Origin: Cocleimonas flava
Lineage (GTDB): Bacteria; Pseudomonadota; Gammaproteobacteria; Thiotrichales; Thiotrichaceae
Length of the DNA: 64,000 nucleotides
Reading direction: 5' to 3'
NCBI RefSeq assembly: GCF_004339015.1
Contig: NZ_SMFQ01000002.1
Span: 683,351-747,350 of the forward strand
Part shown: positions 1 through 64,000 of the stretch, one piece after another
Position numbering within the stretch: position 1 is the first letter of the stretch
How the letters are laid out: each line of letters opens with the position of its first letter
The notes under the pieces: model-generated
What the model saw: only the letters and a program-made list of their open reading frames with translations
Databases searched by the model: none
What the model was told of the DNA's origin: nothing
Program-made: the position numbers and the translations under genes

Positions 1-182
1 CGAATCTCAATGAGCTTAAATTTTTGGTGAATATATTCGGCAAAAAAGAGAGCGAAAAAATCTTCACCATATCTACCAAAAGAAAGTTAAAAACGGACGA
101 AAAGGTCCAACAATACAAGATCGAATTAACACCTGAAACCCCTGAGAAAAAGTTATTTGCTGACCCTTTAAACAATAAGTAA
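1..182 (+). CDS. C-terminal end of an unidentified protein (partial)
   Basis: An open frame enters from the left edge in frame 3 and runs 59 codons to a TAA at 180-182. The visible residues are lysine- and glutamate-rich and end in DPLNNK. No family was recognised and no membrane segment or catalytic motif is visible, so the function is unknown. A G6 element follows 25 bases after the stop, but it is oriented so that its T-run would end minus-strand rather than this plus-strand transcript. It is called coding because the frame is open throughout and the composition resembles a soluble, charged C-terminus. Confidence 0.6.
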   Translation, partial: NLNELKFLVNIFGKKESEKIFTISTKRKLKTDEKVQQYKIELTPETPEKKLFADPLNNK

Positions 183-206
183 AACCCTCATAAATTACGC
201 AATAAT

Positions 207-236
207 AAAAAAACTGCCTGTAAGTAGGGGGGTGCC
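207..236 (-). repeat. G6 element copy 1
   Basis: A-run, ACTGCC left arm, then AAGTAGGGGGGTGCC on the plus strand. It lies between two plus-strand genes, so its C-strand terminator orientation does not match any neighbouring transcript. Confidence 0.8.
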
Positions 237-357
237 ATTAAACTGGATCAAAAAGCTCTATCAATGAGCTCTATCAAAAACCTGCCTGAATAACGTTTCT
301 AGATTCTCAATGTTGCAGATATAATTCGCACTTCAAAAAAACAGAACAATTTTCAAA

Positions 358-1026
358 ATGAAAAACTTAGTCAAAATCTGGGATTCTCCTACACGCCTTT
401 TCCATTGGTTACTGGTGATTCTTTTTGGATTTATGTGGTATAGCGGCGAAACGGGTAACTATCTCGACCTTCACATGAAATCAGGCATGCTGATTTTGTC
501 GTTGATTTTATTTCGACTCATTTGGGGTTTTATCGGCAGTACTAGTTCTCGCTTTAGTAATTTCATCTCCCCTGTTGGCGCAATTAAGCATGCGCTAACG
601 CTGTTCAAACGAGACCCTGAAGTCAATGCAGGGCATAACCCGCTGGGTGGATTAATGGTGATTGCGATGCTGGTAATGTTGGCCTTACAAGCCGGAGTTG
701 GCCTATTCAGCAGTGATCTGGTCCTTACTGAAGGTCCATTATTCAATTTAGTTGATGAAGAAACCGCCGAAGAAATGACAGATTATCATTACCTGGGTTT
801 TGAAATTTTATTGTATTTAACGGGACTTCACGTTGCCGCTATTGTGTTTTATCGAATAGTTAAGCGCACCAATTTAGTAAAACCCATGATCACCGGAAAA
901 GCTGACTGGCCACAAGATCAGGCTAAACCAAAGCTCATGTTTAAGAACCCTTTTATCGCACTGCTTGTATTGATAGTGTCGATTGCCACTGTCTTTGGCG
1001 GTGTTACTTACTTGAGTGGTCTTTAA
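358..1026 (+). CDS. cytochrome b561-family membrane cytochrome
   Basis: This 222-residue protein is a four-helix, di-heme b-type cytochrome of the cytochrome b561/hydrogenase b-subunit family (COG3658 type). It should pass electrons between the quinone pool and a periplasmic partner. The N-terminus carries the family motif WDSPTRLFHW with His16. Further candidate heme ligands are His39 in DLHMKSG and the histidines of YHYLGFE and LHVAAI. Hydrophobic helices lie near residues 15-30, 42-60, 97-117 and 145-165, and an extra C-terminal helix is near 197-217. It converges on the cytochrome c' gene, a plausible electron partner, because such cytochromes b are often encoded beside c-type cytochromes. 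No strong ribosome site precedes the ATG. Confidence 0.85.
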   Translation: MKNLVKIWDSPTRLFHWLLVILFGFMWYSGETGNYLDLHMKSGMLILSLILFRLIWGFIGSTSSRFSNFISPVGAIKHALTLFKRDPEVNAGHNPLGGLMVIAMLVMLALQAGVGLFSSDLVLTEGPLFNLVDEETAEEMTDYHYLGFEILLYLTGLHVAAIVFYRIVKRTNLVKPMITGKADWPQDQAKPKLMFKNPFIALLVLIVSIATVFGGVTYLSGL

Positions 1027-1082
1027 TTTATCGCTTGTTTGTCATTAGGCATATATACATCATCAGGTAAGCGATCAGATAC

Positions 1083-1112
1083 AAAAAAGCCTGACAGCAA
1101 CACTATCAGGCT
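1083..1112 (-). terminator. Rho-independent terminator of the cytochrome c' gene
   Basis: A perfect 7-bp stem (AGCCTGA/TCAGGCT) is followed on the minus strand by six T residues, just downstream of the minus-strand cytochrome c' stop. Confidence 0.8.
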
Positions 1113-1150
1113 CTTCTAAACGCATGACTTAATCAACTACTTAAGCGATG

Positions 1151-1624
1151 TTATTTTTTCTTTGCGCGGTAGCTTTTATGGCACTGCTTGCAGTCATCAG
1201 CGACTTTAAGAAAAGCTGGCTTGATAGCCGCCATATCGCCTGACTTAGCTTGTGTCGCTAGTGCAGCGGTATTATCAGCAAACATCTTGATGCCTGCATC
1301 GAACTTATCTTTTTCTTCCCAGATTTTCTTCTTCGCACGCGATCCTTTTACCGTACCTTCAACTTCGAAACCATTTTGAGCAAGCACTGCAAGTGATGCT
1401 AGAGCATCTGCATTTTTTGAGAATGTATCTTTATTGTAATCAGACTTTCCCTTGATCATGTCGCCCATTGGGCCGAAATGATAACCAATCATACCGAATA
1501 CATTATGGCGGTATTTTGCTGCTTGTCCTTCTGGTGATTTATCTTTTTTATCACCGTGAGCAGTTGCTGTAAAAGCGACAGCGGAGGTTAAAGCGATAGT
1601 TAGCAATATTCTTGATAGTTTCAT
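1151..1624 (-). CDS. cytochrome c' / c-556 family protein
   Basis: A 157-residue periplasmic protein with a signal peptide (about residues 1-22, ending ATAHG) and a single C-terminal heme-binding CKQCH motif at Cys145-His149. Placement of CXXCH at the end of a four-helix bundle is diagnostic of cytochrome c'. Members bind NO or CO, or act as electron carriers with b-type partners. Here a cytochrome b561 gene converges on it. The start has a GAGGG ribosome site upstream. The region between this gene and the next divergent gene carries several TTACAA/TTGTAA palindromes that may be operators. Confidence 0.88.
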   Translation of the reverse strand: MKLSRILLTIALTSAVAFTATAHGDKKDKSPEGQAAKYRHNVFGMIGYHFGPMGDMIKGKSDYNKDTFSKNADALASLAVLAQNGFEVEGTVKGSRAKKKIWEEKDKFDAGIKMFADNTAALATQAKSGDMAAIKPAFLKVADDCKQCHKSYRAKKK

Positions 1625-1694
1625 TGGATGCCCTCTTATTTAATTAAAAATGAGTTTATTATTTAATTTATCTATCACTTAATTCAAGAGAATA

Positions 1695-1712
1695 ATTGTA
1701 AATTTTTGTAAT
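1695..1712. promoter_or_regulatory. TTGTAA-type repeat motif
   Basis: TTGTAAATTTTTGTAA is a direct repeat of TTGTAA and resembles the two palindromes at 1814-1830 and 1858-1872. It lies about 70 bases upstream of the cytochrome c' start and may be a regulator site; no regulator can be assigned. Confidence 0.35.
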
Positions 1713-1750
1713 AAAGTAAAATACAGAAACATATCTTGCTTATTTAATCT

Positions 1751-1780
1751 AAAAAAACGCCCCTAAGTAGGGGGGTGCCT
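1751..1780 (-). repeat. G6 element copy 2
   Basis: A-run, CGCCCC left arm and AAGTAGGGGGGTGCC on the plus strand. It sits in a divergent promoter region where no transcript should end, which argues against a pure terminator role. Confidence 0.8.
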
Positions 1781-1813
1781 TACAGAATATTGACCTTTAT
1801 TTTGTCTGTAACA

Positions 1814-1872
1814 TTACAATTTTTTTGTAACTTTCATATTTCTTGCACATTACCCGATTACAATTTTTGTAA
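1814..1872. promoter_or_regulatory. pair of TTACAA-N-TTGTAA palindromes
   Basis: Two perfect inverted repeats, TTACAA-5 bases-TTGTAA at 1814-1830 and TTACAA-3 bases-TTGTAA at 1858-1872, are centred 43 bases apart between divergent genes. The spacing of about four helical turns suits cooperative binding of a dimeric regulator. This is inference; the motif was not matched to a named regulator. Confidence 0.4.
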
Positions 1873-1994
1873 AACTATAAGCACAACCAGATTTTACGGG
1901 GACACCAGGCATCAACGCTGAATAGATTTGCGGCGATTCATTTGCCGCCGCTTTTATAAAGCAATTTCATTCACTCAGAGGAGTAACAAGAAAG

Positions 1995-2495
1995 ATGAAT
2001 ACTAAAGTAGTTATAGCATCATTATTTTTAACAGCATTTAGCAGTAACGTTTTTGCATTTGAAGCAAAATTTGCGGATGCTACATGGGACGGGGTTAAAG
2101 TTCCTGACGGTCAACAATGCCAGAAGTTTGGCGGTAAGAGCCCGGCAACACCAAAATTGATTATCAGTAAAATACCTGCTGACACTAGCTCTATCGTTTT
2201 AGAGTACAGCGATCGTGATTCTGAAAAGATGAATAATGGTGGTCATGGAAGAATGAGTTACACACTCTCTACTGCTGTTACAGAAGTGGAGATTCCTTCC
2301 ATTCCGGGTCACTCGTTTGATATTCCATCTACCTTTAAAGTGATTGAAGCGCAACGTAGTCCAGGTTGGGATACCGCGGGTGCTTATATGCCACCATGTT
2401 CTGGCGGAAAAGGGCATGCTTATTATGTCACCATTAAAGCGATTACTGATGATCAGGTGACTGCGACTACAACGTTAGAAATGGGCAAGTATTAA
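1995..2495 (+). CDS. secreted PEBP-like (YbhB/YbcL) protein
   Basis: A 166-residue protein with a clear signal peptide (about residues 1-21, ending NVFA). The mature part looks like the phosphatidylethanolamine-binding/YbhB fold: SPATPKL near the start, a GHGRMSY strand, and a C-terminal region with GWDTAGAYMPPC and HAYYVTIKAI. YbhB-type proteins are small periplasmic or cytoplasmic ligand binders whose bacterial substrates are largely unknown. A strong ribosome site (GAGGAGTAAC) precedes the ATG. It is followed by the BaeSR-like genes, so it may be an envelope-stress target. Family assignment is moderately sure; two cysteines could form a disulfide. Confidence 0.6.
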   Translation: MNTKVVIASLFLTAFSSNVFAFEAKFADATWDGVKVPDGQQCQKFGGKSPATPKLIISKIPADTSSIVLEYSDRDSEKMNNGGHGRMSYTLSTAVTEVEIPSIPGHSFDIPSTFKVIEAQRSPGWDTAGAYMPPCSGGKGHAYYVTIKAITDDQVTATTTLEMGKY

Positions 2496-2827
2496 GCCAA
2501 ATCCAACAACGACTTATGCACTAACTAAATACGCACTAACAATATCTCACTAAAGAATAATTAACTTGTTTTAGGGGCCTCCTGTTTATATCTAGATACA
2601 ACTAGAAAAAGCGGACAGGTCCCTAGACAACAATTCAAGTAAACCTCTTGATCCAAAACGCACTTATCGTGCTTTGTAAAACAACAATAAACCGTAACAT
2701 GCTACTCTTAACCAATGCTAATCTTAACCAATGACACTCTCGCCACACATCACACGCTCTTCTACCCAGTTACTTTTACCGATAGCTTTTCTGCCAAGAT
2801 TCCAGCAAACAACGTGGACGAATTAGC
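2496..2827. other. intergenic region upstream of the BaeSR-like operon
   Basis: This 332-base gap holds an imperfect inverted repeat (AGGGGCCTCCTGT near 2571 with ACAGGTCCCT near 2615) that may end the upstream transcript, and an 11-bp direct repeat at 2707-2733. No gene is seen. Confidence 0.5.
2707..2733 (+). promoter_or_regulatory. direct repeat CTTAACCAATG x2
   Basis: The 11-mer CTTAACCAATG occurs at 2707-2717 and 2723-2733, 16 bases apart, about 95 bases before the kinase start. Tandem direct repeats are the usual binding pattern of OmpR-family response regulators, so autoregulation by the downstream regulator is a reasonable guess. Confidence 0.4.
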
Positions 2828-4405
2828 GTGACTTTTAAGCTGTGGCATAAATTGGTATTAACGATCGTCTGTATTACCGGGATAGTGTTAATTCTGGCGA
2901 TTTTCCTTTCCAATCAAAGTGTCAAATCCGGCTTTTTGGCGTATTTAAACGATGTTGAGGAACGTCGATCAGATAGCTTCTCCGTAGTCTTATTGAGGCA
3001 ATACCATAAACACAGAAACTGGGATTTTATAAAAGGAAACAGGAGACTTTGGGAACGTTCTTTTTATCAATCGCGTGATATCAATGTTCGTAAAGAAGAA
3101 GCACAACCGGTACTTGATGTTAACATCATAGGAAAAAGGGCAGAAGAAAGTGAAGGTCCTGCAGAACGCCCCGAAGGTAGGCGCCCCCCTCCGGGGAAAT
3201 TTCCTCCTCCTCCGCGGAAAAAACATCTTGAAGCCATTGGTAATCCTCCTCCATTGTTCATCGAGGACAATGAGTTTCGCTCAGAACAACCTAGATCAGT
3301 GAGCAGAGGAGCAACGAAGCCACCGCCAAAGTCGATGGCTCTATTGGATGCCAATAAATCATTCCTGGTGGGTGGAACACAGGCATCGGAAAACGCTACC
3401 TTAAAACCACTAAAATTTAGTGGCAAAGTGGTGGGATATATTCGCTCTGAACCATTTAATGAAATTACTGATGAATTAGATCAACAGTTTGTACAACACC
3501 AAAATCAAGCCTTCATTAAAATTTCGCTATGGGCATTGGCTATTGTATTAATCGGAGCCGGTTTATTTGCCGCCTACTTGCGTTCGCGTATCAATAAAAT
3601 CGGCGATCAGGCTGGTTTATTAACATCTGGCGACTACCGTTGCCAAAGCGTAGATAAAAGCCAGGACGAATTAGGTCAGCTGAGTAAAAAACTGAATATT
3701 CTGGGCGAGACACTCGAAGAAAACCGTTCTTCCAGAAGACGCTGGATATCGGATATTTCACACGAATTAAGAACACCAGTCACCGTGTTAAAGGGCGAAA
3801 TAGAAGCGATACAGGATAAGGTTCGTGAACTAACGCCATCATCCATCGATTCTTTGCATCAGGAAGTGTTGCGCCTAAGCCGGTTGATCAGCGATTTGAA
3901 TGAGCTATCGTTATCAGACCTTGGTGCATTGAGCTACCACAAAGAAACCTTGAACATTGTAGAACTGGTGGAAGATATTATTACCCAGCATCAACACCAG
4001 TTTGATGAAAAGAACATCACTGTTACTTTTAACAGTTCAAATGAAAATATCGAGATTGATGGTGATGGCCAAAGACTGGAGCAGCTATTTGCGAATCTGG
4101 CAAACAACAGCCAGCACTATACCTGTACGTCTGGACAGCTAGAAATTAACATTAAAAAACAAGCCGACAGTGTCATAATAGAATGGTCCGATTCTGAGCC
4201 AGGTGTCAGCGATGAAGAACTAGGCCGATTATTCGAACGTCTTTATCGTGTTGAAGCTTCCCGAAACAGAAATGCAGGCGGCTCTGGTTTAGGCTTATCA
4301 ATTGCCCAGAACATTGTGGCGGCTCACGATGGTAACATCGAAGCGAAACACTCTCCGCTAGGTGGCATTTCGTTTGTAATAACATTCCCTATAAATCGTC
4401 ATTAA
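2828..4405 (+). CDS. baeS: BaeS-like sensor histidine kinase
   Basis: This 525-residue inner-membrane kinase begins at a GTG. TM1 spans about residues 8-28, the periplasmic sensor about 29-225, TM2 about 228-250, followed by HAMP, a DHp domain with phospho-acceptor His312 in DISHELRTP, and an ATPase domain with NLANNSQHYT (N box), WSDSEPGVSDEE (G1) and GGSGLGLSIA (G2). The G1/G2 region closely matches E. coli BaeS, an envelope-stress sensor that controls drug-efflux genes and spy. The odd feature is a proline-rich basic insert at residues 109-167 with PPPG, PPPP and PPPK runs in the periplasmic domain. It is 19 bases upstream of its response regulator. The symbol is by homology only. Confidence 0.85.
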   Translation: MTFKLWHKLVLTIVCITGIVLILAIFLSNQSVKSGFLAYLNDVEERRSDSFSVVLLRQYHKHRNWDFIKGNRRLWERSFYQSRDINVRKEEAQPVLDVNIIGKRAEESEGPAERPEGRRPPPGKFPPPPRKKHLEAIGNPPPLFIEDNEFRSEQPRSVSRGATKPPPKSMALLDANKSFLVGGTQASENATLKPLKFSGKVVGYIRSEPFNEITDELDQQFVQHQNQAFIKISLWALAIVLIGAGLFAAYLRSRINKIGDQAGLLTSGDYRCQSVDKSQDELGQLSKKLNILGETLEENRSSRRRWISDISHELRTPVTVLKGEIEAIQDKVRELTPSSIDSLHQEVLRLSRLISDLNELSLSDLGALSYHKETLNIVELVEDIITQHQHQFDEKNITVTFNSSNENIEIDGDGQRLEQLFANLANNSQHYTCTSGQLEINIKKQADSVIIEWSDSEPGVSDEELGRLFERLYRVEASRNRNAGGSGLGLSIAQNIVAAHDGNIEAKHSPLGGISFVITFPINRH

Positions 4406-4424
4406 CTTTTCAAGAAGATCAAAC

Positions 4425-5105
4425 ATGTCTGAAAAACTGCCAATTTTAATCGTTGAAGATGAAATAAAAATCGCTGAATTACTCAGAGATTATTGTACCG
4501 AGGCGGGTTTTGAAACCAAAATGATTCATAACGGCCGCGAAGCGCAAGAGTGGCTTGAAAATAATGAGCCCAGAATGATTCTGTTAGATTTAATGCTGCC
4601 AGAAGTTGATGGCATCAGCATTTGTCGCGACTTCCGACGACAGTCTAATAACCCGATTATTATGATCACCGCGAAGGTTGAAGAGATTGATCGCTTAATC
4701 GGCTTGGAACTGGGTGCGGATGATTATATTTGCAAGCCGTTTAGCCCGCGAGAAGTAGTTGCCCGCATTAAATCTGTGTTCAGACGAACCGATACTCTGG
4801 AGCACAATACGAAAGGCCAATTAACACTCAATGACAAAAGCTATCAGATTATTTATGAAAACCTTAAAGTTGATTTAACCGCTGTTGAATTCAAATTATT
4901 TCAGGTGATGTATCAGCATCCGGGACAAATCTTTTCGCGCGATCAATTAATGTCTAAAGCCTATAACGATGACAGAATAGTCACTGATAGAACGGTTGAT
5001 AGCCATATTAAAAAGCTACGAAAAAAACTCACTGCGTTAGCGATTGAAGAAGAAATTATTCATTCCGTTTATGGCGTGGGTTACCGTTATCAAAAGCCAC
5101 ATTAA
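4425..5105 (+). CDS. baeR: BaeR-like OmpR-family response regulator
   Basis: A 226-residue regulator with a receiver domain (acidic pocket EDE at 11-13, phospho-acceptor Asp55 in LLDLMLP, conserved Lys in CKPFSP) and a C-terminal OmpR/PhoB winged helix ending VYGVGYRYQ. The segments MITAKVEEIDRLIGLE and ADDYICKPFSPREVVAR are very close to E. coli BaeR. It is cotranscribed with the kinase and followed by a G6 element in terminator orientation. Likely targets nearby are the PEBP-like gene and the Spy-like gene at 8025, since spy is a known Bae target elsewhere; that link is inference. Confidence 0.9.
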   Translation: MSEKLPILIVEDEIKIAELLRDYCTEAGFETKMIHNGREAQEWLENNEPRMILLDLMLPEVDGISICRDFRRQSNNPIIMITAKVEEIDRLIGLELGADDYICKPFSPREVVARIKSVFRRTDTLEHNTKGQLTLNDKSYQIIYENLKVDLTAVEFKLFQVMYQHPGQIFSRDQLMSKAYNDDRIVTDRTVDSHIKKLRKKLTALAIEEEIIHSVYGVGYRYQKPH

Positions 5106-5123
5106 TCTCTGATCACAATCTTA

Positions 5124-5153
5124 GCCACCCCCCTACTTATAGCGACATTTTTT
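5124..5153 (+). repeat. G6 element copy 3 (terminator position)
   Basis: CACCCCCCTACTTATAG followed by a T-run, 19 bases after the baeR stop. The hairpin-then-T reading direction agrees with the plus-strand operon. Confidence 0.8.
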
Positions 5154-5193
5154 AAGATACGGCTACAAGCTGATAGAAATCAATTTATTTTTG

Positions 5194-5237
5194 ACAAAAA
5201 AAATCCCCACACCACGATGAACATAGTGTGGGGATTT
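5194..5237 (-). terminator. Rho-independent terminator of katG
   Basis: A perfect 12-bp stem (AAATCCCCACAC at 5201-5212 with GTGTGGGGATTT at 5226-5237) and a T8 run on the minus strand, directly after the katG stop. Confidence 0.9.
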
Positions 5238-5249
5238 CTGAAGCTAAAA

Positions 5250-8024
<2,775 letters not shown>

Positions 8025-8375
8025 ATGAAGCCCATCATATCCATGTGTTTAATCGCGTTACTCGCGACAACCTCTGTTTATGCCGATATATCGGATGGAA
8101 CAGAAAACAAAAAAGGCCCCAGACAACCCGATATTGATCAAGTTGTTTCTAGTTTGCAATTAGAAGATTCCAAGGCGCAACAGTTAAAAATGTTACTGGA
8201 AAGCCATCAGCAAGAAATGAAAACATTGCGTGAGCAGAGCGAACAAATTCGTGAGATTCACCGAAATATTAGAGAACAGCATCAGAAGGCATTGCTGGCT
8301 TTATTAGGTTATGAAAACCTGTATAAATTTGAAGAGACAATGAGTGAATATCGCCCTATGCGCGGAAAGAGATAA
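8025..8375 (+). CDS. small Spy/CpxP-like periplasmic protein
   Basis: The 116-residue product has a signal peptide (about 1-20, ending SVYA) and a mature helical domain rich in Gln, Glu and Leu (LQLEDSKAQQLKMLLESHQQE), a pattern like the helical cradle of Spy/CpxP periplasmic chaperones. The start at 8025 is preferred over an in-frame upstream extension because AAGGAG sits five bases before the ATG and the signal peptide then begins at residue 1. Spy is a BaeR target in enterics and a BaeSR pair is encoded 3 kb upstream, which supports the idea. The classical LTxxQ repeats are not exact, so family membership is tentative. Confidence 0.6.
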   Translation: MKPIISMCLIALLATTSVYADISDGTENKKGPRQPDIDQVVSSLQLEDSKAQQLKMLLESHQQEMKTLREQSEQIREIHRNIREQHQKALLALLGYENLYKFEETMSEYRPMRGKR

Positions 8376-8424
8376 CCGTTAAATGTAAATACTCTTGTTT
8401 AGCTAAGCATCAAGCTGACAACTG

Positions 8425-8453
8425 AAAAAAACCCCGAAAAGTGGGGGGGTGTA
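8425..8453 (-). repeat. G6 element copy 4, with degenerate inverted partner at 8460-8484
   Basis: A7, ACCCCGAAAAGT arm and GGGGGGG-TG core on the plus strand, oriented to end the minus-strand msrB transcript. A C-rich inverted look-alike (CTCCCCCCTGCTTCCGTAAAAG) follows and would serve the plus-strand gene. Confidence 0.75.
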
Positions 8454-8516
8454 TTTCGCCCTCCCCCCTGCTTCCGTAAAAGTCGGTTTACAACGTTTAC
8501 CTTTATTCTATTTTTT

Positions 8517-8963
8517 TTATGCTGATTGCTTTTTAAGTGCTACAGCATTCATGCAATAGCGTAAACCACTCGGCTTTGGTCCATCTGGAAAAACATGACC
8601 GAGATGCGCATCACAGGTACTACACGTGGTTTCTACACGACTCATTCCATGCGAATTATCTTCGATATAATTTATCACATTGTCTTCTAATGGCAGTGTA
8701 AATGAAGGCCATCCGGTACCAGATTCAAACTTTTCACTCGCATCGAATAATAAAGTGCCACAGCAAACACAGCCGTAAAGGCCCTCTTCAAAAAGGCTAC
8801 ACATATCAGAACTGTTTGGCATTTCAGTACCGTGTTTACGCGTGATACGAAACTCTTCATCGCTAAGCACTGATTTCCATTCTTCTTCAGTTTTTTCGAC
8901 TCGTTTGGCCGGCTTTAAATTACCCTCACGGGCATATTTCAAAACATCATTCCAGTTCAACAT
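8517..8963 (-). CDS. msrB: peptide-methionine (R)-S-oxide reductase MsrB
   Basis: A 148-residue enzyme that reduces methionine-R-sulfoxide in proteins. It has the two zinc-binding CXXC pairs (GCVCCGTLL and TCSTCDAHLGH), the SGTGWPSF signature, and the catalytic cysteine in LRYCMNAVAL, so it is the seleno-independent Cys form. No signal peptide, so it acts in the cytoplasm. AGAGGAAATC before the ATG is a strong ribosome site. It lies 102 bases downstream of selO on the same strand and may share its transcript; both act in redox homeostasis. A G6 element ends the unit. Confidence 0.96.
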   Translation of the reverse strand: MLNWNDVLKYAREGNLKPAKRVEKTEEEWKSVLSDEEFRITRKHGTEMPNSSDMCSLFEEGLYGCVCCGTLLFDASEKFESGTGWPSFTLPLEDNVINYIEDNSHGMSRVETTCSTCDAHLGHVFPDGPKPSGLRYCMNAVALKKQSA

Positions 8964-9065
8964 ATTGATTTCCTCTTAACTTTTTCTGTTTGTGATAGAT
9001 TAGAAATTCATCTGATCCAACCTAAGCTTATACGCTAAACACGCCTGCTAATATGACCTTAAACA

Positions 9066-10787
9066 TTAAGTACCGCAGAACGTTTGCAGCACAACCTCTT
9101 CAGGTTTCGGCGGCAACATATACTTTTCTTTGCCTTCCTGAAACTCAAAAGGATGTTGTAACACCTCGTGCAATTCATTAAACACGCTGAAATCATTATT
9201 ATCTTCAGCGGCTCTTATCGCTGCTTCGACTTGATGATTACGTGGAATATAAACAGGATTGACACTTTGCATCAGCGCTTGTTGCTCTGCGGCTGTTGTG
9301 TCTTCCTGCTTTAGGCGATACAACCACTTCTTTGCCCACGCATCAAAATCATCTGGGTTTTCGAACAAGTCTCGTGCATTTTCCAAATTTTCAAGGTCTT
9401 GAGAGAGATGATAAAAAGTCAGCGTAAAATCAGCTTTACCGGTTTGCATAACGTCCAGCAGTCGTGCAATTAAGGCATGATCGTCTGCATTCGTTTGTTG
9501 TGCTTTAGCTATTTCAACAAGGTTTTCTTCGATCTCTTCTTGTGTAGGAGTTTGTGCGGGCTTATCTGAAGCACTTTGAGGAGAGCCTTCAGCAGCAACT
9601 TTTGCAGCGCCTTCAGCTGAAGCTTTCTTGAGTTTTTGTTCCATGATTTTTTCAGGGGTTAACAAAAACTCTGTGGTCTGCAAACCCAGCTTTTGACGCA
9701 TTTCATTTAGCCAATAATGTTTGTAGATAGCTTCATACTCATTCAAAACTTCCTGTGCGAACAGCACCACCACTTCTTCTGGTTTACCTTGTTCTGGGGT
9801 GACATATTCGGCAAATAACGGCAGCAACGTTTCGGCAAATCGAATTAAATTCCATTGACCAATTTGTGGCTGGTTTTTATACGCATAACGACCTTGCTGA
9901 TCTATGGAACTGTATACGCGACTATGCGAAAACTCATCCATAAATGCGCATGGTCCATAATCAATGGTTTCGCCCGCAATCGACATATTATCGGTATTCA
10001 TCACGCCGTGAATAAAACCGAGTGACATCCATTTAGCGATTAATTTAGCCTGCGCATTCACAACCTCTTTCAAGAAAGCAACATAAGGCTTTTTCACTTC
10101 TTGCTCAGAGCCATCAGCTGCAGAAGAGCCATCAGCCGGAGAAAACCCTCTCTTAGCTTGCGGGTAGTGACGTCCAATCTCATACGCTGCGAGTTTTTTC
10201 AAATCATCAATATTGCCTTGGCTTGCAAAATACTGGAACGTACCGACGCGCACATAACCGGTGGCAACACGAGTCAGGATTCCTCCAGGCTTCGGCATCT
10301 CACGCATCACTTTTTCACCGGTGGTTACAACCGCGAGTGCACGTGTCGTCGGCACACCGAGTTTATGCATGGCTTCGCAGAGCAAGTATTCGCGTATCAC
10401 AGGGCCCAGTGCCGAACGACCATCGCCACCGCGCGACCAAGGTGTTTTTCCCGAACCTTTCAGTTGAATGTCGTGACGAATTCCGTCTTTGTCTTTAACT
10501 TCACCCAGTAAAATCGCGCGGCCATCTCCAAGTTGCGGAGAAAAACCACCAAATTGATGCCCTGAATAGGCCATTGCAATGGGCTCTGCCCCTTCTGGAA
10601 TCTTATTACCGGAAAAGAATTCAACCGCTTCTGCTTCATCAGCAAACAAGCCAGCCACACCAAGTTGTTCTGCCAGTTCGTGATTAAATTTTATCAAGCC
10701 TGGTTGTTCAACAGGGTCTGGTTGTGTGTTGCTGTAAAAGCTCTGTGGTAGCTTGGCGTAGCTATTATTAAAATCGACTTTCGACAT
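9066..10787 (-). CDS. selO: protein adenylyltransferase SelO (YdiU family)
   Basis: A 573-residue pseudokinase that transfers AMP from ATP to proteins, known in E. coli to modify redox proteins such as glutaredoxin. Signature stretches are YSGHQFGGFSPQLGDGRAI, SGKTPWSRGGDGRSALGP, GVMNTDNMSIAGETIDYGP and FMDEFSHSRVYS. It is roughly 95 residues longer than E. coli YdiU because of two low-complexity Ala/Ser/Glu insertions, near residues 213-235 and near 385-425. The C-terminus ends TFCGT, so a cysteine replaces the selenocysteine of animal SelO. An AAAGG ribosome site supports the start. It sits upstream of msrB. Confidence 0.93.
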   Translation of the reverse strand: MSKVDFNNSYAKLPQSFYSNTQPDPVEQPGLIKFNHELAEQLGVAGLFADEAEAVEFFSGNKIPEGAEPIAMAYSGHQFGGFSPQLGDGRAILLGEVKDKDGIRHDIQLKGSGKTPWSRGGDGRSALGPVIREYLLCEAMHKLGVPTTRALAVVTTGEKVMREMPKPGGILTRVATGYVRVGTFQYFASQGNIDDLKKLAAYEIGRHYPQAKRGFSPADGSSAADGSEQEVKKPYVAFLKEVVNAQAKLIAKWMSLGFIHGVMNTDNMSIAGETIDYGPCAFMDEFSHSRVYSSIDQQGRYAYKNQPQIGQWNLIRFAETLLPLFAEYVTPEQGKPEEVVVLFAQEVLNEYEAIYKHYWLNEMRQKLGLQTTEFLLTPEKIMEQKLKKASAEGAAKVAAEGSPQSASDKPAQTPTQEEIEENLVEIAKAQQTNADDHALIARLLDVMQTGKADFTLTFYHLSQDLENLENARDLFENPDDFDAWAKKWLYRLKQEDTTAAEQQALMQSVNPVYIPRNHQVEAAIRAAEDNNDFSVFNELHEVLQHPFEFQEGKEKYMLPPKPEEVVLQTFCGT

Positions 10788-10878
10788 TCTTTACCTTTGT
10801 TCGTATGTAATAAAAAGACCGTTGCTCGAAAGTATGGCCTCAATTGATGATTGAATATAGAGCAATGCTGTCATCCTG

Positions 10879-10907
10879 AAAAAAGCCCTGAAAGTGGGGG
10901 GGTGTAT
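10879..10907 (-). repeat. G6 element copy 5
   Basis: A6-GCCCTGAAAGT arm and GGGGGGG-TG core, about 130 bases downstream of the minus-strand lipoprotein gene and in the direction that would end it. Confidence 0.75.
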
Positions 10908-10942
10908 TTTCCAGTTAGCTTTATCTGATGACCCGCTCTTAT

Positions 10943-10967
10943 AACGGGAAGTTCGCTTCCCGTTTTT
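10943..10967 (+). terminator. plus-strand hairpin terminator with TTCG loop
   Basis: A perfect 9-bp stem (AACGGGAAG/CTTCCCGTT) closed by TTCG, followed by T5 on the plus strand. No plus-strand gene lies upstream of it, so it may end an antisense or small transcript, or act on the minus strand less efficiently. Confidence 0.6.
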
Positions 10968-11038
10968 GAATGATAGGATCTTTTTGTTTGTTAAATGCAA
11001 AAAGAATTAATACAGTACTAGCGGTTTTGTATCGGGTA

Positions 11039-11587
11039 TCACTTAACTTCGATATAGACTTCTTTTCGATCCCAGTTTTCAGTACCGTGAACTTTTATAC
11101 GGATGATATAAGCTCCAGCAGGCAAACGATTATCGGTCGCGTAGTTTTTTGAAGACACAACACCCGAGCCATCAACAAATACATCTTTTGATTTTGACAA
11201 TCGCGCAACGGTAGATTTTCTCTGACCTTCCAGTGCGATGAAAGAGACTTGAGGTTTGCCTTTAATGGTACCGATGGTATTTGCTGAGCGTGCATTTTCT
11301 CTCACACGAACGACTATTCCACCGTCTACTTTACCCGTCAGTTGCCAGCGAACATTGTCATAACGAATGTAGTTTTTCATCTTTGGCTTTGATGCTTTAT
11401 TCTTTAACGGAACAACATTCAATCCGCTGATTGCCGCATCGAAGAAATAGCCAGAATAATAATTGGCAACCGACTCTTTTTTAACAGATGCGTTATTTGT
11501 ACCGTCGCCTTTGGTCTCGACGCTTCCACAAGCGACAAGACCCAAAGACAATGCAAGACCTAGCGTTAAGTTTATCGCCGCTTTCAT
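11039..11587 (-). CDS. hypothetical lipoprotein
   Basis: A 182-residue protein with a lipoprotein signal peptide; the lipobox LVAC places the lipidated cysteine at residue 20. The mature part is rich in beta-strand-like segments (VRWQLTGKVDGGIVVRV, GAYIIRIKVHG) and basic residues. No named family was recognised. Its ATG overlaps the stop of the RidA gene by one base (TAATG), so the two are translationally coupled. It ends about 130 bases before a G6 element. Function unknown; probably an envelope protein facing the periplasm. Confidence 0.7.
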   Translation of the reverse strand: MKAAINLTLGLALSLGLVACGSVETKGDGTNNASVKKESVANYYSGYFFDAAISGLNVVPLKNKASKPKMKNYIRYDNVRWQLTGKVDGGIVVRVRENARSANTIGTIKGKPQVSFIALEGQRKSTVARLSKSKDVFVDGSGVVSSKNYATDNRLPAGAYIIRIKVHGTENWDRKEVYIEVK

Positions 11588-11940
11588 TATTTAACCGCAG
11601 CTGTCACACAAATTTCTACAAGGATTTCTTCGCGCGCCATTAAAGCCTGAACACACGCTCTTGCTGGCTTCTCTCCATCAGCAACCCATGCATCCCAGAT
11701 TTCATTCATCGCTGCAAAATCTTTCATGTCTTTGATGAAAATGGTCGTTGATAAAATGTGATTCTTATCGCTACCTGCTTCTGCAAGTAATGCATCAATT
11801 TTGTTTAAGCAACTTGTTGTTTGCTCTTGAATGCCTACCGTTACATCATCTGCAACCTGGCCTGAAAGATAGATATTGCTGTTATTGTTAATAACGATTT
11901 TGCTCATTCTATCGGTAGATTGTTTACGTACTATGCTCAT
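11587..11940 (-). CDS. RidA family enamine/imine deaminase-like protein
   Basis: A 117-residue YjgF/YER057c/UK114 (RidA) protein. Family marks are [10 protein letters not shown] near residue 24, [14 protein letters not shown] in the middle and [11 protein letters not shown] at the end, including the arginine that binds carboxylates in RidA. RidA hydrolyses reactive 2-aminoacrylate-type enamines made by PLP enzymes. It is a trimeric cytoplasmic protein. The first ATG has GGAG about 12 bases upstream; an alternative internal ATG at residue 12 fits the usual RidA N-terminus equally well. It overlaps the lipoprotein gene by one base. Confidence 0.88.
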
Positions 11941-12130
11941 TCTTTTTCATGCTCCATGATTATTCATTGCGGCGTGTTGTAGACGACAACACAAACGCAA
12001 GTCAGATAAAAAAGTAAGGGTAGCGCAATCTCGAGATATTTGCTGATTTAAAACCGACAAATTATGAATCGTAGAAAGTCGGTTTAGTGCAATTGTTAAC
12101 TATATTTTGACGTAGGGGAGTTTAAACTAA

Positions 12131-12161
12131 AAGTCACCCCCCTACTTTGGGGGCTTTTTTT
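12131..12161 (+). repeat. G6 element copy 6
   Basis: CCCCCC-TACTTT-GGGGG hairpin followed by T7 on the plus strand, and by TTTT on the minus strand. It lies downstream of a minus-strand gene, so the stronger T-run points the wrong way; it is probably bidirectional. Confidence 0.75.
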
Positions 12162-12207
12162 GTGATACCACTATAAACAGTGAATATCTAACTCACTGAA
12201 ATTGATA

Positions 12208-13449
12208 TTAATCTTCAACCATCTGCGTCAAAACAATCGGATCGTTCTCCAGCGTTCTATGCACTGGGCACTTGTCTGCAATTTCGATCATCTTCTGTTT
12301 TTGTTCGTCTGTTAAATCACCTTTAAAACTGATAAAACGCGTGATGCGATCGACTTTACCCTTACGGCCTTCGCATTCCTCGCATTCTTCCGCGTTGATT
12401 TTTTCATGCTTTAAACGAACCGTGATGTCATCCAGCGGTAGTTTTTTGAAATTAGCGTACATGCGAATCGTCATAGAGGTACATGAACCTAAACTCATGA
12501 GTAACAAATCATACGGTGCAGGACCTTGATTGGTGCCACCGACGCTGATTGGTTCATCACTCAAGAATTGATGACTATCGCTGTATAAACCACGTAAGAA
12601 TTTCTTATTCTTCTCGGTTACAACTACTTCGCCATGTTCTACTTTTGGTGCAGTTCCTTGTGATGCTTCAAACTCGGCTGAATCTATTTCCAGATAGCGA
12701 CTCGCCCAGGCAGCTAGGGTCAAACCTACGTATTCAGAATCGTGGCGATTACTCAATAAGTGATCCGCATTATCCAGCGAGATAAAACTCTTTGGATGTT
12801 TAGCCGCGCGATAGATCTTTGCTGCTTCGTCAATGGACACGATAGTATCAACAGGCGAATGAAAAATTAGCAAAGGTCGTTTCAAATTAGCAATATGATC
12901 GGAAGAGGCATTCTCGTTTAAATCATCGAGTAATTGCTTTTTGATATTAAATTCTTGTACACCGATTTTTACGCGCGCTTCACCTTTTGCTTCCAGTTCT
13001 GGCACGGCATTTAAAAACAGATGCTGTACATGATCTGCCGTGGCAGGTGATCCAATGGTTGCAATCGCTTTAACCAGCGGTAATTGATGTGCTGCACTAA
13101 GTACGGCTGCACCACCTAAACTATGCCCTATCAATAAACTAGGTGCCTGGTATTCGTCTTCCAGCATTTTTGCGGCTGCCAGCAAATCATCGACATTAGA
13201 CGAAAAATTGGTATTGGCAAAATCACCATCACTATTTCCCAGTCCGGTGAAATCGAAACGAAACACCGCAATGCCTTTGGCCGCTAATGAGCGACTAATT
13301 CGCGATGCGGCGGCGACATCTTTGCTACACGTAAAACAATGGGCGAATATCGCATAACGCAGCGCTTGTTGATTTGAATCTGGCGTTTCTAATAATCCAG
13401 CAAGGGTTTCACCCTGCTTATTTTTAAATTCTACTTTTGTACGTGCCAT
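12208..13449 (-). CDS. bifunctional alpha/beta hydrolase-OsmC fusion protein
   Basis: A 413-residue fusion. Residues about 1-255 form an alpha/beta hydrolase with the nucleophile elbow GHSLGG and a late catalytic His in NADHLL. Residues about 270-413 form an OsmC/Ohr domain with the peroxidatic cysteine in LGSCTSMT and the second cysteine in DKCPVHRTL. OsmC proteins reduce organic hydroperoxides. This domain order is a known natural fusion, but its substrate is unclear; the hydrolase may free fatty-acid peroxides for the OsmC half. A CAGGAAAA ribosome site supports the start. It is single-gene, with G6 elements on both flanks. Confidence 0.9.
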   Translation of the reverse strand: MARTKVEFKNKQGETLAGLLETPDSNQQALRYAIFAHCFTCSKDVAAASRISRSLAAKGIAVFRFDFTGLGNSDGDFANTNFSSNVDDLLAAAKMLEDEYQAPSLLIGHSLGGAAVLSAAHQLPLVKAIATIGSPATADHVQHLFLNAVPELEAKGEARVKIGVQEFNIKKQLLDDLNENASSDHIANLKRPLLIFHSPVDTIVSIDEAAKIYRAAKHPKSFISLDNADHLLSNRHDSEYVGLTLAAWASRYLEIDSAEFEASQGTAPKVEHGEVVVTEKNKKFLRGLYSDSHQFLSDEPISVGGTNQGPAPYDLLLMSLGSCTSMTIRMYANFKKLPLDDITVRLKHEKINAEECEECEGRKGKVDRITRFISFKGDLTDEQKQKMIEIADKCPVHRTLENDPIVLTQMVED

Positions 13450-14041
13450 TGGTTTTTCCTGTTGTGTTTTATTGTGCTTTAACTACGTCTGACTTTTGTT
13501 AATAGAGGCATGTTGCAGAGGCATGATTGAGAATAAACGAAATAACTTCTTATTTACCTCTTTTCCAGGTTCTTTTTTTAGTCTCTTTGTTAGCTCTGGC
13601 CACCCCCCTACTTTGGGGGCATTTTTCTTCATTTTAAATGTTAGGGGATTAATTACCCCGAATCGCCACTCTATGAATAGATCATCGATGCTTTCTCCCT
13701 CATTTTCCACTAGCAGGAATTAATTAGGGTTTTTACTGTCGTTTTTAACCTAAATTACCACTTTATTGTTTTTTGCAGGATTCATTTCCCACCTGAAGAT
13801 TGAAAATAATCTTCTATTTATAATATTTCCTCAGCAATCTTTTTTACCATTATTTTGAATATAACATTATTTCATCATGCCTGCGTTTATCGCCGTTTCA
13901 AGCCTGTTCTTACAGATACTCGTGCGGTTAATATCTTGCTCTAATCTCTCTACCGCTCGTCATCAAACATTCAGATTTGCATCTACTCACAATACTTCTG
14001 CGTTAATTAGGACAACTAAAATTTAAATAGGAAACAACATA
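13450..14041. other. 592-base divergent intergenic region
   Basis: AT-rich region between the hydrolase-OsmC gene and doxX. It contains one G6 element at 13600-13626. Overlapping 75-codon frames on both strands near 13483-13723 lack ribosome sites and span the repeat, so they are not called. No RNA gene was recognised. Confidence 0.6.
13600..13626 (+). repeat. G6 element copy 7
   Basis: CACCCCCCTACTTTGGGGGC followed by a short T-run. It lies between divergent genes, where no terminator is expected. Confidence 0.75.
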
Positions 14042-14437
14042 ATGAACACATTTGCACACTGGTTTATCCGCATACCATTTGCGGCTACTTTTATTTTTCA
14101 TGGCGCTGGTAAATTTGCCAACCTATCAGGTTCTGCCGAAATGATGGGCATGCCCGTTTTTCTTCTAGCGTTAGTTGCTATTGCAGAAGTTTTAGCAGGT
14201 GTAGGCGCCATTGTAGGAGGCGTAGCAAGTTTTCCAAAGAAAGATTTAGTAACACGTCTGGCTGGTTTAGCAGCGGCTCCTGTGATGCTTGGCGCAATCT
14301 TCATGTTCCATTTCCCACGCTTCTCTTTTGTCGCGACGGAAGAGTTTCCTATGGGTGGCTTTGAATTCCAGTTATTACTGTTAGGTGTTGCAATTAACTT
14401 TATCCTTACGGGCAATAAAGAAAGTGCAGATAAATAA
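14042..14437 (+). CDS. DoxX family membrane protein
   Basis: A 131-residue inner-membrane protein with four hydrophobic segments (about 10-25, 40-62, 75-90, 105-122). The N-terminal RIPFAATFIFHGAGKF matches the DoxX/MauE fold, whose members are linked to thiol and oxidative stress or act as quinone-interacting subunits. Exact activity cannot be deduced. AGGAAACAACATA before the ATG is a good ribosome site. It is monocistronic and followed by a terminator, just before the arsenic operon. Confidence 0.82.
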   Translation: MNTFAHWFIRIPFAATFIFHGAGKFANLSGSAEMMGMPVFLLALVAIAEVLAGVGAIVGGVASFPKKDLVTRLAGLAAAPVMLGAIFMFHFPRFSFVATEEFPMGGFEFQLLLLGVAINFILTGNKESADK

Positions 14438-14511
14438 ATCTGCACTTGATCAAATGATTGATTACTTCATTGATTAAATGAAATAACAGAAATCTCCATT
14501 TCCATGTTTTG

Positions 14512-14537
14512 GGCCAGTTTTTACTGGCTCTTTTTTT
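14512..14537 (+). terminator. Rho-independent terminator of the DoxX gene
   Basis: GCCAGT/ACTGGC stem with a T-rich loop followed by T7, 75 bases after the DoxX stop. Confidence 0.85.
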
Positions 14538-14624
14538 GCTTAAAAAATCAAAACGTCGACTCACTTTTTACCAAAAAATAACTTCATAACGGTTTTCAAA
14601 AAGACTCTTTCATTAATATTTAAT

Positions 14625-14654
14625 TTGACAAATACAATACTTCATTACTATAGT
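14625..14654 (+). promoter_or_regulatory. sigma70-type promoter of arsR-arsM
   Basis: TTGACA (14625-14630), an 18-base spacer and TATAGT (14649-14654). The expected transcription start is about 14661, next to the arsR ATG at 14662, so the arsR mRNA could be leaderless. Confidence 0.65.
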
Positions 14655-14680
14655 TCGATATATGTCGAACTATAGTAATG
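14643..14680. promoter_or_regulatory. ArsR operator, perfect inverted repeat
   Basis: Arms of 15 bp (CATTACTATAGTTCG at 14643-14657 and its exact complement at 14666-14680) flank an 8-base centre. The palindrome covers the -10 box, the predicted transcription start and the first codons of arsR, ideal for autorepression that is relieved by arsenite. Confidence 0.8.
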
Positions 14681-15000
14681 ATATTCATAAACGCGCCGAA
14701 ATGTTTAAAGCTTTGGGCAATCCACATCGTCTGGCGATTTTTCAACGCCTGTCGACCTGCTGTGTTCCGGGAACAATTTGCTCGGTCGAAGATGCGATTC
14801 GTTTTACCGTGGGAGAACTGGGCGAAGATTTAGAAATAGCGCCTTCGACCGTCTCTCATCATCTCAAAGAATTGCTCCGGGCAGGCTTAATCCAGTCACG
14901 ACGCAATGGTAAAAACATCGAATGCTGGATTGAACCGCAACTGCTTGATCAGCTCTCCGATTTTTTTAAAGTGAATAGTGATATTAAACAGATGACTTGA
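14662..15000 (+). CDS. arsR: ArsR family transcriptional repressor
   Basis: A 112-residue winged-helix repressor. The core KALGNPHRLAIFQRL and the recognition region APSTVSHHLKELLRAGLI are typical ArsR/SmtB. Three cysteines in LSTCCVPGTICSVED are candidate As(III) ligands; their position differs from the classical ELCVCDL site. It precedes an arsenite methyltransferase gene, which indicates arsenic sensing. The ATG at 14662 lies in the centre of the operator with no ribosome site, so either the message is leaderless or translation begins at the in-frame ATG at 14701, which would give a shorter N-terminus starting MFKALGN. Confidence 0.9.
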   Translation: MSNYSNDIHKRAEMFKALGNPHRLAIFQRLSTCCVPGTICSVEDAIRFTVGELGEDLEIAPSTVSHHLKELLRAGLIQSRRNGKNIECWIEPQLLDQLSDFFKVNSDIKQMT

Positions 15001-15107
15001 AGCGCCCTGATAAAAACTGTCCCGCTTGAAGAACAACATTACTGAATAGTGTTTTGAATAGCATCTCGAATAATGTCTCGAACAAACGAACAACAAAAGG
15101 TGAAACC

Positions 15108-15968
15108 ATGAGTGAAAATGAAAATTGCTGTGCTCCAAGCTGTTGTGATGAAACACAGCCTGACACTGCGGCAAAAAATAATACTTTCCGCGAAAATGTC
15201 CGTGAAAAATACGCAAAGGTTGCCAACGCAGTCACCGAAGATGATTGCGATGCACCAGCAGCGAGTTGCTGTGGAACCTCCGATGATGAAGCCATAAACA
15301 CCCTAATCTCAACCCGTTTAGGTTATTCACAGGCTGAACTTAATGCCGTTCCTTCTGGTGCTGATATGGGATTAGGTTGTGGTAATCCGCAGGCGATTGC
15401 CGCACTGAAAGCTGGCGAGACGGTTGTCGACCTTGGTTCTGGCGGTGGTTTCGACTGTTTTCTGGCATCACCCGCTGTAAGCGAGACGGGGCACGTGATC
15501 GGCATCGATATGACTCCGGATATGATTAGCAAGGCACGCAATAATGCCAACACGGGTAAATTCAGCAATGTTGAATTTCGCCTGGGAGAAATCGAACACC
15601 TGCCAGTCGCCGATAATAGTGTTGATGTGATTATCTCTAACTGCGTGATCAATCTCTCACCCGACAAAGGTCAGGTATTCAAAGAAGCGTATCGTATTTT
15701 AAAAACAGGCGGCAGACTTGCCATATCTGATGTTGTCGCAACGATTGAACTACCAGAAGAAATGCGTAACGACCCACTACTAATAGCAGGCTGTATGGGC
15801 AATGCCGCACTTATTGATGATCTAACGAATGATCTGGAAGCAGCAGGCTTTAGGGATATTGCGATACAACCAAAAGATTCCTCTAAGGAATTTATTCAGG
15901 ACTGGGCACCGGGAATTGGTGTGGAAAATTATGTGGTTGCGGCAACCATTGAGGCGGTTAAAGTTTAA
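15108..15968 (+). CDS. arsM: arsenite S-adenosylmethionine methyltransferase ArsM
   Basis: A 286-residue SAM-dependent enzyme that methylates arsenite for detoxification. The SAM site is VVDLGSGGGFDCFLA and IGIDMTPDMI. The three catalytic cysteines of the ArsM family are visible in GLGCGNPQA, ISNCVINLSP and AGCMGNA. An extra N-terminal cysteine cluster (NCCAPSCC, then ASCCGT) may help capture As(III). The start at 15108 is chosen because AAAGGTG precedes it; an upstream in-frame TTG lacks this. It lies 107 bases after arsR under the same promoter. No arsenite efflux pump gene is present in the window. Confidence 0.93.
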   Translation: MSENENCCAPSCCDETQPDTAAKNNTFRENVREKYAKVANAVTEDDCDAPAASCCGTSDDEAINTLISTRLGYSQAELNAVPSGADMGLGCGNPQAIAALKAGETVVDLGSGGGFDCFLASPAVSETGHVIGIDMTPDMISKARNNANTGKFSNVEFRLGEIEHLPVADNSVDVIISNCVINLSPDKGQVFKEAYRILKTGGRLAISDVVATIELPEEMRNDPLLIAGCMGNAALIDDLTNDLEAAGFRDIAIQPKDSSKEFIQDWAPGIGVENYVVAATIEAVKV

Positions 15969-15995
15969 AGTCACCCCTACTTAAATGAGTTTTCG
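15968..15995 (+). repeat. G6 element copy 8 (degenerate)
   Basis: AAGTCACCCCTACTTAAATGAG begins at the arsM stop; the C-run is shortened to four and the right arm is poorly matched. Orientation agrees with termination of arsM. Confidence 0.5.
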
Positions 15996-16116
15996 CTTTG
16001 TTTTTTTTAAAGCGCTATAACGAATTTATGCCAGAGCTTAGTTATAGCTCGACTGAAAGGAGACCCTAGAATATAGCGTGTATAAGGGCACTTTTTTCAA
16101 TGTTTATTCCTATAAT

Positions 16117-16149
16117 AAAAAGAGGCAGACTTGCTAACTGCCTCTTTTT
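16117..16149. terminator. bidirectional terminator between arsM and the next gene
   Basis: A perfect 12-bp stem (AAAAAGAGGCAG/CTGCCTCTTTTT) with a 9-base loop, giving T-runs on both strands between convergent genes. Confidence 0.85.
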
Positions 16150-16181
16150 TATTGTTCTCTTATAAACTGAGTAAGGATCAA

Positions 16182-16973
16182 TTACTGAACCCAAGCAGGC
16201 AATACTGGCATATCGTCTTGGTCTGGTGGGTTTTCAGCACCATTGGCTTTCAAGTTATTGGAAAGCTTTGTTAATAACCCAGCTTCACTCGCGGCAGCTG
16301 CTATTTCATTAAACGTAGCTTCGCCCACACCATTAAATCTTCCATCATCAGCAAAGTCATCTGCCAATAATAAGAGCTTGGTAGCATCGCCATCAATGGC
16401 TAGAAAGGCACCTGAAAATAACAACAAGTTTGCATTATCTTCGCTAAAGCCTCCTTCGCCACCTAAAACGCTTAGTTCTTCAGCACCGCGATCGATATCA
16501 TCGGTTACTCGTTTTAAACCGAACACTTCTCTCAGGTCAGTTTGCGCTCTACTCCATGCGTTATACATACTTCTGCCGTCTCGAAGCCTTTCGAAGATTC
16601 GCGCTGCGGCCAAATGTGTGAATAGATTGATATTCGCTTTATCGTTAAAACTATCTTTTTCTGTTATCGCATCTAAAGCTAGCGCTTCATCGCTATGGCT
16701 ACCTGTATATTCGTTAAAGTAGCGACCCGAAACTCTCAGTTCAATCCAGCCATTTGATACATTTTTAAACGAAAACCTTCCTTGATCATCGGAAACTTGT
16801 CTATCATCTTCATCGTAACCATCACGATACCCTTCATAATCAAGGCTGTATAAATAAACCGTCGCCCCTTCTTTGAACGGACCTTTTTGCGCCGACCCTG
16901 CCATTCTATCGGTTAAATTACAGGCTGAAATCGAAACAGCTAAACCGAGAATACAGAGTGTTCGAATAAACAT
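16182..16973 (-). CDS. hypothetical lipoprotein
   Basis: A 263-residue protein with a lipoprotein signal peptide and lipobox ISAC. The early part (GPFKEGATVYLYSLD and VSDDQGRFSFKNV) looks like a beta-sandwich carboxypeptidase-regulatory-like or surface-protein module. The rest is helical and acidic and matches no family I recognise. The second ATG is chosen because AAGGG sits eight bases before it, while it is only three bases from the first ATG. It stands alone. Likely an outer-membrane or periplasmic lipoprotein of unknown role. Confidence 0.7.
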   Translation of the reverse strand: MFIRTLCILGLAVSISACNLTDRMAGSAQKGPFKEGATVYLYSLDYEGYRDGYDEDDRQVSDDQGRFSFKNVSNGWIELRVSGRYFNEYTGSHSDEALALDAITEKDSFNDKANINLFTHLAAARIFERLRDGRSMYNAWSRAQTDLREVFGLKRVTDDIDRGAEELSVLGGEGGFSEDNANLLLFSGAFLAIDGDATKLLLLADDFADDGRFNGVGEATFNEIAAAASEAGLLTKLSNNLKANGAENPPDQDDMPVLPAWVQ

Positions 16974-17266
16974 AGTCATATCCCTTATCTAAAATGATGT
17001 GAGTAAAAGTGAGCTGGCTTAAATCAATCGACAATAGCCTATATTTAAAAACAACTATTCAAAATAACGTCTGCCAAAAATAGCTTCTATAAAAACTTCA
17101 CTCTAACAAATATTAGATGGAAAACTACCAACAGTCTAGGAAAGGGCTTCAATGAGCGTAGTAGAATCAGGCAGATGCAAGCTTCAAAAAGCTGATCAAC
17201 ACACTTAAAAATCAGCGAAAATCATATATTATTATGATTCTTAACTCATCCTAAACGGGCAAACCA

Positions 17267-17629
17267 ATGAAGTGTTACAACCACCATAATCATGATGCCG
17301 TTGGCGTATGCAAAAGCTGTCTTAAAGGCATTTGCACAGAGTGCGCCACCGATATTGGTGGCGGCATTACTTGCTCTGATGAATGCGCGACCAATGCAAA
17401 AGATTCGATAGCCTTACTCAAGAGCACCGTTGCATCGCAAAAAGATTTTAAAAAGGGAGGTGGCTATGTCGCCCCTATTTTCTTTTTACTCATGGGTCTT
17501 GGTTTTATTGGCTTCTCATTATACAAAGAAGGCTTTGGTGAGTTTGGGTACCTGTTTGGAGGTCTATTCACCTTATTCGGCATCGCTATCGCTTTTCTGA
17601 ATTATCGTCACGTCAAAAGGCAACGATAA
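17267..17629 (+). CDS. B-box-type zinc-binding membrane protein
   Basis: A 120-residue protein. The N-terminal 35 residues hold a treble-clef-like metal site with His and Cys ligands (CYNHHNHDAVGVC, CKSCLKGIC, CTECA, TCSDECA), as in small bacterial B-box zinc-finger membrane proteins. Two transmembrane helices follow near residues 66-82 and 90-110, with a basic C-terminal tail. Members are common beside membrane or proteolysis genes but their function is unknown. An inverted repeat ATCATA-6-TATGAT lies at 17221-17238 upstream. It converges on the next gene. Confidence 0.75.
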   Translation: MKCYNHHNHDAVGVCKSCLKGICTECATDIGGGITCSDECATNAKDSIALLKSTVASQKDFKKGGGYVAPIFFLLMGLGFIGFSLYKEGFGEFGYLFGGLFTLFGIAIAFLNYRHVKRQR

Positions 17630-17640
17630 TATTCGCACAC

Positions 17641-17979
17641 TTAATGGCAACAGACCGAACCATTTCTAACTAGCTCTTTTGACTTTCGTTTTTTTTCAAC
17701 AGCCTTGTCACTCTTTGTGCTAATTGTGTTTATTGCCTTAACCGTATGACTAGAGGCATTTGTGGTTGTTGCCGTAAGCTTTGCAAACACTCTCTGTAGC
17801 AGGCTGTTTTTTCTGGGTTCGACACCTTTAGCTTGCTGCTCCAAAATCTGCCTATCGTTCTCGCGTATTTCTGAAAGCGTTGGCTGACGTCCACTCCGTA
17901 TCGGCATTCCAACAAAGCCGGATAAGTGATTCACTTGTCTTTCAAACTTTCTCTGATATTGTTGATTATTGTTTTTCAT
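17641..17979 (-). CDS. hypothetical basic protein
   Basis: A 112-residue protein starting MKNNNQQYQ. The start at 17979 is preferred over one six codons upstream because AGGAG falls within that upstream segment at proper spacing. The N-terminal region contains RQVNHLSGFVGMPIRSGRQP and the C-terminus is rich in Lys, Ser and Thr and ends VCCH. It has no membrane segment or signal peptide. No family recognised; it could be a small nucleic-acid-associated or regulatory protein, but this is only a guess from charge. Confidence 0.55.
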   Translation of the reverse strand: MKNNNQQYQRKFERQVNHLSGFVGMPIRSGRQPTLSEIRENDRQILEQQAKGVEPRKNSLLQRVFAKLTATTTNASSHTVKAINTISTKSDKAVEKKRKSKELVRNGSVCCH

Positions 17980-18130
17980 TTTAGATATTCTCCTCATTGT
18001 GCCTTACTTAATGTTTGGCTTTTCGTTGCCATGTGAGAATAATCAAGGAATACAGTGCGCTTAACAAACGATTAGATCTAAGCTATGCTTTAGAAATTCT
18101 ATTGCGAAAAGGATTGAGAACACCCAAATC

Positions 18131-19051
18131 ATGCGTCGTCTTCCGCCACTCAATTCAATTCGAGCCTTTGAAGCCACCGCGCGTCACTTAAGTTTTTCAA
18201 AAGCGGCTGAGGAGCTCAACGTCACCCCTGGCGCGGTTAGCCAGCAAGTTAAAGTGCTGGAAGATTATCTAAATATCAAACTTTTCAAACGCAGAAATCG
18301 ACTGATACTGTTGACCGATGAAGCGCAAATCTGCCTGCCTTTACTGACACAAGGCTTAGATAATATGGCGCACGCCATCGATTTAATTCGTAAACAAAAC
18401 GACGATAAGCCGCTAACTATTACGGCATCTCCGACATTTACTTCGCGCTGGTTAATGCCGCGCCTGAGTAGCTTTCAGCACGAATTTCCCGATATAGATG
18501 TGAGAATTGATGCCAGTAATGATCTTGCTGATTTGATTAATGACGATATTGATGTTGGGATTCGTTTTGGCACTGGAGAATACCCGGGACTAGAAGCAGA
18601 CTATCTGTTCTCCCAGAGCGTAATCGCTGTCTGCAACCCTGAACTCCTAAAAAGAAAAGACAAACTGGAAACCCCTGAGGATCTTAAAAACCATACACTG
18701 CTGCATGCGCATGGCGATTATTTCTTCATCGACAACACGCATGTAGATTGGGAAATGTGGTTTGCTACCGTTGGTGCCAAAGGAATAGACGGCCGTCATG
18801 GCCTGCATTTTTCACAACATAATCTCTTAGCGGAAGCTGCTATCCGCGGACAAGGCGTTGCTCTGGTTGGTGATGTGGTGGTCAATGACGAGCTAAAAAC
18901 CGGGCAATTAGTAAAACTTTTTGAAGATACCGACATCCCACTTAAATTTTCTTATTATCTGATTTACCCCAACGTTAAATCTAATTTGCCGCGTGTAAAA
19001 ATATTTAGGCAATGGCTGTTAGATGAAGTAAAAAAAGTAAGGCGCAAATAA
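18131..19051 (+). CDS. LysR family regulator, GcvA-like
   Basis: A 306-residue LysR-type regulator. The N-terminal winged helix (LNSIRAFEATARHLSFSKAA, then VTPGAVSQQVKVLE) has the exact phrasing of GcvA/AmpR-type regulators. The C-terminal effector domain starts about residue 95 and contains TASPTFTSRWLMPRL. GcvA controls glycine cleavage genes in enterics. The next gene is a sodium:alanine/glycine symporter on the same strand 350 bases away, so a role in amino-acid uptake is possible but unproven. Confidence 0.88.
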   Translation: MRRLPPLNSIRAFEATARHLSFSKAAEELNVTPGAVSQQVKVLEDYLNIKLFKRRNRLILLTDEAQICLPLLTQGLDNMAHAIDLIRKQNDDKPLTITASPTFTSRWLMPRLSSFQHEFPDIDVRIDASNDLADLINDDIDVGIRFGTGEYPGLEADYLFSQSVIAVCNPELLKRKDKLETPEDLKNHTLLHAHGDYFFIDNTHVDWEMWFATVGAKGIDGRHGLHFSQHNLLAEAAIRGQGVALVGDVVVNDELKTGQLVKLFEDTDIPLKFSYYLIYPNVKSNLPRVKIFRQWLLDEVKKVRRK

Positions 19052-19401
19052 CGCTTTTGTAAATCCTCTAGCAACTGTTTTTCCATCAATAAAAGTGATT
19101 AGCAACATACTACGCTACTTTCCTTACGCCAGAGGCGCCTTACACAGCACAATCTATTGCAAAAAGTATTATTATTTAATTTTAATCCTAATAAACTCAA
19201 TATATACGGTTTTTTATACTTATTTTTAAAATTCTTACAGAGTTTTAGAAAATCTTTACTATAGTTTTATTCAATGTACTGTCTTGCGCATTTTAATAGA
19301 TAGTATTTTCGACTAATTTAAAAACCACAGTGATTACTTCTGTATTAATTCTACAGTTGTATTCGTTTTCACCCTACACAAAAAACTAAAGGCTGTTATT
19401 T
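19052..19401. other. 350-base AT-rich upstream region of the alanine symporter
   Basis: No gene, hairpin terminator or riboswitch core was recognised. A glycine riboswitch was specifically looked for because symporters of this family often carry one in marine bacteria; the conserved purine-rich GGAGAG-type core is absent. Confidence 0.5.
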
Positions 19402-20952
19402 ATGAAAACACTCAATCGATATCTCATAGGGATATTTTTAACAATACTATCATTCGGAGCATTTGCTGCTGAAGAAGAACCAAGCTCATTCAGTGCATTG
19501 CTTACTGGAGTCAGTAGTGGGGTTGATACATTTTTTAACGATTATTTAGGTTGGTTTGTTAATCTTATTTTCTATAGTTTACCTGTCGCAGGCACCAAGT
19601 TCCCATTAATCGTTGGCTGGTTATTTATCGCAGCGATCATTTTCACCTTCTATTTCGGTTTTGTTCAATTTAGACGCTCTGGTTTAGCGCTAGGGATTGT
19701 AAGCGGCAAGTATTCTGACCCTAACGCAAAAGAAGATGGTGAGGTTTCTCACTTTCAGGCCTTAACAACGGCACTATCTGGTACGGTTGGTCTGGGTAAC
19801 ATCGCTGGTGTTGGTGTCGCGGTCGCTATTGGTGGACCTGGCGCAACTTTCTGGATGATTATGTGTGGCCTGTTAGGAATGGCTTCTAAATTCTTTGAAT
19901 GTACTTTGGGGGTTAAATACAGAACCATCTTACCGTCAGGCGCAGTATCTGGTGGACCCATGTACTACTTACGCGACGCCATGGCTGAAAGAGGCTTCGG
20001 CGGCTTGGGTAAAGTACTGGCAATCGGCTTTGCGCTGATGTGTATCCTTGGTTCGTTTGGTGGCGGTAACATGTTCCAGGCTAATCAGGCACACGCAATG
20101 TTAACCTATGCGTTTGATGTTCCACCTGAGTACGGAATTATCACAGGTGTGGTACTTGCTGCATTAGTATTCTCTGTAATCGTGGGTGGTATGCCTTCAA
20201 TTGCATCAGTGACTGAGAAAGTAGTTCCTTACATGGCTGCGCTTTATCTTGGTATGGGTATCATCGTCATTCTAATGAACCTTGATCAAATCGGTGCGGC
20301 ATTCTCTGCAATATTCGAAGGCGCATTTACCGGTGCTGGTGTTGTCGGTGGTGTTCTTGGTGCGTTAATTCAAGGTTTGAAACGTGCTACATTCTCTAAC
20401 GAAGCAGGTATTGGTTCTGCGGCAATTGCTCACTCTGCGGTTAAGACAAAAGAGCCAATTACAGAAGGCTTGGTTGCGACGCTTGAGCCTTTCATCGATA
20501 CCGTTGTAATTTGTACAATGACGGCATTAGTCATCACAATCGCAGGCTTAAACGTTGCACCATTTGATGGAGCTGGTTTAACCGGTGTTCAATTAACAGC
20601 AGCTTCGTTCTCAGACTCGGTTGGTATCTTTAAATACTTCCTTGCTCTTGCAGTAATCATGTTTGCATTCTCAACAATGATTTCATGGTCTTACTATGGT
20701 CTTAAAGCCTGGACTTACCTATTTGGTGAAGGCAAATCAATGGAAATGATTTTCAAACTAATCTTCTGTATGTTTGTAATCGTTGGTGCAACTATCCAGT
20801 TTGGTGCAGTAATCGACTTCTCTGATGCGGCAATATTTGCAATGTCTATCTTCAACATCATCGGTCTTTACTTCTTAATGCCGATTGTTAAAGAAGAATT
20901 AGCGTCTTTTGTAGCACGTGTAAAATCAGGTGAAATCAAGAAGTACAAGTAA
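19402..20952 (+). CDS. sodium:alanine symporter (AGCS family)
   Basis: A 516-residue inner-membrane Na+-coupled transporter for alanine or glycine. Family motifs include SGTVGLGNIAGVGVAVAIGG, FFECTLGVKYR, GGPMYYL and FSNEAGIGSAAIAHS, and about ten to eleven membrane helices are visible. The first 22 residues look like a cleavable signal peptide, a feature of many marine AGCS members. It is slightly longer than the typical ~480 residues because of an additional hydrophilic segment after this. Codon use is markedly regular with few rare codons, hinting at high expression. A strong terminator follows. Confidence 0.93.
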   Translation: MKTLNRYLIGIFLTILSFGAFAAEEEPSSFSALLTGVSSGVDTFFNDYLGWFVNLIFYSLPVAGTKFPLIVGWLFIAAIIFTFYFGFVQFRRSGLALGIVSGKYSDPNAKEDGEVSHFQALTTALSGTVGLGNIAGVGVAVAIGGPGATFWMIMCGLLGMASKFFECTLGVKYRTILPSGAVSGGPMYYLRDAMAERGFGGLGKVLAIGFALMCILGSFGGGNMFQANQAHAMLTYAFDVPPEYGIITGVVLAALVFSVIVGGMPSIASVTEKVVPYMAALYLGMGIIVILMNLDQIGAAFSAIFEGAFTGAGVVGGVLGALIQGLKRATFSNEAGIGSAAIAHSAVKTKEPITEGLVATLEPFIDTVVICTMTALVITIAGLNVAPFDGAGLTGVQLTAASFSDSVGIFKYFLALAVIMFAFSTMISWSYYGLKAWTYLFGEGKSMEMIFKLIFCMFVIVGATIQFGAVIDFSDAAIFAMSIFNIIGLYFLMPIVKEELASFVARVKSGEIKKYK

Positions 20953-21000
20953 TCGATACTTATTAATAAGCATTAATAAATATTGATTCATGTAAAATTA

Positions 21001-21028
21001 AAGCCCACTTCGGTGGGCTTTTTTTTGA
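21001..21028 (+). terminator. Rho-independent terminator of the alanine symporter gene
   Basis: AAGCCCAC-TTCG-GTGGGCTT: an 8-bp stem closed by a stable C(TTCG)G tetraloop, followed by T8. Confidence 0.92.
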
Positions 21029-21113
21029 GCTTAAATTGATCTTTAACTGAGCTTTAACTGGGTTTCAATATACAAACGAATCAAGAATTAGCTAATTAGG
21101 AGGAGTAACTAAA

Positions 21114-21677
21114 ATGAAGATAAAAGATACGCCTATAGACCTGAATAAAGCCATCTTACAGAAAGGCCCAAAATTCAGGTCTCACACCGTTATATTTCAA
21201 AACAATGTTGCTGACCTTAAGCCGACGATGAGTTCATTGGCGTTTTGTCTTGTGTATATTGTGGTTGGCTTGTTTTTATTAGCCCTAGCTGCCATCGTTT
21301 ACCACAACAAAAAACAACTCGACTTTACGCTTTTCCTCGGGGGTGTGGGAATAGCTATTTTGACGTTTGGCATCACCTTAGTCATGCCGTTTGTGAAACA
21401 GGTTACTTTTGATAAGAACACAGGCTCTTACAAAAATAATATCGACCGTAAGGTAAAACTTGAAAATATAATCTCACTTCAGATACTGAATAAAATGGTT
21501 ACAAGTAAGCATGGCTTAAGTTACCCATGCTATGAACTCAATATGCTAACCAAAAATGGACGTCGAATTAATGTACTTAACCACAACGATATAGACCAGT
21601 TATTAAGTGACGCTGAAAAACTGGCTGAATTCTTATCCGTGGAACTCATCGACTTACGTCATGAAATAATTCTGTAA
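21114..21677 (+). CDS. hypothetical two-helix membrane protein
   Basis: A 187-residue protein with two transmembrane helices (about 40-62 and 70-92), short cytosolic N-terminus and a soluble C-terminal domain of about 95 residues. The C-terminal part (VTFDKNTGSYKNNIDRKVKLENIISLQIL) resembles the PH-like fold found in small bacterial membrane proteins that report on lipid or stress state, but no named family is assigned. GGAGGAGTAACTAAA is a very strong ribosome site. Its relation to the following TPR gene, 110 bases away, is unknown. Confidence 0.65.
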   Translation: MKIKDTPIDLNKAILQKGPKFRSHTVIFQNNVADLKPTMSSLAFCLVYIVVGLFLLALAAIVYHNKKQLDFTLFLGGVGIAILTFGITLVMPFVKQVTFDKNTGSYKNNIDRKVKLENIISLQILNKMVTSKHGLSYPCYELNMLTKNGRRINVLNHNDIDQLLSDAEKLAEFLSVELIDLRHEIIL

Positions 21678-21786
21678 CCTACTAAAAAATGCACTGGGAG
21701 AATGTGCACCATATTCTATGAATATCTAAGGTAAAAATGCATACTCCCAAGGTATCAGATTAAATCTAAATAACATCAGGAATTAA

Positions 21787-22512
21787 ATGACAAACCGTCA
21801 ATCGAACATCATTTTTTATAGCATTATCTCGATAATAATTTACGCAATAATCATCAGCTATACCAATCCGGAATTTTTCGATAACTTCTCAAAAAGCAAA
21901 GAAGAAATTGCAATCAATGAGGCGATGAAAAATGGAGAGCATAAAAAAGCGCTGACCATCTACCAGCAATTAGTCGATGAAAAAATAAATGATGGCGAAG
22001 AAAACACCGCTGAAACAGCTAGCATGTATGAAGATATGGCAGACCTTTACTACAAACTAGGAAACGCCGCGGAAGAAAAAAATTATTATCTGAAATCTTT
22101 AGCGATCAAAAAGAAGCTAAAGAAAAATGACCTATTTGGCTTTGCCAAAACCTATTTTAAATTGGGGCTGATTGCTGAAGAGGAAAAGCAATACGACCAG
22201 GCGCAACAATATTTCGAGCTATCTTTATCAACAAGACTCGGAAAAAAAGACAATGAAGAAGCACAGGATGAGCGTGAAGACAAAGGCATGATTAACGGCA
22301 TGCATGAATCCCGCCTCAGCTATATCAGGCTGAATAACGAAGTGACTATCGATACATTTAAAAAATTAGGCGCGATACATAACGTTAAAAAAGAATACGC
22401 TCTGGCTAAGCAATATTATGAAAAAGCCTTAGCCGCCAGCAAAATAACGCATGGGGAAGATGCACCTGAAACTGCAGAAATAATGGATCTGTTAAATAAG
22501 ATAGAACAGTAA
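21787..22512 (+). CDS. membrane-anchored TPR protein
   Basis: A 241-residue protein with one N-terminal transmembrane anchor (about residues 8-25) and tetratricopeptide repeats: ADLYYKLGNAAEEKNYYLKSL, FKLGLIAEEEKQYDQAQQYFELSL and YALAKQYYEKALAAS segments. TPRs mediate protein-protein contacts, so this is probably a periplasm-facing scaffold. AGGAATTAA before the ATG supports the start. A palindromic pair of G6 elements lies right after the stop. No enzymatic motif is seen. Confidence 0.8.
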   Translation: MTNRQSNIIFYSIISIIIYAIIISYTNPEFFDNFSKSKEEIAINEAMKNGEHKKALTIYQQLVDEKINDGEENTAETASMYEDMADLYYKLGNAAEEKNYYLKSLAIKKKLKKNDLFGFAKTYFKLGLIAEEEKQYDQAQQYFELSLSTRLGKKDNEEAQDEREDKGMINGMHESRLSYIRLNNEVTIDTFKKLGAIHNVKKEYALAKQYYEKALAASKITHGEDAPETAEIMDLLNKIEQ

Positions 22513-22522
22513 CTAAAAAAAC

Positions 22523-22553
22523 AAAGTCACCCCCCTACCTACAGGGCTTTTTT
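22523..22553 (+). repeat. G6 element copy 9a (left arm of a head-to-head pair)
   Basis: AAAGTCACCCCCCTACCTACAGGGC followed by a T-run; it ends the plus-strand TPR gene. Together with copy 9b it forms a near-perfect palindrome of about 30-bp arms. Confidence 0.88.
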
Positions 22554-22584
22554 AAAAAGTGCCTGTAAGTAGGGGGGTGACTTT
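22554..22584 (-). repeat. G6 element copy 9b (right arm of a head-to-head pair)
   Basis: AAAAAGTGCCTGTAAGTAGG and GGGGTGACTTT on the plus strand, oriented to end the minus-strand LysM gene. The pair spans 22523-22584. Confidence 0.88.
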
Positions 22585-22651
22585 ATGGTTACTAGTGGCT
22601 ACTAGTGCTTATTAACCGAGATTTACATTTAACTCAATGATCATCCAGCAT

Positions 22652-23176
22652 CTAGATTAAACGTAATACCTGCCCAACCACCAAGCGGTTTAAATTTCTA
22701 TTGTTAATACGATTCAATCTTGCAAGTCTTTGAACACTCACACCTGTTTTATACGAAATTTGAATCAATGTATCACCAGGGCGAACCGAATAGGCAATCT
22801 GCTTACTCACACGTTTCTGGTTATAGCGCTTGTTACGGTTGTCATAACGAACACGCTGCTGGTAACGATTGTACTGCTTATTAAATCTTTTAACGTGCTG
22901 AAAACGTTTGGTTTTCACATGTTTATTGGCAACAGGCTGTCTAAAGCTCGTTTTGGTAACAACCACTTTTCTAGTCGGTGTGTTTTTTACGACCACTCTT
23001 TTCGTTATCGTTTTGTTATGTGCATATTTCTTATGCTTAACCTTTTGGACTTTGCTTTTATTAACCTGACGTTCGAAACTATTATGATTTCTATCGCCAT
23101 CTGCAAATGCATTACCGGTGAAGGCTAAAGCCATAACTGAAAGTGTGGTTGCTAATGTTAATTTAATGTTTTTCAT
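22652..23176 (-). CDS. secreted LysM-domain protein (paralogue A)
   Basis: A 174-residue exported protein. A signal peptide (about 1-23, ending GNAFA) is followed by a highly basic, Lys/Arg/Val/Thr-rich low-complexity linker and one C-terminal LysM domain (YSVRPGDTLIQISYKTGVSV, LNRINNRNLNRLVVGQVLRL). LysM binds peptidoglycan glycan strands. The start at 23176 has AAGGA at proper spacing; an ATG three codons earlier does not. Its signal peptide is nearly identical to those of the genes at 29033 and 29586, pointing to duplication within the window. Confidence 0.85.
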   Translation of the reverse strand: MKNIKLTLATTLSVMALAFTGNAFADGDRNHNSFERQVNKSKVQKVKHKKYAHNKTITKRVVVKNTPTRKVVVTKTSFRQPVANKHVKTKRFQHVKRFNKQYNRYQQRVRYDNRNKRYNQKRVSKQIAYSVRPGDTLIQISYKTGVSVQRLARLNRINNRNLNRLVVGQVLRLI

Positions 23177-23486
23177 GATCCTCATCCTTAAAATAGTTAT
23201 TAAAATAATTAAAACAGTAACCGTTTGAAGTTGTTTTCAATCGATGAGTAAAGTTTGCAACAGGCAAATGAAAATTTGGGTAGCGACCACGTAAAGAAAT
23301 GTAAATGAATGTCTACTTTTGTTGAAGCTGAATGGCAAAGTCGTCGAAAAAATATTGAAGCGCAGCAAATCTAAAGACGCATCATGTCTTCGTTTCTACA
23401 TGATAAAAAAAGTGCCCCAAAGGTGGGGGGTTGCTTTGGTCTTTGAAATTTGGGATTTGTAATCATTAATAGTGATTAACCCTTAT
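23177..23486. other. intergenic region with a G6 element
   Basis: This 310-base gap carries the LysM gene promoter side and a G6 element next to the following minus-strand gene. Nothing else is seen. Confidence 0.5.
23405..23436 (-). repeat. G6 element copy 10
   Basis: A7-GTGCCCCAAAGGT arm then GGGGGG-TTGCTTT; 50 bases downstream of the minus-strand gene ending at 23487 and in terminator orientation. Confidence 0.75.
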
Positions 23487-23846
23487 TTAGAGTTTTTCAT
23501 AACATTCCAGAACGGCTTCCCACTCGTTCTTTATCATCCAGAAGCTGCGACGATTCATCCAGCGTCGAAAACGATTGGGTCGCTTCGCTGACAAAATTGC
23601 ATTAACCACCCATTTCTCATCAAAACCAGCCCACTCTCCCGCCACTGAATGCAAGTTTGCAATACAGACGGGAAACACTTCGAACATCAGGATATCGTTT
23701 ATTTCTTCCAGCGAATAGCCAGACTCATGCATTCTCCGTGCGATAAAGGCCAAATCATGTTGTTGCAGTTCTGTATCCAGAAATAAATCAGACAGTGCCA
23801 CCCACAGTGGCTTTCTAATCGTTAATGTAGCGCTATCGAATGTCAT
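23487..23846 (-). CDS. DUF7079-like hypothetical protein
   Basis: A 119-residue cytoplasmic protein beginning MTFDSATLTIRKPLWVALSD. The phrases LWVALSDLFLDTEL, INDILMFEVFPVCIANLHS and GEWAGFDEKWV match the small DUF7079 family, whose function is unknown. The start is set at the ATG of 23846 since an upstream TTG extension (to 23924) has no ribosome site and does not resemble the family. It stands alone, followed by a G6 element. Confidence 0.62.
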   Translation of the reverse strand: MTFDSATLTIRKPLWVALSDLFLDTELQQHDLAFIARRMHESGYSLEEINDILMFEVFPVCIANLHSVAGEWAGFDEKWVVNAILSAKRPNRFRRWMNRRSFWMIKNEWEAVLECYEKL

Positions 23847-24041
23847 AGTAATACGAATTATACATGGGTAAATTTCCCCTAAAACTAATCCCGAACCAGG
23901 CTCAAAATAAGCCCGAGTTTTCAATGATTTCTAATTTAGCCTAAGACTTTCATGTTTCTGTAATATTTTTTTCCTATAATCCCTATGTTACGCAATAACT
24001 TTTATCTTTAAATTAAGACCTAACAAATAAAAAGGAAATTT

Positions 24042-25121
24042 ATGAAAAGCCTAAAACTAAAAAAGATACTTCTTACATTACCCCTTATCAGTGCAACATT
24101 ATTTGCAGGAACTTCTACCTACGCAGAAGAATTAAGACTTCTAACATGGGGCGGATACGCGCCAGATGAAGTGATCAAACTGTTTAAAGAAGAAACAGGC
24201 ATCGATGTAAAAGTTACCAAATCAAACAACGAAGACATGATCTCAAAGCTTCGTGCTACTGGCGGTTCTGGATTCGACCTAGCGCAACCAAGTCAGGACC
24301 GTGTAACAGGCGCACAAGAAAATCATGATATTTACAAGCCAATGGATTTATCAAAGATAAACGGTGGTTTATTCATCACATCAATGTTAGATGCAACCAA
24401 GGCAAACACCACGTTTAAAGACAACGTTTACAGTGTGCCGCATATTTGGGGCACTAGTGGATTAGTGGTAAACACTAAAACGGCAGGCATGGTTAAAGAT
24501 TACACCGACCTATGTAGCAAAGACTTAATGGGCAAAGTGTCTTACCGTTTAAAGCGTCCAACGCTAATCGGTTTTGCATTCGCAATGGGCTTAGACCCTT
24601 TCGCTGCCTATGCTGACAAAGAAAAATACACAGAACTCATGTCAAAAGTTGAAGCGAAACTGGTTGAGTGTAAGCCAGTCGTTAAAACGTACTGGACAGG
24701 TGGCGACGCACTCTTAAACCTACTGCGTTCTGGTGAAGTAACTGCTGCAATGGCTTGGGATACAGGCGGATGGAAGCTAAACAAAGAAAACAAAGACATC
24801 ACTTTTGTTGCACCTAAATCTGGCGCACTAGGCTGGATTGATACCTTCACACTTCCACGTAAAGGCAAGAATGATGAAGCGGCTTACAAATGGATCAACT
24901 TTGTAATGAAGCCAGAAATCGCGGCTAAAATCACTGCAGTTGCAGGTAACTTCACTGCATCTAAAGGTGCTGATGAATTTGCTGATGATGTACTAAAAGC
25001 ACAATTCCAGGATAGCTTCCCACAAGCAGCACTGGATAATGTTAAATGGTACCCACCAGTTCCAGCAGGCCTTGAAGAAATCGAAGGTAAAGTTCTGGAT
25101 CGCGTTAAAGCGGCAAAGTAA
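24042..25121 (+). CDS. polyamine ABC transporter substrate-binding protein (PotD/PotF-like)
   Basis: A 359-residue periplasmic binding protein with a signal peptide (about 1-28, ending STYA). The mature start ELRLLTWGGYAPDEVI and the segment TGIDVKVTKSNNEDMISKL are typical of the PotD/PotF family, and AMAWDTGGW lies in the ligand cleft. It captures putrescine, spermidine or a related cation for the transporter encoded just downstream. AAGGAAATTT precedes the ATG. A hairpin in the next gap should lower downstream expression, which suits a binding protein needed in excess. Confidence 0.9.
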   Translation: MKSLKLKKILLTLPLISATLFAGTSTYAEELRLLTWGGYAPDEVIKLFKEETGIDVKVTKSNNEDMISKLRATGGSGFDLAQPSQDRVTGAQENHDIYKPMDLSKINGGLFITSMLDATKANTTFKDNVYSVPHIWGTSGLVVNTKTAGMVKDYTDLCSKDLMGKVSYRLKRPTLIGFAFAMGLDPFAAYADKEKYTELMSKVEAKLVECKPVVKTYWTGGDALLNLLRSGEVTAAMAWDTGGWKLNKENKDITFVAPKSGALGWIDTFTLPRKGKNDEAAYKWINFVMKPEIAAKITAVAGNFTASKGADEFADDVLKAQFQDSFPQAALDNVKWYPPVPAGLEEIEGKVLDRVKAAK

Positions 25122-25179
25122 CAGCTAAAAAAACGTCAGAAATAATTCTCTAAATTATTTCTTTATACAGGACGAATCG

Positions 25180-25216
25180 CCTCTCTCAGGTTTATACTGA
25201 GAGGGGTATTTTTTAT
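25180..25216 (+). terminator. intra-operon attenuating hairpin
   Basis: CTCTCAG/CTGAGAG stem, then GGGTA and T6, between the binding-protein gene and the ATPase gene. Partial termination would favour the binding protein. Confidence 0.7.
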
Positions 25217-25230
25217 TTCTGAGCCAATCG

Positions 25231-26391
25231 ATGACACAAAACGTAACTGCGAAAAATTCAAACAATAGCACCATAATTGACCTGGAAACCCGCAATGTAA
25301 ATAAGCATTACGGTGACTTTACAGCTGTCGATGACGTTAGCCTAAAAATCGAAAAAGGCTCCTTCTTCTCTATTCTTGGTCCATCAGGTTGCGGCAAAAC
25401 CACCCTGCTTCGGATGATTGCCGGATTTGACGAGCCAGATTCTGGCGACATACTTATTCAAGGCAGTTCGGTACTCGGCGTTCCAGCGAATAAACGACCT
25501 GCCAATATGGTGTTTCAACACCTTGCACTATTCCCGATGATGTCCGTGGCGGATAACGTCGCATACGGCTTAAAACAGCGTAAGGTTGCCTCTGCCGAAA
25601 TCAATAAACGCGTCAAAAATGCACTCGAAAGTGTGGATCTTGGCGACTCAGGAAAAAAGAAAATCTCACAGCTATCAGGTGGCCAAAAGCAACGTATCGC
25701 CATCGCTCGCTGTCTGGTTCTCGAACCCAAATTACTCTTGCTTGATGAGCCACTCGGTGCGCTCGACCTGAAACTGCGCGAGCACATGAAAGTCGAACTC
25801 AAGCAAATGCAAAGCCGTGTCGGCACTACCTTTATCTATATTACCCACGACCAGTCAGAGGCGTTGGTGATGTCGAATAAAGTCGCGGTGATGAATAACG
25901 GCGCCTTCGAACAAGTCGGCACGCCCTCTGATTTGTACTATCACCCAGAAACCTCCTTTGTTGCAGGCTTTGTTGGCGATGCGAATAAATGGCAAGCCAA
26001 AGTCACCCAAGTCGATAACGTCAGTTGTACCACCCAGGTTGCTAATGGCCCTGCGCTACGTGGGAAGATCAACGGCACCGCACCTATAGCAGTGGGCGAA
26101 AAAGTTGATGTATTTGTACGCCCCGAAGCTATCAAAATCGTCCAGAGTGGACAAACAGCCGATCAAAACGAAAACAGCCTGCAATGCACAGTCGTCGACC
26201 TACTCTTTAACGGCGCAAATAGCACGGCACTGCTCGTCGATGTTGCTTCTGGTAAAGAACTGCACGTCGCTTTACCTCAAACCGGTGAATTTATAGGTTT
26301 ACAGAAGGGAGAAGCCCTCACGATTTCCTGGTCTCAAGACCAGACACATTGCTTTTCGAGCAAATTTTTACATCCCAGGGCTGATACGTGA
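25231..26391 (+). CDS. polyamine ABC transporter ATP-binding protein (PotA/PotG-like)
   Basis: A 386-residue ABC ATPase: Walker A GPSGCGKTT, Q-loop MVFQHLALFP, signature LSGGQKQRIA, Walker B LLLLDEPLGALD, switch His in YITHDQSEAL, and a C-terminal TOBE domain from about residue 290 with VFVRPEAIKI. It powers uptake through the two permeases that follow. Its TGA overlaps the GTG start of the first permease (GTGA), so translation is coupled. Confidence 0.95.
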   Translation: MTQNVTAKNSNNSTIIDLETRNVNKHYGDFTAVDDVSLKIEKGSFFSILGPSGCGKTTLLRMIAGFDEPDSGDILIQGSSVLGVPANKRPANMVFQHLALFPMMSVADNVAYGLKQRKVASAEINKRVKNALESVDLGDSGKKKISQLSGGQKQRIAIARCLVLEPKLLLLDEPLGALDLKLREHMKVELKQMQSRVGTTFIYITHDQSEALVMSNKVAVMNNGAFEQVGTPSDLYYHPETSFVAGFVGDANKWQAKVTQVDNVSCTTQVANGPALRGKINGTAPIAVGEKVDVFVRPEAIKIVQSGQTADQNENSLQCTVVDLLFNGANSTALLVDVASGKELHVALPQTGEFIGLQKGEALTISWSQDQTHCFSSKFLHPRADT

Positions 26392-27245
26392 AGCAACACA
26401 CTTCCATATTCTTCTGGCTGTTATTAGCGCCTTTTGCGTTATGGCTAATACTGCTAGTGATCATTCCGCACATCGATATGCTTGGCATCGCGCTGCGTGA
26501 GCAAACTGCGCCCAGAGAATACGCTTTCAGCTTTAAAAACTTTATCGAATTCTTTACCGAACCGCTGTATTGGCGCACCTTTATGCGCACCGCGGTTATG
26601 TCGATACTGGCAACCGCACTCACGCTATTAATCGCATTTCCCGTCTCCTACTACATCGCTAAAATGTTACGTGGCAGATCAAAATCATTTCTGTTTTTAC
26701 TCTGCCTGATTCCATTCTGGGTGAGCGAATTAGTACGTACTTACGGCTGGATGATTCTACTGCGCGAAACCGGTGTTATCAGTAATGCGCTGCAGTGGGC
26801 AGGCTTGGTGTCTGGCCCTGTTGAATTACTCTATAACGACGCCGCGATTATGGTTGGGCTGGTTTATACCTCGATGCTGTTTATGGTGGTGCCGCTAGTA
26901 ACTGTTTTGGAAAGTCTAGACGATGACATCATCGAAGCCAGTTACGACCTTGGCGGCAATATGTGGACGACCATGCGCCAGATAGTTATCCCGCACGCGA
27001 TGCCTGGTATCGTTTCTGGTTGTATTATTGTATTTATGATGACCTTGGGTAACTACCTTACGCCGAATCTGCTTGGTGGCAAGGATAGCCTGTGGTTTAC
27101 CGAACAAATTTACACCCAGTTTATTACTCGCTTTAATTGGGAGCTTGGCTCAGCCTTCGGTATTTTGCTGTTATTGCTGTCCTCATTGATTGTCTGGCTT
27201 GGACTTAAACTCAGCAGACAAACGCTAACGAGTACCATGACATGA
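26388..27245 (+). CDS. polyamine ABC transporter permease (PotB/PotH-like)
   Basis: A 285-residue inner-membrane permease with six membrane helices and the EAA loop ASYDLGGNMWTTMRQIVIPHAMPGI that docks on the ATPase. PotB/H members share the FWVSELVRTYGW segment seen here. It starts at a GTG overlapping the ATPase stop by four bases. The second permease follows 29 bases later. Confidence 0.93.
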   Translation: MKQHTSIFFWLLLAPFALWLILLVIIPHIDMLGIALREQTAPREYAFSFKNFIEFFTEPLYWRTFMRTAVMSILATALTLLIAFPVSYYIAKMLRGRSKSFLFLLCLIPFWVSELVRTYGWMILLRETGVISNALQWAGLVSGPVELLYNDAAIMVGLVYTSMLFMVVPLVTVLESLDDDIIEASYDLGGNMWTTMRQIVIPHAMPGIVSGCIIVFMMTLGNYLTPNLLGGKDSLWFTEQIYTQFITRFNWELGSAFGILLLLLSSLIVWLGLKLSRQTLTSTMT

Positions 27246-27278
27246 GGGTATTAGGACATGAGGACCGTTAGGACATGA
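27239..27278 (+). repeat. short tandem repeat GACATGA between permease genes
   Basis: GACATGA occurs at 27239, 27255 and 27272, the last two within an 11-bp repeat TTAGGACATGA. The final copy supplies the ATG of the second permease and AGGA of the previous copy its ribosome site. Confidence 0.6.
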
Positions 27279-28132
27279 TACCGTCAATCTCACAGCCCGC
27301 CTCGCTTCGCTGGACGTATCGCGCGTATATATTGCTGTTCTATATATTCCTGATTGCGCCGTTAGCTGTGGTCGCTACCTTTGCCTTCAATGACTCGCTA
27401 TTCCCATCGCTACCGTGGAATGGTTTTACTCTTGACTGGTTTACCAGCGATACGCCCCAACGTTTGGGTGTGTTTAGCGATTCGGCGATGCTCGAAAGCG
27501 TCGGCGTTTCTGCCTTTATCGCCTTCTGGGTAACAGCGTTGTCGATCTTTGTCGCCACCACCAATGCCTTTCTGTTTGAACGCTACGACTTCCGTTTCAA
27601 AGAATTTCTCTACATGCTGATGCTATTACCGCTGGTTATTCCGGGCGTAATTTTAGGCATCTCGATACTTATCTCATCCAACTCCATGGCGAATTATATG
27701 GATGAAGTATTTAATCTCGAGGTTGAATTCTTAAGGCCGGGCTTAGTGCTGGTAATACTCGGACAATTCGCTTTCATTACTACCATTGCCACGATGGTAA
27801 TCGGCGCTCGTTTACGCAAAATGGATCGTTCATTAGAAGAAGCTGCTTACAACCTTGGCGCGACTAAAACGTCGGTGTTACGAACCATCACACTGCCCTA
27901 TTTAAGACCGGCAATGATCGGCGCAGGCATCGTTGCCTTTCTCATGAGTTTTGAAAATTTCAATACCACGCTGATGCTGACAAGCTCCGACTCGCCACTC
28001 ACTATCACCATGTTCGATCGGTTACGCGAAGGCTCTACACCTGAGCTGAATGCGGTCTCATTATTGTTAATGATCGTTTCCGGAGTGCTGGCACTGATTA
28101 GTGTGTTTGTGCAGAAGAAGGAAGATAGTTAG
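27275..28132 (+). CDS. polyamine ABC transporter permease (PotC/PotI-like)
   Basis: A 285-residue permease with six helices. Its EAA loop is EAAYNLGATKTSVLRTITLP, and the N-terminal FLIAPLAVVATFAFNDS is typical of PotC/PotI. It completes a binding protein-ATPase-permease-permease importer. The ribosome site lies inside a short tandem repeat. A G6 element, oriented for the converging gene, follows the stop. Confidence 0.93.
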   Translation: MIPSISQPASLRWTYRAYILLFYIFLIAPLAVVATFAFNDSLFPSLPWNGFTLDWFTSDTPQRLGVFSDSAMLESVGVSAFIAFWVTALSIFVATTNAFLFERYDFRFKEFLYMLMLLPLVIPGVILGISILISSNSMANYMDEVFNLEVEFLRPGLVLVILGQFAFITTIATMVIGARLRKMDRSLEEAAYNLGATKTSVLRTITLPYLRPAMIGAGIVAFLMSFENFNTTLMLTSSDSPLTITMFDRLREGSTPELNAVSLLLMIVSGVLALISVFVQKKEDS

Positions 28133-28151
28133 CTATTTTCAAATAACAGCT

Positions 28152-28184
28152 AAAAAAAGTGCCTCAAAGGTGGGGGGTGCCTTT
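28152..28184 (-). repeat. G6 element copy 11
   Basis: A7-GTGCCTCAAAGGT arm, GGGGGG-TGCCTTT, abutting the stop of the minus-strand GDSL esterase gene. Terminator orientation. Confidence 0.8.
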
Positions 28185-28833
28185 ACAAAGCGCCATGATC
28201 TTTTAGCAACTGCTGAATCTCTTCGGCCATCTTCGAATAGCCTGCTTCATTGAAGTGGACGCTGTCTGATTTAAATTTGGGTTTGCGAATTAATGACGAG
28301 ATGATTTCAGCTTCGAGCGGTACCCGATGCTCTTCTGCCAGCTCGGAATATAATGGCGCAGCATCTGAGAATAATTGCTTTTTCGGCACGCCGACTAATA
28401 CCACTTGAATCCCTTCTGCTTTGGCTAAATTGATCATCGCAGACAGGTTTTTCTTGGTTTCTGAAAGGCTCTTATTGCGTAAAATATCATTGCCACCTTC
28501 CAGCAGAATCATCAGTTCTGGATTGGTTTTTTCGATTACTGTTGCCAAACGCGCCAAGCCATCTGCGGTTACTTCGCCGGATATTCCGGCATTGACTACC
28601 TGCCTACCGGTAAGTCTGGCTAAAACGCTAGGATAGCTATTCTCGGGTTTTACGCCAACACCCGAAGTTAGGCTATCGCCGAAAGCGAGAATAACGCCCG
28701 ACTCTGACACCCTGCTGAGCAATTTTTCACTGCCACATGCCTGCAATAGTAACGTTACAAACAATAACGCAAAGATACTGATCCATGATCTTTTCAGATC
28801 GACGCTTTTTGAAATGAGAATTCTGTTTACCAT
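28183..28833 (-). CDS. GDSL/SGNH-type esterase lipoprotein (TesA-like)
   Basis: A 216-residue SGNH hydrolase. Block I is ILAFGDSLTSG with the nucleophilic Ser, block II glycine is in NAGISGEVT, block III is EGGNDIL, and block V is SDSVHFNEAGY with the catalytic Asp and His. E. coli TesA is a periplasmic acyl-thioesterase/lysophospholipase; here the signal peptide ends in a lipobox LLQAC, so this copy is a lipoprotein. A decayed paralogue lies at 37498-37965. Confidence 0.9.
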   Translation of the reverse strand: MVNRILISKSVDLKRSWISIFALLFVTLLLQACGSEKLLSRVSESGVILAFGDSLTSGVGVKPENSYPSVLARLTGRQVVNAGISGEVTADGLARLATVIEKTNPELMILLEGGNDILRNKSLSETKKNLSAMINLAKAEGIQVVLVGVPKKQLFSDAAPLYSELAEEHRVPLEAEIISSLIRKPKFKSDSVHFNEAGYSKMAEEIQQLLKDHGAL

Positions 28834-28982
28834 CGTTCAAGTATGAAACATCGTCGGTTTAAAAGAAAACCGAACCGACAAACGCAGCGAGGCATTTACC
28901 CGTTTTTCACCCGTTTTTTTACTCGCCTTTCACCCTCTTATCACTCAATATTTACTTTCGTAATCACACATAAATAACAGGC

Positions 28983-29015
28983 AAAAAAAACACCCCCAAA
29001 GTGTGGGGGTGCCTT
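28983..29015 (-). repeat. G6 element copy 12 (strong hairpin form)
   Basis: A8-CACCCCC-AAAGTGT-GGGGGTG: a 7-bp perfect stem followed by a T8 run on the minus strand, 18 bases after the gene at 29033. Nearly identical to copy 13. Confidence 0.88.
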
Positions 29016-29032
29016 ATAAAACGCTGATGAAA

Positions 29033-29374
29033 TTATTGTAATTCCAGATTCAGTTTTTGGGTCTTCTCAAGTGTATTTTTAACGGCTGTTTTATCAACCG
29101 TCGTCTCAGCCACATTAACGTTAGCTTTTTTTGCGCTCATTGACAGACTGCTACCCACTGAAGTTTGACTTGCCTGATTCGTCGTAGTCCTGTTACCAGG
29201 ACCAAAGTCAACACGATCACTATACTGGCTAGCTTTATCAGTCTCTGTCGTTTTGCTCACGCCATTCTGCAGGAGCTCACTATATTGAGTACTCTTATCC
29301 GCAAATGCTACGCCAGCAAAAGACAAAGCCAATACCGATAGTGTTCTCGCTAATTTTAATTTTACGTTTTTCAT
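29033..29374 (-). CDS. small secreted protein sharing the LysM-family signal peptide (paralogue B)
   Basis: A 113-residue exported protein. Its first 23 residues (MKNVKLKLARTLSVLALSFA then GVAFA) nearly match the signal peptides at 22652 and 29586, but the mature part is a Ser/Thr/Asn-rich low-complexity chain with two KASQYSDRVDFGPGN-like repeats and no LysM domain. The start at 29374 has AGAGGA at proper spacing. It may be a paralogue that lost the LysM domain or a signal-peptide fusion. Function unknown. Confidence 0.65.
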   Translation of the reverse strand: MKNVKLKLARTLSVLALSFAGVAFADKSTQYSELLQNGVSKTTETDKASQYSDRVDFGPGNRTTTNQASQTSVGSSLSMSAKKANVNVAETTVDKTAVKNTLEKTQKLNLELQ

Positions 29375-29508
29375 AGTCATTATCCTCTATTTAACATGAT
29401 GGCTTTAAGCCGTTTTAAAGTCTCTGTTGAGACCATGAAAATAGTTTGACGAAGTAACATGCAAAAAATAAGCATCAAATGAGTAAAGAACAGGATGTGC
29501 TAACACGC

Positions 29509-29541
29509 AAAAAAACACCCCCAAAGTGTGGGGGTGCCTTT
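29509..29541 (-). repeat. G6 element copy 13 (strong hairpin form)
   Basis: Same 7-bp CACCCCC/GGGGGTG hairpin as copy 12, 45 bases after the stop of paralogue C. The near identity suggests duplication together with the adjacent genes. Confidence 0.88.
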
Positions 29542-29585
29542 TAGCTAATAATACGTCAGCTATTGATAATTAAGCATCTTGTAAA

Positions 29586-30101
29586 TTATGAAAGTCTTAA
29601 AATCTGGCCGATACGAATATTATTGATATTCCAGTTCGTAATACGGTTCAGTTGTGCCAGTTTATTCACGCTAACGCCTGTTTTTAAAGAGATTCGGTAC
29701 AAGGTATCACCTGAGCGAACTTTGTAAGAATGCGTCTTTACCGTTCTATTTACGTTTCTGTGCACATTAGTTTTAACAACTTTTTTAGTATTGTAGCGAT
29801 TCTTCGACACATACTGCGATTTTGCGGGCTTCTTCACGATATTCTTGGTGACGACTACCTTCTTCGGCGTTGCTTTTTTCACCGTCACTTTTTTTACTGT
29901 GACTTTTTTAGCCGCCATATTTTTAGCATGAAAAGTTTTATTGGTGACTTTTTTATTACTGCTCTGCTTTTTATTAAAAGACACTTTATCTTGTTGCTTC
30001 TGATTGTTGTATCGCTTGCCATTATCAGCAGATGCTGCACTAGCAAATGTTAAAGCCAATACCGAAAGTGTTGTCGCTAATGTTAGTTTTACGTTTTTCA
30101 T
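29586..30101 (-). CDS. secreted LysM-domain protein (paralogue C)
   Basis: A 171-residue exported protein with signal peptide (about 1-23, ending ASADN), a basic linker dominated by KKVTVKK-type repeats, and a C-terminal LysM domain (YKVRSGDTLYRISLKTGVSV, LNRITNWNINNIRIGQILRL). It is a clear paralogue of the 22652 gene. LysM binds the cell wall, and the basic linker could bind anionic wall or nucleic-acid polymers. The ATG at 30101 has AAGGATG at good spacing. Confidence 0.85.
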   Translation of the reverse strand: MKNVKLTLATTLSVLALTFASAASADNGKRYNNQKQQDKVSFNKKQSSNKKVTNKTFHAKNMAAKKVTVKKVTVKKATPKKVVVTKNIVKKPAKSQYVSKNRYNTKKVVKTNVHRNVNRTVKTHSYKVRSGDTLYRISLKTGVSVNKLAQLNRITNWNINNIRIGQILRLS

Positions 30102-30360
30102 GATATCCATCCTTTAGTTAATTATTAGGTGTTAATCCGTTTGCTGTGTTTGTTCAAACGATGGATGTAGTTTGCATCAGCTAAATGCAAACTTGGGTAT
30201 AGACAAAGTAAAGAAGTGTAAAGTGGTGTAGCGCTAGTGTTGCAGGCACACTGAAATGTGCAAATCTAACCCTATTCTGCTGAATTTGCTTACACTGTTG
30301 ATAATTATTGCTGAATGATGCTGATTGATATTAATTGATACTAGAGAGACGTAAGCGCTA

Positions 30361-30390
30361 AAAAAGTGCTTATAAGTAGGGGGGTGTGTT
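30361..30390 (-). repeat. G6 element copy 14
   Basis: AAAAAGTGCTTATAAGTAGG then GGGG-TGTG; 148 bases after the minus-strand gene, in terminator orientation. Confidence 0.75.
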
Positions 30391-30482
30391 TGCAATGTTT
30401 AAATAACACGTTTGACTCACCATACAAGCGATCAAGGCAGTGAATAATTATTGCGTTATTATCCACTGCTTTAAAAGTACGA

Positions 30483-30511
30483 GCGTAACCGCCAATGAAT
30501 GACGGTTACGC
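30483..30511 (-). terminator. hairpin after the 30538 gene
   Basis: GCGTAACCG/CGGTTACGC perfect 9-bp stem, 11-base loop, with only a short T4 stretch eight bases later on the minus strand; a probable weak terminator. Confidence 0.55.
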
Positions 30512-30537
30512 TGCACCATCTCCCAATCGCAACCTAG

Positions 30538-31161
30538 TTATAGCAACGCGTCTTTCAACTTGGCAAAATCTAATTGCTCTAGGTATTCCTTTAGCACAGC
30601 ATCGTCTTCTAGCTGTCTTCCCTTCAGGGTTATGAGTATTTGACCGGCAAGCACTAAGGTAATTTCTGATCTATTCTTTTCCGTTTTAATCATGCCTTTG
30701 GCTTTTTTATAACGAAACGGTTTGGTATTTTGTTGGCCAGCCATCATTGCAGGATTTTTAAGCATCATCGTCATCATGCCCATCATGGGTGAATTCGCCA
30801 TGACCTCGACAATCACGTTTTCTCTATTGCGCGTAAACTCACTTTTCATGCCGGTGCCGCCGCCCATTCCGCCCAGCATCGTCATCGCCGCTGCGTTATT
30901 ATTTTTTTGTTCTCTCTCCTTCCAGCCGTCCAGAGGTTTTGGCATCAGCTGTTGAATTTCCGCCTGATATAATTGCTGCACTTGAGCCGTGACAAATTTT
31001 AACTCCTCAACTGCCGACTTATAATCTTTCTCGTTATAGGCTTCCAGAGCCACCGTTATTTGATCCGAAACTTCATCCGCAACAACAGGCGCACTCAGCA
31101 TTGACAGGGTTGATGCCAATGACACCAATGCGGAAACTTTCAATAACTTTATGAATTTCAT
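30538..31161 (-). CDS. hypothetical periplasmic protein
   Basis: A 207-residue protein with a signal peptide (about 1-28, ending APVVA). The early mature part (ALEAYNEKDYKSAVEELKFV) looks like one TPR-type helical hairpin. A middle stretch is strikingly rich in Met and Gly (MTMLGGMGGGTGMK, NSPMMGMMTMMLKNP). Met-rich segments can bind copper(I), but no further metal motif is seen, so this is a speculation. The ribosome site TAGGAGTCG supports the start. Family not recognised. Confidence 0.65.
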   Translation of the reverse strand: MKFIKLLKVSALVSLASTLSMLSAPVVADEVSDQITVALEAYNEKDYKSAVEELKFVTAQVQQLYQAEIQQLMPKPLDGWKEREQKNNNAAAMTMLGGMGGGTGMKSEFTRNRENVIVEVMANSPMMGMMTMMLKNPAMMAGQQNTKPFRYKKAKGMIKTEKNRSEITLVLAGQILITLKGRQLEDDAVLKEYLEQLDFAKLKDALL

Positions 31162-31419
31162 TTCGACTCCTAACGTTTCAGTAAGCAGATATTATTGAAA
31201 CATTTAAAGCCGTCAAAATCTGTGAAGAAAATCACATTTATCAAATATCGATGAGAAAGCTCATGATAGAAAGTCCAATTAATAGAAAGACGCGTCATAG
31301 AAACGCACAGCATATAAAAACCGCTGATCGAAAGTGAACGAAAGTGAACAATGTAGCGCTGACACTCAAGACATTAATCTATAAAATGCAGTAAATTCTC
31401 TATCACACCACTCAAAAGT

Positions 31420-32268
31420 ATGGACCAACAAACACCCGTTATTGCCGATCAGCAGGCTTATGAAATCAACTTGCGTTCGACGCCATGTGACCCTGAAAAA
31501 GGACACGACATAAGCGCAAAGGATTTGATCAACAAAGCCTTATTGTTTGCAGAACTTTCCATGATTGCTTATCTAAAGCCTGAAGAGACCGAAAAAGCAG
31601 CGTTGCGTCTTGGGTTTACCCGAACCACTTTCTACAATAACGACGGCTCCCAAGCCTACTCATTTGCCAACGATCAGGATATCGTGATCGCCTTTCGTGG
31701 CACCGAACCAAACGAATGGAATGATATAAAAGCCGATATAGATGCGACCAAAGCATTGGCGGAAACCGTTGGGCACGTACACCGTGGCTTTAAAAAAGAA
31801 GTGGATGATGTGTGGCCGCTATTAGAAAAAATGCTGATCTCACACAAACAAAATCTGGATAAAAAACTCTGGTTTACCGGCCATTCACTGGGTGGCGCAA
31901 TGGCATCCATTTGCGCGGGTCGTTGCCTGTTATCGCATATTGATACACGACCAGAACAAGTGCATACCTTCGGTAGCCCGAGAGTCGGCACAAAACGCTA
32001 TATCAATCACGCTAAAGTCGATTACTACCGCTGGGTAAACAACAACGACATCGTGACGCGCACGCCACCTGTGTGGCTCGGTTATCGTCATGCGGGCAAA
32101 GAAATGTATCTTGATGCACAGGGAAAGCTAAAAGAATTAAACGCGGTACAGCGCAAAGCTGACCTGTGGAAAGGTTTTGTGACAGGTTTAAAGAATAAAC
32201 AGATTGATCACTTCAGCGATCACCTGATAGATAACTACGTTGACTATATTTACCAAGAGACCTTATAA
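31420..32268 (+). CDS. class 3 lipase family protein
   Basis: A 282-residue alpha/beta hydrolase of the lipase class 3 (fungal-lipase-like) family. The early marker IVIAFRGTEPNEWND, the nucleophile motif WFTGHSLGGAMA, VHTFGSPRVG and VNNNDIVTRTPP give Ser, Asp and the usual order; the final catalytic His is likely in the C-terminal IDHFSDHLIDNY. There is no obvious signal peptide, so it may be intracellular or exported by another route. Substrate unknown, probably acylglycerols or phospholipids. Confidence 0.88.
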   Translation: MDQQTPVIADQQAYEINLRSTPCDPEKGHDISAKDLINKALLFAELSMIAYLKPEETEKAALRLGFTRTTFYNNDGSQAYSFANDQDIVIAFRGTEPNEWNDIKADIDATKALAETVGHVHRGFKKEVDDVWPLLEKMLISHKQNLDKKLWFTGHSLGGAMASICAGRCLLSHIDTRPEQVHTFGSPRVGTKRYINHAKVDYYRWVNNNDIVTRTPPVWLGYRHAGKEMYLDAQGKLKELNAVQRKADLWKGFVTGLKNKQIDHFSDHLIDNYVDYIYQETL

Positions 32269-32310
32269 GCAAATAAAGTCTGGTTTACACAGCATGCTTA
32301 AATAAACGTA

Positions 32311-32721
32311 TTAATTCGCACGAAGCTTTTCGTCTACCTGACGTTTTAACAAATCCAGTTCAATTGTATTGCGCTGCGATTGTTTTATTTTCTCTTCGAG
32401 TAATGCTGAGGTTTGCTGCAAGTCTTTACCGGCTAATAAAGATGGCATTGTAGAAGTAGAAGAAGACCTAGCTTCAACGACCGAACTTGGTTTTTTCGCC
32501 TCCAATGCATCGTATGAACCCTTATTACCACTAAATAAACCCGGACCCTGCATCATTGAATCTGCTGGTAATAATTCGGGAGAATCAAAACTAGAAGACG
32601 AACTCGAACAAGCAATCGTCAATATTGATAGTGACGCAATGCTAAGCAACTTCATCGACAGAGTCAGAGTAGAAGTCTTGAACGATCTATCTTTCGCGCC
32701 AGCATAATGTTTTACATTCAT
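32311..32721 (-). CDS. hypothetical lipoprotein
   Basis: A 136-residue lipoprotein with lipobox LTIAC at about residue 38, followed by a serine run. The mature part is Ser-rich, then ends in a helical, charged tail (KIKQSQRNTIELDLLKRQVDEKL) that could form a coiled coil. The ATG at 32721 is kept because AAGGATTCG precedes it, although this makes an unusually long N-region; an in-frame ATG at residue 23 would give a standard signal peptide. Function unknown. Confidence 0.65.
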   Translation of the reverse strand: MNVKHYAGAKDRSFKTSTLTLSMKLLSIASLSILTIACSSSSSSFDSPELLPADSMMQGPGLFSGNKGSYDALEAKKPSSVVEARSSSTSTMPSLLAGKDLQQTSALLEEKIKQSQRNTIELDLLKRQVDEKLRAN

Positions 32722-32900
32722 TTCGAATCCTTGTGAATAAATAAGGGAGGCTCTTGCCTATTGTCTTTGTAAACTACTGTAATTAAGGATGTTGACTAAC
32801 AGAGAGTTAATTTTCGGGGTTAACTCAGGTATTTATAAACCATGCAACGTTCAGTAATTTATACTATGGACAAAAGCCTCGCAGCTTTTATAAGCTCTAC

Positions 32901-33941
32901 TTAGAACTTAACTCGTGAACCAATAGAGAACAGGTTCTTGTCTTCTACGCCATCAGCATCAATCTGAGCATTTTCATAATCAGCAAATAACTCAACACCT
33001 TGTTTCAGATGATAAACGTACGCAAGGTTAATACGTTCAGCTTCCACATTGGATGCAACTTGATCTTCAGTAAGGGTGTAAGACACAGACAGGTTATGTG
33101 CGCCAAGCTTTTGCCCAATTTTGATGTAAGCACTCGTAGGATCTAACGGAGAATCATTAAGATATTGCTCACCATAGGCACCGGTAATGTTAAAACCGTT
33201 AGATGCAAGGTAAGAGGCAGACAAACCCAATTGCTGGAAATCATCAGCATCATCAGTAACATAACCGATTGCCGCGCCCACTTTAGAACCACCCGCTAGT
33301 TTCTGGCTATAACGAGCCGCAATTTCGCCTTTATCTGTTCCCGCACTCACTGCAAAACCAACAGGACCAAAGTTTAAAGAATCATAGCGAATACGATCGT
33401 TACGGCTTAAACCGTCAAAGTTATCAAATGCCTGACCGTTAGAAACAACCGCGTTACCTGATGAATCAACAAAGCTGATGCCATCGTACAAATCCTGACC
33501 CGAGTAATCAGCAATCGTAGTACCAGAGAAATCGACCTCAGAAGTACCGTTTGCCGCGCCATCGCCCTGACCAAGGCTCAACTTACCAAAACCACCCTGG
33601 AAATATAATTCACGCTTACGTGATCTGAACGCAGAACTAGAATCGGAATCATTAATATCAACCTGATCAGAAGCATTGTCCTGATATTGCGTTTCAATGT
33701 TGAAACCAACCGTAATACCAGCAACCGCATCGGTCTCACCCGTTATACGAAAACGTGTTCCGCTGTTCGTGTTATCTGTGAATAAAACATCATCATCGAC
33801 GCCGTTATCAGCAAAGGTTAACGCACGACTCACTTGACCAGAAATCTTCACTTCTGACTTAGCAAAAGCATGAGGAGCAATTGCAAAAGAACCAATGAGC
33901 AATGCGCCCGTTGTCATTTTTATACTTTGTTTGATTACCAT
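32901..33941 (-). CDS. outer-membrane porin
   Basis: A 346-residue Gram-negative general porin. Signal peptide about 1-27 (ending HAFA), then KISGQVSRALTFAD and many alternating beta strands, ending in the aromatic C-terminal strand SIGSRVKF with terminal Phe needed for BAM recognition. Forms a trimeric diffusion channel. A ribosome site AAGGATAA is clear. It is divergent from a LysR gene, a typical arrangement for substrate-regulated expression. Confidence 0.9.
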   Translation of the reverse strand: MVIKQSIKMTTGALLIGSFAIAPHAFAKSEVKISGQVSRALTFADNGVDDDVLFTDNTNSGTRFRITGETDAVAGITVGFNIETQYQDNASDQVDINDSDSSSAFRSRKRELYFQGGFGKLSLGQGDGAANGTSEVDFSGTTIADYSGQDLYDGISFVDSSGNAVVSNGQAFDNFDGLSRNDRIRYDSLNFGPVGFAVSAGTDKGEIAARYSQKLAGGSKVGAAIGYVTDDADDFQQLGLSASYLASNGFNITGAYGEQYLNDSPLDPTSAYIKIGQKLGAHNLSVSYTLTEDQVASNVEAERINLAYVYHLKQGVELFADYENAQIDADGVEDKNLFSIGSRVKF

Positions 33942-34204
33942 AATATTTATCCTTAATTTCAGGCCTACCCCGCTGGAATCCTGATTTTATTTAATCCAAA
34001 AACCGCTTTTGAACGTAAAGAACAGATATTCAATACACAGCGCTTTAAGAAATTTGATACGCACGAATACTTCTCGAAAACAACACTTGCCAAAGGAGTT
34101 CAGCGGCAAATTGAGTATTTGCGATCTACGATAAATATAATAATCACTACGTTTTTTTTGATAAGTAGGCGAAAAGGGAACACGATGTTCGGAGTTACAG
34201 ACCA

Positions 34205-35119
34205 ATGAAAAATGATCACTTATCTTCATTAAAAAACCTGGCAATGTTTGCCTTGGTTGTTGATGAAGGTAATTTTAGTCGTGCCGCTAAATCCCTAGGG
34301 ATCAGCCGATCACGCGTGAGTGAGCAGGTAGCATCACTAGAAGAAAGTTTAAACAGACGATTATTTCACCGAACGACACGCAGCTTAACCTTGACGGAAG
34401 ATGGCAAATCTCTCTATCCGCACGCCGCCAACCTACTCAAAGAACTGGGCGATATTGATGAGCTACTCAATCAGGATCAGCTATCCGGATTAATTCGGGT
34501 TACAGCCACGGTAGATTTTGCGGGTCAATGGTTGCTACCTGCCTTGCAGGAATTCAATGTGATTTATCCAGAGATTAAATTCGATATCATAATTTCGAAC
34601 AAAAGCCTGGATTTGATAGAAGATCAGATAGATCTAGCGCTAAGAATAGGCAAACTAAAAGATGAATCGTTTATTGCCAGACAGCTATTCGAACAAGAAT
34701 TAATCGTTGCCGCCAACCCGGAATATATAGAAAAATACGGTCCATTTAATTCAATTGACGACCTCAAAAAAGCCACCTGGTTATTACTGCCGCAACTCCA
34801 TGAAAAAAACCAAGTCACCTTAATCAATGGCGATAAAAACATCACCTTCAAACCCGATAATTACCACATCACAGACTCACCCGACCTATGCCGAAAAATG
34901 GTTGAAAACGGAATGGGTATAGGAATCGTATTGCCGATAATGGTAAAAAACGAATCAAAGCAATACTTTCAACGCTTATGTCCTGAATGGCACAGCGGCA
35001 ATATGAATTTTTCATTGATATACCCATCTCGTCGACAGGTTTCATTACGTACTCGAACTCTGATAGATTATCTTATGAAAAGACCTGTTGGGTGCTTGAA
35101 TAGTTTTGCTGGGTGTTGA
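34205..35119 (+). CDS. LysR family transcriptional regulator
   Basis: A 304-residue LysR regulator. The DNA-binding helix-turn-helix is FALVVDEGNFSRAAKSLG and ISRSRVSEQVASLEESL; the effector domain starts at about residue 95. The DNA-binding phrase and RLFHRTTRSLTLTEDG match the LysR/AaeR-type subgroup. It is divergent from the porin gene and probably controls it, although no T-N11-A palindrome was fixed in the 263-base gap. Confidence 0.9.
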   Translation: MKNDHLSSLKNLAMFALVVDEGNFSRAAKSLGISRSRVSEQVASLEESLNRRLFHRTTRSLTLTEDGKSLYPHAANLLKELGDIDELLNQDQLSGLIRVTATVDFAGQWLLPALQEFNVIYPEIKFDIIISNKSLDLIEDQIDLALRIGKLKDESFIARQLFEQELIVAANPEYIEKYGPFNSIDDLKKATWLLLPQLHEKNQVTLINGDKNITFKPDNYHITDSPDLCRKMVENGMGIGIVLPIMVKNESKQYFQRLCPEWHSGNMNFSLIYPSRRQVSLRTRTLIDYLMKRPVGCLNSFAGC

Positions 35120-35250
35120 ATAGAGTTTGTCAATAATTGAATTAATACTTAGTTATAACAAGCAATCGAAGCGTAGCCAAGAAAACTTCGGAACGAAGTG
35201 GCGACTAGCCAAAGGGTAAGTTTAGCAATTTGTTAAAATTAAAAAATAAT

Positions 35251-35276
35251 AAAAGGTGTATAGAGGGGGGGGACTT
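35251..35276 (-). repeat. G6 element copy 15 (degenerate)
   Basis: AAAAGGTGTATAGAGGGGGG then GGACTTAA; the AAGTA core is altered to TAGA. It lies just upstream of the HipA-like gene, not at any transcript end. Confidence 0.45.
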
Positions 35277-35370
35277 AATTGTAACGTTGCCACTAATTAT
35301 TATAGATTTATTCAACTTAAATTAAGTTGTAGTATGTATAATAAAATTCTAATACTCAAATACTCTGTAT

Positions 35371-36099
35371 ATGACTAAAAGTATAATTGAAATACTTGGC
35401 CGCTCAACACAAGGAGCTACAAGACCTTACATTTGTCGTGCGGATGATGATGACTTATATTTTGTAAAAGGTAATGGGGCTGGTCGACAGAGTCAGGTAT
35501 ACGAATGGGTTTGTGGGCATCTTGCTATCAAACTTGGTTTGCCAATTGCCCCATTTAGACAAGTTCTTATTCCTGAAGAGTTGGTGGAAGGTAATTCAGA
35601 TTATTCTGAGCTTAAGAGTGGATTAGCTTTTGGTTCACAAAAACAAATATTAATGGAATTAAACTACGCAGGTATAAAGCAAGTACCTATCGACTTACAA
35701 AGAACTGTTTTAGCATTTGATTGGTGGATTAAAAACGAAGACAGGACTCTGAGTGAGCTTGGAGGTAATCCAAATTTATTCTGGGACCCAGATGAAAAAA
35801 GTTTAATTGTGATTGATCATAATCAAGCTTTTGACCCTACTTTTTCAGTTCATAGCTTTAAGAGCGAGCATGTATTTAGACAGCAAAACAACAGTCTTTT
35901 CAATCACGCCCTCTATCGGTCTGAATATAGGGATAAGTTTCAGATGGCACTACGTAGTTGGAATGAAATTACTGATGGACTTCCTGAAGAGTGGTACTAT
36001 TCGGATCCAGAGAAGACCGTCAAGGCTAATTTTGACTTGAACTCTATGTTTAATATTTTAAATCGTTGTAACGATGATTCACTATGGGAGGAAACATGA
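35371..36099 (+). CDS. HipA-like kinase (HipA_2 type)
   Basis: A 242-residue HipA-fold kinase without the usual N-terminal subdomain. Visible marks are DDLYFVKGNGAGRQSQVYEW (ATP-loop lysine and Glu), VYEWVCGHLAIKLGLPIAPF, WWIKNEDRT with a catalytic Asp, and LIVIDHNQAF with the metal-binding Asp/Asn. Canonical HipA phosphorylates glutamyl-tRNA synthetase under control of HipB; no HipB is here. Instead the gene overlaps a DUF3037 gene by four bases (ATGA), a recurring pair in bacteria of unknown role, often found in accessory regions. Local base composition is AT-rich compared with flanking genes. Confidence 0.82.
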   Translation: MTKSIIEILGRSTQGATRPYICRADDDDLYFVKGNGAGRQSQVYEWVCGHLAIKLGLPIAPFRQVLIPEELVEGNSDYSELKSGLAFGSQKQILMELNYAGIKQVPIDLQRTVLAFDWWIKNEDRTLSELGGNPNLFWDPDEKSLIVIDHNQAFDPTFSVHSFKSEHVFRQQNNSLFNHALYRSEYRDKFQMALRSWNEITDGLPEEWYYSDPEKTVKANFDLNSMFNILNRCNDDSLWEET

Positions 36100-36932
36100 A
36101 TAAAATAGCTTGCCAATATGCGATTGTTCGATTTACTCCATTCATTGAGACTGGTGAGTTCGCGAACATCGGTATCGTGCTTATCTCTCCTAAACTCCGC
36201 TTTTTTGGATTCAACCTTGCAAGTAAACGTTACGGAAGGATTACTCAATTTTTTAAGGAAATTAATACAAGTGTTTATAAAAACACCATAAATAACTTAA
36301 AGGATGAATTAGAAAGAGTATCTTTCAGTTTAGAAAGTAATCCTTTAGCAAACAATGACATAGACTACCCAATCAATCTTTTTCACGAGTTGACCCGAAA
36401 TAGAGAAACAATAATAAAATTTAGCAAAATTAGAACTGTATTGACAGATAACCCAGAAAAGGAATTGAAAAAGTTATTTGAATATTATGTAGAACGAAAC
36501 TTCATCACTAAAAAATATGAAGAGGAATTACTTGAAAACAAGGTCCGTCAATTATTAAATGAAGCTGAACTTGGAGATTATTTTAAAAATGAAAGAATTG
36601 GCGATGAAACTTATCACGTTCCATTCCCTTTCGTGAGACATAGTAACAATAATCCCCAAAAAATAATTAAGCCTCTTCATTTAGCTCATGATGATTCAAC
36701 CAAAATATTTAATCATGGAGCAGCTTGGATTTATAAAATAAATAAATTAAAAGAGAAACGCTTATTGGTTGCTAATAATGTGCTCTTTGCCATATCTTCT
36801 CCTCAAAGAGATACTGAAAATAGATTTGGAGCATATGAAGAAATTAAACAAGAACTTATTGAAACAGGAGTTCAGGTTGTGCCTTATCAAGATGAGAGCA
36901 ATGATAAAATTTTAGACTTTGCATTGAGATAA
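36096..36932 (+). CDS. DUF3037 domain protein
   Basis: A 278-residue protein beginning MNKIACQYAIVRFTPF. The segment ETGEFANIGIVLISPK is the diagnostic DUF3037 N-terminal motif. The start at 36096 is chosen over one four codons upstream because GGAGG lies eight bases before it, giving the ATGA overlap with the kinase. The charged C-terminal half (residues 120-278) has no recognised family. It is the partner of the HipA-like kinase; the pair may form a toxin-antitoxin or defence-type module, but that has not been shown. Confidence 0.8.
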   Translation: MNKIACQYAIVRFTPFIETGEFANIGIVLISPKLRFFGFNLASKRYGRITQFFKEINTSVYKNTINNLKDELERVSFSLESNPLANNDIDYPINLFHELTRNRETIIKFSKIRTVLTDNPEKELKKLFEYYVERNFITKKYEEELLENKVRQLLNEAELGDYFKNERIGDETYHVPFPFVRHSNNNPQKIIKPLHLAHDDSTKIFNHGAAWIYKINKLKEKRLLVANNVLFAISSPQRDTENRFGAYEEIKQELIETGVQVVPYQDESNDKILDFALR

Positions 36933-37035
36933 ACCTAAGCTAAACAGTACCAAAATCTTACATATTAAGGAACTCCATTAGATTACTAATGAAAGCCCCT
37001 AAATGGCAGAGAAAGAGAGAAGCTTAAAACAACAC

Positions 37036-37061
37036 AAGCACCCATTGGGTGCTTTTTTTTT
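37036..37061 (+). terminator. Rho-independent terminator after the HipA/DUF3037 pair
   Basis: AAGCACCC-ATT-GGGTGCTT, 8-bp stem, followed by T9. It lies about 100 bases after the DUF3037 stop. Confidence 0.9.
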
Positions 37062-37370
37062 AATCTGGAATCATTGCGCTACCCTATTTTTAATAACAGT
37101 GCTCTATTCATCAATGCATGAGTAGCTAAAGGGTCGGTTTCGGCAACTGTTTACTCTGCCTAATTCTTCACCATTTTTTTAATACTAACAAGGTTGATCG
37201 GCGTGGAATTATGCGCAATTTACTTACTGCTAAACTTATACCTATCAACTGGGATAAACGTCATATTTTTTGTTGGAATAATTGAGTCAGAGTTACATTT
37301 AACATATCTGAAAAAACAGCCTAATAGTAGTGAGGGTCATTTTCGTAATTTTTAGATATCAAAACTATCT

Positions 37371-37495
37371 AGAGTGCTTAGCTTTTGCTTCAGATCAAGG
37401 CGCAGCCGCTCGCAGAAAGTCTGAGCATACAATTTGTATGTGATGCCTTCGAGAACAGCTGCAACGCAGAGCTGGTACAAAAGATGAGTGCTCTA
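37371..37495. repeat. 125-bp structured repeat, copy A
   Basis: Shares a long stretch with 45398-45521: ATCAAGGCGC, then a nested hairpin, then CAACGC-GAG-TGG and AAGATGA. Inner stem CATACA/TGTATG and outer stem GCAGC/GCTGC. Both stems are replaced by different but still complementary bases in copy B, so pairing is conserved. Confidence 0.8.
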
Positions 37496-37497
37496 GG

Positions 37498-37965
37498 CTA
37501 TAAGGCACCATTATCAATTAAGAGCTGATAAATCTCTTCGGCCATTTTCTGGTAGCCGGTTTTATTGAAATGCACCATATCGGATTTATACGATCGTGTG
37601 CGGAGCAAGCTGGAGATTAATTTGCCATCAAAAACCAGTTTATGTTCTTCTGTCAGCTCTTTATAGAAAGGCGCAACATCGGAGAAAAGTTGTTTTTGTG
37701 GTACACCGATCAATAACAGCTGTACGCACTGCGTTTTTGCCAATTCAATCATTGCCGCTAGCTTCTGCTTGGTTTACTTTAAGTTGCGATTACTTAAAAG
37801 ACCATTACCGCTTTGCAGCAATATCATTAGATCAGGATTGGTTTCTCCAATCACATCGCCAAGCCTTGCCAGACTTAGTTCAGTGACTTCCATCGATATC
37901 CCTATATTCACTATTTTAAAGTCACTAAGCAGGGCTAATCCAACGGATAGCTGTGTTGTTTAGTC
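37498..37965 (-). pseudogene. decayed GDSL esterase (paralogue of 28183-28833)
   Basis: Minus-strand translation aligns with the intact esterase at 28183 along its C-terminal two thirds: VTELSLARLGDVIGETNPDL, MILLQSGNGLLSN, LLIGVPQKQLFSDVAPF and SDMVHFNKTGYQKMAEEI. An in-frame TAA sits at 37774-37776, and a frameshift lies near 37940, where HSYP is in another frame. The GDSL block with the nucleophile is missing. The GGNDI block reads SGNGL, so the copy would be inactive anyway. The final 84 codons could still be an open frame, but this is a gene remnant. Confidence 0.85.
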
Positions 37966-38072
37966 GTTCTGGATAGTGGTTGGTGATTGATTCTCATGCG
38001 TTCAATTATGTAAGAAAATATCCTAGACAATAATTGAGCTGATGAACCGTTCTTGAGCTGATAATGAATGCT

Positions 38073-38106
38073 GAAAAAGTGGCTATAATTAAGGAGGTGT
38101 CTTTTT
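38073..38106 (-). repeat. G6 element copy 16 (degenerate)
   Basis: AAAAAGTGGCTATAATTAAGGAGGTGTCTTTTT: the G-run is interrupted (GGAGG). Immediately after the stop of the minus-strand membrane gene; terminator orientation. Confidence 0.55.
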
Positions 38107-38115
38107 ATAACGCTT

Positions 38116-38646
38116 TTACGCTTTTTTAAGCGAGTGTGCAGGTGACTCGCTTGACGGCTCAGCATAACTTATCGATTTGACGATTTCTCGCATCAGCGGA
38201 TATACAACAACGACGGATACCAAGAGTGCAAATGCCAGTATCGCTAAATAGATGATCATATAGTGTTCGTAGTCCATGATTGGGGCGACTACTCGCGCAG
38301 CGCCTACTAAGGCGGCATAAATCCACGAGCTTGTATTGATTGCGGTGAAAAGGCACGAGACGATGACAATGCGTTGTGCTTTCTGGCGTGATTTAAAGCT
38401 CGGGAAGACTAATAGATGCAATAACAATCCATTGATCGTTAGCACGCTGACGACTGTTATTTTTGCTGCTAATTTGGAGTTGGCAAAGATGAGCTCTATA
38501 TCCAGTCCTGGTTTAATCGCTAACAGCGCTATTCCGGTAAGCCATAGTAGAACGAGCAATGTGGTGATTTTTTTACCAAGCTGATGCACTTCTGTTACAT
38601 CTAGTTTTCTTGATGTGATTATTTTCACATCTGTGCTGACGATCAT
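38116..38646 (-). CDS. hypothetical four-helix membrane protein
   Basis: A 176-residue integral membrane protein with helices near residues 28-46, 62-82, 92-115 and 128-150. The first helix region (TTLLVLLWLTGIALLAIKPG) and the conserved-looking LAAKITVVSVLTINGLLLH suggest a small heme or redox membrane family like the DUF2214/CopD-type helices, but two invariant histidines cannot be assigned, so I do not name it. The C-terminal tail is Ser-rich. No clear ribosome site. It stands alone with a degenerate G6 element after it. Confidence 0.6.
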   Translation of the reverse strand: MIVSTDVKIITSRKLDVTEVHQLGKKITTLLVLLWLTGIALLAIKPGLDIELIFANSKLAAKITVVSVLTINGLLLHLLVFPSFKSRQKAQRIVIVSCLFTAINTSSWIYAALVGAARVVAPIMDYEHYMIIYLAILAFALLVSVVVVYPLMREIVKSISYAEPSSESPAHSLKKA

Positions 38647-38860
38647 TACGATAGCAATGCAAAGGCGAATAAATGTACGAAAATGAGGAGTTGCTGACCC
38701 ACAGATGTGATTTCATGTAGGTACAAACTTATAAAACTTTGCATATCTAATATGAACAGGGCTTGTTAATTATTCAGTCGCGTCCATTCTACATTAGAAC
38801 TACAAATTCTAAGTTGTTTTATGATGTTAGGGGGGAATTTATGGCTGAGTTGCGGTGAAT

Positions 38861-38898
38861 AAAAAGTGCCTATAAGTAGGGGGGGAGGTGACCCTTTT
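38861..38898 (-). repeat. G6 element copy 17
   Basis: AAAAAGTGCCTATAAGTAGG then GGGGG and an extra AG before GTGACC. Located upstream of parD between divergent genes, so not a terminator by position. Confidence 0.75.
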
Positions 38899-38915
38899 AA
38901 ACTATTTATTTGAAT

Positions 38916-38934
38916 TGTAAGACTATGTCTTATA
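38916..38934. promoter_or_regulatory. parD operator 1
   Basis: TGTAAGAC-TAT-GTCTTATA, a 19-bp near-palindrome, centred 26 bases upstream of an equivalent site. Confidence 0.75.
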
Positions 38935-38941
38935 TATTCTT

Positions 38942-38960
38942 TGTAAGAATATTTCTTACA
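38942..38960. promoter_or_regulatory. parD operator 2
   Basis: TGTAAGAA-TAT-TTCTTACA, a perfect 8-bp-arm palindrome with the same TAT centre as operator 1, 21 bases before the parD ATG. Two sites suit cooperative binding of ParD/ParDE with conditional repression. Confidence 0.8.
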
Positions 38961-38981
38961 TTTACTAAATAGGATGTAATC

Positions 38982-39227
38982 ATGTCACGAACAATTACTG
39001 TCGATACAGGTAAAGAGCTACTTGGTTTCATTGATAATCTTGTTGAATCCGGCAGTTATAAAACCAAGAGCGAAGTAGTGCGAGAAGGTTTACGTTTACT
39101 TAAAGAGCAACAGGCCAGTTCAAAGCTTGAAGCTTTACGTCAACTTATTGATGATGGAGAAAATAGCGGGAATTTAACAGAGTGGAATGTTGATACCTTC
39201 CTTGATCGTATGAAAGCAAAAACTTAA
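38982..39227 (+). CDS. parD: ParD-type antitoxin (CopG/RHH)
   Basis: An 81-residue antitoxin. The N-terminal ribbon-helix-helix (RTITVDTGKELLGFIDNLVE, then YKTKSEVVREGLRLLKEQQ) is typical ParD/CopG and binds the tandem operators upstream. The C-terminal half is acidic and should wrap the toxin. AGGATG before the ATG is a good ribosome site. ParE begins two bases after its stop, so they are coupled. Possibly part of the accessory block between 35.1 and 39.6 kb. Confidence 0.92.
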   Translation: MSRTITVDTGKELLGFIDNLVESGSYKTKSEVVREGLRLLKEQQASSKLEALRQLIDDGENSGNLTEWNVDTFLDRMKAKT

Positions 39228-39229
39228 GA

Positions 39230-39526
39230 ATGGCAAACAGAGAAATTCTTCTTCGACCGCTAGCCGAGAAAGATTTAGAAGCTATTTATGACTACAGTTA
39301 TCAAGAGTTTGGTGAAAAACGTGCCGTTGAATATATTCATAATTTGAACAAGGCCTTTATCAAAATTGCCGATAATCCTAACTTAGGCAGCCAATGTAAT
39401 TATGTAAAATCAGGCTTGTTGAGTTTTCACGTTATTTCTCATATTGTTTTCTTTAGAGCAACTAAGACCCAAATTTCCATAATACGAGTACTGCATAAAT
39501 CTATGGATTATCCGCGTCACTTTTAA
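39230..39526 (+). CDS. parE: ParE-type toxin (RelE/ParE superfamily)
   Basis: A 98-residue ParE toxin. LRPLAEKDLEAIYDYSYQEFG and the C-terminal ISIIRVLHKSMDYPRHF are family hallmarks. Characterised ParE toxins inhibit DNA gyrase. There is no ribosome site of its own beyond the end of parD, consistent with translational coupling that keeps toxin below antitoxin. The module probably stabilises the adjacent accessory stretch. Confidence 0.92.
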   Translation: MANREILLRPLAEKDLEAIYDYSYQEFGEKRAVEYIHNLNKAFIKIADNPNLGSQCNYVKSGLLSFHVISHIVFFRATKTQISIIRVLHKSMDYPRHF

Positions 39527-39562
39527 TTATTTTTTAAAAATATGCCTAGCTCTATATAAATA

Positions 39563-39590
39563 TCACTCAAAAGTAGGGAGGTGACCTAAA
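39563..39590 (-). repeat. G6 element copy 18 (degenerate)
   Basis: CTCAAAAGTAGGGAGGTGACC: G-run broken by A. A matching C-rich stretch CCCCCCTTCCCTA at 39607-39619 can pair with TAGGGAGG, giving a hairpin that spans 39573-39619 after the minus-strand hydrolase gene. Confidence 0.55.
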
Positions 39591-39648
39591 ATGATTCTTA
39601 TCTCAAGCCCCCCTTCCCTATTCATGTGTATTTTTTTAACACCACTTT

Positions 39649-40584
39649 TTATGCGTCCAGATGTTCTTCAAAAAACGCTATAGTCCTCGACCAGGCTAGT
39701 TCTGCGGCTTTTTCGTCATAACGCCCTGTTGAGTCATTGTGGAAACCGTGGTTTACGCCTTCGTAGATGAATACCTGATAGTTGGCTTTGATCGCTTTGA
39801 GCGCTTTTTCGTAATCGGGCCATGTGGCGTTGACGCGTTTGTCTAATTCGCCCAGCTGTATCATTAGTGGTGCTTTGATATTTGGGATGATATCGGCGCT
39901 TGCGGGTGTGCCGTAAAACGGAACCGCGGCATCGACCACATCAGGAATTCTGGCAGCGAGCATATTGGAGATGTAGCCACCAAAACAGAAGCCAACGACA
40001 CCAAGTTTGCCATTACCTTTTTCGTGACCTTTGATGAATTTGGCGGCGGCGATAAAGTCTTGTTCGATTTTGCCTTTATCCAGCGATTTTTGCATCGCTC
40101 GGCCTTCGTCATCATTGCCCGGATAACCGCCTAAGGTATGCAATGCATCGGGGGCGAATGCGATAAAGCCTGCTTTTGCGACGCGTCGTGCAACGTCTTT
40201 TACATAAGGGTTTAAACCACGGTTTTCGTGAACGACTAGTACCGTAGGTGCTTTGTCATCGATGACTGTAGGGACGACTAAATACCCTTTGCCTTTGCCG
40301 TGTCCTTCGGGTGAATCGAATTCCTGATAGGTGGCTTTTATTGATTCATCGTTGAAGGAGACTTGTTCGGCGAGTGCGTAATTTGGCAGTAATGCACTTG
40401 AAACCATACTCATGGTCAAGCCTGCGACACCGAGTTTACCGAGGCGAGCTAGAAATGTGCGACGATCAATAAAACCGTGGGCGTATTCGTCGTACCAGTC
40501 GAACGCTTCTTGTGGGATTTGTAGCTCTTTGCTGTTTGTATTTTGGCTTTCTGTGGTCAGATTTGGTGTTACTGGATTTTGCAT
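39649..40584 (-). CDS. dienelactone hydrolase family protein, Tat-exported
   Basis: A 311-residue alpha/beta hydrolase. Residues about 40-75 form a twin-arginine signal (DRRTFLARLGKLGVAGL) preceded by a long hydrophilic N-tail, so it should be exported folded. The catalytic Cys is in VGFCFGGYIS, Asp in LGELDKRVNATWPDY region and His in NHGFHND. DLH enzymes hydrolyse dienelactones and many related esters; the exact substrate is unknown. CAGGAGTT precedes the ATG. Confidence 0.9.
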   Translation of the reverse strand: MQNPVTPNLTTESQNTNSKELQIPQEAFDWYDEYAHGFIDRRTFLARLGKLGVAGLTMSMVSSALLPNYALAEQVSFNDESIKATYQEFDSPEGHGKGKGYLVVPTVIDDKAPTVLVVHENRGLNPYVKDVARRVAKAGFIAFAPDALHTLGGYPGNDDEGRAMQKSLDKGKIEQDFIAAAKFIKGHEKGNGKLGVVGFCFGGYISNMLAARIPDVVDAAVPFYGTPASADIIPNIKAPLMIQLGELDKRVNATWPDYEKALKAIKANYQVFIYEGVNHGFHNDSTGRYDEKAAELAWSRTIAFFEEHLDA

Positions 40585-40750
40585 TTTTAACTCCTGTGCT
40601 TATTTTTAAAGTCGTGGGGCCTGGAGTTAAGTATAGAATATTGAAATTCGTTTTGAGCTTATAGGGAGTCGTTTGCGTGTAAAAGTATGTAAAGATAAAG
40701 CAAGAAAAGTGGCGATATGCCTGAGATTCAACACATCATTCGCAATTAGA

Positions 40751-41029
40751 TCAGTCTTTGCCTACTTTAAAACTGGGGATGTTGGTTGTGCCGATAACGA
40801 TTAAAACCAACGCGACAAACATAAAGAAAAAAGTAGATGCTAACAGACTGGCGCTGATTGGGTTTTGCCAACCGAGCGTATCAATTTCTATAGACAGATA
40901 AATCACACTGGCGATCGCCAAAATAATACTGCCCGCGGCAAAGTACAGTGCTGACTTCTGGAATGCACTCTTAGTGGTTTTCTTTACGGGAGGATATTGT
41001 GGCTCTACAGTGTCTTTGGATGGATTCAT
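40751..41029 (-). CDS. hypothetical two-helix membrane protein
   Basis: A 92-residue protein with a basic/proline N-terminus and two hydrophobic helices (about 27-45 and 60-82), ending in IPSFKVGKD. No family recognised. It is flanked by the hydrolase and the VOC protein on the same strand, with a 160-base gap on one side and a G6 element on the other, so probably a separate unit. Small, but the helix pattern supports that it is a real gene. Confidence 0.55.
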   Translation of the reverse strand: MNPSKDTVEPQYPPVKKTTKSAFQKSALYFAAGSIILAIASVIYLSIEIDTLGWQNPISASLLASTFFFMFVALVLIVIGTTNIPSFKVGKD

Positions 41030-41063
41030 CAGGCTAGGATACCCTGTCTTGGCATGAAAGTAA

Positions 41064-41097
41064 GAAAAACCGCCTCAAAGTAGGGGGGTGGCTTTTA
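41064..41097 (-). repeat. G6 element copy 19
   Basis: AAAAACCGCCTCAAAGTAGG then GGGG-TGGCTTTT on the plus strand, right after the stop of the minus-strand VOC gene. Confidence 0.82.
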
Positions 41098-41101
41098 TTA
41101 T

Positions 41102-41518
41102 TCACAATTCCATTTGTTTAATAAGAGGCTGCTTGAGATGCACCACTGCCCCATTCGGATCGGCTATTACCGCAATCCATCCTTCATCTGGTACATGCTG
41201 TGGTGGCACCATTACTTTGCCGCCTAGCGCTACGGTTTGTGTGACGCTTTCTTCTATGTCGTCAACCGCGATATAGGGATGCCAGTAAGAGTTTTCATTT
41301 TTATCATTGCTTGTACTGCTATTACCTACGGTATCTAAATTTACATCCATCATGCCGGCGATGCTTACCCCGTCTTTTTTAAATATCGTGTAGCTGCCAT
41401 AGTCGCCCGCATCGACCTGTTTTATCGTCCAACCAAACAGCTTGCTATAGAAATCTCCGCTGGTTTTCTGATTTGGGGTGATCAGCTCTTGCCAAATAAA
41501 AGGGTTTTGCTTTGCCAT
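41102..41518 (-). CDS. VOC family (glyoxalase-like) protein
   Basis: A 138-residue vicinal-oxygen-chelate protein beginning MAKQNPFIWQELITPNQKTS. Two beta-alpha-beta-beta-beta modules are visible: FYSKLFGWTIKQVDAGDYGSY and a second with VDDIEESVTQTVALGGKV and GWIAVIADPNGAVVHLKQP. Members act as hydroxylase-like, glyoxalase or antibiotic-resistance proteins, and the substrate is unknown. The ATG at 41518 has AAGGAAGAT upstream; longer starts do not. Confidence 0.82.
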   Translation of the reverse strand: MAKQNPFIWQELITPNQKTSGDFYSKLFGWTIKQVDAGDYGSYTIFKKDGVSIAGMMDVNLDTVGNSSTSNDKNENSYWHPYIAVDDIEESVTQTVALGGKVMVPPQHVPDEGWIAVIADPNGAVVHLKQPLIKQMEL

Positions 41519-41829
41519 AAATCTTCCTTGCTGGGTAAACGGGAATGAGCGTTGTGTCATTCATATTTGTTGTTATGAATATACGTTGTTTTGGAAAAAC
41601 GATGTTAAAAAAACATTGTTTGTCTTTGTCTTTGTCTTTGTCTTTAATTAGCTTTTGATTAGATCTTTGTTTAGGTATTGGATTGAATATTGAGTCGTAA
41701 ATCACCAAATAAAAATAGGAGAGTTTTGTAGGACTTGCCTTTGGTCTTAGGCTTTTGACAGTTACGGCATAGGTCATTACTATCATGAGTTAAACAATAA
41801 TTTATAAAAATAATAATAGTTGCAAATAA
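41519..41829. other. intergenic region with a hexamer tandem repeat
   Basis: 311 bases between the VOC gene and the divergent GGDEF-EAL gene. TGTCTT is repeated four times at 41621-41644. No gene is seen; the flanking promoters must be here. Confidence 0.55.
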
Positions 41830-43938
41830 ATGCCCCTATCTAAACTATATGCTCCCAGTTTTAGCCAGACTACTAAAATAGTATTCTTGGTCGGATTACT
41901 GTTGCTGGTCGTTGGCGTTTCCGGGTATTTCGTGATGATTAAATCCGAGAACACAATCATTGAAAATCAATCAGTTAGCGTTGCCGAGATTGTTGCTCGA
42001 CAAGCGTCAGCTGCTCGTTCCGTTTACACCTCCCAGATTCTGGATAAAATCAAAAAAGACGAGATTGGTTTTTCCGATAGGGATTATCACAATAAGCATG
42101 GCGCACTCCCCATACCTGCGCAATTTCTGAAAAATATGGCGACTAAAGCGTCTGAAGATGCCGAAGGCCTATATAAATATCGGGCGGTGAGTAAGTGGAA
42201 TCTGGATGATCATCAGGATTTAAACAATGATTTTCTTAAAGATGCCTGGTCGAAACTGGAACAGCAGGATCAAGCAAACCCGGCTAAAGCGATAGACTGG
42301 AAACCCATATATCGTGTGGAAGAATTCGAAGGCAAGCAAACCTTGCTTTACCTGAAAGCAGACCCTGCGACACAAGTATCCTGTGTGGAATGCCACAACG
42401 ATTATGAGAAGACCGAAGAGATTCTAGAAAGACGCGCCTCGCAGAATATTGTCGGTGGTAAAGTCTGGAAGCAACATCAATTACTCGGTGCTATCTTCGT
42501 GCAGATTCCTGTGGACAAAATGCATGCAATTGCGTCTAAAAACAGCAAATTTACCATTTTATGGATACTAAGTTCTTTGATCATCGGTTTGAGCGGTTTG
42601 GCTTATTTCTTTTCCCGAGACCTCGTCAAAGCCAGAGGGGTGACAAAACTACTGTTCTGGCAAGCTAAGCATGACAACTTAACCAAGCTACCAAACCGTA
42701 TTAGTTTTGAAGAAAGATCGCGTGAATTAATTAGCGAATCCAGAAAGAAGAATTCTACCCATGCCATGTGTTTTCTCGACCTTGATCAATTCAAGCTAGT
42801 CAACGATACCTGCGGTCACGCAACGGGTGACGACTTACTGTGTCAGATCAGCGAGGAGTTACTAAAAGAGCTGATTAAACCCGATATGTTGGCGCGCCTT
42901 GGTGGCGATGAGTTTGGTATTTTATTAACCAATTGCAGTCTGGAAGAAGCGAAAGTAACCGCGAAAAGACTGTGTGAGAACGTTAAAAACTATCATTTCG
43001 TTAAAGACGAACATGCGTTTGATATTGGCGCAAGTATAGGCGTTGTCGCGATTAATAAAGATTCGCAGAGTGTCGATCAGCTGATGAGAGCTGCTGATTT
43101 AGCCTGTTATATGGCTAAAGATAATGGCAGAAATCGCGTTCAGATCTACCGCGAGAATGATGAAGTATTGAACCTTAGAAAGGTTGAAATGAAGTGGGTT
43201 TCCGGCATTTCAAGAGCCTTGAAAGAAAATAGAATCATTATCTACAGCCAAAAAATCGTCGCTATTGAAATAGGCAGTAATTACACGCATCACGAAATAT
43301 TAGTGCGCCTGATTGGTGATGATGGAGAAATTGTCCCACCGAACGAATTTATCCCTGCTGCGGAAAGATACAACCTGATGCCGAAACTGGATCTGGCCAT
43401 TATTGATCGATCTTTTTCTGCCTTGAGTAATAAGTATTTCAAAGATTTAAGCAATGATGGCTTCATCTCAATCAACCTTTCCGGTCAATCGCTGAGTGAA
43501 GCAGACTTTTTGGTGAAAGTTAAACAGCTGATGATGAAACACCGTATTAATCCTGCACAGGTATGTTTTGAAATAACCGAATCAGCGGCGATTGCGAATC
43601 AGGATTTGGTGAAGCGCTTCATGAAAGAAATGAAAAGTCTCAACGTTAAATTCGCGCTGGATGATTTCGGAACAGGCTTAAGTTCATTGACCTATTTGAA
43701 GGAATTCCCTGTCGATTATTTGAAAATAGACGGCAGTTTTATCAAAGATATTTTAACGGATTCTGTGGATAGAACATTGGTGGAAGCGATTAATGATATG
43801 GCGCATACCATGGGTTTGAAGACGGTTGCGGAGTATGTTGAATCTAAGGAAATTTTGAATTTACTCAGTATATTGAATATCGATTATGCACAAGGGTACT
43901 TCATACAAAAACCTACCGAAGTCACACAAAAGTTTTAA
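41830..43938 (+). CDS. GGDEF-EAL c-di-GMP enzyme with DUF3365 heme-c sensor
   Basis: A 702-residue membrane protein. An N-terminal helix (about 15-37), a periplasmic Tll0287-like/DUF3365 domain with a covalent heme motif CVECH near residue 195, a second helix (about 241-263), then GGDEF and EAL domains. The cyclase site RLGGDEF is intact; the RxxD inhibitory site is not (it reads IKPD). The EAL site has EILVRL in place of EALLR but retains the other catalytic residues: ISINLSG, CFEITES, DDFGTG, LKIDG, AEYVES and AQGYFIQ. So both activities are possible, probably gated by the heme. No clear ribosome site. Confidence 0.9.
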   Translation: MPLSKLYAPSFSQTTKIVFLVGLLLLVVGVSGYFVMIKSENTIIENQSVSVAEIVARQASAARSVYTSQILDKIKKDEIGFSDRDYHNKHGALPIPAQFLKNMATKASEDAEGLYKYRAVSKWNLDDHQDLNNDFLKDAWSKLEQQDQANPAKAIDWKPIYRVEEFEGKQTLLYLKADPATQVSCVECHNDYEKTEEILERRASQNIVGGKVWKQHQLLGAIFVQIPVDKMHAIASKNSKFTILWILSSLIIGLSGLAYFFSRDLVKARGVTKLLFWQAKHDNLTKLPNRISFEERSRELISESRKKNSTHAMCFLDLDQFKLVNDTCGHATGDDLLCQISEELLKELIKPDMLARLGGDEFGILLTNCSLEEAKVTAKRLCENVKNYHFVKDEHAFDIGASIGVVAINKDSQSVDQLMRAADLACYMAKDNGRNRVQIYRENDEVLNLRKVEMKWVSGISRALKENRIIIYSQKIVAIEIGSNYTHHEILVRLIGDDGEIVPPNEFIPAAERYNLMPKLDLAIIDRSFSALSNKYFKDLSNDGFISINLSGQSLSEADFLVKVKQLMMKHRINPAQVCFEITESAAIANQDLVKRFMKEMKSLNVKFALDDFGTGLSSLTYLKEFPVDYLKIDGSFIKDILTDSVDRTLVEAINDMAHTMGLKTVAEYVESKEILNLLSILNIDYAQGYFIQKPTEVTQKF

Positions 43939-44049
43939 CAGATTTTTAACAAATTATGAGGCGATAAGGTTTCGCCACTAATCTGAATTATTTTAGTTTC
44001 GCGTTAAATACAATTAGGATCGAACCATTAATAACAATAATCCAATCGC

Positions 44050-44739
44050 ATGATAGCCAAAACTCTTCTCACAAAAACGCTCTTTTCCCGAGCGTTGCTA
44101 TACGCAGGACTGAGTCTTTTGGTGTTCTCCCCGTTATCGCTGAGTGCGGCTTCGGCTGATACTTCTGTTGCTACCAATCTATCCGAAAAAATAATCGGAA
44201 ACTGGTGCCTGAATGAAGAGAAGTTTATGGATGATTCAAGCTTCAGTGGCGAAATATGGGAATTTACCGAAGATGGCAAATACACCTTCAACAAGCTAGG
44301 CGATGACGCTTACACGGTTACAGATGACACGGTAAAACTAGATAATTTTGGCACCTTGAAAGTGTTAACAATTAGCGATACCGAAATGGTTGCGAAGGTT
44401 TATTCGACGTATTACTTCTCTAAAGACAGATGTGCTGACGAGACCTTGCAAGCGCTTAAATTAACGCAGTTAAATAATGCCATCATCATGAATAATTTAG
44501 GACGTGTTGAAGCGTTAATAAAAGAAGGCATTGATGTCAGTAAACCAGACACACGTGGTGGAATGCATTCAACACCATTAATGGTCGCAATCCGTCAGGA
44601 AAATGAAGCAGCGATTGAGCTTATTCTTAAACAAAAACCCGATTTGACGGTAACCAATTTTCTAGGCAAAACCGCGCTTGATATCGCGATGAAATCAAAA
44701 TCAATCAAAATAAAAAATAGGATAAATGATGCATACTAA
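44050..44739 (+). CDS. secreted ankyrin-repeat protein
   Basis: A 229-residue exported protein with a signal peptide (about 1-36). Its middle (GNWCLNEEKFMDDSS then WEFTEDGKYTFNK) looks like a lipocalin/calycin-type DUF domain. The C-terminal third forms two to three ankyrin repeats (NNLGRVEALIKEGIDVSKPD, HSTPLMVAIRQENEAAIELILKQKPDL, GKTALDIAMKS). Such periplasmic ankyrins are protein-interaction modules. The next gene starts before its stop, so the two are translationally coupled. Confidence 0.75.
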   Translation: MIAKTLLTKTLFSRALLYAGLSLLVFSPLSLSAASADTSVATNLSEKIIGNWCLNEEKFMDDSSFSGEIWEFTEDGKYTFNKLGDDAYTVTDDTVKLDNFGTLKVLTISDTEMVAKVYSTYYFSKDRCADETLQALKLTQLNNAIIMNNLGRVEALIKEGIDVSKPDTRGGMHSTPLMVAIRQENEAAIELILKQKPDLTVTNFLGKTALDIAMKSKSIKIKNRINDAY

Positions 44740-45307
44740 AAAAACACTTTTCATGCTGATATTAGGATTAGCGATAAGCACCTCTGGTTATGCCAAAATC
44801 TATAAATGGACAGACGCTAACGGAAAAACGCACTACACTGCCACGCCACCACCTGCGCAGAAAAAAGTAATTTCCAATGAAGAGTTTAAAGTGCACAAAA
44901 CGCCAAAATCATCATTGAGACCTTCTTCAAGTTACGCTAAATCGAGTAATTCAAACAGTAGTGATACTAGTAAAAGCTCAAAAAAGACGAAAGCCAAGAA
45001 AAAGCCTATTACCAAAATACATGCACGCGCTCAATGTGGCAAAGCGATAAACAAAGCCCCTGCTCTTATGTCGAAAATAAGAAGCCAACTAAGACAGGCG
45101 ATCAGCGCTGGAAAAGTACCGGCATCGAAGATGGAAGAATTTGAAAAACAGGAACGAGCTGGAAAATTCAAAGCGCCCTCAATGGATAAATGTGTAAAAG
45201 ACTATATGGCTGGTGGCGGTAGACAAACCGATACTATCGCCGACAATAGCGCATCGGACGCCATTGCGTGGATACAGTTAGATGCCGCTTTTGGACAATT
45301 CAAATAA
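44729..45307 (+). CDS. DUF4124 domain secreted protein
   Basis: A 192-residue exported protein. A signal peptide (about 1-23) is directly followed by KIYKWTDANGKTHYTATPP, the hallmark of DUF4124 domains, which are common in gammaproteobacterial envelopes and of unknown function. The rest is Ser/Lys-rich low complexity (SSKKTKAKKKP) and a helical C-terminus with two cysteines. The second of two adjacent ATGs is used here; either is possible. Overlaps the ankyrin gene. Confidence 0.72.
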   Translation: MHTKKTLFMLILGLAISTSGYAKIYKWTDANGKTHYTATPPPAQKKVISNEEFKVHKTPKSSLRPSSSYAKSSNSNSSDTSKSSKKTKAKKKPITKIHARAQCGKAINKAPALMSKIRSQLRQAISAGKVPASKMEEFEKQERAGKFKAPSMDKCVKDYMAGGGRQTDTIADNSASDAIAWIQLDAAFGQFK

Positions 45308-45308
45308 A

Positions 45309-45340
45309 TAAAAACCCCCTCGTAAGTGGGGGGGGGTGTC
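45309..45340 (-). repeat. G6 element copy 20
   Basis: AAAACCCCCTCGTAAGTGGG then GGGGGG-TGTC: a nine-G run with a CCCCC partner. It starts two bases after the DUF4124 gene stop but is oriented for the converging minus-strand gor gene. Confidence 0.78.
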
Positions 45341-45350
45341 ATTAAGATAT

Positions 45351-45379
45351 AAAAAAGCCCCTGAATCAGGGGCTTTTTT
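45351..45379. terminator. bidirectional terminator
   Basis: AAAAAAGCCCC-TGAATCA-GGGGCTTTTTT palindrome between the converging DUF4124 and gor genes. Confidence 0.9.
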
Positions 45380-45397
45380 ATAATCAATACTACTTGT

Positions 45398-45521
45398 AGA
45401 GCGTTTAGGTTTTGGTTCAAATCAAGGCGCGACCGCACGGAGAATGTTTGAGCGTACAATAAGTACGTGATTCATTCGAGTACGGTCGCAACGCCGAGTT
45501 GGGCCGAAAGATGAATGCCCT
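45398..45521. repeat. 125-bp structured repeat, copy B
   Basis: Second copy of the element at 37371-37495. Inner stem CGTAC/GTACG and outer stem CGACCG/CGGTCG differ from copy A in sequence but stay complementary. It ends two bases into the gor stop region, as copy A ends at the GDSL remnant stop. Confidence 0.8.
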
Positions 45522-46932
45522 ACTTCATTGTGACTAATTCTTCTGCTGAAACTGGATGTATCGCGATCGTATCATCAAAGTCCGCCTTCGTTGCTCCCAT
45601 GCGAATCGCTACCGCAAAGCCTTGTAGCATTTCATCTGCCCCTAGGCCGATGATGTGACAACCAACGATTTTCTCGTTTTCGCCCTGCACGATTAGTTTC
45701 ATGTGTGTTTTTACTTTGTGACGTGTCATAGTGTGGTACATCGGTACGAAGTCTGTTTTGTAGACTTTAATTCCACCATTGGCAACGTCATCGCCGTAGA
45801 CTTCTAATGCTTTTTCTTCACTCATTCCAATTGTGCCAATCGGTGGATGTGTGAACATTACTGTAGCGATATCATCGTATGACATTTTACGTTCTGGCTT
45901 ACCACCGTATAGGCGATCACCTAAACGACGACCTGCTGCGATTGCAACTGGCGTTAGTGGCGCTTTACCGATGATGTCACCGATTGCGTAAATACCGTCT
46001 ACGGTGGTTTTTTCGTAGTCATCTACAACGACTGTTCCGCGTGGAGATACTTCTACATCGGTATTTTCCAAACCAATATTGTCTGTGTTTGGACGGCGTC
46101 CGATTGCCCAGATAAGTGAATCTACATCTGTAATTTTTGTGCCGTCTTCAAATTCGATTGTGACTTGCTTGAGACCGTCTGGTCCTTCGCCCTGATCAAC
46201 CACTTTGCTGATGATTTCATCGTGATAGCGTTTTAGGCCATCATCCTTCATTTGCTGTGATAGCGCCGCTTGAATAGTGCTGTCGAAACCTTCGAGTACT
46301 GGCCAGCCCTGATGTAATACAGATACGTCTGAACCGAGCCCATCCATTAGCATCGCTAGTTCTAGCGCGATATAACCGCCACCAACGACAACGACTTTTT
46401 TAGGTTGAATATCGTGTAGTTCCTGGAAGAAACCATCTGAATTTAGACCAAGTTCCGAACCTTCGATATTTGCCGGAATAATTGGACGACCACCTGAAGC
46501 GATAACGATGTTATCTGCTGTGTAGGTGATTTTTTCACCGTCGACATCAACTTCGATTGTTTTGTTGTCGAGGAATTTTGCTCCGCCCTCAATCACTTCA
46601 ACGCCAGCACCACCTAGGTAGCCATCGTACCAATCGAGGATTCCGCCGATGTAGTTTTCACGCTTATCGACTAATTTTTTCCAGTTTAATTTGCCTGCGT
46701 CACCTTCTAGGTCGACGTCAAAACCGTAATCCTGAGCATCCATTAAGCCTTGTGCGACACCTGCGGCATACCACATTACTTTTTTTGGTACACAACCAAC
46801 ATTGACACAGGTTCCGCCAAGTTCTTTATTTTCAATGACTGCAACTTTTGCGCCGTATGATGCCGCACGCTCTGCGATTGATAATCCGCCGCTGCCTGCA
46901 CCGATTGAAATTAGATCGTAATGGTTGCTCAT
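45520..46932 (-). CDS. gor: glutathione-disulfide reductase
   Basis: A 470-residue FAD- and NADPH-dependent enzyme that keeps glutathione reduced. It has the FAD motif ISIGAGSGGLSIAERAA, the redox dithiol GGTCVNVGCVPKK, an NAD(P) motif VVVGGGYIALELAM, and the dimer-interface His-Glu pair near the C-terminus (HPVSAEE). The start at 46932 is chosen since AAGGAAAG precedes it; an upstream in-frame TTG has no site. It lies beside prx-grx and oxyR on the same strand as prx-grx, giving a glutathione-based peroxide defence set. Confidence 0.94.
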   Translation of the reverse strand: MSNHYDLISIGAGSGGLSIAERAASYGAKVAVIENKELGGTCVNVGCVPKKVMWYAAGVAQGLMDAQDYGFDVDLEGDAGKLNWKKLVDKRENYIGGILDWYDGYLGGAGVEVIEGGAKFLDNKTIEVDVDGEKITYTADNIVIASGGRPIIPANIEGSELGLNSDGFFQELHDIQPKKVVVVGGGYIALELAMLMDGLGSDVSVLHQGWPVLEGFDSTIQAALSQQMKDDGLKRYHDEIISKVVDQGEGPDGLKQVTIEFEDGTKITDVDSLIWAIGRRPNTDNIGLENTDVEVSPRGTVVVDDYEKTTVDGIYAIGDIIGKAPLTPVAIAAGRRLGDRLYGGKPERKMSYDDIATVMFTHPPIGTIGMSEEKALEVYGDDVANGGIKVYKTDFVPMYHTMTRHKVKTHMKLIVQGENEKIVGCHIIGLGADEMLQGFAVAIRMGATKADFDDTIAIHPVSAEELVTMK

Positions 46933-47003
46933 AATTCTTTCCTTTATCAACTGCTTGTGAATGACTATCAGCAGTTATTTTTTGTTTGTTAATGGAGTTT
47001 TTA

Positions 47004-47031
47004 TACACCCCCCCACTTATAGGCATTTTTT
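47004..47031 (+). repeat. G6 element copy 21
   Basis: CACCCCCCCACTTATAGGC then T6 on the plus strand. Both flanking genes are on the minus strand, so orientation does not fit a terminator. Confidence 0.75.
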
Positions 47032-47129
47032 GAGTTATTTCTTTGAATCATTCTTTTGATTCAATGCACGAGGATGAAAGTCATCCAACAACTGCACAGA
47101 TAGATATAACGCATCACTGTTTAAAACAG

Positions 47130-47160
47130 ATGCTGACCATCTAGAAAGAATGGTCAGCAT
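47130..47160. other. 11-bp perfect hairpin
   Basis: ATGCTGACCAT at 47130-47140 pairs with ATGGTCAGCAT at 47150-47160 around a 9-base loop. Followed on the minus strand by CTGTTTTAA, so it may terminate prx-grx weakly. Confidence 0.65.
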
Positions 47161-47230
47161 GTTAGCAAAACCTTTGAGGCTCTGCTTCTTAACTATTTTT
47201 TCGAACTCTGATTCCGAGCTATGTAAATTC

Positions 47231-47263
47231 CCCTGCCAGTAACCTATTGATTAGCTGACAGGG
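47231..47263 (-). terminator. possible terminator of prx-grx
   Basis: CCCTG-C-CAG and CTG-A-CAGGG pair with one mismatch; the minus-strand 3' side has only a weak T-run (GGAATTT). 25 bases after the prx-grx stop. Confidence 0.4.
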
Positions 47264-47287
47264 AGAAATACATGGATCAAATAATAA

Positions 47288-48022
47288 TTAAGCTTTTAAC
47301 CAAGCTTCAAGCTCAGATGCACCACCGATGTGATCACCGTCGATGAATACTTGTGGAACGCTTGATGTACCAACCATAGCACGCAAGCTGCGGTCTGTGT
47401 AATCACGGCCCATTACAAGCTCTTCGTACTCGTAACCTGATTCTGTAAGCATTTCTTTTGCTTTTGCACAGAAAGGACAACCTTTACGAGACATTACTGT
47501 CACGCTAGATGGTACTTTTGCATCAGATGCGATGTAAGTAAGCATTGTGTCTGCGTCAGAAACGTCAAACGGATCGCCATCAACATCTGCTTCGATGAAC
47601 ATTTTCTGAACTACGCCGTCTTTAACAAGCATAGAGTAGCGCCATGAACGCTTGCCGAAACCTAGTTGCTCTTTGTCTACTAGCATACCCATGCCTTCTG
47701 AGAACTCACCGTTTCCGTCAGGGATGAATTTAATGTCTGCAGCATCCTGGTTTTCTTGCCACTCGTTCATTACGAATGTGTCGTTTACTGATACACATAA
47801 TACGTCGTCAACACCGTGCTCTTTGAATGCAGGGATCAACTGGTTGTAACGTGGAACGTGAGCTGATGAACATGTAGGTGTAAATGCACCTGGTAGTGAG
47901 AATACAACGACTGTTTTACCAGCGAATAATTCATCAGTAGTTACGTCTACCCACTCGTTGTCTTTACGTGTGTGGAATGTAACGTTTGGGACGCGTTGTC
48001 CTTCTTTGTTTTCAAATGGCAT
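47288..48022 (-). CDS. hybrid peroxiredoxin-glutaredoxin
   Basis: A 244-residue natural fusion. Residues about 1-160 are a Prx5-type peroxiredoxin with the peroxidatic Cys in [14 protein letters not shown]; residues about 170-244 are a glutaredoxin with the CPFC dithiol ([15 protein letters not shown]) and the cis-Pro segment [16 protein letters not shown]. It reduces hydrogen peroxide and small alkyl peroxides with glutathione, so the neighbouring gor closes the cycle. AAGGAAAC precedes the ATG. It is divergent from oxyR. Confidence 0.95.
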
Positions 48023-48253
48023 TTTTGTTTCCTTTTGTTAAATAAATCAATAATGGTTAAAGAATAATGTTTACTAAAATTGATCAGTTAATGATATGGG
48101 ATGAATATGACAAAACAATGATTAAAAGATCAATTTCCTAAGAACTTGACGCGCATCATATAGAGACATATTCAATCCGTAAATTATATTGTTTTAATCG
48201 TTGTATTCTATAAAATAGATCGTAGTAATAAACGTAACAACGGAGCGGCATTC

Positions 48254-49156
48254 ATGACCTTACCAACCATAAAACAACTTCGATATTTTGTTGCATTGGA
48301 AAAACACCAGCACTTTGGCAATGCGGCAAAAGCCTGTTTTGTCTCTCAATCGGCTTTTAGTGTGGCAATCAAAGAGCTGGAATCTCATCTGGGTGCGCAA
48401 CTGGTAGACCGCACCAATAAAAGCGTAACGATCACCCGCACAGGCCGAGAGATCGCGAACCATGCAAGACTGTGTTTGAGAGATCTGGAATATCTTGCAG
48501 AAGTTGCTCATAGCGATCAAAAACCACTCACAGGACGTTTAAATCTCGGCGTAATTCCCACTATTGCGCCATTTATACTGCCGGACTTGTTGCCTAACCT
48601 GAGATCATCTTTTCCTGATTTAAGGTTGTATTTACGTGAAGACACCACGCGTTCCTCGCATGACTTACTGATAGAGGGTGAGTTAGATTTAATTATGATC
48701 GCTTTACCTTATAAACTCAGCAATGTTGAAATCATGCCGCTATTTAAAGATCACTTCTCTTTGGCTTGTCATAAAAATAGTAAAATTATCGATCCCAATA
48801 ATTATTCCTTAAACAATTTACCCAAAGAGAGTGTGTTGCTATTAGAGGATGGGCATTGCCTGCGTGATCATGCGTTGTCAGCGTGTAAAATTCGAAATCA
48901 GGATACGGTTAGTCGTTTTGCTGCGAGTAGCTTATTGACTCTAGTGAGCATGGTAGATTCTGACATTGGTATCACCTATCTGACTGAAATGGCTAAAAAC
49001 TCATCACTGCTTCAAAATACTGATATTGAAACCTATCCTCTGGATGAAAAAAGCTACCGCGAGATTGGATTAGCCTGGAGAAAAGGCAGCGCAAGAGAGG
49101 AAGAGTTTAAACTTTTAGGTGAATGCATTAAAACGATGCATGCCTCACAAGACTAG
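48254..49156 (+). CDS. oxyR: OxyR hydrogen-peroxide regulator
   Basis: A 300-residue LysR-type regulator. The HTH (QLRYFVALEKHQHFGNAA) and the redox pair in LEDGHCLRDHALSACK match E. coli OxyR Cys199 and Cys208, where disulfide formation activates the protein. The GGAG site before the ATG is good. It is divergent from prx-grx and is the expected activator of prx-grx, gor and the katG gene at 5250, which carries an OxyR-type site. No convincing full OxyR site was identified in the 231-base divergent gap itself. Confidence 0.94.
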   Translation: MTLPTIKQLRYFVALEKHQHFGNAAKACFVSQSAFSVAIKELESHLGAQLVDRTNKSVTITRTGREIANHARLCLRDLEYLAEVAHSDQKPLTGRLNLGVIPTIAPFILPDLLPNLRSSFPDLRLYLREDTTRSSHDLLIEGELDLIMIALPYKLSNVEIMPLFKDHFSLACHKNSKIIDPNNYSLNNLPKESVLLLEDGHCLRDHALSACKIRNQDTVSRFAASSLLTLVSMVDSDIGITYLTEMAKNSSLLQNTDIETYPLDEKSYREIGLAWRKGSAREEEFKLLGECIKTMHASQD

Positions 49157-49338
49157 CCAAGTTAAGCCCAGCGAACTCACTTAAGGGTACGTTAAGGATG
49201 ATTATCATAATATCGAGACTATAAAATAGTGATGTTTTGTACTTGAAGATTCGTTTTTAGAAATGAATCTTCACGCTAGAGTTTCGATTCATCAAATAAA
49301 AAATAACAGACAAAGAAGAAGAATAAAAAGGAATCTAT

Positions 49339-50046
49339 ATGTCTTCAGCTGAGGCTAACTCTCGCAATTCAACGATGCATCCGGCATTACCGTTGATTTT
49401 CCCCTTGCAAGATTTATCTAAATCGGATGCTCAAGCGGCAATAAAAAAAGTCGATCCTGATACTGCCTGGCATTTTTATTCTCATTCTATTCGAAGAAAT
49501 CCAAATGATTTAGCACTCCATACCCATCGTGTGTTTTTCGCTATGCAACATAAAGATGCGGAGTTATTGGCGGGATCTTTGCACGACCTCTTCTACGTTT
49601 TAAAAGACGCTGGCACCCAATTACGCATTCGCCTGTTAAAAGCATCGATGCCCTATCTCGATAAAAAAGACACCTTGTATTTTGCGATGTGGATTAAAAC
49701 CGGCATCAAAAAAGGTATGGGATACAAATGGGTTCCGGGCTCGGTACTTTCCGATGGTTTACACGGACCTGATCACACTTTGATACATATTGAGAAAGAC
49801 GATTCTGAGGATGCAAAACTTTCTCCGCTTGAAGAAGCGAGATCATGTATGGAATTTGGACAGCTAGATGTCGCCAAGAAAATTCTGCAAGAAGCATTAG
49901 CTGAAGATAGCGACAATAAGCAACTACTGGAAGAACTCGACTATTTAGAACAATACAGTAAAAGCAGAGAAATACAGCCCGAAGTTGAGCCAAAAAAACC
50001 ATTTGGCAGTGCCTTAAAAAAGTTAAAAGAACAAATATTTAGCTAG
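49339..50046 (+). CDS. hypothetical protein with FimV/TPR-like C-terminus
   Basis: A 235-residue cytoplasmic protein, first gene of the GTPase-roadblock operon. The N-terminal two thirds are helical with HSIRRNPNDLALHTHRVFFA and other TPR-like helices. The C-terminal region (PLEEARSCMEFGQLDVAKKI, LQEALAEDSDNKQLLEELDY) strongly recalls the FimV C-terminal helical domain, an adaptor at cell poles and type IV pili. It ends in a Lys-rich tail. AAGGAATC precedes the ATG. Probably an adaptor for the large protein that follows 36 bases later. Confidence 0.65.
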   Translation: MSSAEANSRNSTMHPALPLIFPLQDLSKSDAQAAIKKVDPDTAWHFYSHSIRRNPNDLALHTHRVFFAMQHKDAELLAGSLHDLFYVLKDAGTQLRIRLLKASMPYLDKKDTLYFAMWIKTGIKKGMGYKWVPGSVLSDGLHGPDHTLIHIEKDDSEDAKLSPLEEARSCMEFGQLDVAKKILQEALAEDSDNKQLLEELDYLEQYSKSREIQPEVEPKKPFGSALKKLKEQIFS

Positions 50047-50082
50047 GACGGACCCACAAGAACTAATAAGAATAAAAAGACT

Positions 50083-53040
50083 ATGTTCAATAAAAATACC
50101 GATAAAATTCGTATCGCTATCCTTGAAATTAGCGACCAGAATGATGCAATTCTGGATTATTATTTCAGTACGGCAGGCAAGTCGCTCTATACACTTGTGG
50201 ATAAAAATGAGGCCGATGCGTTTATTACTGATTATGATTATCCAGGCGCAGTAGATCACTGGGAGGAATTAAGAAAAACCAGTAAGAACCCAGTGATAGT
50301 GCTTTCTATCAGTGAAAAGAATCTCCCTAATTCCGTTTGGTTAGCAAAACCATTATCGTCAAAAGCGATTACGGATGCCGCAGTTGAAATAAGAAAATTA
50401 CTTGAGTCTGTTGAGTCTGTTGAGTCTGTTGAGTCTGTTGAGTCTGTTGAGTCTGTTGAGTCTGTTGAGTCTGTTGAGTCTGTTGAGTCTGTTGAGTCTG
50501 TTCAAGATGAAACCCTTGAAAGTCACATCGCACAAGAGCAAGTACCTGAGATACAAATACTTGAAAATACGACATCAGAGAATATCGAAGAAGAATCTGC
50601 CGAAGATTTGCTTATCCAGTCACTGAAGTTTGAAGATGAGTCAGAATCTATTCAATCAGAATCACAGCAAACATTGTATGCACAATCATCAAAACCTGCT
50701 GAGGAAAAAGCTGAAAGCAGTAAGACTAGCTCCATACCTGTCAAAGAACTTGCCATGTCTGGCAGCGCACTTAGCTTTGATTTCGATGATTTCTTCGAGA
50801 CTGAGACCGAAGAACAGCTTGAAAAAGGTGGAGAATCAGTAAAACACGATGACGTTGAAAAAATAGAATCCGATTTCGATATTTTCAACGAAGTTATCGA
50901 AGCAGGAGAAAGGCCTTTTGCTACTACTGATTCGTCTGGTGATGATATTTCTATCGAAGACAACTCTGTTGCAGATGACAGCCTTGTTGCAGAGAAAAGC
51001 CTTGTTGCAGATGACGACCTTGTTTCCCTTGAAGAGCCTGTGGCTGAAGAATCTGTAGCTGAAAACCCAGTCATTGAAGATAAACCCGAAATTCAAGATG
51101 CATCTCATGAAAATATTGAAGTCTTAGAAATGACGGATGCTGATGAGGTTGATGCACTATTAGCATCACTCATACAAGGCGAAGGCACTAAGAAACACGA
51201 AGAAGAATTCACTGATGAGCTCGATATCACAAGCTTTGAAGATACCAAAGCAAATGACATTGCTGCTAATTTAGAAGAAAGCATTGAGCTCATCAATCCG
51301 GAAACTCCCATTGATGAAGACTTAATAGAGTTAGATGATGAGAAAGAGCAGAAGAAAGCTAATCAAACCAATCTAAGCAAAGAAGAAACTCTGGAAGAGA
51401 GTTTATTAACTGTAGAAGAATCGCTGACTCTGGCTGAAATATCACTTGAAGAAGCTGAGGTAGAGGCATTAGCTGAAGATTCTTTATCTGTCGAAAACTC
51501 GTTACCTATTGAAGACTCTTTGACTGTTGAAGGCTCTTTGACTGTTGAAGGCTCTTTACTTACCGAGGACTCTTTAACAGAAGAACTTTCTCTTAGCCTA
51601 GAGAAACCTTCAGAAGAACCGGCCCCTAAAGCTGAAAAACCGGCAGTAGAAGTTAAAGATTTTCTAGCACATGATGATTCAATGGATTTTGAGGAGCCTT
51701 TTGTTATCGAGGAATCTCTGGATGCTGTTGAGCCAAAAGAATCGTTAATCATTGAAGATGTTGTGATGCAGGAAGCTCCTGTACTTGACCCTGACGAAAA
51801 CACGTTTGTCGATACACTCGAGATAGAAACAAAAGACATTTCTGCTGATATACATACCATCGAGACAGAGACTCAACCTCCCAGCGAAGAAGAAATGGAG
51901 GCGAAACTCGAAGAGGATTTATTTAATTTTGATCTTGATTCATTACAACTGGATGAATCATCTAAAAGAGTTTCAGTAGAAGAAGATGGCTCTTCAATCA
52001 ATCTTATGGATGTTCATGTCGATGAGCTGGACGAAGAAGATTTGCCAGATAACTTAGATATTAATATCGATAACACGATTAAAAAATCGACGGCTAAAGC
52101 AGAGAAAGCACTTATTGATATTCAAATGGGTGAGATTACTGATATTGGTTTGAGTACAGATGCACTTATCCCTGACACTGAAATTTCCAGTGAGGATAAA
52201 TCAAACGCTGCTGAGATCGAGCTGCAATCTTTATTAAATGAGATAAGAAAAGAAGCTGATAAATCATCAGCACCAGCATCTTCGTCGACCCAAGAAACCA
52301 AAATTGAATACGATAAAACAGTCGCCGAGAAGCGCTGGGCACTGCTATGTGGCGATAAAGATAACAAGGACTCAAAAGACAACTACTACAGACTGAATCA
52401 ACACATGTTGGCAGTATTACTCGATCAAATTGAAGTTGCGAAGGAAGACAGCAAAAAAGTACTAAGACTTAAGCATAATGACATTATCATTGTGATAAAT
52501 GCTGGTAGTGAATCAATTTACTGTAATTACTCTGTTGATACAGAAGAGTTTGTTAATTTTTGTTTCAATACGGTTAATCCGGATAACTTTAAAATTCATG
52601 ATCTGGATTACAGCGAAGTTAAACTCTACCAGACTAAATCTGTAGAAAACCCGGAAAATGCACACTCGTTTGAATCGTTTATCTGGACGGTTAGTTTACT
52701 TACTTCTCGCGGTAGGCTTTTAGAACACACGGATCTTAATAAAAAAATAGGTTTAAAAACCTGGCCAAATATCACGCGTATAGAATCCTTCCCGCACCTT
52801 ATGAACATCGCTGCAGTATTCAGCAAACACCCTGGAAGCCTTAAAGATGTTCCGCAATGGTTAAACATTCCAGAATGCTATGTCTATGCTTTTTACAATG
52901 CTGCCATGGCATTGAATATGATCGAGTTTAATAGCAATAACCTTAAGCCTTCAAAATTTGCTTTCAAATTAAATGCTTCAACAGAGAAGAAAAAAGAACG
53001 CGGTTTCTTTGGAAGATTAATTCAGAAATTGAAGTCCTAA
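50083..53040 (+). CDS. large acidic scaffold with receiver domain and C-terminal conserved domain
   Basis: A 985-residue protein in three parts. Residues about 8-108 form a receiver-like domain with Glu15, phospho-acceptor Asp50 (FITDYDYPG), Ser75 and Lys89 (AKPLSSK) in the right places. Residues about 109-740 are very acidic, disordered and repetitive: an 11 x ESV tract at about 107-140 and many degenerate ED-SL-V/T-VE repeats. Residues about 745-985 are a folded domain (EKRWALLCGDKDN, then SLLTSRGRLLEHTDLNKKIG) of unrecognised family. It is the core of the operon with a Ras-like GTPase and roadblock proteins. No membrane segment is visible. Confidence 0.75.
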   Translation: MFNKNTDKIRIAILEISDQNDAILDYYFSTAGKSLYTLVDKNEADAFITDYDYPGAVDHWEELRKTSKNPVIVLSISEKNLPNSVWLAKPLSSKAITDAAVEIRKLLESVESVESVESVESVESVESVESVESVESVESVQDETLESHIAQEQVPEIQILENTTSENIEEESAEDLLIQSLKFEDESESIQSESQQTLYAQSSKPAEEKAESSKTSSIPVKELAMSGSALSFDFDDFFETETEEQLEKGGESVKHDDVEKIESDFDIFNEVIEAGERPFATTDSSGDDISIEDNSVADDSLVAEKSLVADDDLVSLEEPVAEESVAENPVIEDKPEIQDASHENIEVLEMTDADEVDALLASLIQGEGTKKHEEEFTDELDITSFEDTKANDIAANLEESIELINPETPIDEDLIELDDEKEQKKANQTNLSKEETLEESLLTVEESLTLAEISLEEAEVEALAEDSLSVENSLPIEDSLTVEGSLTVEGSLLTEDSLTEELSLSLEKPSEEPAPKAEKPAVEVKDFLAHDDSMDFEEPFVIEESLDAVEPKESLIIEDVVMQEAPVLDPDENTFVDTLEIETKDISADIHTIETETQPPSEEEMEAKLEEDLFNFDLDSLQLDESSKRVSVEEDGSSINLMDVHVDELDEEDLPDNLDINIDNTIKKSTAKAEKALIDIQMGEITDIGLSTDALIPDTEISSEDKSNAAEIELQSLLNEIRKEADKSSAPASSSTQETKIEYDKTVAEKRWALLCGDKDNKDSKDNYYRLNQHMLAVLLDQIEVAKEDSKKVLRLKHNDIIIVINAGSESIYCNYSVDTEEFVNFCFNTVNPDNFKIHDLDYSEVKLYQTKSVENPENAHSFESFIWTVSLLTSRGRLLEHTDLNKKIGLKTWPNITRIESFPHLMNIAAVFSKHPGSLKDVPQWLNIPECYVYAFYNAAMALNMIEFNSNNLKPSKFAFKLNASTEKKKERGFFGRLIQKLKS
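50404..50502 (+). repeat. in-frame minisatellite, 11 x 9 bp
   Basis: GAGTCTGTT repeated eleven times with no base change, encoding ESV x 11. Perfect identity implies recent expansion by slippage; unit length 9 keeps the frame at any copy number. Confidence 0.97.
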
Positions 53041-53056
53041 TCAGGAAAACACTGAC

Positions 53057-53608
53057 ATGTCTAAAACAGAGATGATTAACAAAAAGATAATTTTTACCGG
53101 GCCTGTCGGTGCAGGTAAAACCACGGCTATTCAAACGATGAGCGATATACCTATCATCTGTACCAATGAAGAAGCAAGTGATATGACTAAGGATCGCAAA
53201 CCGCAAACGACGGTAGCGATGGATTATGGTCGCATCAATATTGGTAACAAAGAGAAGATTCATCTCTATGGTACGCCAGGACAGGAACGCTTTAGCTTCA
53301 TGTGGGATATTCTGACTAAAGGAGCGCTCGGTTTAATTTTATTATTAGATAACTCCAGGGATAACCCGCAGCAAGATCTACGATTTTACCTTCAATCTTT
53401 CAGTAAATTTATTCAGGAAGGTGACTTAATTATCGGTGTTACCCGTATGGATGAACAGCAAACACCCAATATCAATGACTATAGAAAATGGCTGAAAGAG
53501 TTTTCTGTAGCAGCACCTGTTTTTACTGTTGATGCGCGAGAACGTCAGGATGTTTCATCATTAGTACAGGCTTTACTTTATTCACTTGACCCAGGGATAG
53601 CGGCTTAA
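53057..53608 (+). CDS. Ras-like small GTPase (COG2229 type)
   Basis: A 183-residue GTPase. G1 is GPVGAGKTT at 15-23, G2 includes TTVAMDYG near 51-58, G3 is YGTPGQERF at 71-79 and G4 is TRMDE at 129-133, so the usual DxxG Asp is replaced by Gly-Thr-Pro-Gly and NKxD by TRMD. Bacterial relatives include MglA and the CvnD GTPases of actinobacterial conservons, which are controlled by roadblock proteins. Both a roadblock-like protein and a roadblock protein follow. It lies 16 bases after the large scaffold gene and its stop overlaps the next start. Confidence 0.9.
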   Translation: MSKTEMINKKIIFTGPVGAGKTTAIQTMSDIPIICTNEEASDMTKDRKPQTTVAMDYGRINIGNKEKIHLYGTPGQERFSFMWDILTKGALGLILLLDNSRDNPQQDLRFYLQSFSKFIQEGDLIIGVTRMDEQQTPNINDYRKWLKEFSVAAPVFTVDARERQDVSSLVQALLYSLDPGIAA

Positions 53609-54246
53609 TGAGTAGTTTTTCACTTAATAGTAATTTATACATCAACATAACACCGCGTGGTGCTTATTACGCAGTTCAAGATAATGCTGAAGATGTCACA
53701 CGTCATATTTTAATCAAACTGCTTAAAATGGACGATAGCCCAGAACTTACTGATAGGTTAGTGATTGAACTCTGCGAGATGGAACTTGAGGATGCTTCAA
53801 ATCTGATTCATAGAATGCAGACCTTAGGATTAATTTCTGGCCAACAAGAAATTGAAACAGCACCAGAGCAAAACCTTGAAGATATTCTGGAAGAATTACT
53901 GGGCTCATTATCGGACTCCAAAAAAGTATTGCTCGCAGAAAATAGCGGACTTTACCTTGGGGCATCAGGATTTCCACACGAAGCTGCAGAAGAATTAGCC
54001 GCTATCAGTGCCAATCTTTCTGAAGTTTACCAAAGACATAAACGATTACTACACGGCAATTTACGCTTCAATCAACGCGCCTGGGGATTAATAGACGCGG
54101 CAGGTAATAGTGAGGTAGGTTTTTGGCCTTTGTACATTGGTTTAAATCAGTTTGCTTTGGTGATTCATGGAATGCCGCAACTCAATAGACCTGCTTTTAA
54201 ACAACTGATGTGGTCACTGATGAGACGGTATGGGGCGACTTCTTAG
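53608..54246 (+). CDS. winged-helix plus roadblock-like protein
   Basis: A 212-residue protein. The first ~80 residues look like a small helical/winged-helix domain (VTRHILIKLLKMDD, ELCEMELEDASNLIHRMQTL). Residues about 95-212 have a roadblock/LC7-like pattern: KKVLLAENSGLYLGASGFPHE, EELAAISANLSEVYQRH, then FALVIHGMPQL. Roadblock proteins activate or inhibit small GTPases, so this could be the GTPase partner. Its start overlaps the GTPase stop (TAATG). Confidence 0.65.
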   Translation: MSSFSLNSNLYINITPRGAYYAVQDNAEDVTRHILIKLLKMDDSPELTDRLVIELCEMELEDASNLIHRMQTLGLISGQQEIETAPEQNLEDILEELLGSLSDSKKVLLAENSGLYLGASGFPHEAAEELAAISANLSEVYQRHKRLLHGNLRFNQRAWGLIDAAGNSEVGFWPLYIGLNQFALVIHGMPQLNRPAFKQLMWSLMRRYGATS

Positions 54247-54396
54247 CACCACAAAAAACAGAAAAAGAGAGGCAGTCCATGCATAGCAGTCTATCGGACT
54301 AAGCAGATTTTTTTCATTAACTAATTTATAGTGTGTATTCAAAAAGAACGATGACACACATAATAACAAATAAAATTTTTACGAGGGATACACAAC

Positions 54397-54762
54397 ATGC
54401 GTTCTGAAATGCTTAGCTCAATTTTGAGCGACCTAAACGGTTCAAGTGCTGATATTGAAGCATCTGCAGTTTTATCGACAGATGGGTTAATGATGGATTC
54501 TCTGCTTCCCGCAGGAATGGATGAAGATCGTGTTGGCGCGATGAGTGCTGCAATGCTTTCACTCGGTGATAGAACCGCTGAAGAATTGGCTCGTGGCAAG
54601 TTAGAGCAAGTGCTGATTAAAGGCGATCACGGTTATATTTTAATGACTTACGCAGGGCCTGAGGCAGTGGTTACTGTTTTAACCAAACCAGAAGCACGTC
54701 TGGGTTTGATCTTCCTTGATGTGAAACGCGCAGCAGATGCTATCCAAAAAATAGTTATGTAA
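54397..54762 (+). CDS. roadblock/LC7 domain protein (MglB-like)
   Basis: A 121-residue single-domain roadblock protein. ASAVLSTDGLMMDSLLP, then GAMSAAMLSLGDRTAEELARG, then GYILMTYAGPEAVVTVLT follow the MglB/Roadblock pattern. MglB-type proteins are GTPase activators for MglA in Myxococcus polarity control. It has its own ribosome site (GAGGGA) and lies 150 bases after the previous gene, so it may have an additional promoter. It closes the locus and is followed by a strong hairpin. Confidence 0.9.
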   Translation: MRSEMLSSILSDLNGSSADIEASAVLSTDGLMMDSLLPAGMDEDRVGAMSAAMLSLGDRTAEELARGKLEQVLIKGDHGYILMTYAGPEAVVTVLTKPEARLGLIFLDVKRAADAIQKIVM

Positions 54763-54786
54763 TCACACCCGCAAAACAAATTGTTT

Positions 54787-54820
54787 ACGAAAAGCAGACC
54801 TTCCCTCGTCTGCTTTTCGT
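54787..54820 (+). terminator. hairpin terminator of the GTPase-roadblock locus
   Basis: A perfect 13-bp stem (ACGAAAAGCAGAC/GTCTGCTTTTCGT) with an 8-base loop, 25 bases after the roadblock stop. It contains a T4 in the stem, but no long T-run follows. Confidence 0.75.
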
Positions 54821-54865
54821 GTGTCTGACGTATTCATAAATACGTTTTACTATTCTTAAAACAAC

Positions 54866-54897
54866 AAAGTCACCCCCCTACTTTGGAGCACTTTTTT
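54866..54897 (+). repeat. G6 element copy 22
   Basis: AAAGTCACCCCCCTACTTTGG then AGCA and T6, second element after the GTPase-roadblock operon, oriented with it and close to the converging hrpA stop. Confidence 0.82.
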
Positions 54898-54953
54898 CGA
54901 TTAACTTTTTAGTAGTTAGTACTTTTTTGATAGTACTCAGTTAATAGTACGAA

Positions 54954-57900
54954 TTAAGAATACTGGCTCTTGATTTCATTGAAGCGTTTTCTAAGCCTTT
55001 TCTCAGATACCGGATACGCTGTTCCCAGATCTTGAGCAAATAAAGATACCCTGAACTCTTCCAGCATCCATCTAAATTCAACCAAGTCCTGACTTGATCC
55101 ATGCTTTTTCAACAGCGCCTTATAATCATCCCACAACGATTGAATCTGTAAGCGCAAGCCGCGATCTTTATGTGCATCACCAGCGAGCTTATCCAAACGT
55201 TTTACAATGGCTTTAAGATAGCGAGGATATTGACGAATCTCTTCAATAGTTAAACTATCGATAAAGCCAGGGTAAACCAATGCATTAAGCTGATCGGTGA
55301 CGTCATTTAAGGTTTCTAGCAAACTTAAATCGATCTTTCCTTTCAACTGTTTTCGGATATCGTGGTTTAACGACAAGACAGTCAGCAATTGCTGGCAAAG
55401 CTCTTCAAGGTTTTGCTTAAGCGTGGGCTCCTGTTTTTTTAATTGCTCAGAAAATTGTTGCTGAGAAAGCTCACTGCCGTGCTTTTTGTCCAATAATTCA
55501 TCAGTCACAAAAGTTAAGCGAAACGTATTTTCGATAATGCTTTGGGTTAATTCGTCACATTTGCCTGTCGATGCATAGTACAAACACATTTTCTGGATAT
55601 CCGGTATTTGCTTCGACAATTCTCTTTGTTTGTCTTTGTATTCCAACAAAATCAAACGCAATAAACCGCTTTGCTGCTGGGCTTTTTGTGGTGAATCGAA
55701 CAACTTTATTTCGACTGAATCACCTTTATCCACAAGTGCTGGCCAGGCTTTGATCTTCATTCCCGACACATCCATTACGACGCTTTCTGGCAAGGTGTCA
55801 AAATCCCATGTTTCTATGCCTTTTCGCTCTAGCTTACTCGATGCGCCTTTGGATTTATGCGCAACTTTTCCTGAGCCTTTATAAGAAACTGTCTTTTTCA
55901 GTTTTTCTATATTACGCCCAGAGCCAATGACTTTTCCTGACTCGTCCATCACTTCAAAGCGCATTAGCATGTGATCACTAAATTCATAGTTTTCGAGTAA
56001 ATCTTCGCTGATTCGATGACCTGTGATTCTATGAAGCGCTGTGCTTATCGCTTTTACGATAGACTGTTTTTCCTGGTTCTTCCCAGCTTGAGTTTGTTGC
56101 TTAGTCTTTTCTTGATTTGCGCTTGCGTTTAATGACTCTAAACAGGCTTTGGCGTATTCAGGAGCTGGCACAAATTGCTTCCTGACCTGCTTCGGCAAGC
56201 TACGAATAAATTCGGTGATTTTCTCTTCGAGCATTCCTGGCACTAAATAATCAAAATCTGAGCTAGAGAGTTGATTAAGCGCTGCAGCGGGTATTTTCAC
56301 GGTCACACCATCGTCGCTAGCACCAGGCTCAAAGTGATAACTGAGTGGCAAAATCATATCCGCCACATCCAGATGATCTGGGTACAACTCGCCCTGAACA
56401 TGTGAATCATCACGCTTCATCAAATAGTCGCGTGTCAGTTTTAGGGCATCGGCATTACCTTTTTCATAGCTTTTACGCCACTTTTCAAAGGCTGGGCCGT
56501 TGTAGATGTTCTCTGGAATAATCTGATCGTAAAAATCGAAGAGTATTTCTTCATCCACCAGAATATCTCGACGACGTGATTTCGCTTCCAGATTTTCAAC
56601 TTCTTCTATGAGTTGTCGATTGTGCTGGAAGAACTCGGCATTACTCGCATATTCACCGTAAACCAGTGCATGACGAATAAATAACTGCCTAGAAACAACG
56701 GCATCAATAGGACCATAACTGACACGCTTTTTAGGTGTAATTGTTAGTCCGTACAATGAGCTTTTTTGATCAGCCACAACCTGCGCCGCTTTTTTCTCCC
56801 AGCGCGGCTCTGTGTAATGATGCTTGAGTAAATGCTTGGCAGAATACTCCACCCATTCTGGCTGGATTTTGGCAACCGTTCTGGCAAATAAGCGTGAAGT
56901 ATCAACAATTTCAGCGGACATAATCCACTTCGGCGGCTTTTTATAAAGTGCAGAACCGGGGAAGACGAAAAACTTCCGATTATTAACGCCCTGGAACTCA
57001 TTATTTTCTTCTTTAAAACCAATATTGCTCAGTAACCCGGTGAGTAAGCTTTGGTGGATAACGTTATAACTAGCGCTGTATTTGTCGTCTTCGTTAACGC
57101 TATCATTTTTCTTTTTCTGTTGATTATTTTTACCGGTCTTCTTGCTTAGCTGTTGCAGTTTCGCTTTTTTGGCTCTATCCGGTTTTGGAATATTTAAGTC
57201 TGTTTCTTTAAGACTCATTTTCAGCTGTCGATACGTCTCATTCCATTCACGTAATCGCATGAAGGACAAAAACTCTTTGCGGCATAACTTTCGTAATTGC
57301 CCCTGAGAAAGCTCGCCGTTTTTATCGTGATAATAATCCCAGAGTTTCAGCAAACTGATGAAGTCTGAACTTTCATCTTTGAAACGACTATGTTTTTGAT
57401 CGGATGCCTGTTGCTTGTCTAGTGGACGTTCGCGTACATCTTGTATCGACAACGCACTGACTATTACCAACACTTCCTGAAGTACACCAAGCTCCTGGGC
57501 GGCAACTAACATTCTCCCCAGCCTTGGGTCAGTCGGAAGACGCGCAAGCTGTCGACCCACAGGAGTGATTTTTATATTGTCACCTTTGGGTTTATTGACT
57601 GCACCTAATTCGAAAAGTAACTTATAGCCATCCCGAATCATGCCTGTATCTGGCGCTTCTAAATAAGGGAAATCGTAAACATCGCCCAGATTGAGTGACG
57701 TCAATTGCAAGATGACCGAAGCCAGGTTGGTACGCTGAATTTCTGGCAGAGTAAACTCTGCCCTGGACTCATAGTCTTCTTCTGAATACAGTCGAATAGC
57801 AATACCACTACTGGTACGTCCACAACGCCCTGAGCGCTGATTTGCGGATGCTTGGGATACTTTCTCTATGGGAAGACGTTGAACCCGTGAGCGCCACGAA

Positions 57901-59120
57901 TAACGCGATATACGCGCCATTCCCGCATCGATCACATATTTGATTCCCGGAACGGTCAATGACGTCTCTGCTACATTAGTCGCGAGCACTATTCTTCGTG
58001 CACCTGTCGGATGAAAAATTTTATTTTGCTCAGCCGCTGACAACCTCGCAAACAACGGAAGTATTTCAACACTGGCTTTGTGGTGCTTGGTCAACGCCTC
58101 GGTTGCTTGACGAATTTCTCTCTCGCCAGACAGGAAGATTAAAATTCCGCCGGGCTTTTCTAGCATTAATTCATCAGTCGCATCCACAATCGCCTGCAAC
58201 ATGTTTTTTTCTTTCGCTTCTTCCTGATTTCCTTCTGTATTTTTTGCATCAATACCCTTTGTATCAGGAATTAAAGGATTGTAGCGAATTTCAACCGGAA
58301 AGGTTCTTCCAGAGACATTGATGATTGGCGCGTTGCCATCTTCTTTACCGGTAAAATTGAAGTGCTTGGCAAATCGCTCTGGGTCTATCGTTGCGGAGGT
58401 AATGATGACTTTCAAATCTTTACGGCGCGGTAATAACCAGCGCAAATAACCGAGTAAAAAGTCGATATTAAGACTACGTTCGTGCGCCTCATCAATGATC
58501 AGCGTATCGTATTGATTGAGATAGCGATCGTTACGAATTTCAGCCAGCAAAATACCGTCAGTCATCAGCTTTACATAACTATCGTCTTTAAGCTGATCGT
58601 GAAAACGAACTTTATAACCAACCACTGAACCCAGCTCTGTTTTAAGCTCTTCGGCGATACGCGCTGCCACACTTCTAGCCGCTATTCGACGGGGTTGAGT
58701 ATGACCGATAATGCCATCCACTCCGCGTCCAAGCTCCAAACACATTTTGGGTAACTGAGTCGTTTTACCCGAGCCTGTTTCACCACAAATAATAGTGACC
58801 TGGTTCTCGCTGATGGTTTTTATGATTTCTTCGCGACGTTCTGCAACCGGTAATTCTTCTGGGTAATCAGGCTTAGGCAGGTGCCTTAATCGACTCTCTC
58901 TTTTTTCTATGGAAGCATTGATATCCGCTTCTAATTTTTTTAAACGGGAATCAAAGGATTGATCAGCATTTTTTAATCTGGATAACTGCCTGATTTTATT
59001 TGATAGAAAAAAGCGCTGGGAACCCCTGCACTTGCTTAGCAAATCATAAAGGTATTTTTGCTTAGCACGACTCAAACCACTGTTACTGTGACTTGGCTTG
59101 CTCTGTTCTGAGGATTTCAT
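54954..59120 (-). CDS. hrpA: ATP-dependent RNA helicase HrpA
   Basis: A 1388-residue DEAH-box helicase. Walker A is CGETGSGKTTQLPK, then TQPRRIAARSVAARIAEEL, DEAH at LIIDEAHERSLN, SATI in ITSATIDPERF, and the QxxGRxGR motif is in ANQRSGRCGRTSSG. After the helicase core come the HA2/OB domains and the long HrpA-specific C-terminal region. HrpA resolves stalled ribosomes and remodels mRNA in E. coli. About 90 residues longer than E. coli HrpA (1300), with a Lys-rich insert near 680. Confidence 0.96.
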   Translation of the reverse strand: MKSSEQSKPSHSNSGLSRAKQKYLYDLLSKCRGSQRFFLSNKIRQLSRLKNADQSFDSRLKKLEADINASIEKRESRLRHLPKPDYPEELPVAERREEIIKTISENQVTIICGETGSGKTTQLPKMCLELGRGVDGIIGHTQPRRIAARSVAARIAEELKTELGSVVGYKVRFHDQLKDDSYVKLMTDGILLAEIRNDRYLNQYDTLIIDEAHERSLNIDFLLGYLRWLLPRRKDLKVIITSATIDPERFAKHFNFTGKEDGNAPIINVSGRTFPVEIRYNPLIPDTKGIDAKNTEGNQEEAKEKNMLQAIVDATDELMLEKPGGILIFLSGEREIRQATEALTKHHKASVEILPLFARLSAAEQNKIFHPTGARRIVLATNVAETSLTVPGIKYVIDAGMARISRYSWRSRVQRLPIEKVSQASANQRSGRCGRTSSGIAIRLYSEEDYESRAEFTLPEIQRTNLASVILQLTSLNLGDVYDFPYLEAPDTGMIRDGYKLLFELGAVNKPKGDNIKITPVGRQLARLPTDPRLGRMLVAAQELGVLQEVLVIVSALSIQDVRERPLDKQQASDQKHSRFKDESSDFISLLKLWDYYHDKNGELSQGQLRKLCRKEFLSFMRLREWNETYRQLKMSLKETDLNIPKPDRAKKAKLQQLSKKTGKNNQQKKKNDSVNEDDKYSASYNVIHQSLLTGLLSNIGFKEENNEFQGVNNRKFFVFPGSALYKKPPKWIMSAEIVDTSRLFARTVAKIQPEWVEYSAKHLLKHHYTEPRWEKKAAQVVADQKSSLYGLTITPKKRVSYGPIDAVVSRQLFIRHALVYGEYASNAEFFQHNRQLIEEVENLEAKSRRRDILVDEEILFDFYDQIIPENIYNGPAFEKWRKSYEKGNADALKLTRDYLMKRDDSHVQGELYPDHLDVADMILPLSYHFEPGASDDGVTVKIPAAALNQLSSSDFDYLVPGMLEEKITEFIRSLPKQVRKQFVPAPEYAKACLESLNASANQEKTKQQTQAGKNQEKQSIVKAISTALHRITGHRISEDLLENYEFSDHMLMRFEVMDESGKVIGSGRNIEKLKKTVSYKGSGKVAHKSKGASSKLERKGIETWDFDTLPESVVMDVSGMKIKAWPALVDKGDSVEIKLFDSPQKAQQQSGLLRLILLEYKDKQRELSKQIPDIQKMCLYYASTGKCDELTQSIIENTFRLTFVTDELLDKKHGSELSQQQFSEQLKKQEPTLKQNLEELCQQLLTVLSLNHDIRKQLKGKIDLSLLETLNDVTDQLNALVYPGFIDSLTIEEIRQYPRYLKAIVKRLDKLAGDAHKDRGLRLQIQSLWDDYKALLKKHGSSQDLVEFRWMLEEFRVSLFAQDLGTAYPVSEKRLRKRFNEIKSQYS

Positions 59121-59194
59121 AACTGTTTTTGAGCACTACTTTTGGCACGACACTTTACGAGAGCTTGCTTATGGAATGGTAAAATTCTGCTCTC

Positions 59195-59227
59195 AAAAAA
59201 AAGGGCTGTAAGTGGGGGGGTGGCTTT
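59195..59227 (-). repeat. G6 element copy 23
   Basis: A8-GGGCTGTAAGTGGG then GGGG-TGGCTTT on the plus strand; 85 bases downstream of the minus-strand diguanylate cyclase stop, in terminator orientation. Confidence 0.78.
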
Positions 59228-59311
59228 AAGATTAAACATTGCCGCGATTTTAACAAAAACTTGTCGTTTTCGTTAGCGAAGATGCAAAAAAGGGATCTCT
59301 AATTCAATCCC

Positions 59312-60562
59312 TTATGCGATAGGTATATTTTCTTCTTTCTGCTTCTGTAGCACTTTAGACATTTTTTGATCGCCACAGCCCTGCTCTGAAATCTGGTTGC
59401 GCCCCTGCTCTTTAGAAACGTATAGCGCATTATCAGAAGCAGTTAACAGCATGGCTGGGAAGGTTACTTTCTGTTCTTCATCTGGGGTATTTCCGGTGAA
59501 GTCCCACACTGGTTTACAACACGACACACCAACACTGATGGTGACAATGCCGAATTCAGATTTGGAGTGTTCAATTTTCAGCGACTCTATTTTCTTACGT
59601 AAACGCTCAGCGAGCATTGCCGCATTTTCCTGAGACGTTACCGGCAGTAGCACGGCAAATTCTTCACCACCATAACGAGAAGCTAAATCAGCAGGACGAT
59701 GCGAAACAGATTCCAATGCTTTAGCAATCTGCTGTAAACATCGGTCTCCCGCTTGATGCCCATAGGTATCGTTATATTTTTTGAAATGATCAACATCAAT
59801 TAACAATAATGAAATCGGCGTTTGCTCACGCATTGCTCTGCGCCATTCGACTTTAAACTTTCTATCGAAATGTCTGCGGTTGGCAATACCCGTTAACTGA
59901 TCTGTATCTGCCAGCGCCTGCAACGCAATTTGCGCATTCTGTAGTTCAAATAATAAACTGTAAATATAACCAGACACCAAAACCAAGGTACCGGCCATGA
60001 CGATAACAGATAGTGCAAATAAGTCGTGCCCCATATCTTTACTTAAGAAAAGCAACAGGGTGGTTGGAACCAAAGTGACGATTATCTGAAAATAGTAAGC
60101 AATTCTAGATGCTGCCAAGGTAGGAATGGCAGATAGAAGCACACTGAAAAGTATGAAAATCAATAAGCCTAAATGAGCTAAATCGTTAGGGAAAAAGACA
60201 ATCCCTGTCAGCCCCCAGATGGTGCTTAATAGTGTAGTAAAAAATACGTGCCTATTGGCCCAGCTGGTTAATTCTTGTTGAGTATACTGACGCTTCGGTT
60301 TGAAACTTTTGCCCATCAAATATCTGACAAGACTGAGTGTTACAACCAAGCCAAACCATATTAATAGAGATACTTTTTTTGCGGGGAAATGTAACCAGAA
60401 AAACACGATGAGCACACCGGCAAGTAATATATTACTCCAGATGCCGAGTGTTTTATTTTTATACAGGTACTCGATTTGTCCCTGCATCAAACTTTGCGCG
60501 TCAGCTTTCTCCTGACTAGAGTCTAAAGGTGTGTTTTCAAAAACTGATTCAACCTTTGCCAA
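59312..60562 (-). CDS. membrane diguanylate cyclase (GGDEF)
   Basis: A 416-residue protein with an N-terminal membrane region of about five to six helices (residues 38-205) and a C-terminal GGDEF domain from about 225. The active site reads SRYGGEEFAVLLP and the preceding RPAD is an intact RxxD feedback I-site, so it should make c-di-GMP from GTP and be product-inhibited. Start is a TTG with GGAG eight bases before it. It lies 14 bases after the SPOR gene on the same strand, so they are cotranscribed. Confidence 0.9.
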   Translation of the reverse strand: MAKVESVFENTPLDSSQEKADAQSLMQGQIEYLYKNKTLGIWSNILLAGVLIVFFWLHFPAKKVSLLIWFGLVVTLSLVRYLMGKSFKPKRQYTQQELTSWANRHVFFTTLLSTIWGLTGIVFFPNDLAHLGLLIFILFSVLLSAIPTLAASRIAYYFQIIVTLVPTTLLLFLSKDMGHDLFALSVIVMAGTLVLVSGYIYSLLFELQNAQIALQALADTDQLTGIANRRHFDRKFKVEWRRAMREQTPISLLLIDVDHFKKYNDTYGHQAGDRCLQQIAKALESVSHRPADLASRYGGEEFAVLLPVTSQENAAMLAERLRKKIESLKIEHSKSEFGIVTISVGVSCCKPVWDFTGNTPDEEQKVTFPAMLLTASDNALYVSKEQGRNQISEQGCGDQKMSKVLQKQKEENIPIA

Positions 60563-60576
60563 AACTCACTCCAAAA

Positions 60577-61281
60577 TTATCTAACTGAAATAACCAGAGG
60601 TTTATGCCCTAGTTTTTCTGCAGTATGTTTCCAGTTATCAACACTTATCTGATCAACAGGACCAGCAACCACACGATACCAAAATCTGCCTTTAACTTTT
60701 TTCTTTTGAACGTAGGCATCAATCCCTTGGTTATTTAAACGACCGCGAGTTTTATCTGCCATGCTTTCTTTTTTGAATGAAGCAACTTGAAGCAGATAAT
60801 CCCCGATATTGTTCTGTTCTACCTGAGTTTCTTCATTTGATGTATCTGCGGCTGCTATCGGTTCAGCTTGTTGTTGTGAGTTTACATTTTCTACGTTATT
60901 TGCTGCAGTCGGTACAACCTGTTGGCGCGTGTCAATCGGGCGAGAAGAGTTAACAGGTACATCTAATGTCGGTAATACCGCATAGTAACTAAATTTACTT
61001 TCGTTGCTTTGCTTGGCTGGCTCAATTCTTTTAGCAGGAGGCAACGTACGTTGAGAGTAATTATTCAGTGATGGTGCTGATTTTTGTGCTGATTGAGTAC
61101 TTTCAATTTTCTTTTGCAAAGAATCAACTATACGAATTCTTGAGCTCTTGTCGTTTGAAAAGTAGTACATCCCCATGCCTACCAATAAACCAAGAACAAT
61201 TCCTGAGAACATCCAGATGATACCGCTACCGCCCACGAATCCTGTGTCCAGTGATTCGCTTTGCTTAAAATCCTTATACAT
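60577..61281 (-). CDS. SPOR domain protein (FtsN-like)
   Basis: A 234-residue bitopic membrane protein: short cytosolic N-terminus, one transmembrane helix (about 25-42), a long low-complexity Gln/Ser/Asn periplasmic linker, and a C-terminal SPOR domain from about 158 (YLLQVASFKKESMADKTRGR, ending GHKPLVISVR). SPOR binds denuded septal glycan. Position next to priA is that of ftsN in many gammaproteobacteria, so it is probably FtsN or a close relative, but the essential N-terminal FtsN segment is not certain, so no symbol is given. Confidence 0.82.
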   Translation of the reverse strand: MYKDFKQSESLDTGFVGGSGIIWMFSGIVLGLLVGMGMYYFSNDKSSRIRIVDSLQKKIESTQSAQKSAPSLNNYSQRTLPPAKRIEPAKQSNESKFSYYAVLPTLDVPVNSSRPIDTRQQVVPTAANNVENVNSQQQAEPIAAADTSNEETQVEQNNIGDYLLQVASFKKESMADKTRGRLNNQGIDAYVQKKKVKGRFWYRVVAGPVDQISVDNWKHTAEKLGHKPLVISVR

Positions 61282-61456
61282 TTAATTCACTCTTTAGCTT
61301 TTAAAAGCCAGCTATAATTATTTAAATTCTTTTTAGAGCAAGAAATCCCCGTTCGCAATAATGCCATTGATTTCGTACACTTACAAGAACCTTCTCATGA
61401 AACTTAGCAATAGCAAGCCTATGTTTGCTACGTTTTTATCTGTTTTTTAACCAATT

Positions 61457-63676
61457 TTATAAAAAATCTACCGGGTCAACATCTATCACCCAGCGTACGC
61501 CACCCGTTTTTCTAATTTTGCTAATAATACTCAAAACACTGTGCAAAAAACCATGTAAATCTCCCCTTTTTTCAGCAGAAATTAATAGTTGAAAACGGTA
61601 TCTTTTTGCCCTTCTCGCTAAGGGAGAAGGCATAGGTCCTAGCAGCATGACTTTTTCGCTATTAATCGCTGCTAAGTCAGCCCCTAAGGTACTAATAAAG
61701 TTGTGCGCGAGCTGTAAATCCAGAGCATTAACACGCACTAAAGCCTGACACCCTAGGGGTGGGTAGTTCCATAACTTTCTTTCGTTCAAAATTTGTTGGG
61801 CAGTATTGGCGTATCCTTGCGACAATAAACTCAACAACATTGGGTGTTGAGGCTGAGATGTTTGTAGTATTACTTTGCCTTTTGCTGCTCCTCTACCCGC
61901 ACGTCCAGCAACTTGTAACACTTGCTGGGCTAAACGCTCATGAGCGCGATAGTCCATGCTAAATAAAGCCTGATCTACATCTAAAATGCCAACCAAGGTC
62001 AGTTTTGGAAAATCATGCCCTTTAGTGAGCATTTGTGTGCCGATCAGAATTACGGGTTCGCCACTGTTTACCAATTCTAATTTTTCTTCCAGAGAACCTT
62101 TTCGTGAAGTGCTATCGCGATCAATTCTAATCACCGGAGTTTCTGGAAAATGCGTATTGAGAACTTCTTCGATGCGCTCTGTGCCTTGACCTTGTGTTGT
62201 TAATTTCGTGCTATTGCAATCAGGGCAAGTGGATTTAACCCGCTCTTCATAGCCACAATGATGGCAAATAACCTTACCCATCGATGCATGGTAAGTCATA
62301 CCCATATCGCAATGGGAACAAACGGCATGCCAACCGCAATCCTGACACATCAAAACCGGAGCAAAGCCACGCCGATTTAAAAACAACATGACCTGATTGT
62401 TATTATCCAGGTGCTGTCTTATATCAGTCATCATCAAACTGCTGATACCAGCATCTAACGGTAAAGTACGAATATCTTGTAATGCGATATCTGGTGGGTT
62501 ACTTGCGCCAGGTCGATTGTTTAGGCGTAAATAGTGGTAGCGTTCTTTTTCGACATTATATAAAGACTCTAACGAGGGAGTGGCACTACCCAGTAAGATG
62601 GGTATTCCCAGATCATGAGCGCGCTTAATCGCCATATCACGACCTTGATACAGAAACCCTTCTTGCTGTTTAAAAGAAGCATCATGCTCTTCATCGATCA
62701 ATATCATTCCCGGATTCAGCAAAGGGGTAAATACTGCAGAACGAGTACCTATTACAATATCAATGCTACCCGTTTTCGCTCCTAACCACACTCGAGTGCG
62801 TTCCCCATCAGCAAGACCCGAATGCAAACAATCAATATTACTATCAGGAAAATATTGTCTAAATCTAGAGAGCAATTGAGGAGTCAAACCAATCTCGGGA
62901 ATCAGCACGAGAACCTGTTTTTTAGCCTTCAAGATTGGAGCAATGACACTCAGGTAAACTTCTGTTTTTCCGCTGCCAGTAATACCATGAAGTAAAATTG
63001 GACGCAGTTTAGGCTCATTAAAGTGTGCATCAATATCTGTTAAACACTGCTGTTGCTCTTCGGTTAACTGGTGTGGAGGGTTAACTGAAAAAACATGGGT
63101 AGCAGGAGCTGTTAATTTTTGCGGGTCAATTTCTTCAATCGCAATCAATTCTTTTTTGATGAGTTCCCGCGACGTGTTTCTCCAGTTATCCCCCAATAAT
63201 TGTTTAAGGTTATTTGCGTCCGCCCCATCCTTTTGAATCACATAATCAAGCATCGCCTGCTGTTTAGGCGCTCTTTTCAATTCATCCTTGGGTAGTTCCA
63301 AACCTGCGCTTGTAGCATTCCAGATTTCGACCTTGGGAACACTTTTACCTTTTCTCAGATCTACTGGTAGCGCATGAAATAACACTTCGCCCAAGGGATG
63401 AAAATAATAACTGCTAGACCAATGTAGCAACCCCATGAGCTTTTCATCTATCACTGGGCTTTCGTCAATTAATTCAATAATTGGTTTTAGCGTTGCAAAT
63501 TCACTTTCAACGTCTGTTTCTACAATTATCCCCGTGATCACAGAATTACCAAGAGAGACTTTAACTCTGCAACCTGGTTTAGGCTGAATATCAACATCAC
63601 AGGCATAATCCAGAAGCTTATATAAAGGCCTTTGAATTGCTACACGGACAGCTTTTGTAGGGTGTTCTTTTGACAC
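61457..63676 (-). CDS. priA: primosomal protein N' PriA
   Basis: A 739-residue replication-restart helicase. It has Walker A ITGSGKTEVYL, DEEHD in LIDEEHDASFKQQ, and eight zinc cysteines in pattern CQDCGWHAVCSHC and CHHCGYEE, then CPDC, inserted in the helicase core as in PriA. The N-terminal 3'-BD domain occupies about 1-110. Start is a GTG with AGGAT upstream. Two DnaA-box-like sequences lie 158-178 bases upstream of it. Confidence 0.97.
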   Translation of the reverse strand: MSKEHPTKAVRVAIQRPLYKLLDYACDVDIQPKPGCRVKVSLGNSVITGIIVETDVESEFATLKPIIELIDESPVIDEKLMGLLHWSSSYYFHPLGEVLFHALPVDLRKGKSVPKVEIWNATSAGLELPKDELKRAPKQQAMLDYVIQKDGADANNLKQLLGDNWRNTSRELIKKELIAIEEIDPQKLTAPATHVFSVNPPHQLTEEQQQCLTDIDAHFNEPKLRPILLHGITGSGKTEVYLSVIAPILKAKKQVLVLIPEIGLTPQLLSRFRQYFPDSNIDCLHSGLADGERTRVWLGAKTGSIDIVIGTRSAVFTPLLNPGMILIDEEHDASFKQQEGFLYQGRDMAIKRAHDLGIPILLGSATPSLESLYNVEKERYHYLRLNNRPGASNPPDIALQDIRTLPLDAGISSLMMTDIRQHLDNNNQVMLFLNRRGFAPVLMCQDCGWHAVCSHCDMGMTYHASMGKVICHHCGYEERVKSTCPDCNSTKLTTQGQGTERIEEVLNTHFPETPVIRIDRDSTSRKGSLEEKLELVNSGEPVILIGTQMLTKGHDFPKLTLVGILDVDQALFSMDYRAHERLAQQVLQVAGRAGRGAAKGKVILQTSQPQHPMLLSLLSQGYANTAQQILNERKLWNYPPLGCQALVRVNALDLQLAHNFISTLGADLAAINSEKVMLLGPMPSPLARRAKRYRFQLLISAEKRGDLHGFLHSVLSIISKIRKTGGVRWVIDVDPVDFL

Positions 63677-64000
63677 ACATGGATCCTGATTTGATGTTGA
63701 CTAGCCTGATTTTCTTTTATCTTGCAAAACAAGAAAAATGTAAGAGAGACTGACATAGATGGGTATTCACTAAACGGTATTGTAGCTGTTCTTTAAAGTG
63801 ATCATAAGCGTCAATTTAAAAAAACGTACTGCCTGTGGATAACTTGGTGGATAAACTTCTTTTTTTGCTAGTTAAAGAGGCATTAAATTTGCTATCTAAG
63901 TTTGCTAACACAAAAAGAAGAAACTAATTGATATCTATTTTCAACAAGTTAGATAGGCAACATTTGGTTCAAATTTTATATGGGAAATTCTTAATCACTC
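63677..64000. other. right-edge intergenic region with DnaA-box-like sites
   Basis: 324 bases upstream of priA. TGTGGATAA at 63834-63842 matches a perfect DnaA box (TTATCCACA on the minus strand) and GGTGGATAA at 63846-63854 matches 8 of 9 positions. The remainder is AT-rich with no gene visible up to the window edge. Confidence 0.6.
63834..63854. promoter_or_regulatory. tandem DnaA-box-like pair
   Basis: One perfect and one 8-of-9 DnaA box in the same direction, 12 bases apart, in the region upstream of priA. Confidence 0.6.

Follow-up and report, generated by a model that had tools for sequence, protein, structure and literature searches.

The window analysed here, a stretch of 64,000 nucleotides from Cocleimonas flava, contains a gene for an ArsR/SmtB-family metalloregulator (arsR), which is followed by an arsenite methyltransferase gene (arsM) and preceded by a doxX-like gene (Table 1). 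The arsR product exceeds the cut-offs of three family models, NF033788 (66.1 bits, cut-off 55), PF12840 (44.5, cut-off 27) and PF01022 (38, cut-off 22), and its profile matches the CzrA, ArsR and SmtB chains. An AlphaFold model of the protein is composed of helices and a two-strand wing, with a mean pLDDT of 79.8. arsM is presumed to be co-transcribed with arsR. It is the next gene in the window and also lies 3' of arsR in 22 of 53 scanned loci that share the promoter arrangement described below, so that a linkage of this ArsR to arsenic genes is given. As the doxX-like gene is closed by a terminator-like stem, the arsR promoter should be insulated.

Table 1. Features of the arsR region in the window
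Feature	Position	Strand	Remarks
Intrinsic-terminator-like stem, then T7	14511..14530	+	after the upstream doxX-like gene (DoxX PF07681)
-35 hexamer TTGACA	14625..14630	+	at least 4/6 at equivalent spacing in 52/56 loci with the arrangement
Operator left perfect arm, 17 bp	14642..14658	+	core half-site TTCGA 14654-14658
-10 hexamer TATAGT	14649..14654	+	within left arm; equal 7-nt distance in 46/56 loci with the arrangement
6-nt spacer TATATG	14659..14664	+	contains start codon and dyad axis; start base inferred from promoter
arsR, ArsR/SmtB-family metalloregulator, 112 aa	14662..15000	+	NF033788, PF12840, PF01022
Operator right perfect arm, 17 bp	14665..14681	+	half-site TCGAA 14665-14669 in codons 2-3 (TCG AAC)
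Shine-Dalgarno AAGGTG of arsM	15097..15102	+	6-base match
arsM, arsenite methyltransferase	15108..15968	+	NF008823 345.8 bits (cut-off 263)

The inverted repeat at the arsR start codon

The arsR start codon lies in an inverted repeat whose halves, 14642-14661 and 14662-14681, adjoin without a gap and form 19 of 20 pairs in the window sequence. This 40-base dyad is made up of two perfect 17-bp arms flanking TATATG, and its axis is observed between 14661 and 14662, directly 5' of the ATG. The initial annotation had reported a palindrome at 14643-14680 with arms of 15 bp; the palindrome is real, but its arms had been drawn slightly too short. That it spans the -10 element, the predicted transcription start and the arsR ATG agrees with our coordinates, and the promoter proposed there, TTGACA and TATAGT with an 18-nt spacer, was found as well and matches the consensus at 11 of 12 positions. 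The -10 hexamer is located inside the left arm of the dyad, and its end is 7 nt away from the ATG.

In 100 dinucleotide shuffles of the window the core pattern was not matched once, with up to three mismatches allowed. The extended operator site occurs a single time in the 4.49-Mb genome, and a looser operator pattern adds one further position with a single mismatch. Palindromes with perfect 17-bp arms are found elsewhere, one more in the window (at 45348, a terminator) and six in 400 kb of the same genome, of which 20 kb read N. Palindrome length alone was therefore rejected as evidence; in a genome where long palindromes are no rarity, it is position and conservation that carry the argument. 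A bidirectional terminator-like stem at 45351-45379 of the window has A and T runs on either side, with nine consecutive G (45328-45336) ahead of it.

Conservation of the arrangement among ArsR relatives

Relatives were collected by scanning species genomes of bacteria and archaea, and the best 80 of 189 stretches encoding a relative were taken. Together with the window, and with the duplicate copies L082-L085 excluded, they constitute a set of 81 non-redundant loci. The arrangement was defined as an in-frame ATG that occupies positions 9-11 of TTCGA-N6-TCGAA, up to four mismatches being allowed, and was observed in 56 of the 81 loci; the 25 loci without it are mostly more distant ArsR genes. 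Where the distance between the end of the -10 element and the ATG deviates from that in the window (Table 1), it amounts to 6 nt in six loci, 5 nt in two and 9 nt in two. The -10 element matches at least 4 of 6 positions in 52 of the 56 loci, and the -35 element reads exactly TTGACA in 27. Base -2 is A in 82% of these loci (weighted) and base -1 mostly T or C, consistent with a transcript that begins at -2 or with the A of the start codon. Information content is 1.4-2 bits in the half-sites and drops to about 0-0.1 bit upstream of -37. Operator conservation in the relatives extends to about 16 positions on either side of the axis, so that the long arms are partly a family trait.

A tree was calculated for 76 of the 81 proteins (five were omitted as too short) from 115 columns, with many forks remaining open. 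One supported clade (97/91) comprises 56 rows, 52 of them with the arrangement. Locus L046 also has it but is placed outside this clade, in an open region of the tree. The four clade rows without it are L043, which keeps an ATG at the equivalent place after a -10 element and has degenerate half-sites, and three loci from Verrucomicrobia (L037, L050, L051), in which the operator is shifted upstream and the ATG follows the right half-site. Thus, an exact merger of operator and ATG is not obligatory. In these three loci the start is still found near a -10-like sequence, and leaderless initiation may persist. NCBI phylum labels, available for 49 of the 56 loci with the arrangement, name ten phyla (Pseudomonadota, Myxococcota, Thermodesulfobacteriota, Bacillota, Chloroflexota, Gemmatimonadota, Elusimicrobiota, Armatimonadota, Acidobacteriota and Electryoneota), which is thus a minimum.

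For later searches a profile (A1) of 49 clade members was used. Besides the window, 398 genomes of its phylum yielded 12 matches. Of these, 11 contain the exact core and an in-frame ATG, ten of the 11 being from a single genus; a weak match (L098, 8.3e-27) lacks the arrangement. Another 14 matches came from two further phyla, that of a Dehalococcoidia genome (301 genomes) and that of a Desulfomonile genome (297 genomes). Three of these were already known (L142, L145 and L149, identical to L026, L018 and L035), and seven are new strong matches, in all of which the operator contains the in-frame ATG (L143, L144, L146, L147, L148 and L151 scored by script, L150 by eye). The four weak ones (L152-L155, 3.1e-24 to 4.6e-23) have no in-frame operator ATG. 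In total, the arrangement was present in 18 of 18 new strong matches (E at most 1e-33) and in none of five weak ones. A search of viral contigs returned two loci, L099 with and L100 without the arrangement; 1011 records from plasmids, all below 60% identity, included no close member.

Several individual loci were recorded in addition. L099 is a clade arsR with a complete start-codon operator on an IMG/VR contig classed as viral. One Dehalococcoidia genome (G463, contig C33) carries two clade arsR genes about 7 kb apart, at 18518 and 25472, both with the arrangement. A distant relative (L154 / L163) has a one-mismatch operator and a -10 element, with ACT in the place of the ATG and an ATG further downstream. 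The arsR-like gene of Gracilibacillus (L066) is truncated, has ATT instead of the operator ATG and gives the impression of a decayed copy.

Candidate As(III)-binding cysteines of the window ArsR, in the motif CCVPGTIC (Cys33, Cys34 and Cys40) and at Cys88, are invariant in the A1 set. The CC pair of this motif is absent from Bacillota members, and the cysteine site was matched to no characterised type. Two loci from Desulfomonile MAGs (L035 and L041) contain a clade arsR with an in-frame TGA at the equivalent of Cys40 (CPPGTR-TGA) and conserved sequence beyond it; in L035 the ATG is at 2986 and the TGA is codon 41. SelB was found above cut-off in both genomes, the only two checked for it, and these loci probably encode a selenocysteine-containing ArsR.

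The half-site has not been derived from a footprint of this ArsR and binding by ArsR is inferred, which would leave room for a regulator other than ArsR acting on the dyad. Across phyla, however, the site goes with this clade of ArsR; it has a single occurrence in the genome and recurs 3' of arsR in many relatives, and we therefore reject a foreign regulator as very unlikely. The boxes of Pseudomonas putida ArsR1 and ArsR2 also speak against such a regulator, as they overlap the -10 element and contain similar halves, TATTCG(A/G); the available part of that report makes no mention of a leaderless start or of an overlap with the start codon (PMC7994332).

Start codon, predicted leaderless initiation and proposed autoregulation

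The ATG at 14662 is preceded by no Shine-Dalgarno match of three or more bases, and among the 56 loci with the arrangement the match before the operator ATG is below three bases in 19, three bases in 35, four in one and five in one. The 3' end of the host 16S rRNA is standard, and Shine-Dalgarno matches of at least five bases precede 29% of the genes versus 11% in the control, a modest excess. A strong promoter 5-9 nt 5' of the candidate start was found for none of 273 long genes of the genome and, as a control, at one of 5460 random internal positions. arsR thus has two sequence features of a leaderless gene, a promoter predicted to set the transcription start at the start codon and the lack of a Shine-Dalgarno sequence, the 5' end of its mRNA being inferred. 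The initial annotation had placed the mRNA start at about 14661. The leaderless part of this claim is favoured by the comparison; the exact base is not, because 14661 is a T, and A14660 or A14662 is the likelier start.

As an alternative, it had been suggested that the true start is 14701 (Met14). The operator would then be genuine, the protein would be made from a leadered transcript and the ATG within the dyad would be incidental. There is indeed an ATG at 14701, and 23 of the 56 loci, including the window, have some ATG between codon 2 and the conserved F-K-A anchor. In the other 33, however, such an ATG is absent, in 27 there is no ATG, GTG or TTG between the operator ATG and the anchor, and the Shine-Dalgarno match of 14701 comprises merely three bases. 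The distance from the operator ATG to the anchor varies, being 15 codons in 39 loci, 16 in 13, 12 in two, and 18 and 19 in the remaining ones, and despite this the operator ATG is always in frame and the reading frame to the anchor is open, without stops, in all 56 loci. An in-frame ATG upstream of the operator ATG is present in 13 loci. Neither an upstream ATG or GTG nor a later start is available in 15 of the 56; if TTG is counted too, as it occurs in the -35 element itself, only six are without any other start candidate. A start at Met14 is accordingly disfavoured, and we reject it as unlikely.

With the operator ATG as the start codon, the right half of the operator is coding sequence, and the first codons of these genes deviate from the later ones. 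At codon 2, 52 of the 56 loci have TCG and three have TCA, whereas TCG accounts for 80 of the 352 remaining Ser codons of these genes. Codon 3 starts with AA in 54 of 56, though the residue is Asn (37) or Lys (17), and the third base of codon 4 is T in 54 of 56 over 11 different residues, versus 1058 of 5835 later codons. The biases for TCG at codon 2 and T at codon 4 persist at a GC content of at least 0.55. In 35 GC-rich genes, third-position G or C amounts to 3% at codon 4 and 0% at codon 5, and to 63-91% at codons 8-14. The figures for codons 2-3 are partly circular, since the 56 loci were chosen by their match to the core; codons 4-5 and the promoter do not belong to the core. Relatedness is not taken into account in the Fisher probabilities for the codon bias. 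At the DNA level, codons 2-5 of the relatives are under constraint. In the AlphaFold model helix 1 begins at residue 3 and the first ten residues are of low confidence, so that, on this model, the N-terminus of ArsR can plausibly tolerate residues dictated by the operator.

Taken together, it is very likely in our view that the 40-bp dyad is an autoregulatory operator of ArsR within a sigma-70-type promoter, that dyad axis, transcription start and arsR start codon coincide, and that the mRNA is leaderless, ArsR binding, the response to arsenite and the mRNA 5' end being inferred. One or more ArsR dimers on the dyad would cover the -10 element, the transcription start and the AUG, and RNA polymerase could not start; as all three are covered, repression should act at promoter binding or escape. 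Binding of As(III) to ArsR would free the operator, and transcription would then proceed from A14660 or A14662, giving a leader of 0-2 nt. arsR would be translated by leaderless initiation at the 5' AUG and its product made at a modest level, whereas arsM, with its own Shine-Dalgarno sequence, would be made at a higher level from the shared message. The earlier leaderless-operator reading, in which repression and translation start are merged, is strongly favoured by the comparison with the relatives, in the absence of transcript data.

The same palindrome could in principle act as an RNA hairpin, either a terminator or a structure hiding the ribosome binding region, in a longer transcript coming from upstream. 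A stable hairpin is possible on both strands, and a terminator-like site on the minus strand is listed at the dyad. The left arm, however, lies upstream of the predicted start, and the normal mRNA would contain the right arm only; in addition, the upstream gene ends in its own terminator-like stem. What is conserved among the relatives is sequence, namely TTCGA/TCGAA together with the -35 and -10 elements. Most outer positions pair little beyond their column composition, with a modest excess at positions 6, 10 and 13 on either side of the axis, and in several loci the half-site TTCGA is changed to TTCTA without a compensating change on the right, which fits protein binding better than RNA pairing. 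An RNA hairpin was rejected on these grounds as barely credible.

Lambda cI and Tn1721 tetR belong to families unrelated to ArsR. They are named as leaderless repressors, and the available part of the source gives no start-codon operator conserved across phyla for either (PMC3017554). This report also describes the TetR-family repressor AcuR of Rhodobacter sphaeroides, for whose leaderless acuR-acuI-dddL operon 5' RACE placed the start exactly at the AUG. acuR has no convincing Shine-Dalgarno sequence, a promoter-overlapping inverted repeat represses the operon, mutations in the promoter and in the operator had the expected effects, and translation of the leaderless repressor gene is lower than that of the genes behind it (PMC3017554). 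As in the window, where the message is likewise predicted to be leaderless, the repressor is the first gene and the operator is at the promoter; with a leaderless arsR and a 6-base Shine-Dalgarno match for arsM, an AcuR-like division of labour is expected. In contrast, the AcuR operator is described as upstream of acuR, whereas in the window the ATG marks the axis of the operator, one half of which is coding. For the ArsR/SmtB protein TtSmtB of Thermus thermophilus HB27, the transcript start under arsenic is 3 nt 5' of the start codon; as far as the available part of the report goes, this start differs in having no consensus promoter boxes and a TTG start codon, and the palindrome of TtSmtB, known from footprints, lies over the -35 element of a different promoter (PMC5658604). 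The arsR gene of Cupriavidus metallidurans CH34 is among the leaderless regulator mRNAs found by transcription-start mapping, but the part available gives no operator position with respect to its ATG and does not show it to belong to the clade of the window ArsR (PMC7563307). Thus, leaderless autorepressors are already known (AcuR, TtSmtB), and the start-codon-centred ArsR operator is a new variant; no such operator was found in the literature searched, available in part, and this search did not extend to the second operator described below.

A second operator downstream of arsR in relatives

Of 74 clade loci examined for a second operator (O2; the one at the start codon is O1), 71 have a stop codon and enough sequence after arsR. 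TTCGA-N5..7-TCGAA with at most one mismatch is present within 140 nt of the arsR stop in 22 of these 71, where shuffles predict 0.28. The axis of O2 is situated 26-56 nt after the stop in, among others, L009, L010, L015, L017, L020, L023, L025-L028, L030 and L046, and also in L087, L143 and L146-L148. A next gene with a Shine-Dalgarno sequence usually follows. The window itself has no O2: the best match after its arsR has three mismatches, as by chance. In L027 / L164, the O2 in front of the next gene reads TTCGATATATGTCGAA and, like O1, includes an ATG.

For alignment 30 O2 sites were used, 24 from clade loci (at most two mismatches), two from outside the clade (L068, L070) and four chosen by a T-tract pattern; weighting left all 30 at full weight. 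A T-tract is held at -25 to -19 from the axis, with T in 97-100% at -21 to -19 and an abrupt end at -18. When the four sites chosen by T-tract are excluded, a run of five or more T whose last base is at -19 or -20 is observed in 19 of 26 sites, as compared to a mean of 0.27 and a largest value of 4 in 2000 rounds of shuffling, and in none of 56 O1 sites. The T-tract is found solely on the upstream side and is therefore tied to transcription direction, not to symmetric binding. The middle of the tract, -22, precedes the first base of the half-site by 14 nt, which is about the distance at which RNA polymerase is halted by a bound protein. At O2, a second promoter was rejected, as no -35 or -10 element is conserved, and so was an ordinary intrinsic terminator, as hairpins upstream of O2 do not exceed those of shuffled sequence (mean fold z -0.08; two of 26 sites below -2). 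The distant relative L154 / L163 also has a T-tract second operator after its gene.

We tentatively propose that this ArsR lineage uses one operator sequence twice, O1 as a merged promoter, operator and start codon and O2 as a repressor-roadblock terminator before the resistance genes; this may well be correct, though we stop just short of calling it probable. RNA polymerase leaving arsR would meet ArsR on O2 and halt with the RNA 3' end on the T-tract, the weak U-rich hybrid would release the RNA without a hairpin, and arsenite would remove the block. Other explanations are that a stiff T-tract aids ArsR binding or that O2 is a pause site without release. A strict scan for T-tract plus operator gave 6 among 398 genomes, with 14 hits of the reversed-pattern control, and 10 among 395 genomes, with four control hits; only eight of the 16 hits follow an ArsR-type gene. 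The T-tract pattern alone is thus weak evidence. At L159 an O2-type site comes after another kind of ORF, which is 366 codons long and has an ArsR-like helix-turn-helix motif, a hint that the device extends beyond this ArsR clade.

Overall, leaderless genes are usually catalogued per genome, whereas here one repressor lineage keeps a predicted leaderless start across ten phyla, and half of the ArsR operator is ArsR's own coding sequence. The clade therefore offers a natural series for the questions why repressors are so often leaderless and how far an operator dictates the N-terminus of a protein, and it bears on how gene finders should call such starts. The locked T-tract of O2, which comes from outside the window, is a more novel lead than O1. 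Eukaryotic Pol I terminators of the Reb1/TTF-I kind consist of a DNA-bound protein and a T-tract. If O2 terminates transcription, it would be a bacterial counterpart of these and a ligand-controlled terminator without RNA structure.

Follow-up and report, generated by a model that had tools for sequence, protein, structure and literature searches.

Described HipAD systems

Operons in which a HipA-like kinase gene is followed by a DUF3037 gene are known as HipAD, and the primary HipAD paper is reportedly that of Brenes and Laub in 2025. DS-6, since renamed HipAD, protects E. coli and requires a catalytic residue of its kinase, and a DUF1829 domain has been reported in DS-6B (PMC13092281). The same two-gene core is present in the Retron-Sda1 operon. 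In this one operon, deletion of the kinase abolished defense against Bas51, deletion of the DUF3037 gene was toxic, and the reverse transcriptase and ncRNA were dispensable for defense (PMC12548924). The C-terminus of the Retron-Sda1 DUF3037 protein was also reported to be similar to a type III retron DNA-binding protein (PMC12548924). Among phages, PhiR5_1 of E. coli (PV340545) has, between cI and kil, a pair whose members are labeled HipA toxin and HipD antitoxin. In PHROGs, the kinase and the DUF3037 protein studied here both fall into phage families with no assigned function (phrog_3162 and phrog_5137). The initial annotation of the locus studied here considered such pairs to have no established role, which does not hold given that the HipAD/DS-6 and Retron-Sda1 pairs are experimentally anti-phage (PMC13092281, PMC12548924).

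A putative HipAD pair in Cocleimonas flava

The window analyzed here is a stretch of 64,000 nucleotides from Cocleimonas flava. As initially annotated, a HipA-like kinase gene and a DUF3037 gene occupy positions 35371–36932, and both open reading frames have Pfam matches. The hipA-like gene (35371–36099, + strand) encodes a kinase of 242 amino acids, of which residues 5–241 match HipA_2 (PF20613; E 2.7e-94). The hipD-like gene follows directly on the same strand (36096–36932, + strand) and encodes a protein of 278 amino acids (hereafter HipD), with DUF3037 (PF11236; E 5.4e-27) at residues 8–132 and an additional C-terminal domain. In PADLOC, both components of PDC-M66 are matched with no apparent difference, namely PDC-M66A by the kinase (E 9.7e-13, a modest score) and PDC-M66B by HipD (E 6.9e-25). 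Together with the predicted models, the catalytic residues of the kinase, and the identity of HipD to its PhiR5_1 counterpart, these matches point to a putative toxin/effector and a putative antitoxin/regulator, respectively.

The order of a HipA_2 kinase gene and an overlapping DUF3037 gene is shared with HipAD/DS-6 and PhiR5_1, as are the catalytic residues and homology along most of both proteins. Compared to PhiR5_1, the kinase is 32% identical over residues 4–208 and HipD is 27% identical over residues 6–276. Apart from this low identity, the window copy differs from that of PhiR5_1 in being chromosomal and located in no recognizable prophage. DUF1829, reported in DS-6B, was matched by neither the window HipD nor the PhiR5_1 HipD in a Pfam search that covered E values up to 10. 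The difference from Retron-Sda1 lies in the lack of adjacent retron genes; no retron reverse transcriptase is present among the genes adjoining hipAD, and Rfam gave no match within the window. The HipBA and HipBST systems also combine a HipA-fold kinase with a partner protein. However, the window pair has neither the helix-turn-helix antitoxin HipB nor HipS, its kinase lacks the N-terminal subdomain, and its partner is encoded downstream and belongs to another family. The absence of HipB, also claimed initially, agrees with the flanking genes, which are a LysR gene and a broken GDSL esterase gene, neither of them HipB-like. The LysR gene, ending 251 nt upstream of hipA, is the nearest regulator.

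Taken together, the window pair is quite likely a stand-alone chromosomal HipAD (DS-6/PDC-M66) anti-phage toxin-antitoxin module. The defense or toxin-antitoxin role first proposed is thus probable, based on the PADLOC matches to PDC-M66A and PDC-M66B, the homology to PhiR5_1, and the published relatives. The pair is newly recognized and is ordinary for the HipAD family; the HipAD system itself was already known. This reading is supported by gene identity, operon architecture, an intact active site, near-full-length homology, gene pairing, and accessory location. Points against it are the low identity to the phage pair (27–32%), the report of toxicity upon DUF3037 deletion from a single operon in the papers surveyed, and the absence of another clear defense system among the window matches. 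By analogy with the relatives, we infer the activity of the window copy (toxicity and phage defense), its kinase target, and its trigger.

Operon organization and base composition

The stop codon of hipA and the start codon of hipD overlap by 4 nt (ATGA; 36096–36099, + strand), confirming an initial observation, and a Shine-Dalgarno-like GGGAGG lies just upstream. The ATG at 36096 is the likely start of hipD judging from the sequence, and a longer open reading frame starting at 36084 is not needed. An overlap of exactly 4 nt was found in 93 of 95 related pairs, a count for which the in-frame start nearest the overlap was picked (ATG in 90 of the 95) and which includes many near-identical viral loci. 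Because the overlap is the same in so many pairs, it is not a product of chance. Translational coupling of hipA and hipD is expected.

The strong terminator described after the pair was recovered as an intrinsic terminator at 37036–37061 (+ strand), 104 nt downstream of the hipD stop, with an 8-bp stem (37036–37054), a T-run, and an RNA fold z of −2.3. Upstream of hipA, a 251-nt AT-rich intergenic region (35120–35370, + strand) is presumed to contain the hipAD promoter. A palindrome ending about 41 nt 5' of hipA, CAACTTAAATTAAGTTG, was rejected as an operator, as it is not significant (p ~0.12) and is absent from relatives. The low GC content noted initially was borne out by the base composition: the pair has 34.3% GC, compared with 41.1 ± 2.8% for segments of the same size, and ranks within the lowest 1.5%. 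For hipD alone, the GC content is 31.3% (lowest 0.3%).

The kinase and HipD proteins

Both catalytic motifs named in the initial annotation, NEDRT and VIDHNQAF, are present in the kinase. Residues K33, E45, D124, R125, N133, N135, D149, and H167 are invariant in all 47 homologs, and the active site, as judged from the sequence, is intact. The predicted model (pLDDT 94) has a kinase fold, with CtkA of Helicobacter pylori as its best structural match (Z 13.6), although the identity to CtkA is 14% and the biology is different. Other structural matches include PI4K-II (Z 13.3), Shewanella HipA (Z 11.9), and E. coli HipA (Z 10.5). Full-length Shewanella HipA can be aligned to the model only from its residue ~145–149, which makes the window kinase a minimal HipA core; the subdomain that lies ahead of the kinase core in HipA is what the 242-residue protein lacks. 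At E values up to 10, a PDB sequence search with the kinase returned nothing.

The predicted HipD model shows two domains (pLDDT 93.4, pTM 0.70), and a PDB sequence search with HipD returned weak lipocalin matches only. The C-terminal domain (about residues 140–278; 36513–36929, + strand) has a PD-(D/E)XK-like fold in the model. It matches the restriction enzymes BstEII (Z 9.4) and BsoBI (Z 9.0), as well as Cdn1, VC1899, Can2, and CdiA-CT toxins (Z 7.6–8.5), with Z scores slightly above the level of chance arrangements. Seven of the eight top structural matches (chains) are known PD-(D/E)XK proteins. In addition, a viral-model search with HipD gave ERCC4, DUF2726, VSR, and other nucleases of the PD-(D/E)XK class at low significance. 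The catalytic (D/E)xK of such nucleases is missing in this domain: with the register inferred from strand order, residue 190, two before K192 and the position expected to be acidic, is A, I, V, or L in all 47 sequences. K192 is kept in 44 of the 47 and E143 in 46. The predicted model thus suggests a dead nuclease fold with moderate confidence, given that the Z scores barely exceed the chance level, and this domain may possibly act as a DNA sensor. Furthermore, in three (G023, G176, and G235) of the eight genomes of the class with DUF3037 above the cut-off, the DUF3037 match lies in a shorter open frame (131–210 amino acids) beside a more divergent kinase. These shorter frames suggest DUF3037 as the core partner, to which the C-terminal part was added.

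HipA phosphorylates a translation factor of the aminoacyl-tRNA synthetase type. In the mechanism that we propose, the 242-residue HipA is a minimal HipA-fold Ser/Thr kinase that would halt growth, and its substrate would probably be such a factor as well. HipD, translated from the overlapping start, would bind and restrain HipA, with the DUF3037 domain as the putative inhibitory part and the C-terminal domain as the putative sensor. Upon infection by a phage, HipD would be disturbed, and the kinase, once free, would arrest the cell and abort the infection.

Genomic location

Among 12 genomes of the same genus, HipA_2 is present only in that of the window and is absent from the other 11. The pair lies in a variable slot (32262–37496) that also contains a 136-residue open reading frame, a porin gene, and the LysR regulator gene. 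This slot was delimited by comparison with one informative relative, G011, which is the closest and has a draft genome. Both flanks (left to position 32261 and right from 37497) are present in G011, mostly at 80–90% identity. Where the window has porin, LysR, and hipAD, the G011 slot carries gnd and an unrelated two-gene unit. The two G011 contigs involved end in the same GAAGAAGCT repeat and therefore probably adjoin. In agreement with the initial annotation, these patterns indicate that the window hipAD is accessory and was probably acquired horizontally. Boundaries of a mobile element were considered and rejected, as neither a tRNA nor noteworthy repeats border the slot and each intergenic flank occurs only once in the genome.

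The parDE genes (38982–39526), initially cited as a hint of horizontal acquisition, are not part of an island, because they sit on the conserved right flank and are syntenic in G011, which has no hipAD. ParD is 96% identical to its G011 homolog and ParE 73%, and this disparity points to either divergence or an exchange of the ParE toxin. Adjacent to the slot, the GDSL esterase gene (37498–38165, − strand) is a pseudogene with an in-frame stop and an altered 5' half. It is intact (214 amino acids) in G011, and a relative with 72% similarity is found at 28184–28638. A sequence of approximately 110 nt at 37383–37494 has copies with 76–78% similarity at three further sites of G011, one of them L067:5066–5173. 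It is possibly a dispersed repeat; no second copy was reported in the genome of the window.

The two-gene unit in the G011 slot (L067:14519–15129 and L080:1–2756) encodes two proteins, first a long one that has an EEA repeat as well as a HEISH metalloprotease-like motif, and then one of 323 amino acids with a hydrophobic C-terminus that is probably membrane-spanning. The unit has no Pfam match above the cut-off and no PADLOC match, and is a possible uncharacterized accessory system. Within the window, no other clear defense system was found, with PADLOC giving isolated single-member matches only for the 49 open reading frames searched.

Distribution and association with restriction-modification genes

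The pairing of hipA and hipD is near-obligate across bacteria and prophages. Among the retrieved loci, a kinase gene is directly upstream of 121 of 126 HipD-like open reading frames, in a redundant set that includes near-identical viral loci. Three of the five unpaired cases represent one broken locus, and a fourth is truncated at the end of a contig; for the last (L115), no kinase was found. DUF3037 is above the cut-off in eight of 274 genomes of the class, and HipA_2 is adjacent in all eight. Pairs of the PhiR5_1 type are present in 283 of 5,426 E. coli genomes at an identity of at least 95%, and relatives occur in 20 plasmid records. Two records with hipA relatives that are labeled as plasmids look like misfiled chromosomes, namely a 2.2-Mb N. 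gonorrhoeae sequence (NZ_CP119140.1, 1538902–1539600) and a 4.9-Mb A. caviae sequence (NZ_AP026896.1, 955387–956112).

The five most similar loci found (L002–L006; kinase identity 52–61%) and L009 (47%) all have hipA directly behind type I restriction-modification (R-M) genes. The hsdS stop overlaps hipA by 1–4 nt in L002, L003, L004, and L009; in L005, hsdS is 25 nt ahead of hipA, and in L006, hsdR is 54 nt ahead. The window groups with L002–L004 with full support, on which FastTree and IQ-TREE agree, and the grouping of further R-M-linked loci is weaker. In the window, hipAD is not behind hsd genes, and a type I specificity subunit (PF01420) is missing from the genome, which makes this copy an orphan. 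No R-M genes were found in the examined flanks of L007, L008, L010, L013, the phages, or the plasmids. The patterns for the genome scan were derived from the window protein, and the sampling therefore favors close relatives.

Alternative explanations

In one alternative, which refines rather than excludes the HipAD reading, HipAD of this clade serves as an accessory to type I R-M. The nuclease-like domain of HipD would sense either the condition of the R-M complex or DNA that is cleaved, unmodified, or altered by phage, and a block of restriction would lead it to free the kinase. The window copy would then be a remnant that has outlived its R-M partner. The hsdS or hsdR genes directly ahead of hipA in six loci, the position of the window as sister to L002–L004, and the predicted fold of the HipD C-terminal domain are consistent with this explanation. 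Nevertheless, we consider it unlikely, given that the prophage, the plasmids, and four other loci lack R-M genes in the examined flanks and that the retron-linked relative defends without R-M. Moreover, the linkage may be functional or may merely reflect shared defense islands, and the bias of the scan toward close relatives also counts against it. Similarly unlikely is a more specific model, in which HipD combines a kinase-inhibiting DUF3037 domain with a dead PD-(D/E)XK sensor of DNA state or anti-restriction, HipAD of this clade backs up (guards) type I R-M, and the window copy, a guard that has been orphaned, now acts by itself.

A plain addiction or stabilization pair, with a toxic kinase neutralized by HipD and a role in DNA retention or growth control rather than defense, would fit the toxin-antitoxin-like operon, the accessory location, the plasmid-borne relatives, and the lack of an R-M partner in the window genome. 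This explanation is decidedly unlikely, as relatives are experimentally anti-phage and are tied to type I R-M operons and to a prophage immunity region. It is very improbable that the pair is decayed and retained by chance: the adjoining esterase pseudogene is compatible with decay, but both open reading frames are full length, all invariant catalytic residues are kept, and so are the ribosome-binding site, the overlap, and the terminator.

Implications for the HipAD family

Under the preferred reading as a stand-alone HipAD module, a defense function is assigned to a gene pair that was earlier taken to have none. The R-M linkage and the nuclease-like half of HipD go beyond the literature surveyed, and the interest lies mainly in this half and in the R-M-embedded sister clade. 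The presence of hipAD within type I R-M operons and a nuclease-like HipD domain without the catalytic acid both provide leads on the HipAD trigger. If HipD senses the failure of restriction, this would be a new link between abortive infection and restriction.

Follow-up and report, generated by a model that had tools for sequence, protein, structure and literature searches.

A group of MglA GTPases termed Group 3 was defined in beta- and gammaproteobacteria by Wuichet and Søgaard-Andersen in 2014 (PMC4316618). According to the accessible part of that study, Group 3 loci encode MglA, one or two MglB proteins and a protein whose N-terminus is receiver-like and whose C-terminus is winged helix-turn-helix (wHTH)-like, with a variable linker in between. 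The GTPase has GTPGQ as its G3 motif, lacks the arginine in G2, often lacks the lysine in G4 and carries DAR as G5. The same text reports Group 3 MglA in Neisseria and Xanthomonas, and a transcriptional output was proposed there. In Snodgrassella, whose mglA belongs to Group 3, mutation of an orphan mglB altered colony spreading, which was attributed to type IV pili (2024, PMC11112851). A literature search yielded no functional study of a Group 3 MglA outside Snodgrassella, and none demonstrating a function for the five-gene operon described below. Two related systems are the MglA-MglB-RomR/RomX system of Myxococcus xanthus, which belongs to Group 1, and the conservons of Streptomyces (CvnA-D), which contain Group 2 MglA. 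RomR consists of a receiver, an unstructured linker and a conserved Glu-rich C-terminus, and the TPR protein SgmX serves MglA-GTP as an effector for type IV pili.

The window, i.e. the whole analysed stretch of 64,000 nucleotides from Cocleimonas flava (genome size 4.49 Mb), contains five open reading frames on the plus strand within positions 49339-54762, as found in its ORF listing. They are flanked by an oxyR-like gene and hrpA. An earlier note on this DNA had described five same-strand genes with gaps of 36 and 16 bases, one overlap and a further gap of 150, and the coordinates, sizes and spacing (36, 16, -1 and 150 bases along A-B-C-D-E) match that description. The features of the locus are as follows:

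49339-50046, plus strand: gene A, 235 aa, TPR-like repeat at the C-terminus; first gene of the locus and conserved as such
50083-53040, plus strand: gene B, 985-aa scaffold with a receiver-like domain, an acidic disordered linker and an ordered C-terminal region
50402-50502, plus strand: perfect 9-bp tandem repeat in gene B, 11.2 copies of TTGAGTCTG
53057-53608, plus strand: gene C, Group 3 MglA-type small GTPase by its motifs, 183 aa
53608-54246, plus strand: gene D, winged helix and roadblock protein by AlphaFold, Foldseek, Pfam and alignment, 212 aa
54397-54762, plus strand: gene E, canonical MglB/roadblock protein, 121 aa, with an invariant Asp29-Gly30

Gene C encodes a Ras-like GTPase, as had been claimed, whose best relatives in the PDB are MglA and Rab proteins. 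It contains the motifs GPVGAGKT (residues 15-22), TT (51-52), GTPGQ (72-76), TRMD (129-132) and DAR (159-161); G72-Q76 and T51-T52 are invariant across 16 orthologues, and D159 and R161 of the DAR motif are likewise invariant across orthologues. The features given for Group 3 recur here one after the other: G3 reads GTPGQ, a threonine replaces the arginine beside the G2 threonine, G4 deviates from [NT]KxD and G5 is DAR. The adjoining protein B is composed of receiver-like, linker and wHTH-like parts, the winged helix being the part with the weakest evidence (secondary structure and weak HTH matches). E is a coupled MglB with the conserved Asp-Gly pair, and D is a roadblock protein in which, according to the alignment, the Asp of this pair is missing. 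Since the motifs of C and the gene neighbourhood match the 2014 description (PMC4316618), the locus is, judged by sequence, a Group 3 MglA system. Its core had thus been described before, and the suggestion that the genes form an undescribed system is not upheld. Three features differ from the Group 3 systems as presented in the accessible text of that paper: gene A, with its TPR, regularly joins the locus as a fifth component, a winged helix is part of the second roadblock protein, and the scaffold reaches about double the length in the genus of the window.

The M. xanthus system shares with the locus a Ras-like GTPase, a roadblock partner and a protein made of receiver, linker and C-terminus; however, Group 1 MglA has TVPGQ as its G3 motif and an intrinsic Arg finger, whereas C has GTPGQ and lacks that arginine. 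The conservons likewise couple a GTPase of the DAR and GTPGQ class to an MglB homologue, but neither a CvnA histidine kinase nor CvnC is encoded at the window locus, and the G4 motif is TRMD instead of NxFD. Thiotrichaceae relatives (L057-L064) also encode, away from the five-gene operon, another GTPase with about 50% identity to C; it lies mostly within longer ORFs of about 300-390 aa and might be fused or represent a separate subfamily. Outside this family, the GTPase also occurs in longer frames (L049:1596-3089, 497 aa; L050:9573-10469, 298 aa), which may reflect an extended N-terminus.

Full-length B was modelled with AlphaFold using 55 orthologues. Residues 6-119 adopt a receiver-like fold with a pLDDT of about 96, so that the fold expected by the earlier note is present in the model, and nearly all of the 50 Foldseek matches listed are response-regulator receivers. 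Pfam is mostly silent on these heads (Response_reg in 2 of 62), and the receiver identity therefore rests on matches of the B head to receivers in a PDB profile search together with AlphaFold and Foldseek. In the model, Asp50, Ser75 and Lys89 sit at the ends of β3, β4 and β5. The combination of Asp50, Asp52, Lys89 and Pro90 is found in 87 of 92 B heads, and 80 of 92 have Ser75 in addition. To call the receiver intact, as had been done, is nevertheless too strong. No conserved acidic pair was found after β1 (22 of 92 heads have an adjacent acidic pair), and helix α4 is absent from the predicted head, in which β4 leads straight into β5. The head thus departs from the canonical phospho-receiver, which combines the acidic pair after β1 with Asp, Thr/Ser and Lys. 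Because both α4 and a conserved acidic pair are lacking, phosphorylation of the B head is doubtful, and we infer that it is an atypical receiver, perhaps acting independently of phosphorylation.

The linker of B (about residues 120-744), in which disorder is predicted from about residue 124 to 740, is strongly acidic, with 30% Asp and Glu and a net charge of -151. The 9-bp repeat lies in frame and encodes a run of Val-Glu-Ser with which the linker begins; its copy number likely differs between strains. A long VES run is also present in the relative L031. A giant disordered scaffold had been postulated, and disorder is indeed predicted; however, the giant size is special to the genus of the window, in which B comprises 685-985 aa (one of these lengths, from L031, is truncated where the contig stops) compared with a median of 415 aa in 71 other loci and mostly about 380-480 aa outside the genus. 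The much longer linker in this genus appears to be new. It contains a short amphipathic motif, e.g. DEVDALLASL or ELQSLLNEIR, which is found in nine loci of the same genus and in none of the 67 others tested, i.e. in 9 of 76 loci in all versus 1.5 expected by shuffling. The C-terminal region (about 745-950) is a confidently folded, mixed α/β part of about 200 aa, for which Pfam and PDB profile searches returned no usable match and hhalign gave no link to D. Its winged-helix-like part is suggested by HTH-like predicted secondary structure and by weak HTH_20 and MarR matches (6 and 3 of 62, respectively). RomR ends in a short, conserved Glu-rich helical region, which B does not have when the two are compared by inspection, and the likeness of B and RomR is, as far as shown, limited to the receiver fold. 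The genome of the window also encodes a second B-like protein of 736 aa (L154:8696-10906, minus strand, corresponding to about 231200-233400 of contig G000:C1), which combines an AERLE-type long charged repeat linker, the C-terminal domain of B and the motif DELDMILASL. It has no evident receiver head, and no GTPase of this group adjoins it.

Gene A had been regarded as FimV/TPR-like. A weak C-terminal TPR match is present (TPR_14, E 0.003; TIGR03504, E 0.002; neither reaches the curated cut-off), and any likeness to FimV beyond the TPR is doubtful. A FimV/HubP protein proper would combine a LysM/FimV core with a membrane segment and the C-terminal TPR of FimV; of these, A matches the TPR part alone. 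The assignments of D as a winged-helix/roadblock protein and of E as an MglB-like protein held up. D is predicted (mean pLDDT 91) to consist of an N-terminal helical/winged-helix part followed by the roadblock order α-β-β-α-β-β-β-α, and Foldseek retrieved Ragulator, MglB and other roadblock structures. As hhalign with shallow profiles gave no link between D and E, the roadblock assignment of D rests on structure and on weak Pfam matches (Robl_LC7 in 25 of 54 D orthologues). E is an MglB-type roadblock protein (Robl_LC7, E 3.9e-14) and matches CvnB5 (PDB 3leq, E 6e-11).

The order A-B-C-D-E on one strand is found in 86 of 92 beta- and gammaproteobacterial loci in which all five genes were found; some genomes were reached by two routes, and the number of independent genomes is smaller. 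This conservation is far beyond chance and bears out the synteny that the earlier note had asked for. Of the six exceptions, three, all in Sphaerotilus, seem to stem from faulty ORF calling, and the other three loci are rearranged or partial. Among the hosts are Thiothrix, Leucothrix, Thiolinea, Halothiobacillus, Methylomonas, Methylobacter, Methylovulum, Thiodiazotropha, Chromatiales, Sphaerotilus and Methyloversatilis. Among 232 evenly sampled gammaproteobacterial genomes, the GTPase was detected in 42, by a search that also picks up some GTPases outside five-gene operons, and the B signature in 39, largely in the same genomes. The proposed co-occurrence with type IV pili was found, since 38 of 39 B-positive genomes have PilQ above cut-off compared with 161 of 193 others (Fisher P 0.02, kinship ignored), but it is almost uninformative: PilQ is present in 199 of 232 genomes, and a trait nearly universal in the class provides weak evidence.

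In relatives, the operon is extended by further genes. A PAS protein accompanies it in 60 of 80 named loci, usually followed by a 248-aa protein of the phosphonate-binding (PhnD-like) family (e.g. L044:11539-12282 and L142:10099-10842), which has no evident signal peptide in the sequences read and looks cytosolic; both genes are located behind the roadblock gene. The PAS protein matches PAS_3 and NifL-type PAS domains and presumably resembles the PAS domain of Aer. A bactofilin gene lies just upstream of the operon in Thiotrichaceae outside the genus of the window (Thiothrix, Leucothrix, Thiolinea), in Sphaerotilus and in one Burkholderiaceae MAG, and most of these loci also carry a FimV/HubP-like protein downstream, separate from gene A; neighbours that are linked within a single family do not count as independent cases. 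No kinase gene is among the recurring neighbours. The extension by PAS, PhnD-like, bactofilin and FimV/HubP-like genes appears to be new. The genome of the window has weak PAS matches (26% identity) and keeps one bactofilin, three FimV-core ORFs and PilQ, all away from the locus; a search for the PhnD-like protein, run without a positive control, gave no match there.

Taken as a whole, the locus is probably best explained as a Group 3 MglA switch hub whose output acts on polar machinery or type IV pili. By analogy with RomR, SgmX and MglA/MglB of Myxococcus, we infer its interactions, nucleotide cycle and output as follows. C would be the nucleotide-switch GTPase. Of its two roadblock partners, E would likely be GAP-like and D probably non-catalytic, a relation similar to that of MglC to MglB. 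B would serve as a cytosolic hub, whose receiver-like head takes input, most likely through protein binding rather than phosphorylation, whose long acidic linker spaces the modules, and whose conserved C-terminal domain provides the docking site for the GTPase and roadblock proteins. A would be a TPR adaptor or effector. As the most likely output, machinery at the cell pole, for instance type IV pili, would be positioned or activated, although no pilus, bactofilin or FimV genes adjoin the window locus itself, which argues against it. Such a polarity or pilus switch would work like MglA-MglB-RomR. It is tempting to speculate further on a beta/gammaproteobacterial polarity system, a tentative picture that we hold to be possible, in which a PAS sensor, possibly of redox, and the cytosolic PhnD-like ligand-binding protein signal to the hub of MglA, MglB and pseudo-receiver, and the hub directs type IV pili to their place through bactofilin and a polar landmark of the FimV/HubP type. 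Within the genus of the window, the hub would be stretched by the long acidic linker with the repeated motif D-x-[LIV]-D-x-LL-x-x-L, and the PhnD-like partner would have been lost from the window's genome.

A role in transcription, as proposed for Group 3 in the accessible text of PMC4316618, would mean that B, D or both contact DNA through their winged helices, which are switched by the state of the GTPase and roadblock proteins. The winged helix of D and the HTH-like features of the B C-terminus speak for such a regulator, which we nevertheless consider unlikely; the HTH matches in B are weak and few, and the bactofilin and FimV/HubP-like neighbours in relatives suggest a spatial role, so that a polar or pilus output is favoured over a transcriptional one. 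Moreover, winged helices often bind proteins. The same neighbours fit one half of the earlier proposal that a phosphorelay is linked to polar or pilus positioning; the phosphorelay half is doubtful. A true phosphorelay resembling that of RomR, with a histidine kinase phosphorylating Asp50 of B and thereby altering GTPase loading, would agree with the receiver fold and the strong conservation of Asp50, Ser75 and Lys89-Pro90, but it seems quite improbable given that the Mg2+-binding acidic pair is not conserved, that the α4 helix is absent and that no kinase gene is among the recurring neighbours, where the recurring sensors are PAS and PhnD-like proteins. It is highly improbable that the five components constitute a categorically new signalling system: gene A and the PAS, PhnD-like, bactofilin and FimV extensions are not mentioned in the accessible 2014 text, yet that text already describes the core architecture and the GTPase class, which were cited again in 2024, and novelty of the core is thereby refuted.

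Group 3 loci are widespread, occurring in Neisseria and Xanthomonas according to the accessible part of PMC4316618 and in methanotrophs among the loci found here. The recurring bactofilin, FimV/HubP, PAS and PhnD-like neighbours provide specific, testable predictions on GTPase control and sensing, and they hint that ordinary proteobacteria with pili may possess an equivalent of the polarity switch seen in Myxococcus. Upstream of the operon, the window contains an oxidative-stress-like cluster (45520-49156) with a glutathione reductase-like protein, a peroxiredoxin-glutaredoxin hybrid and an OxyR-like LysR regulator, the latter two of which are kept beside the operon within the genus of the window.
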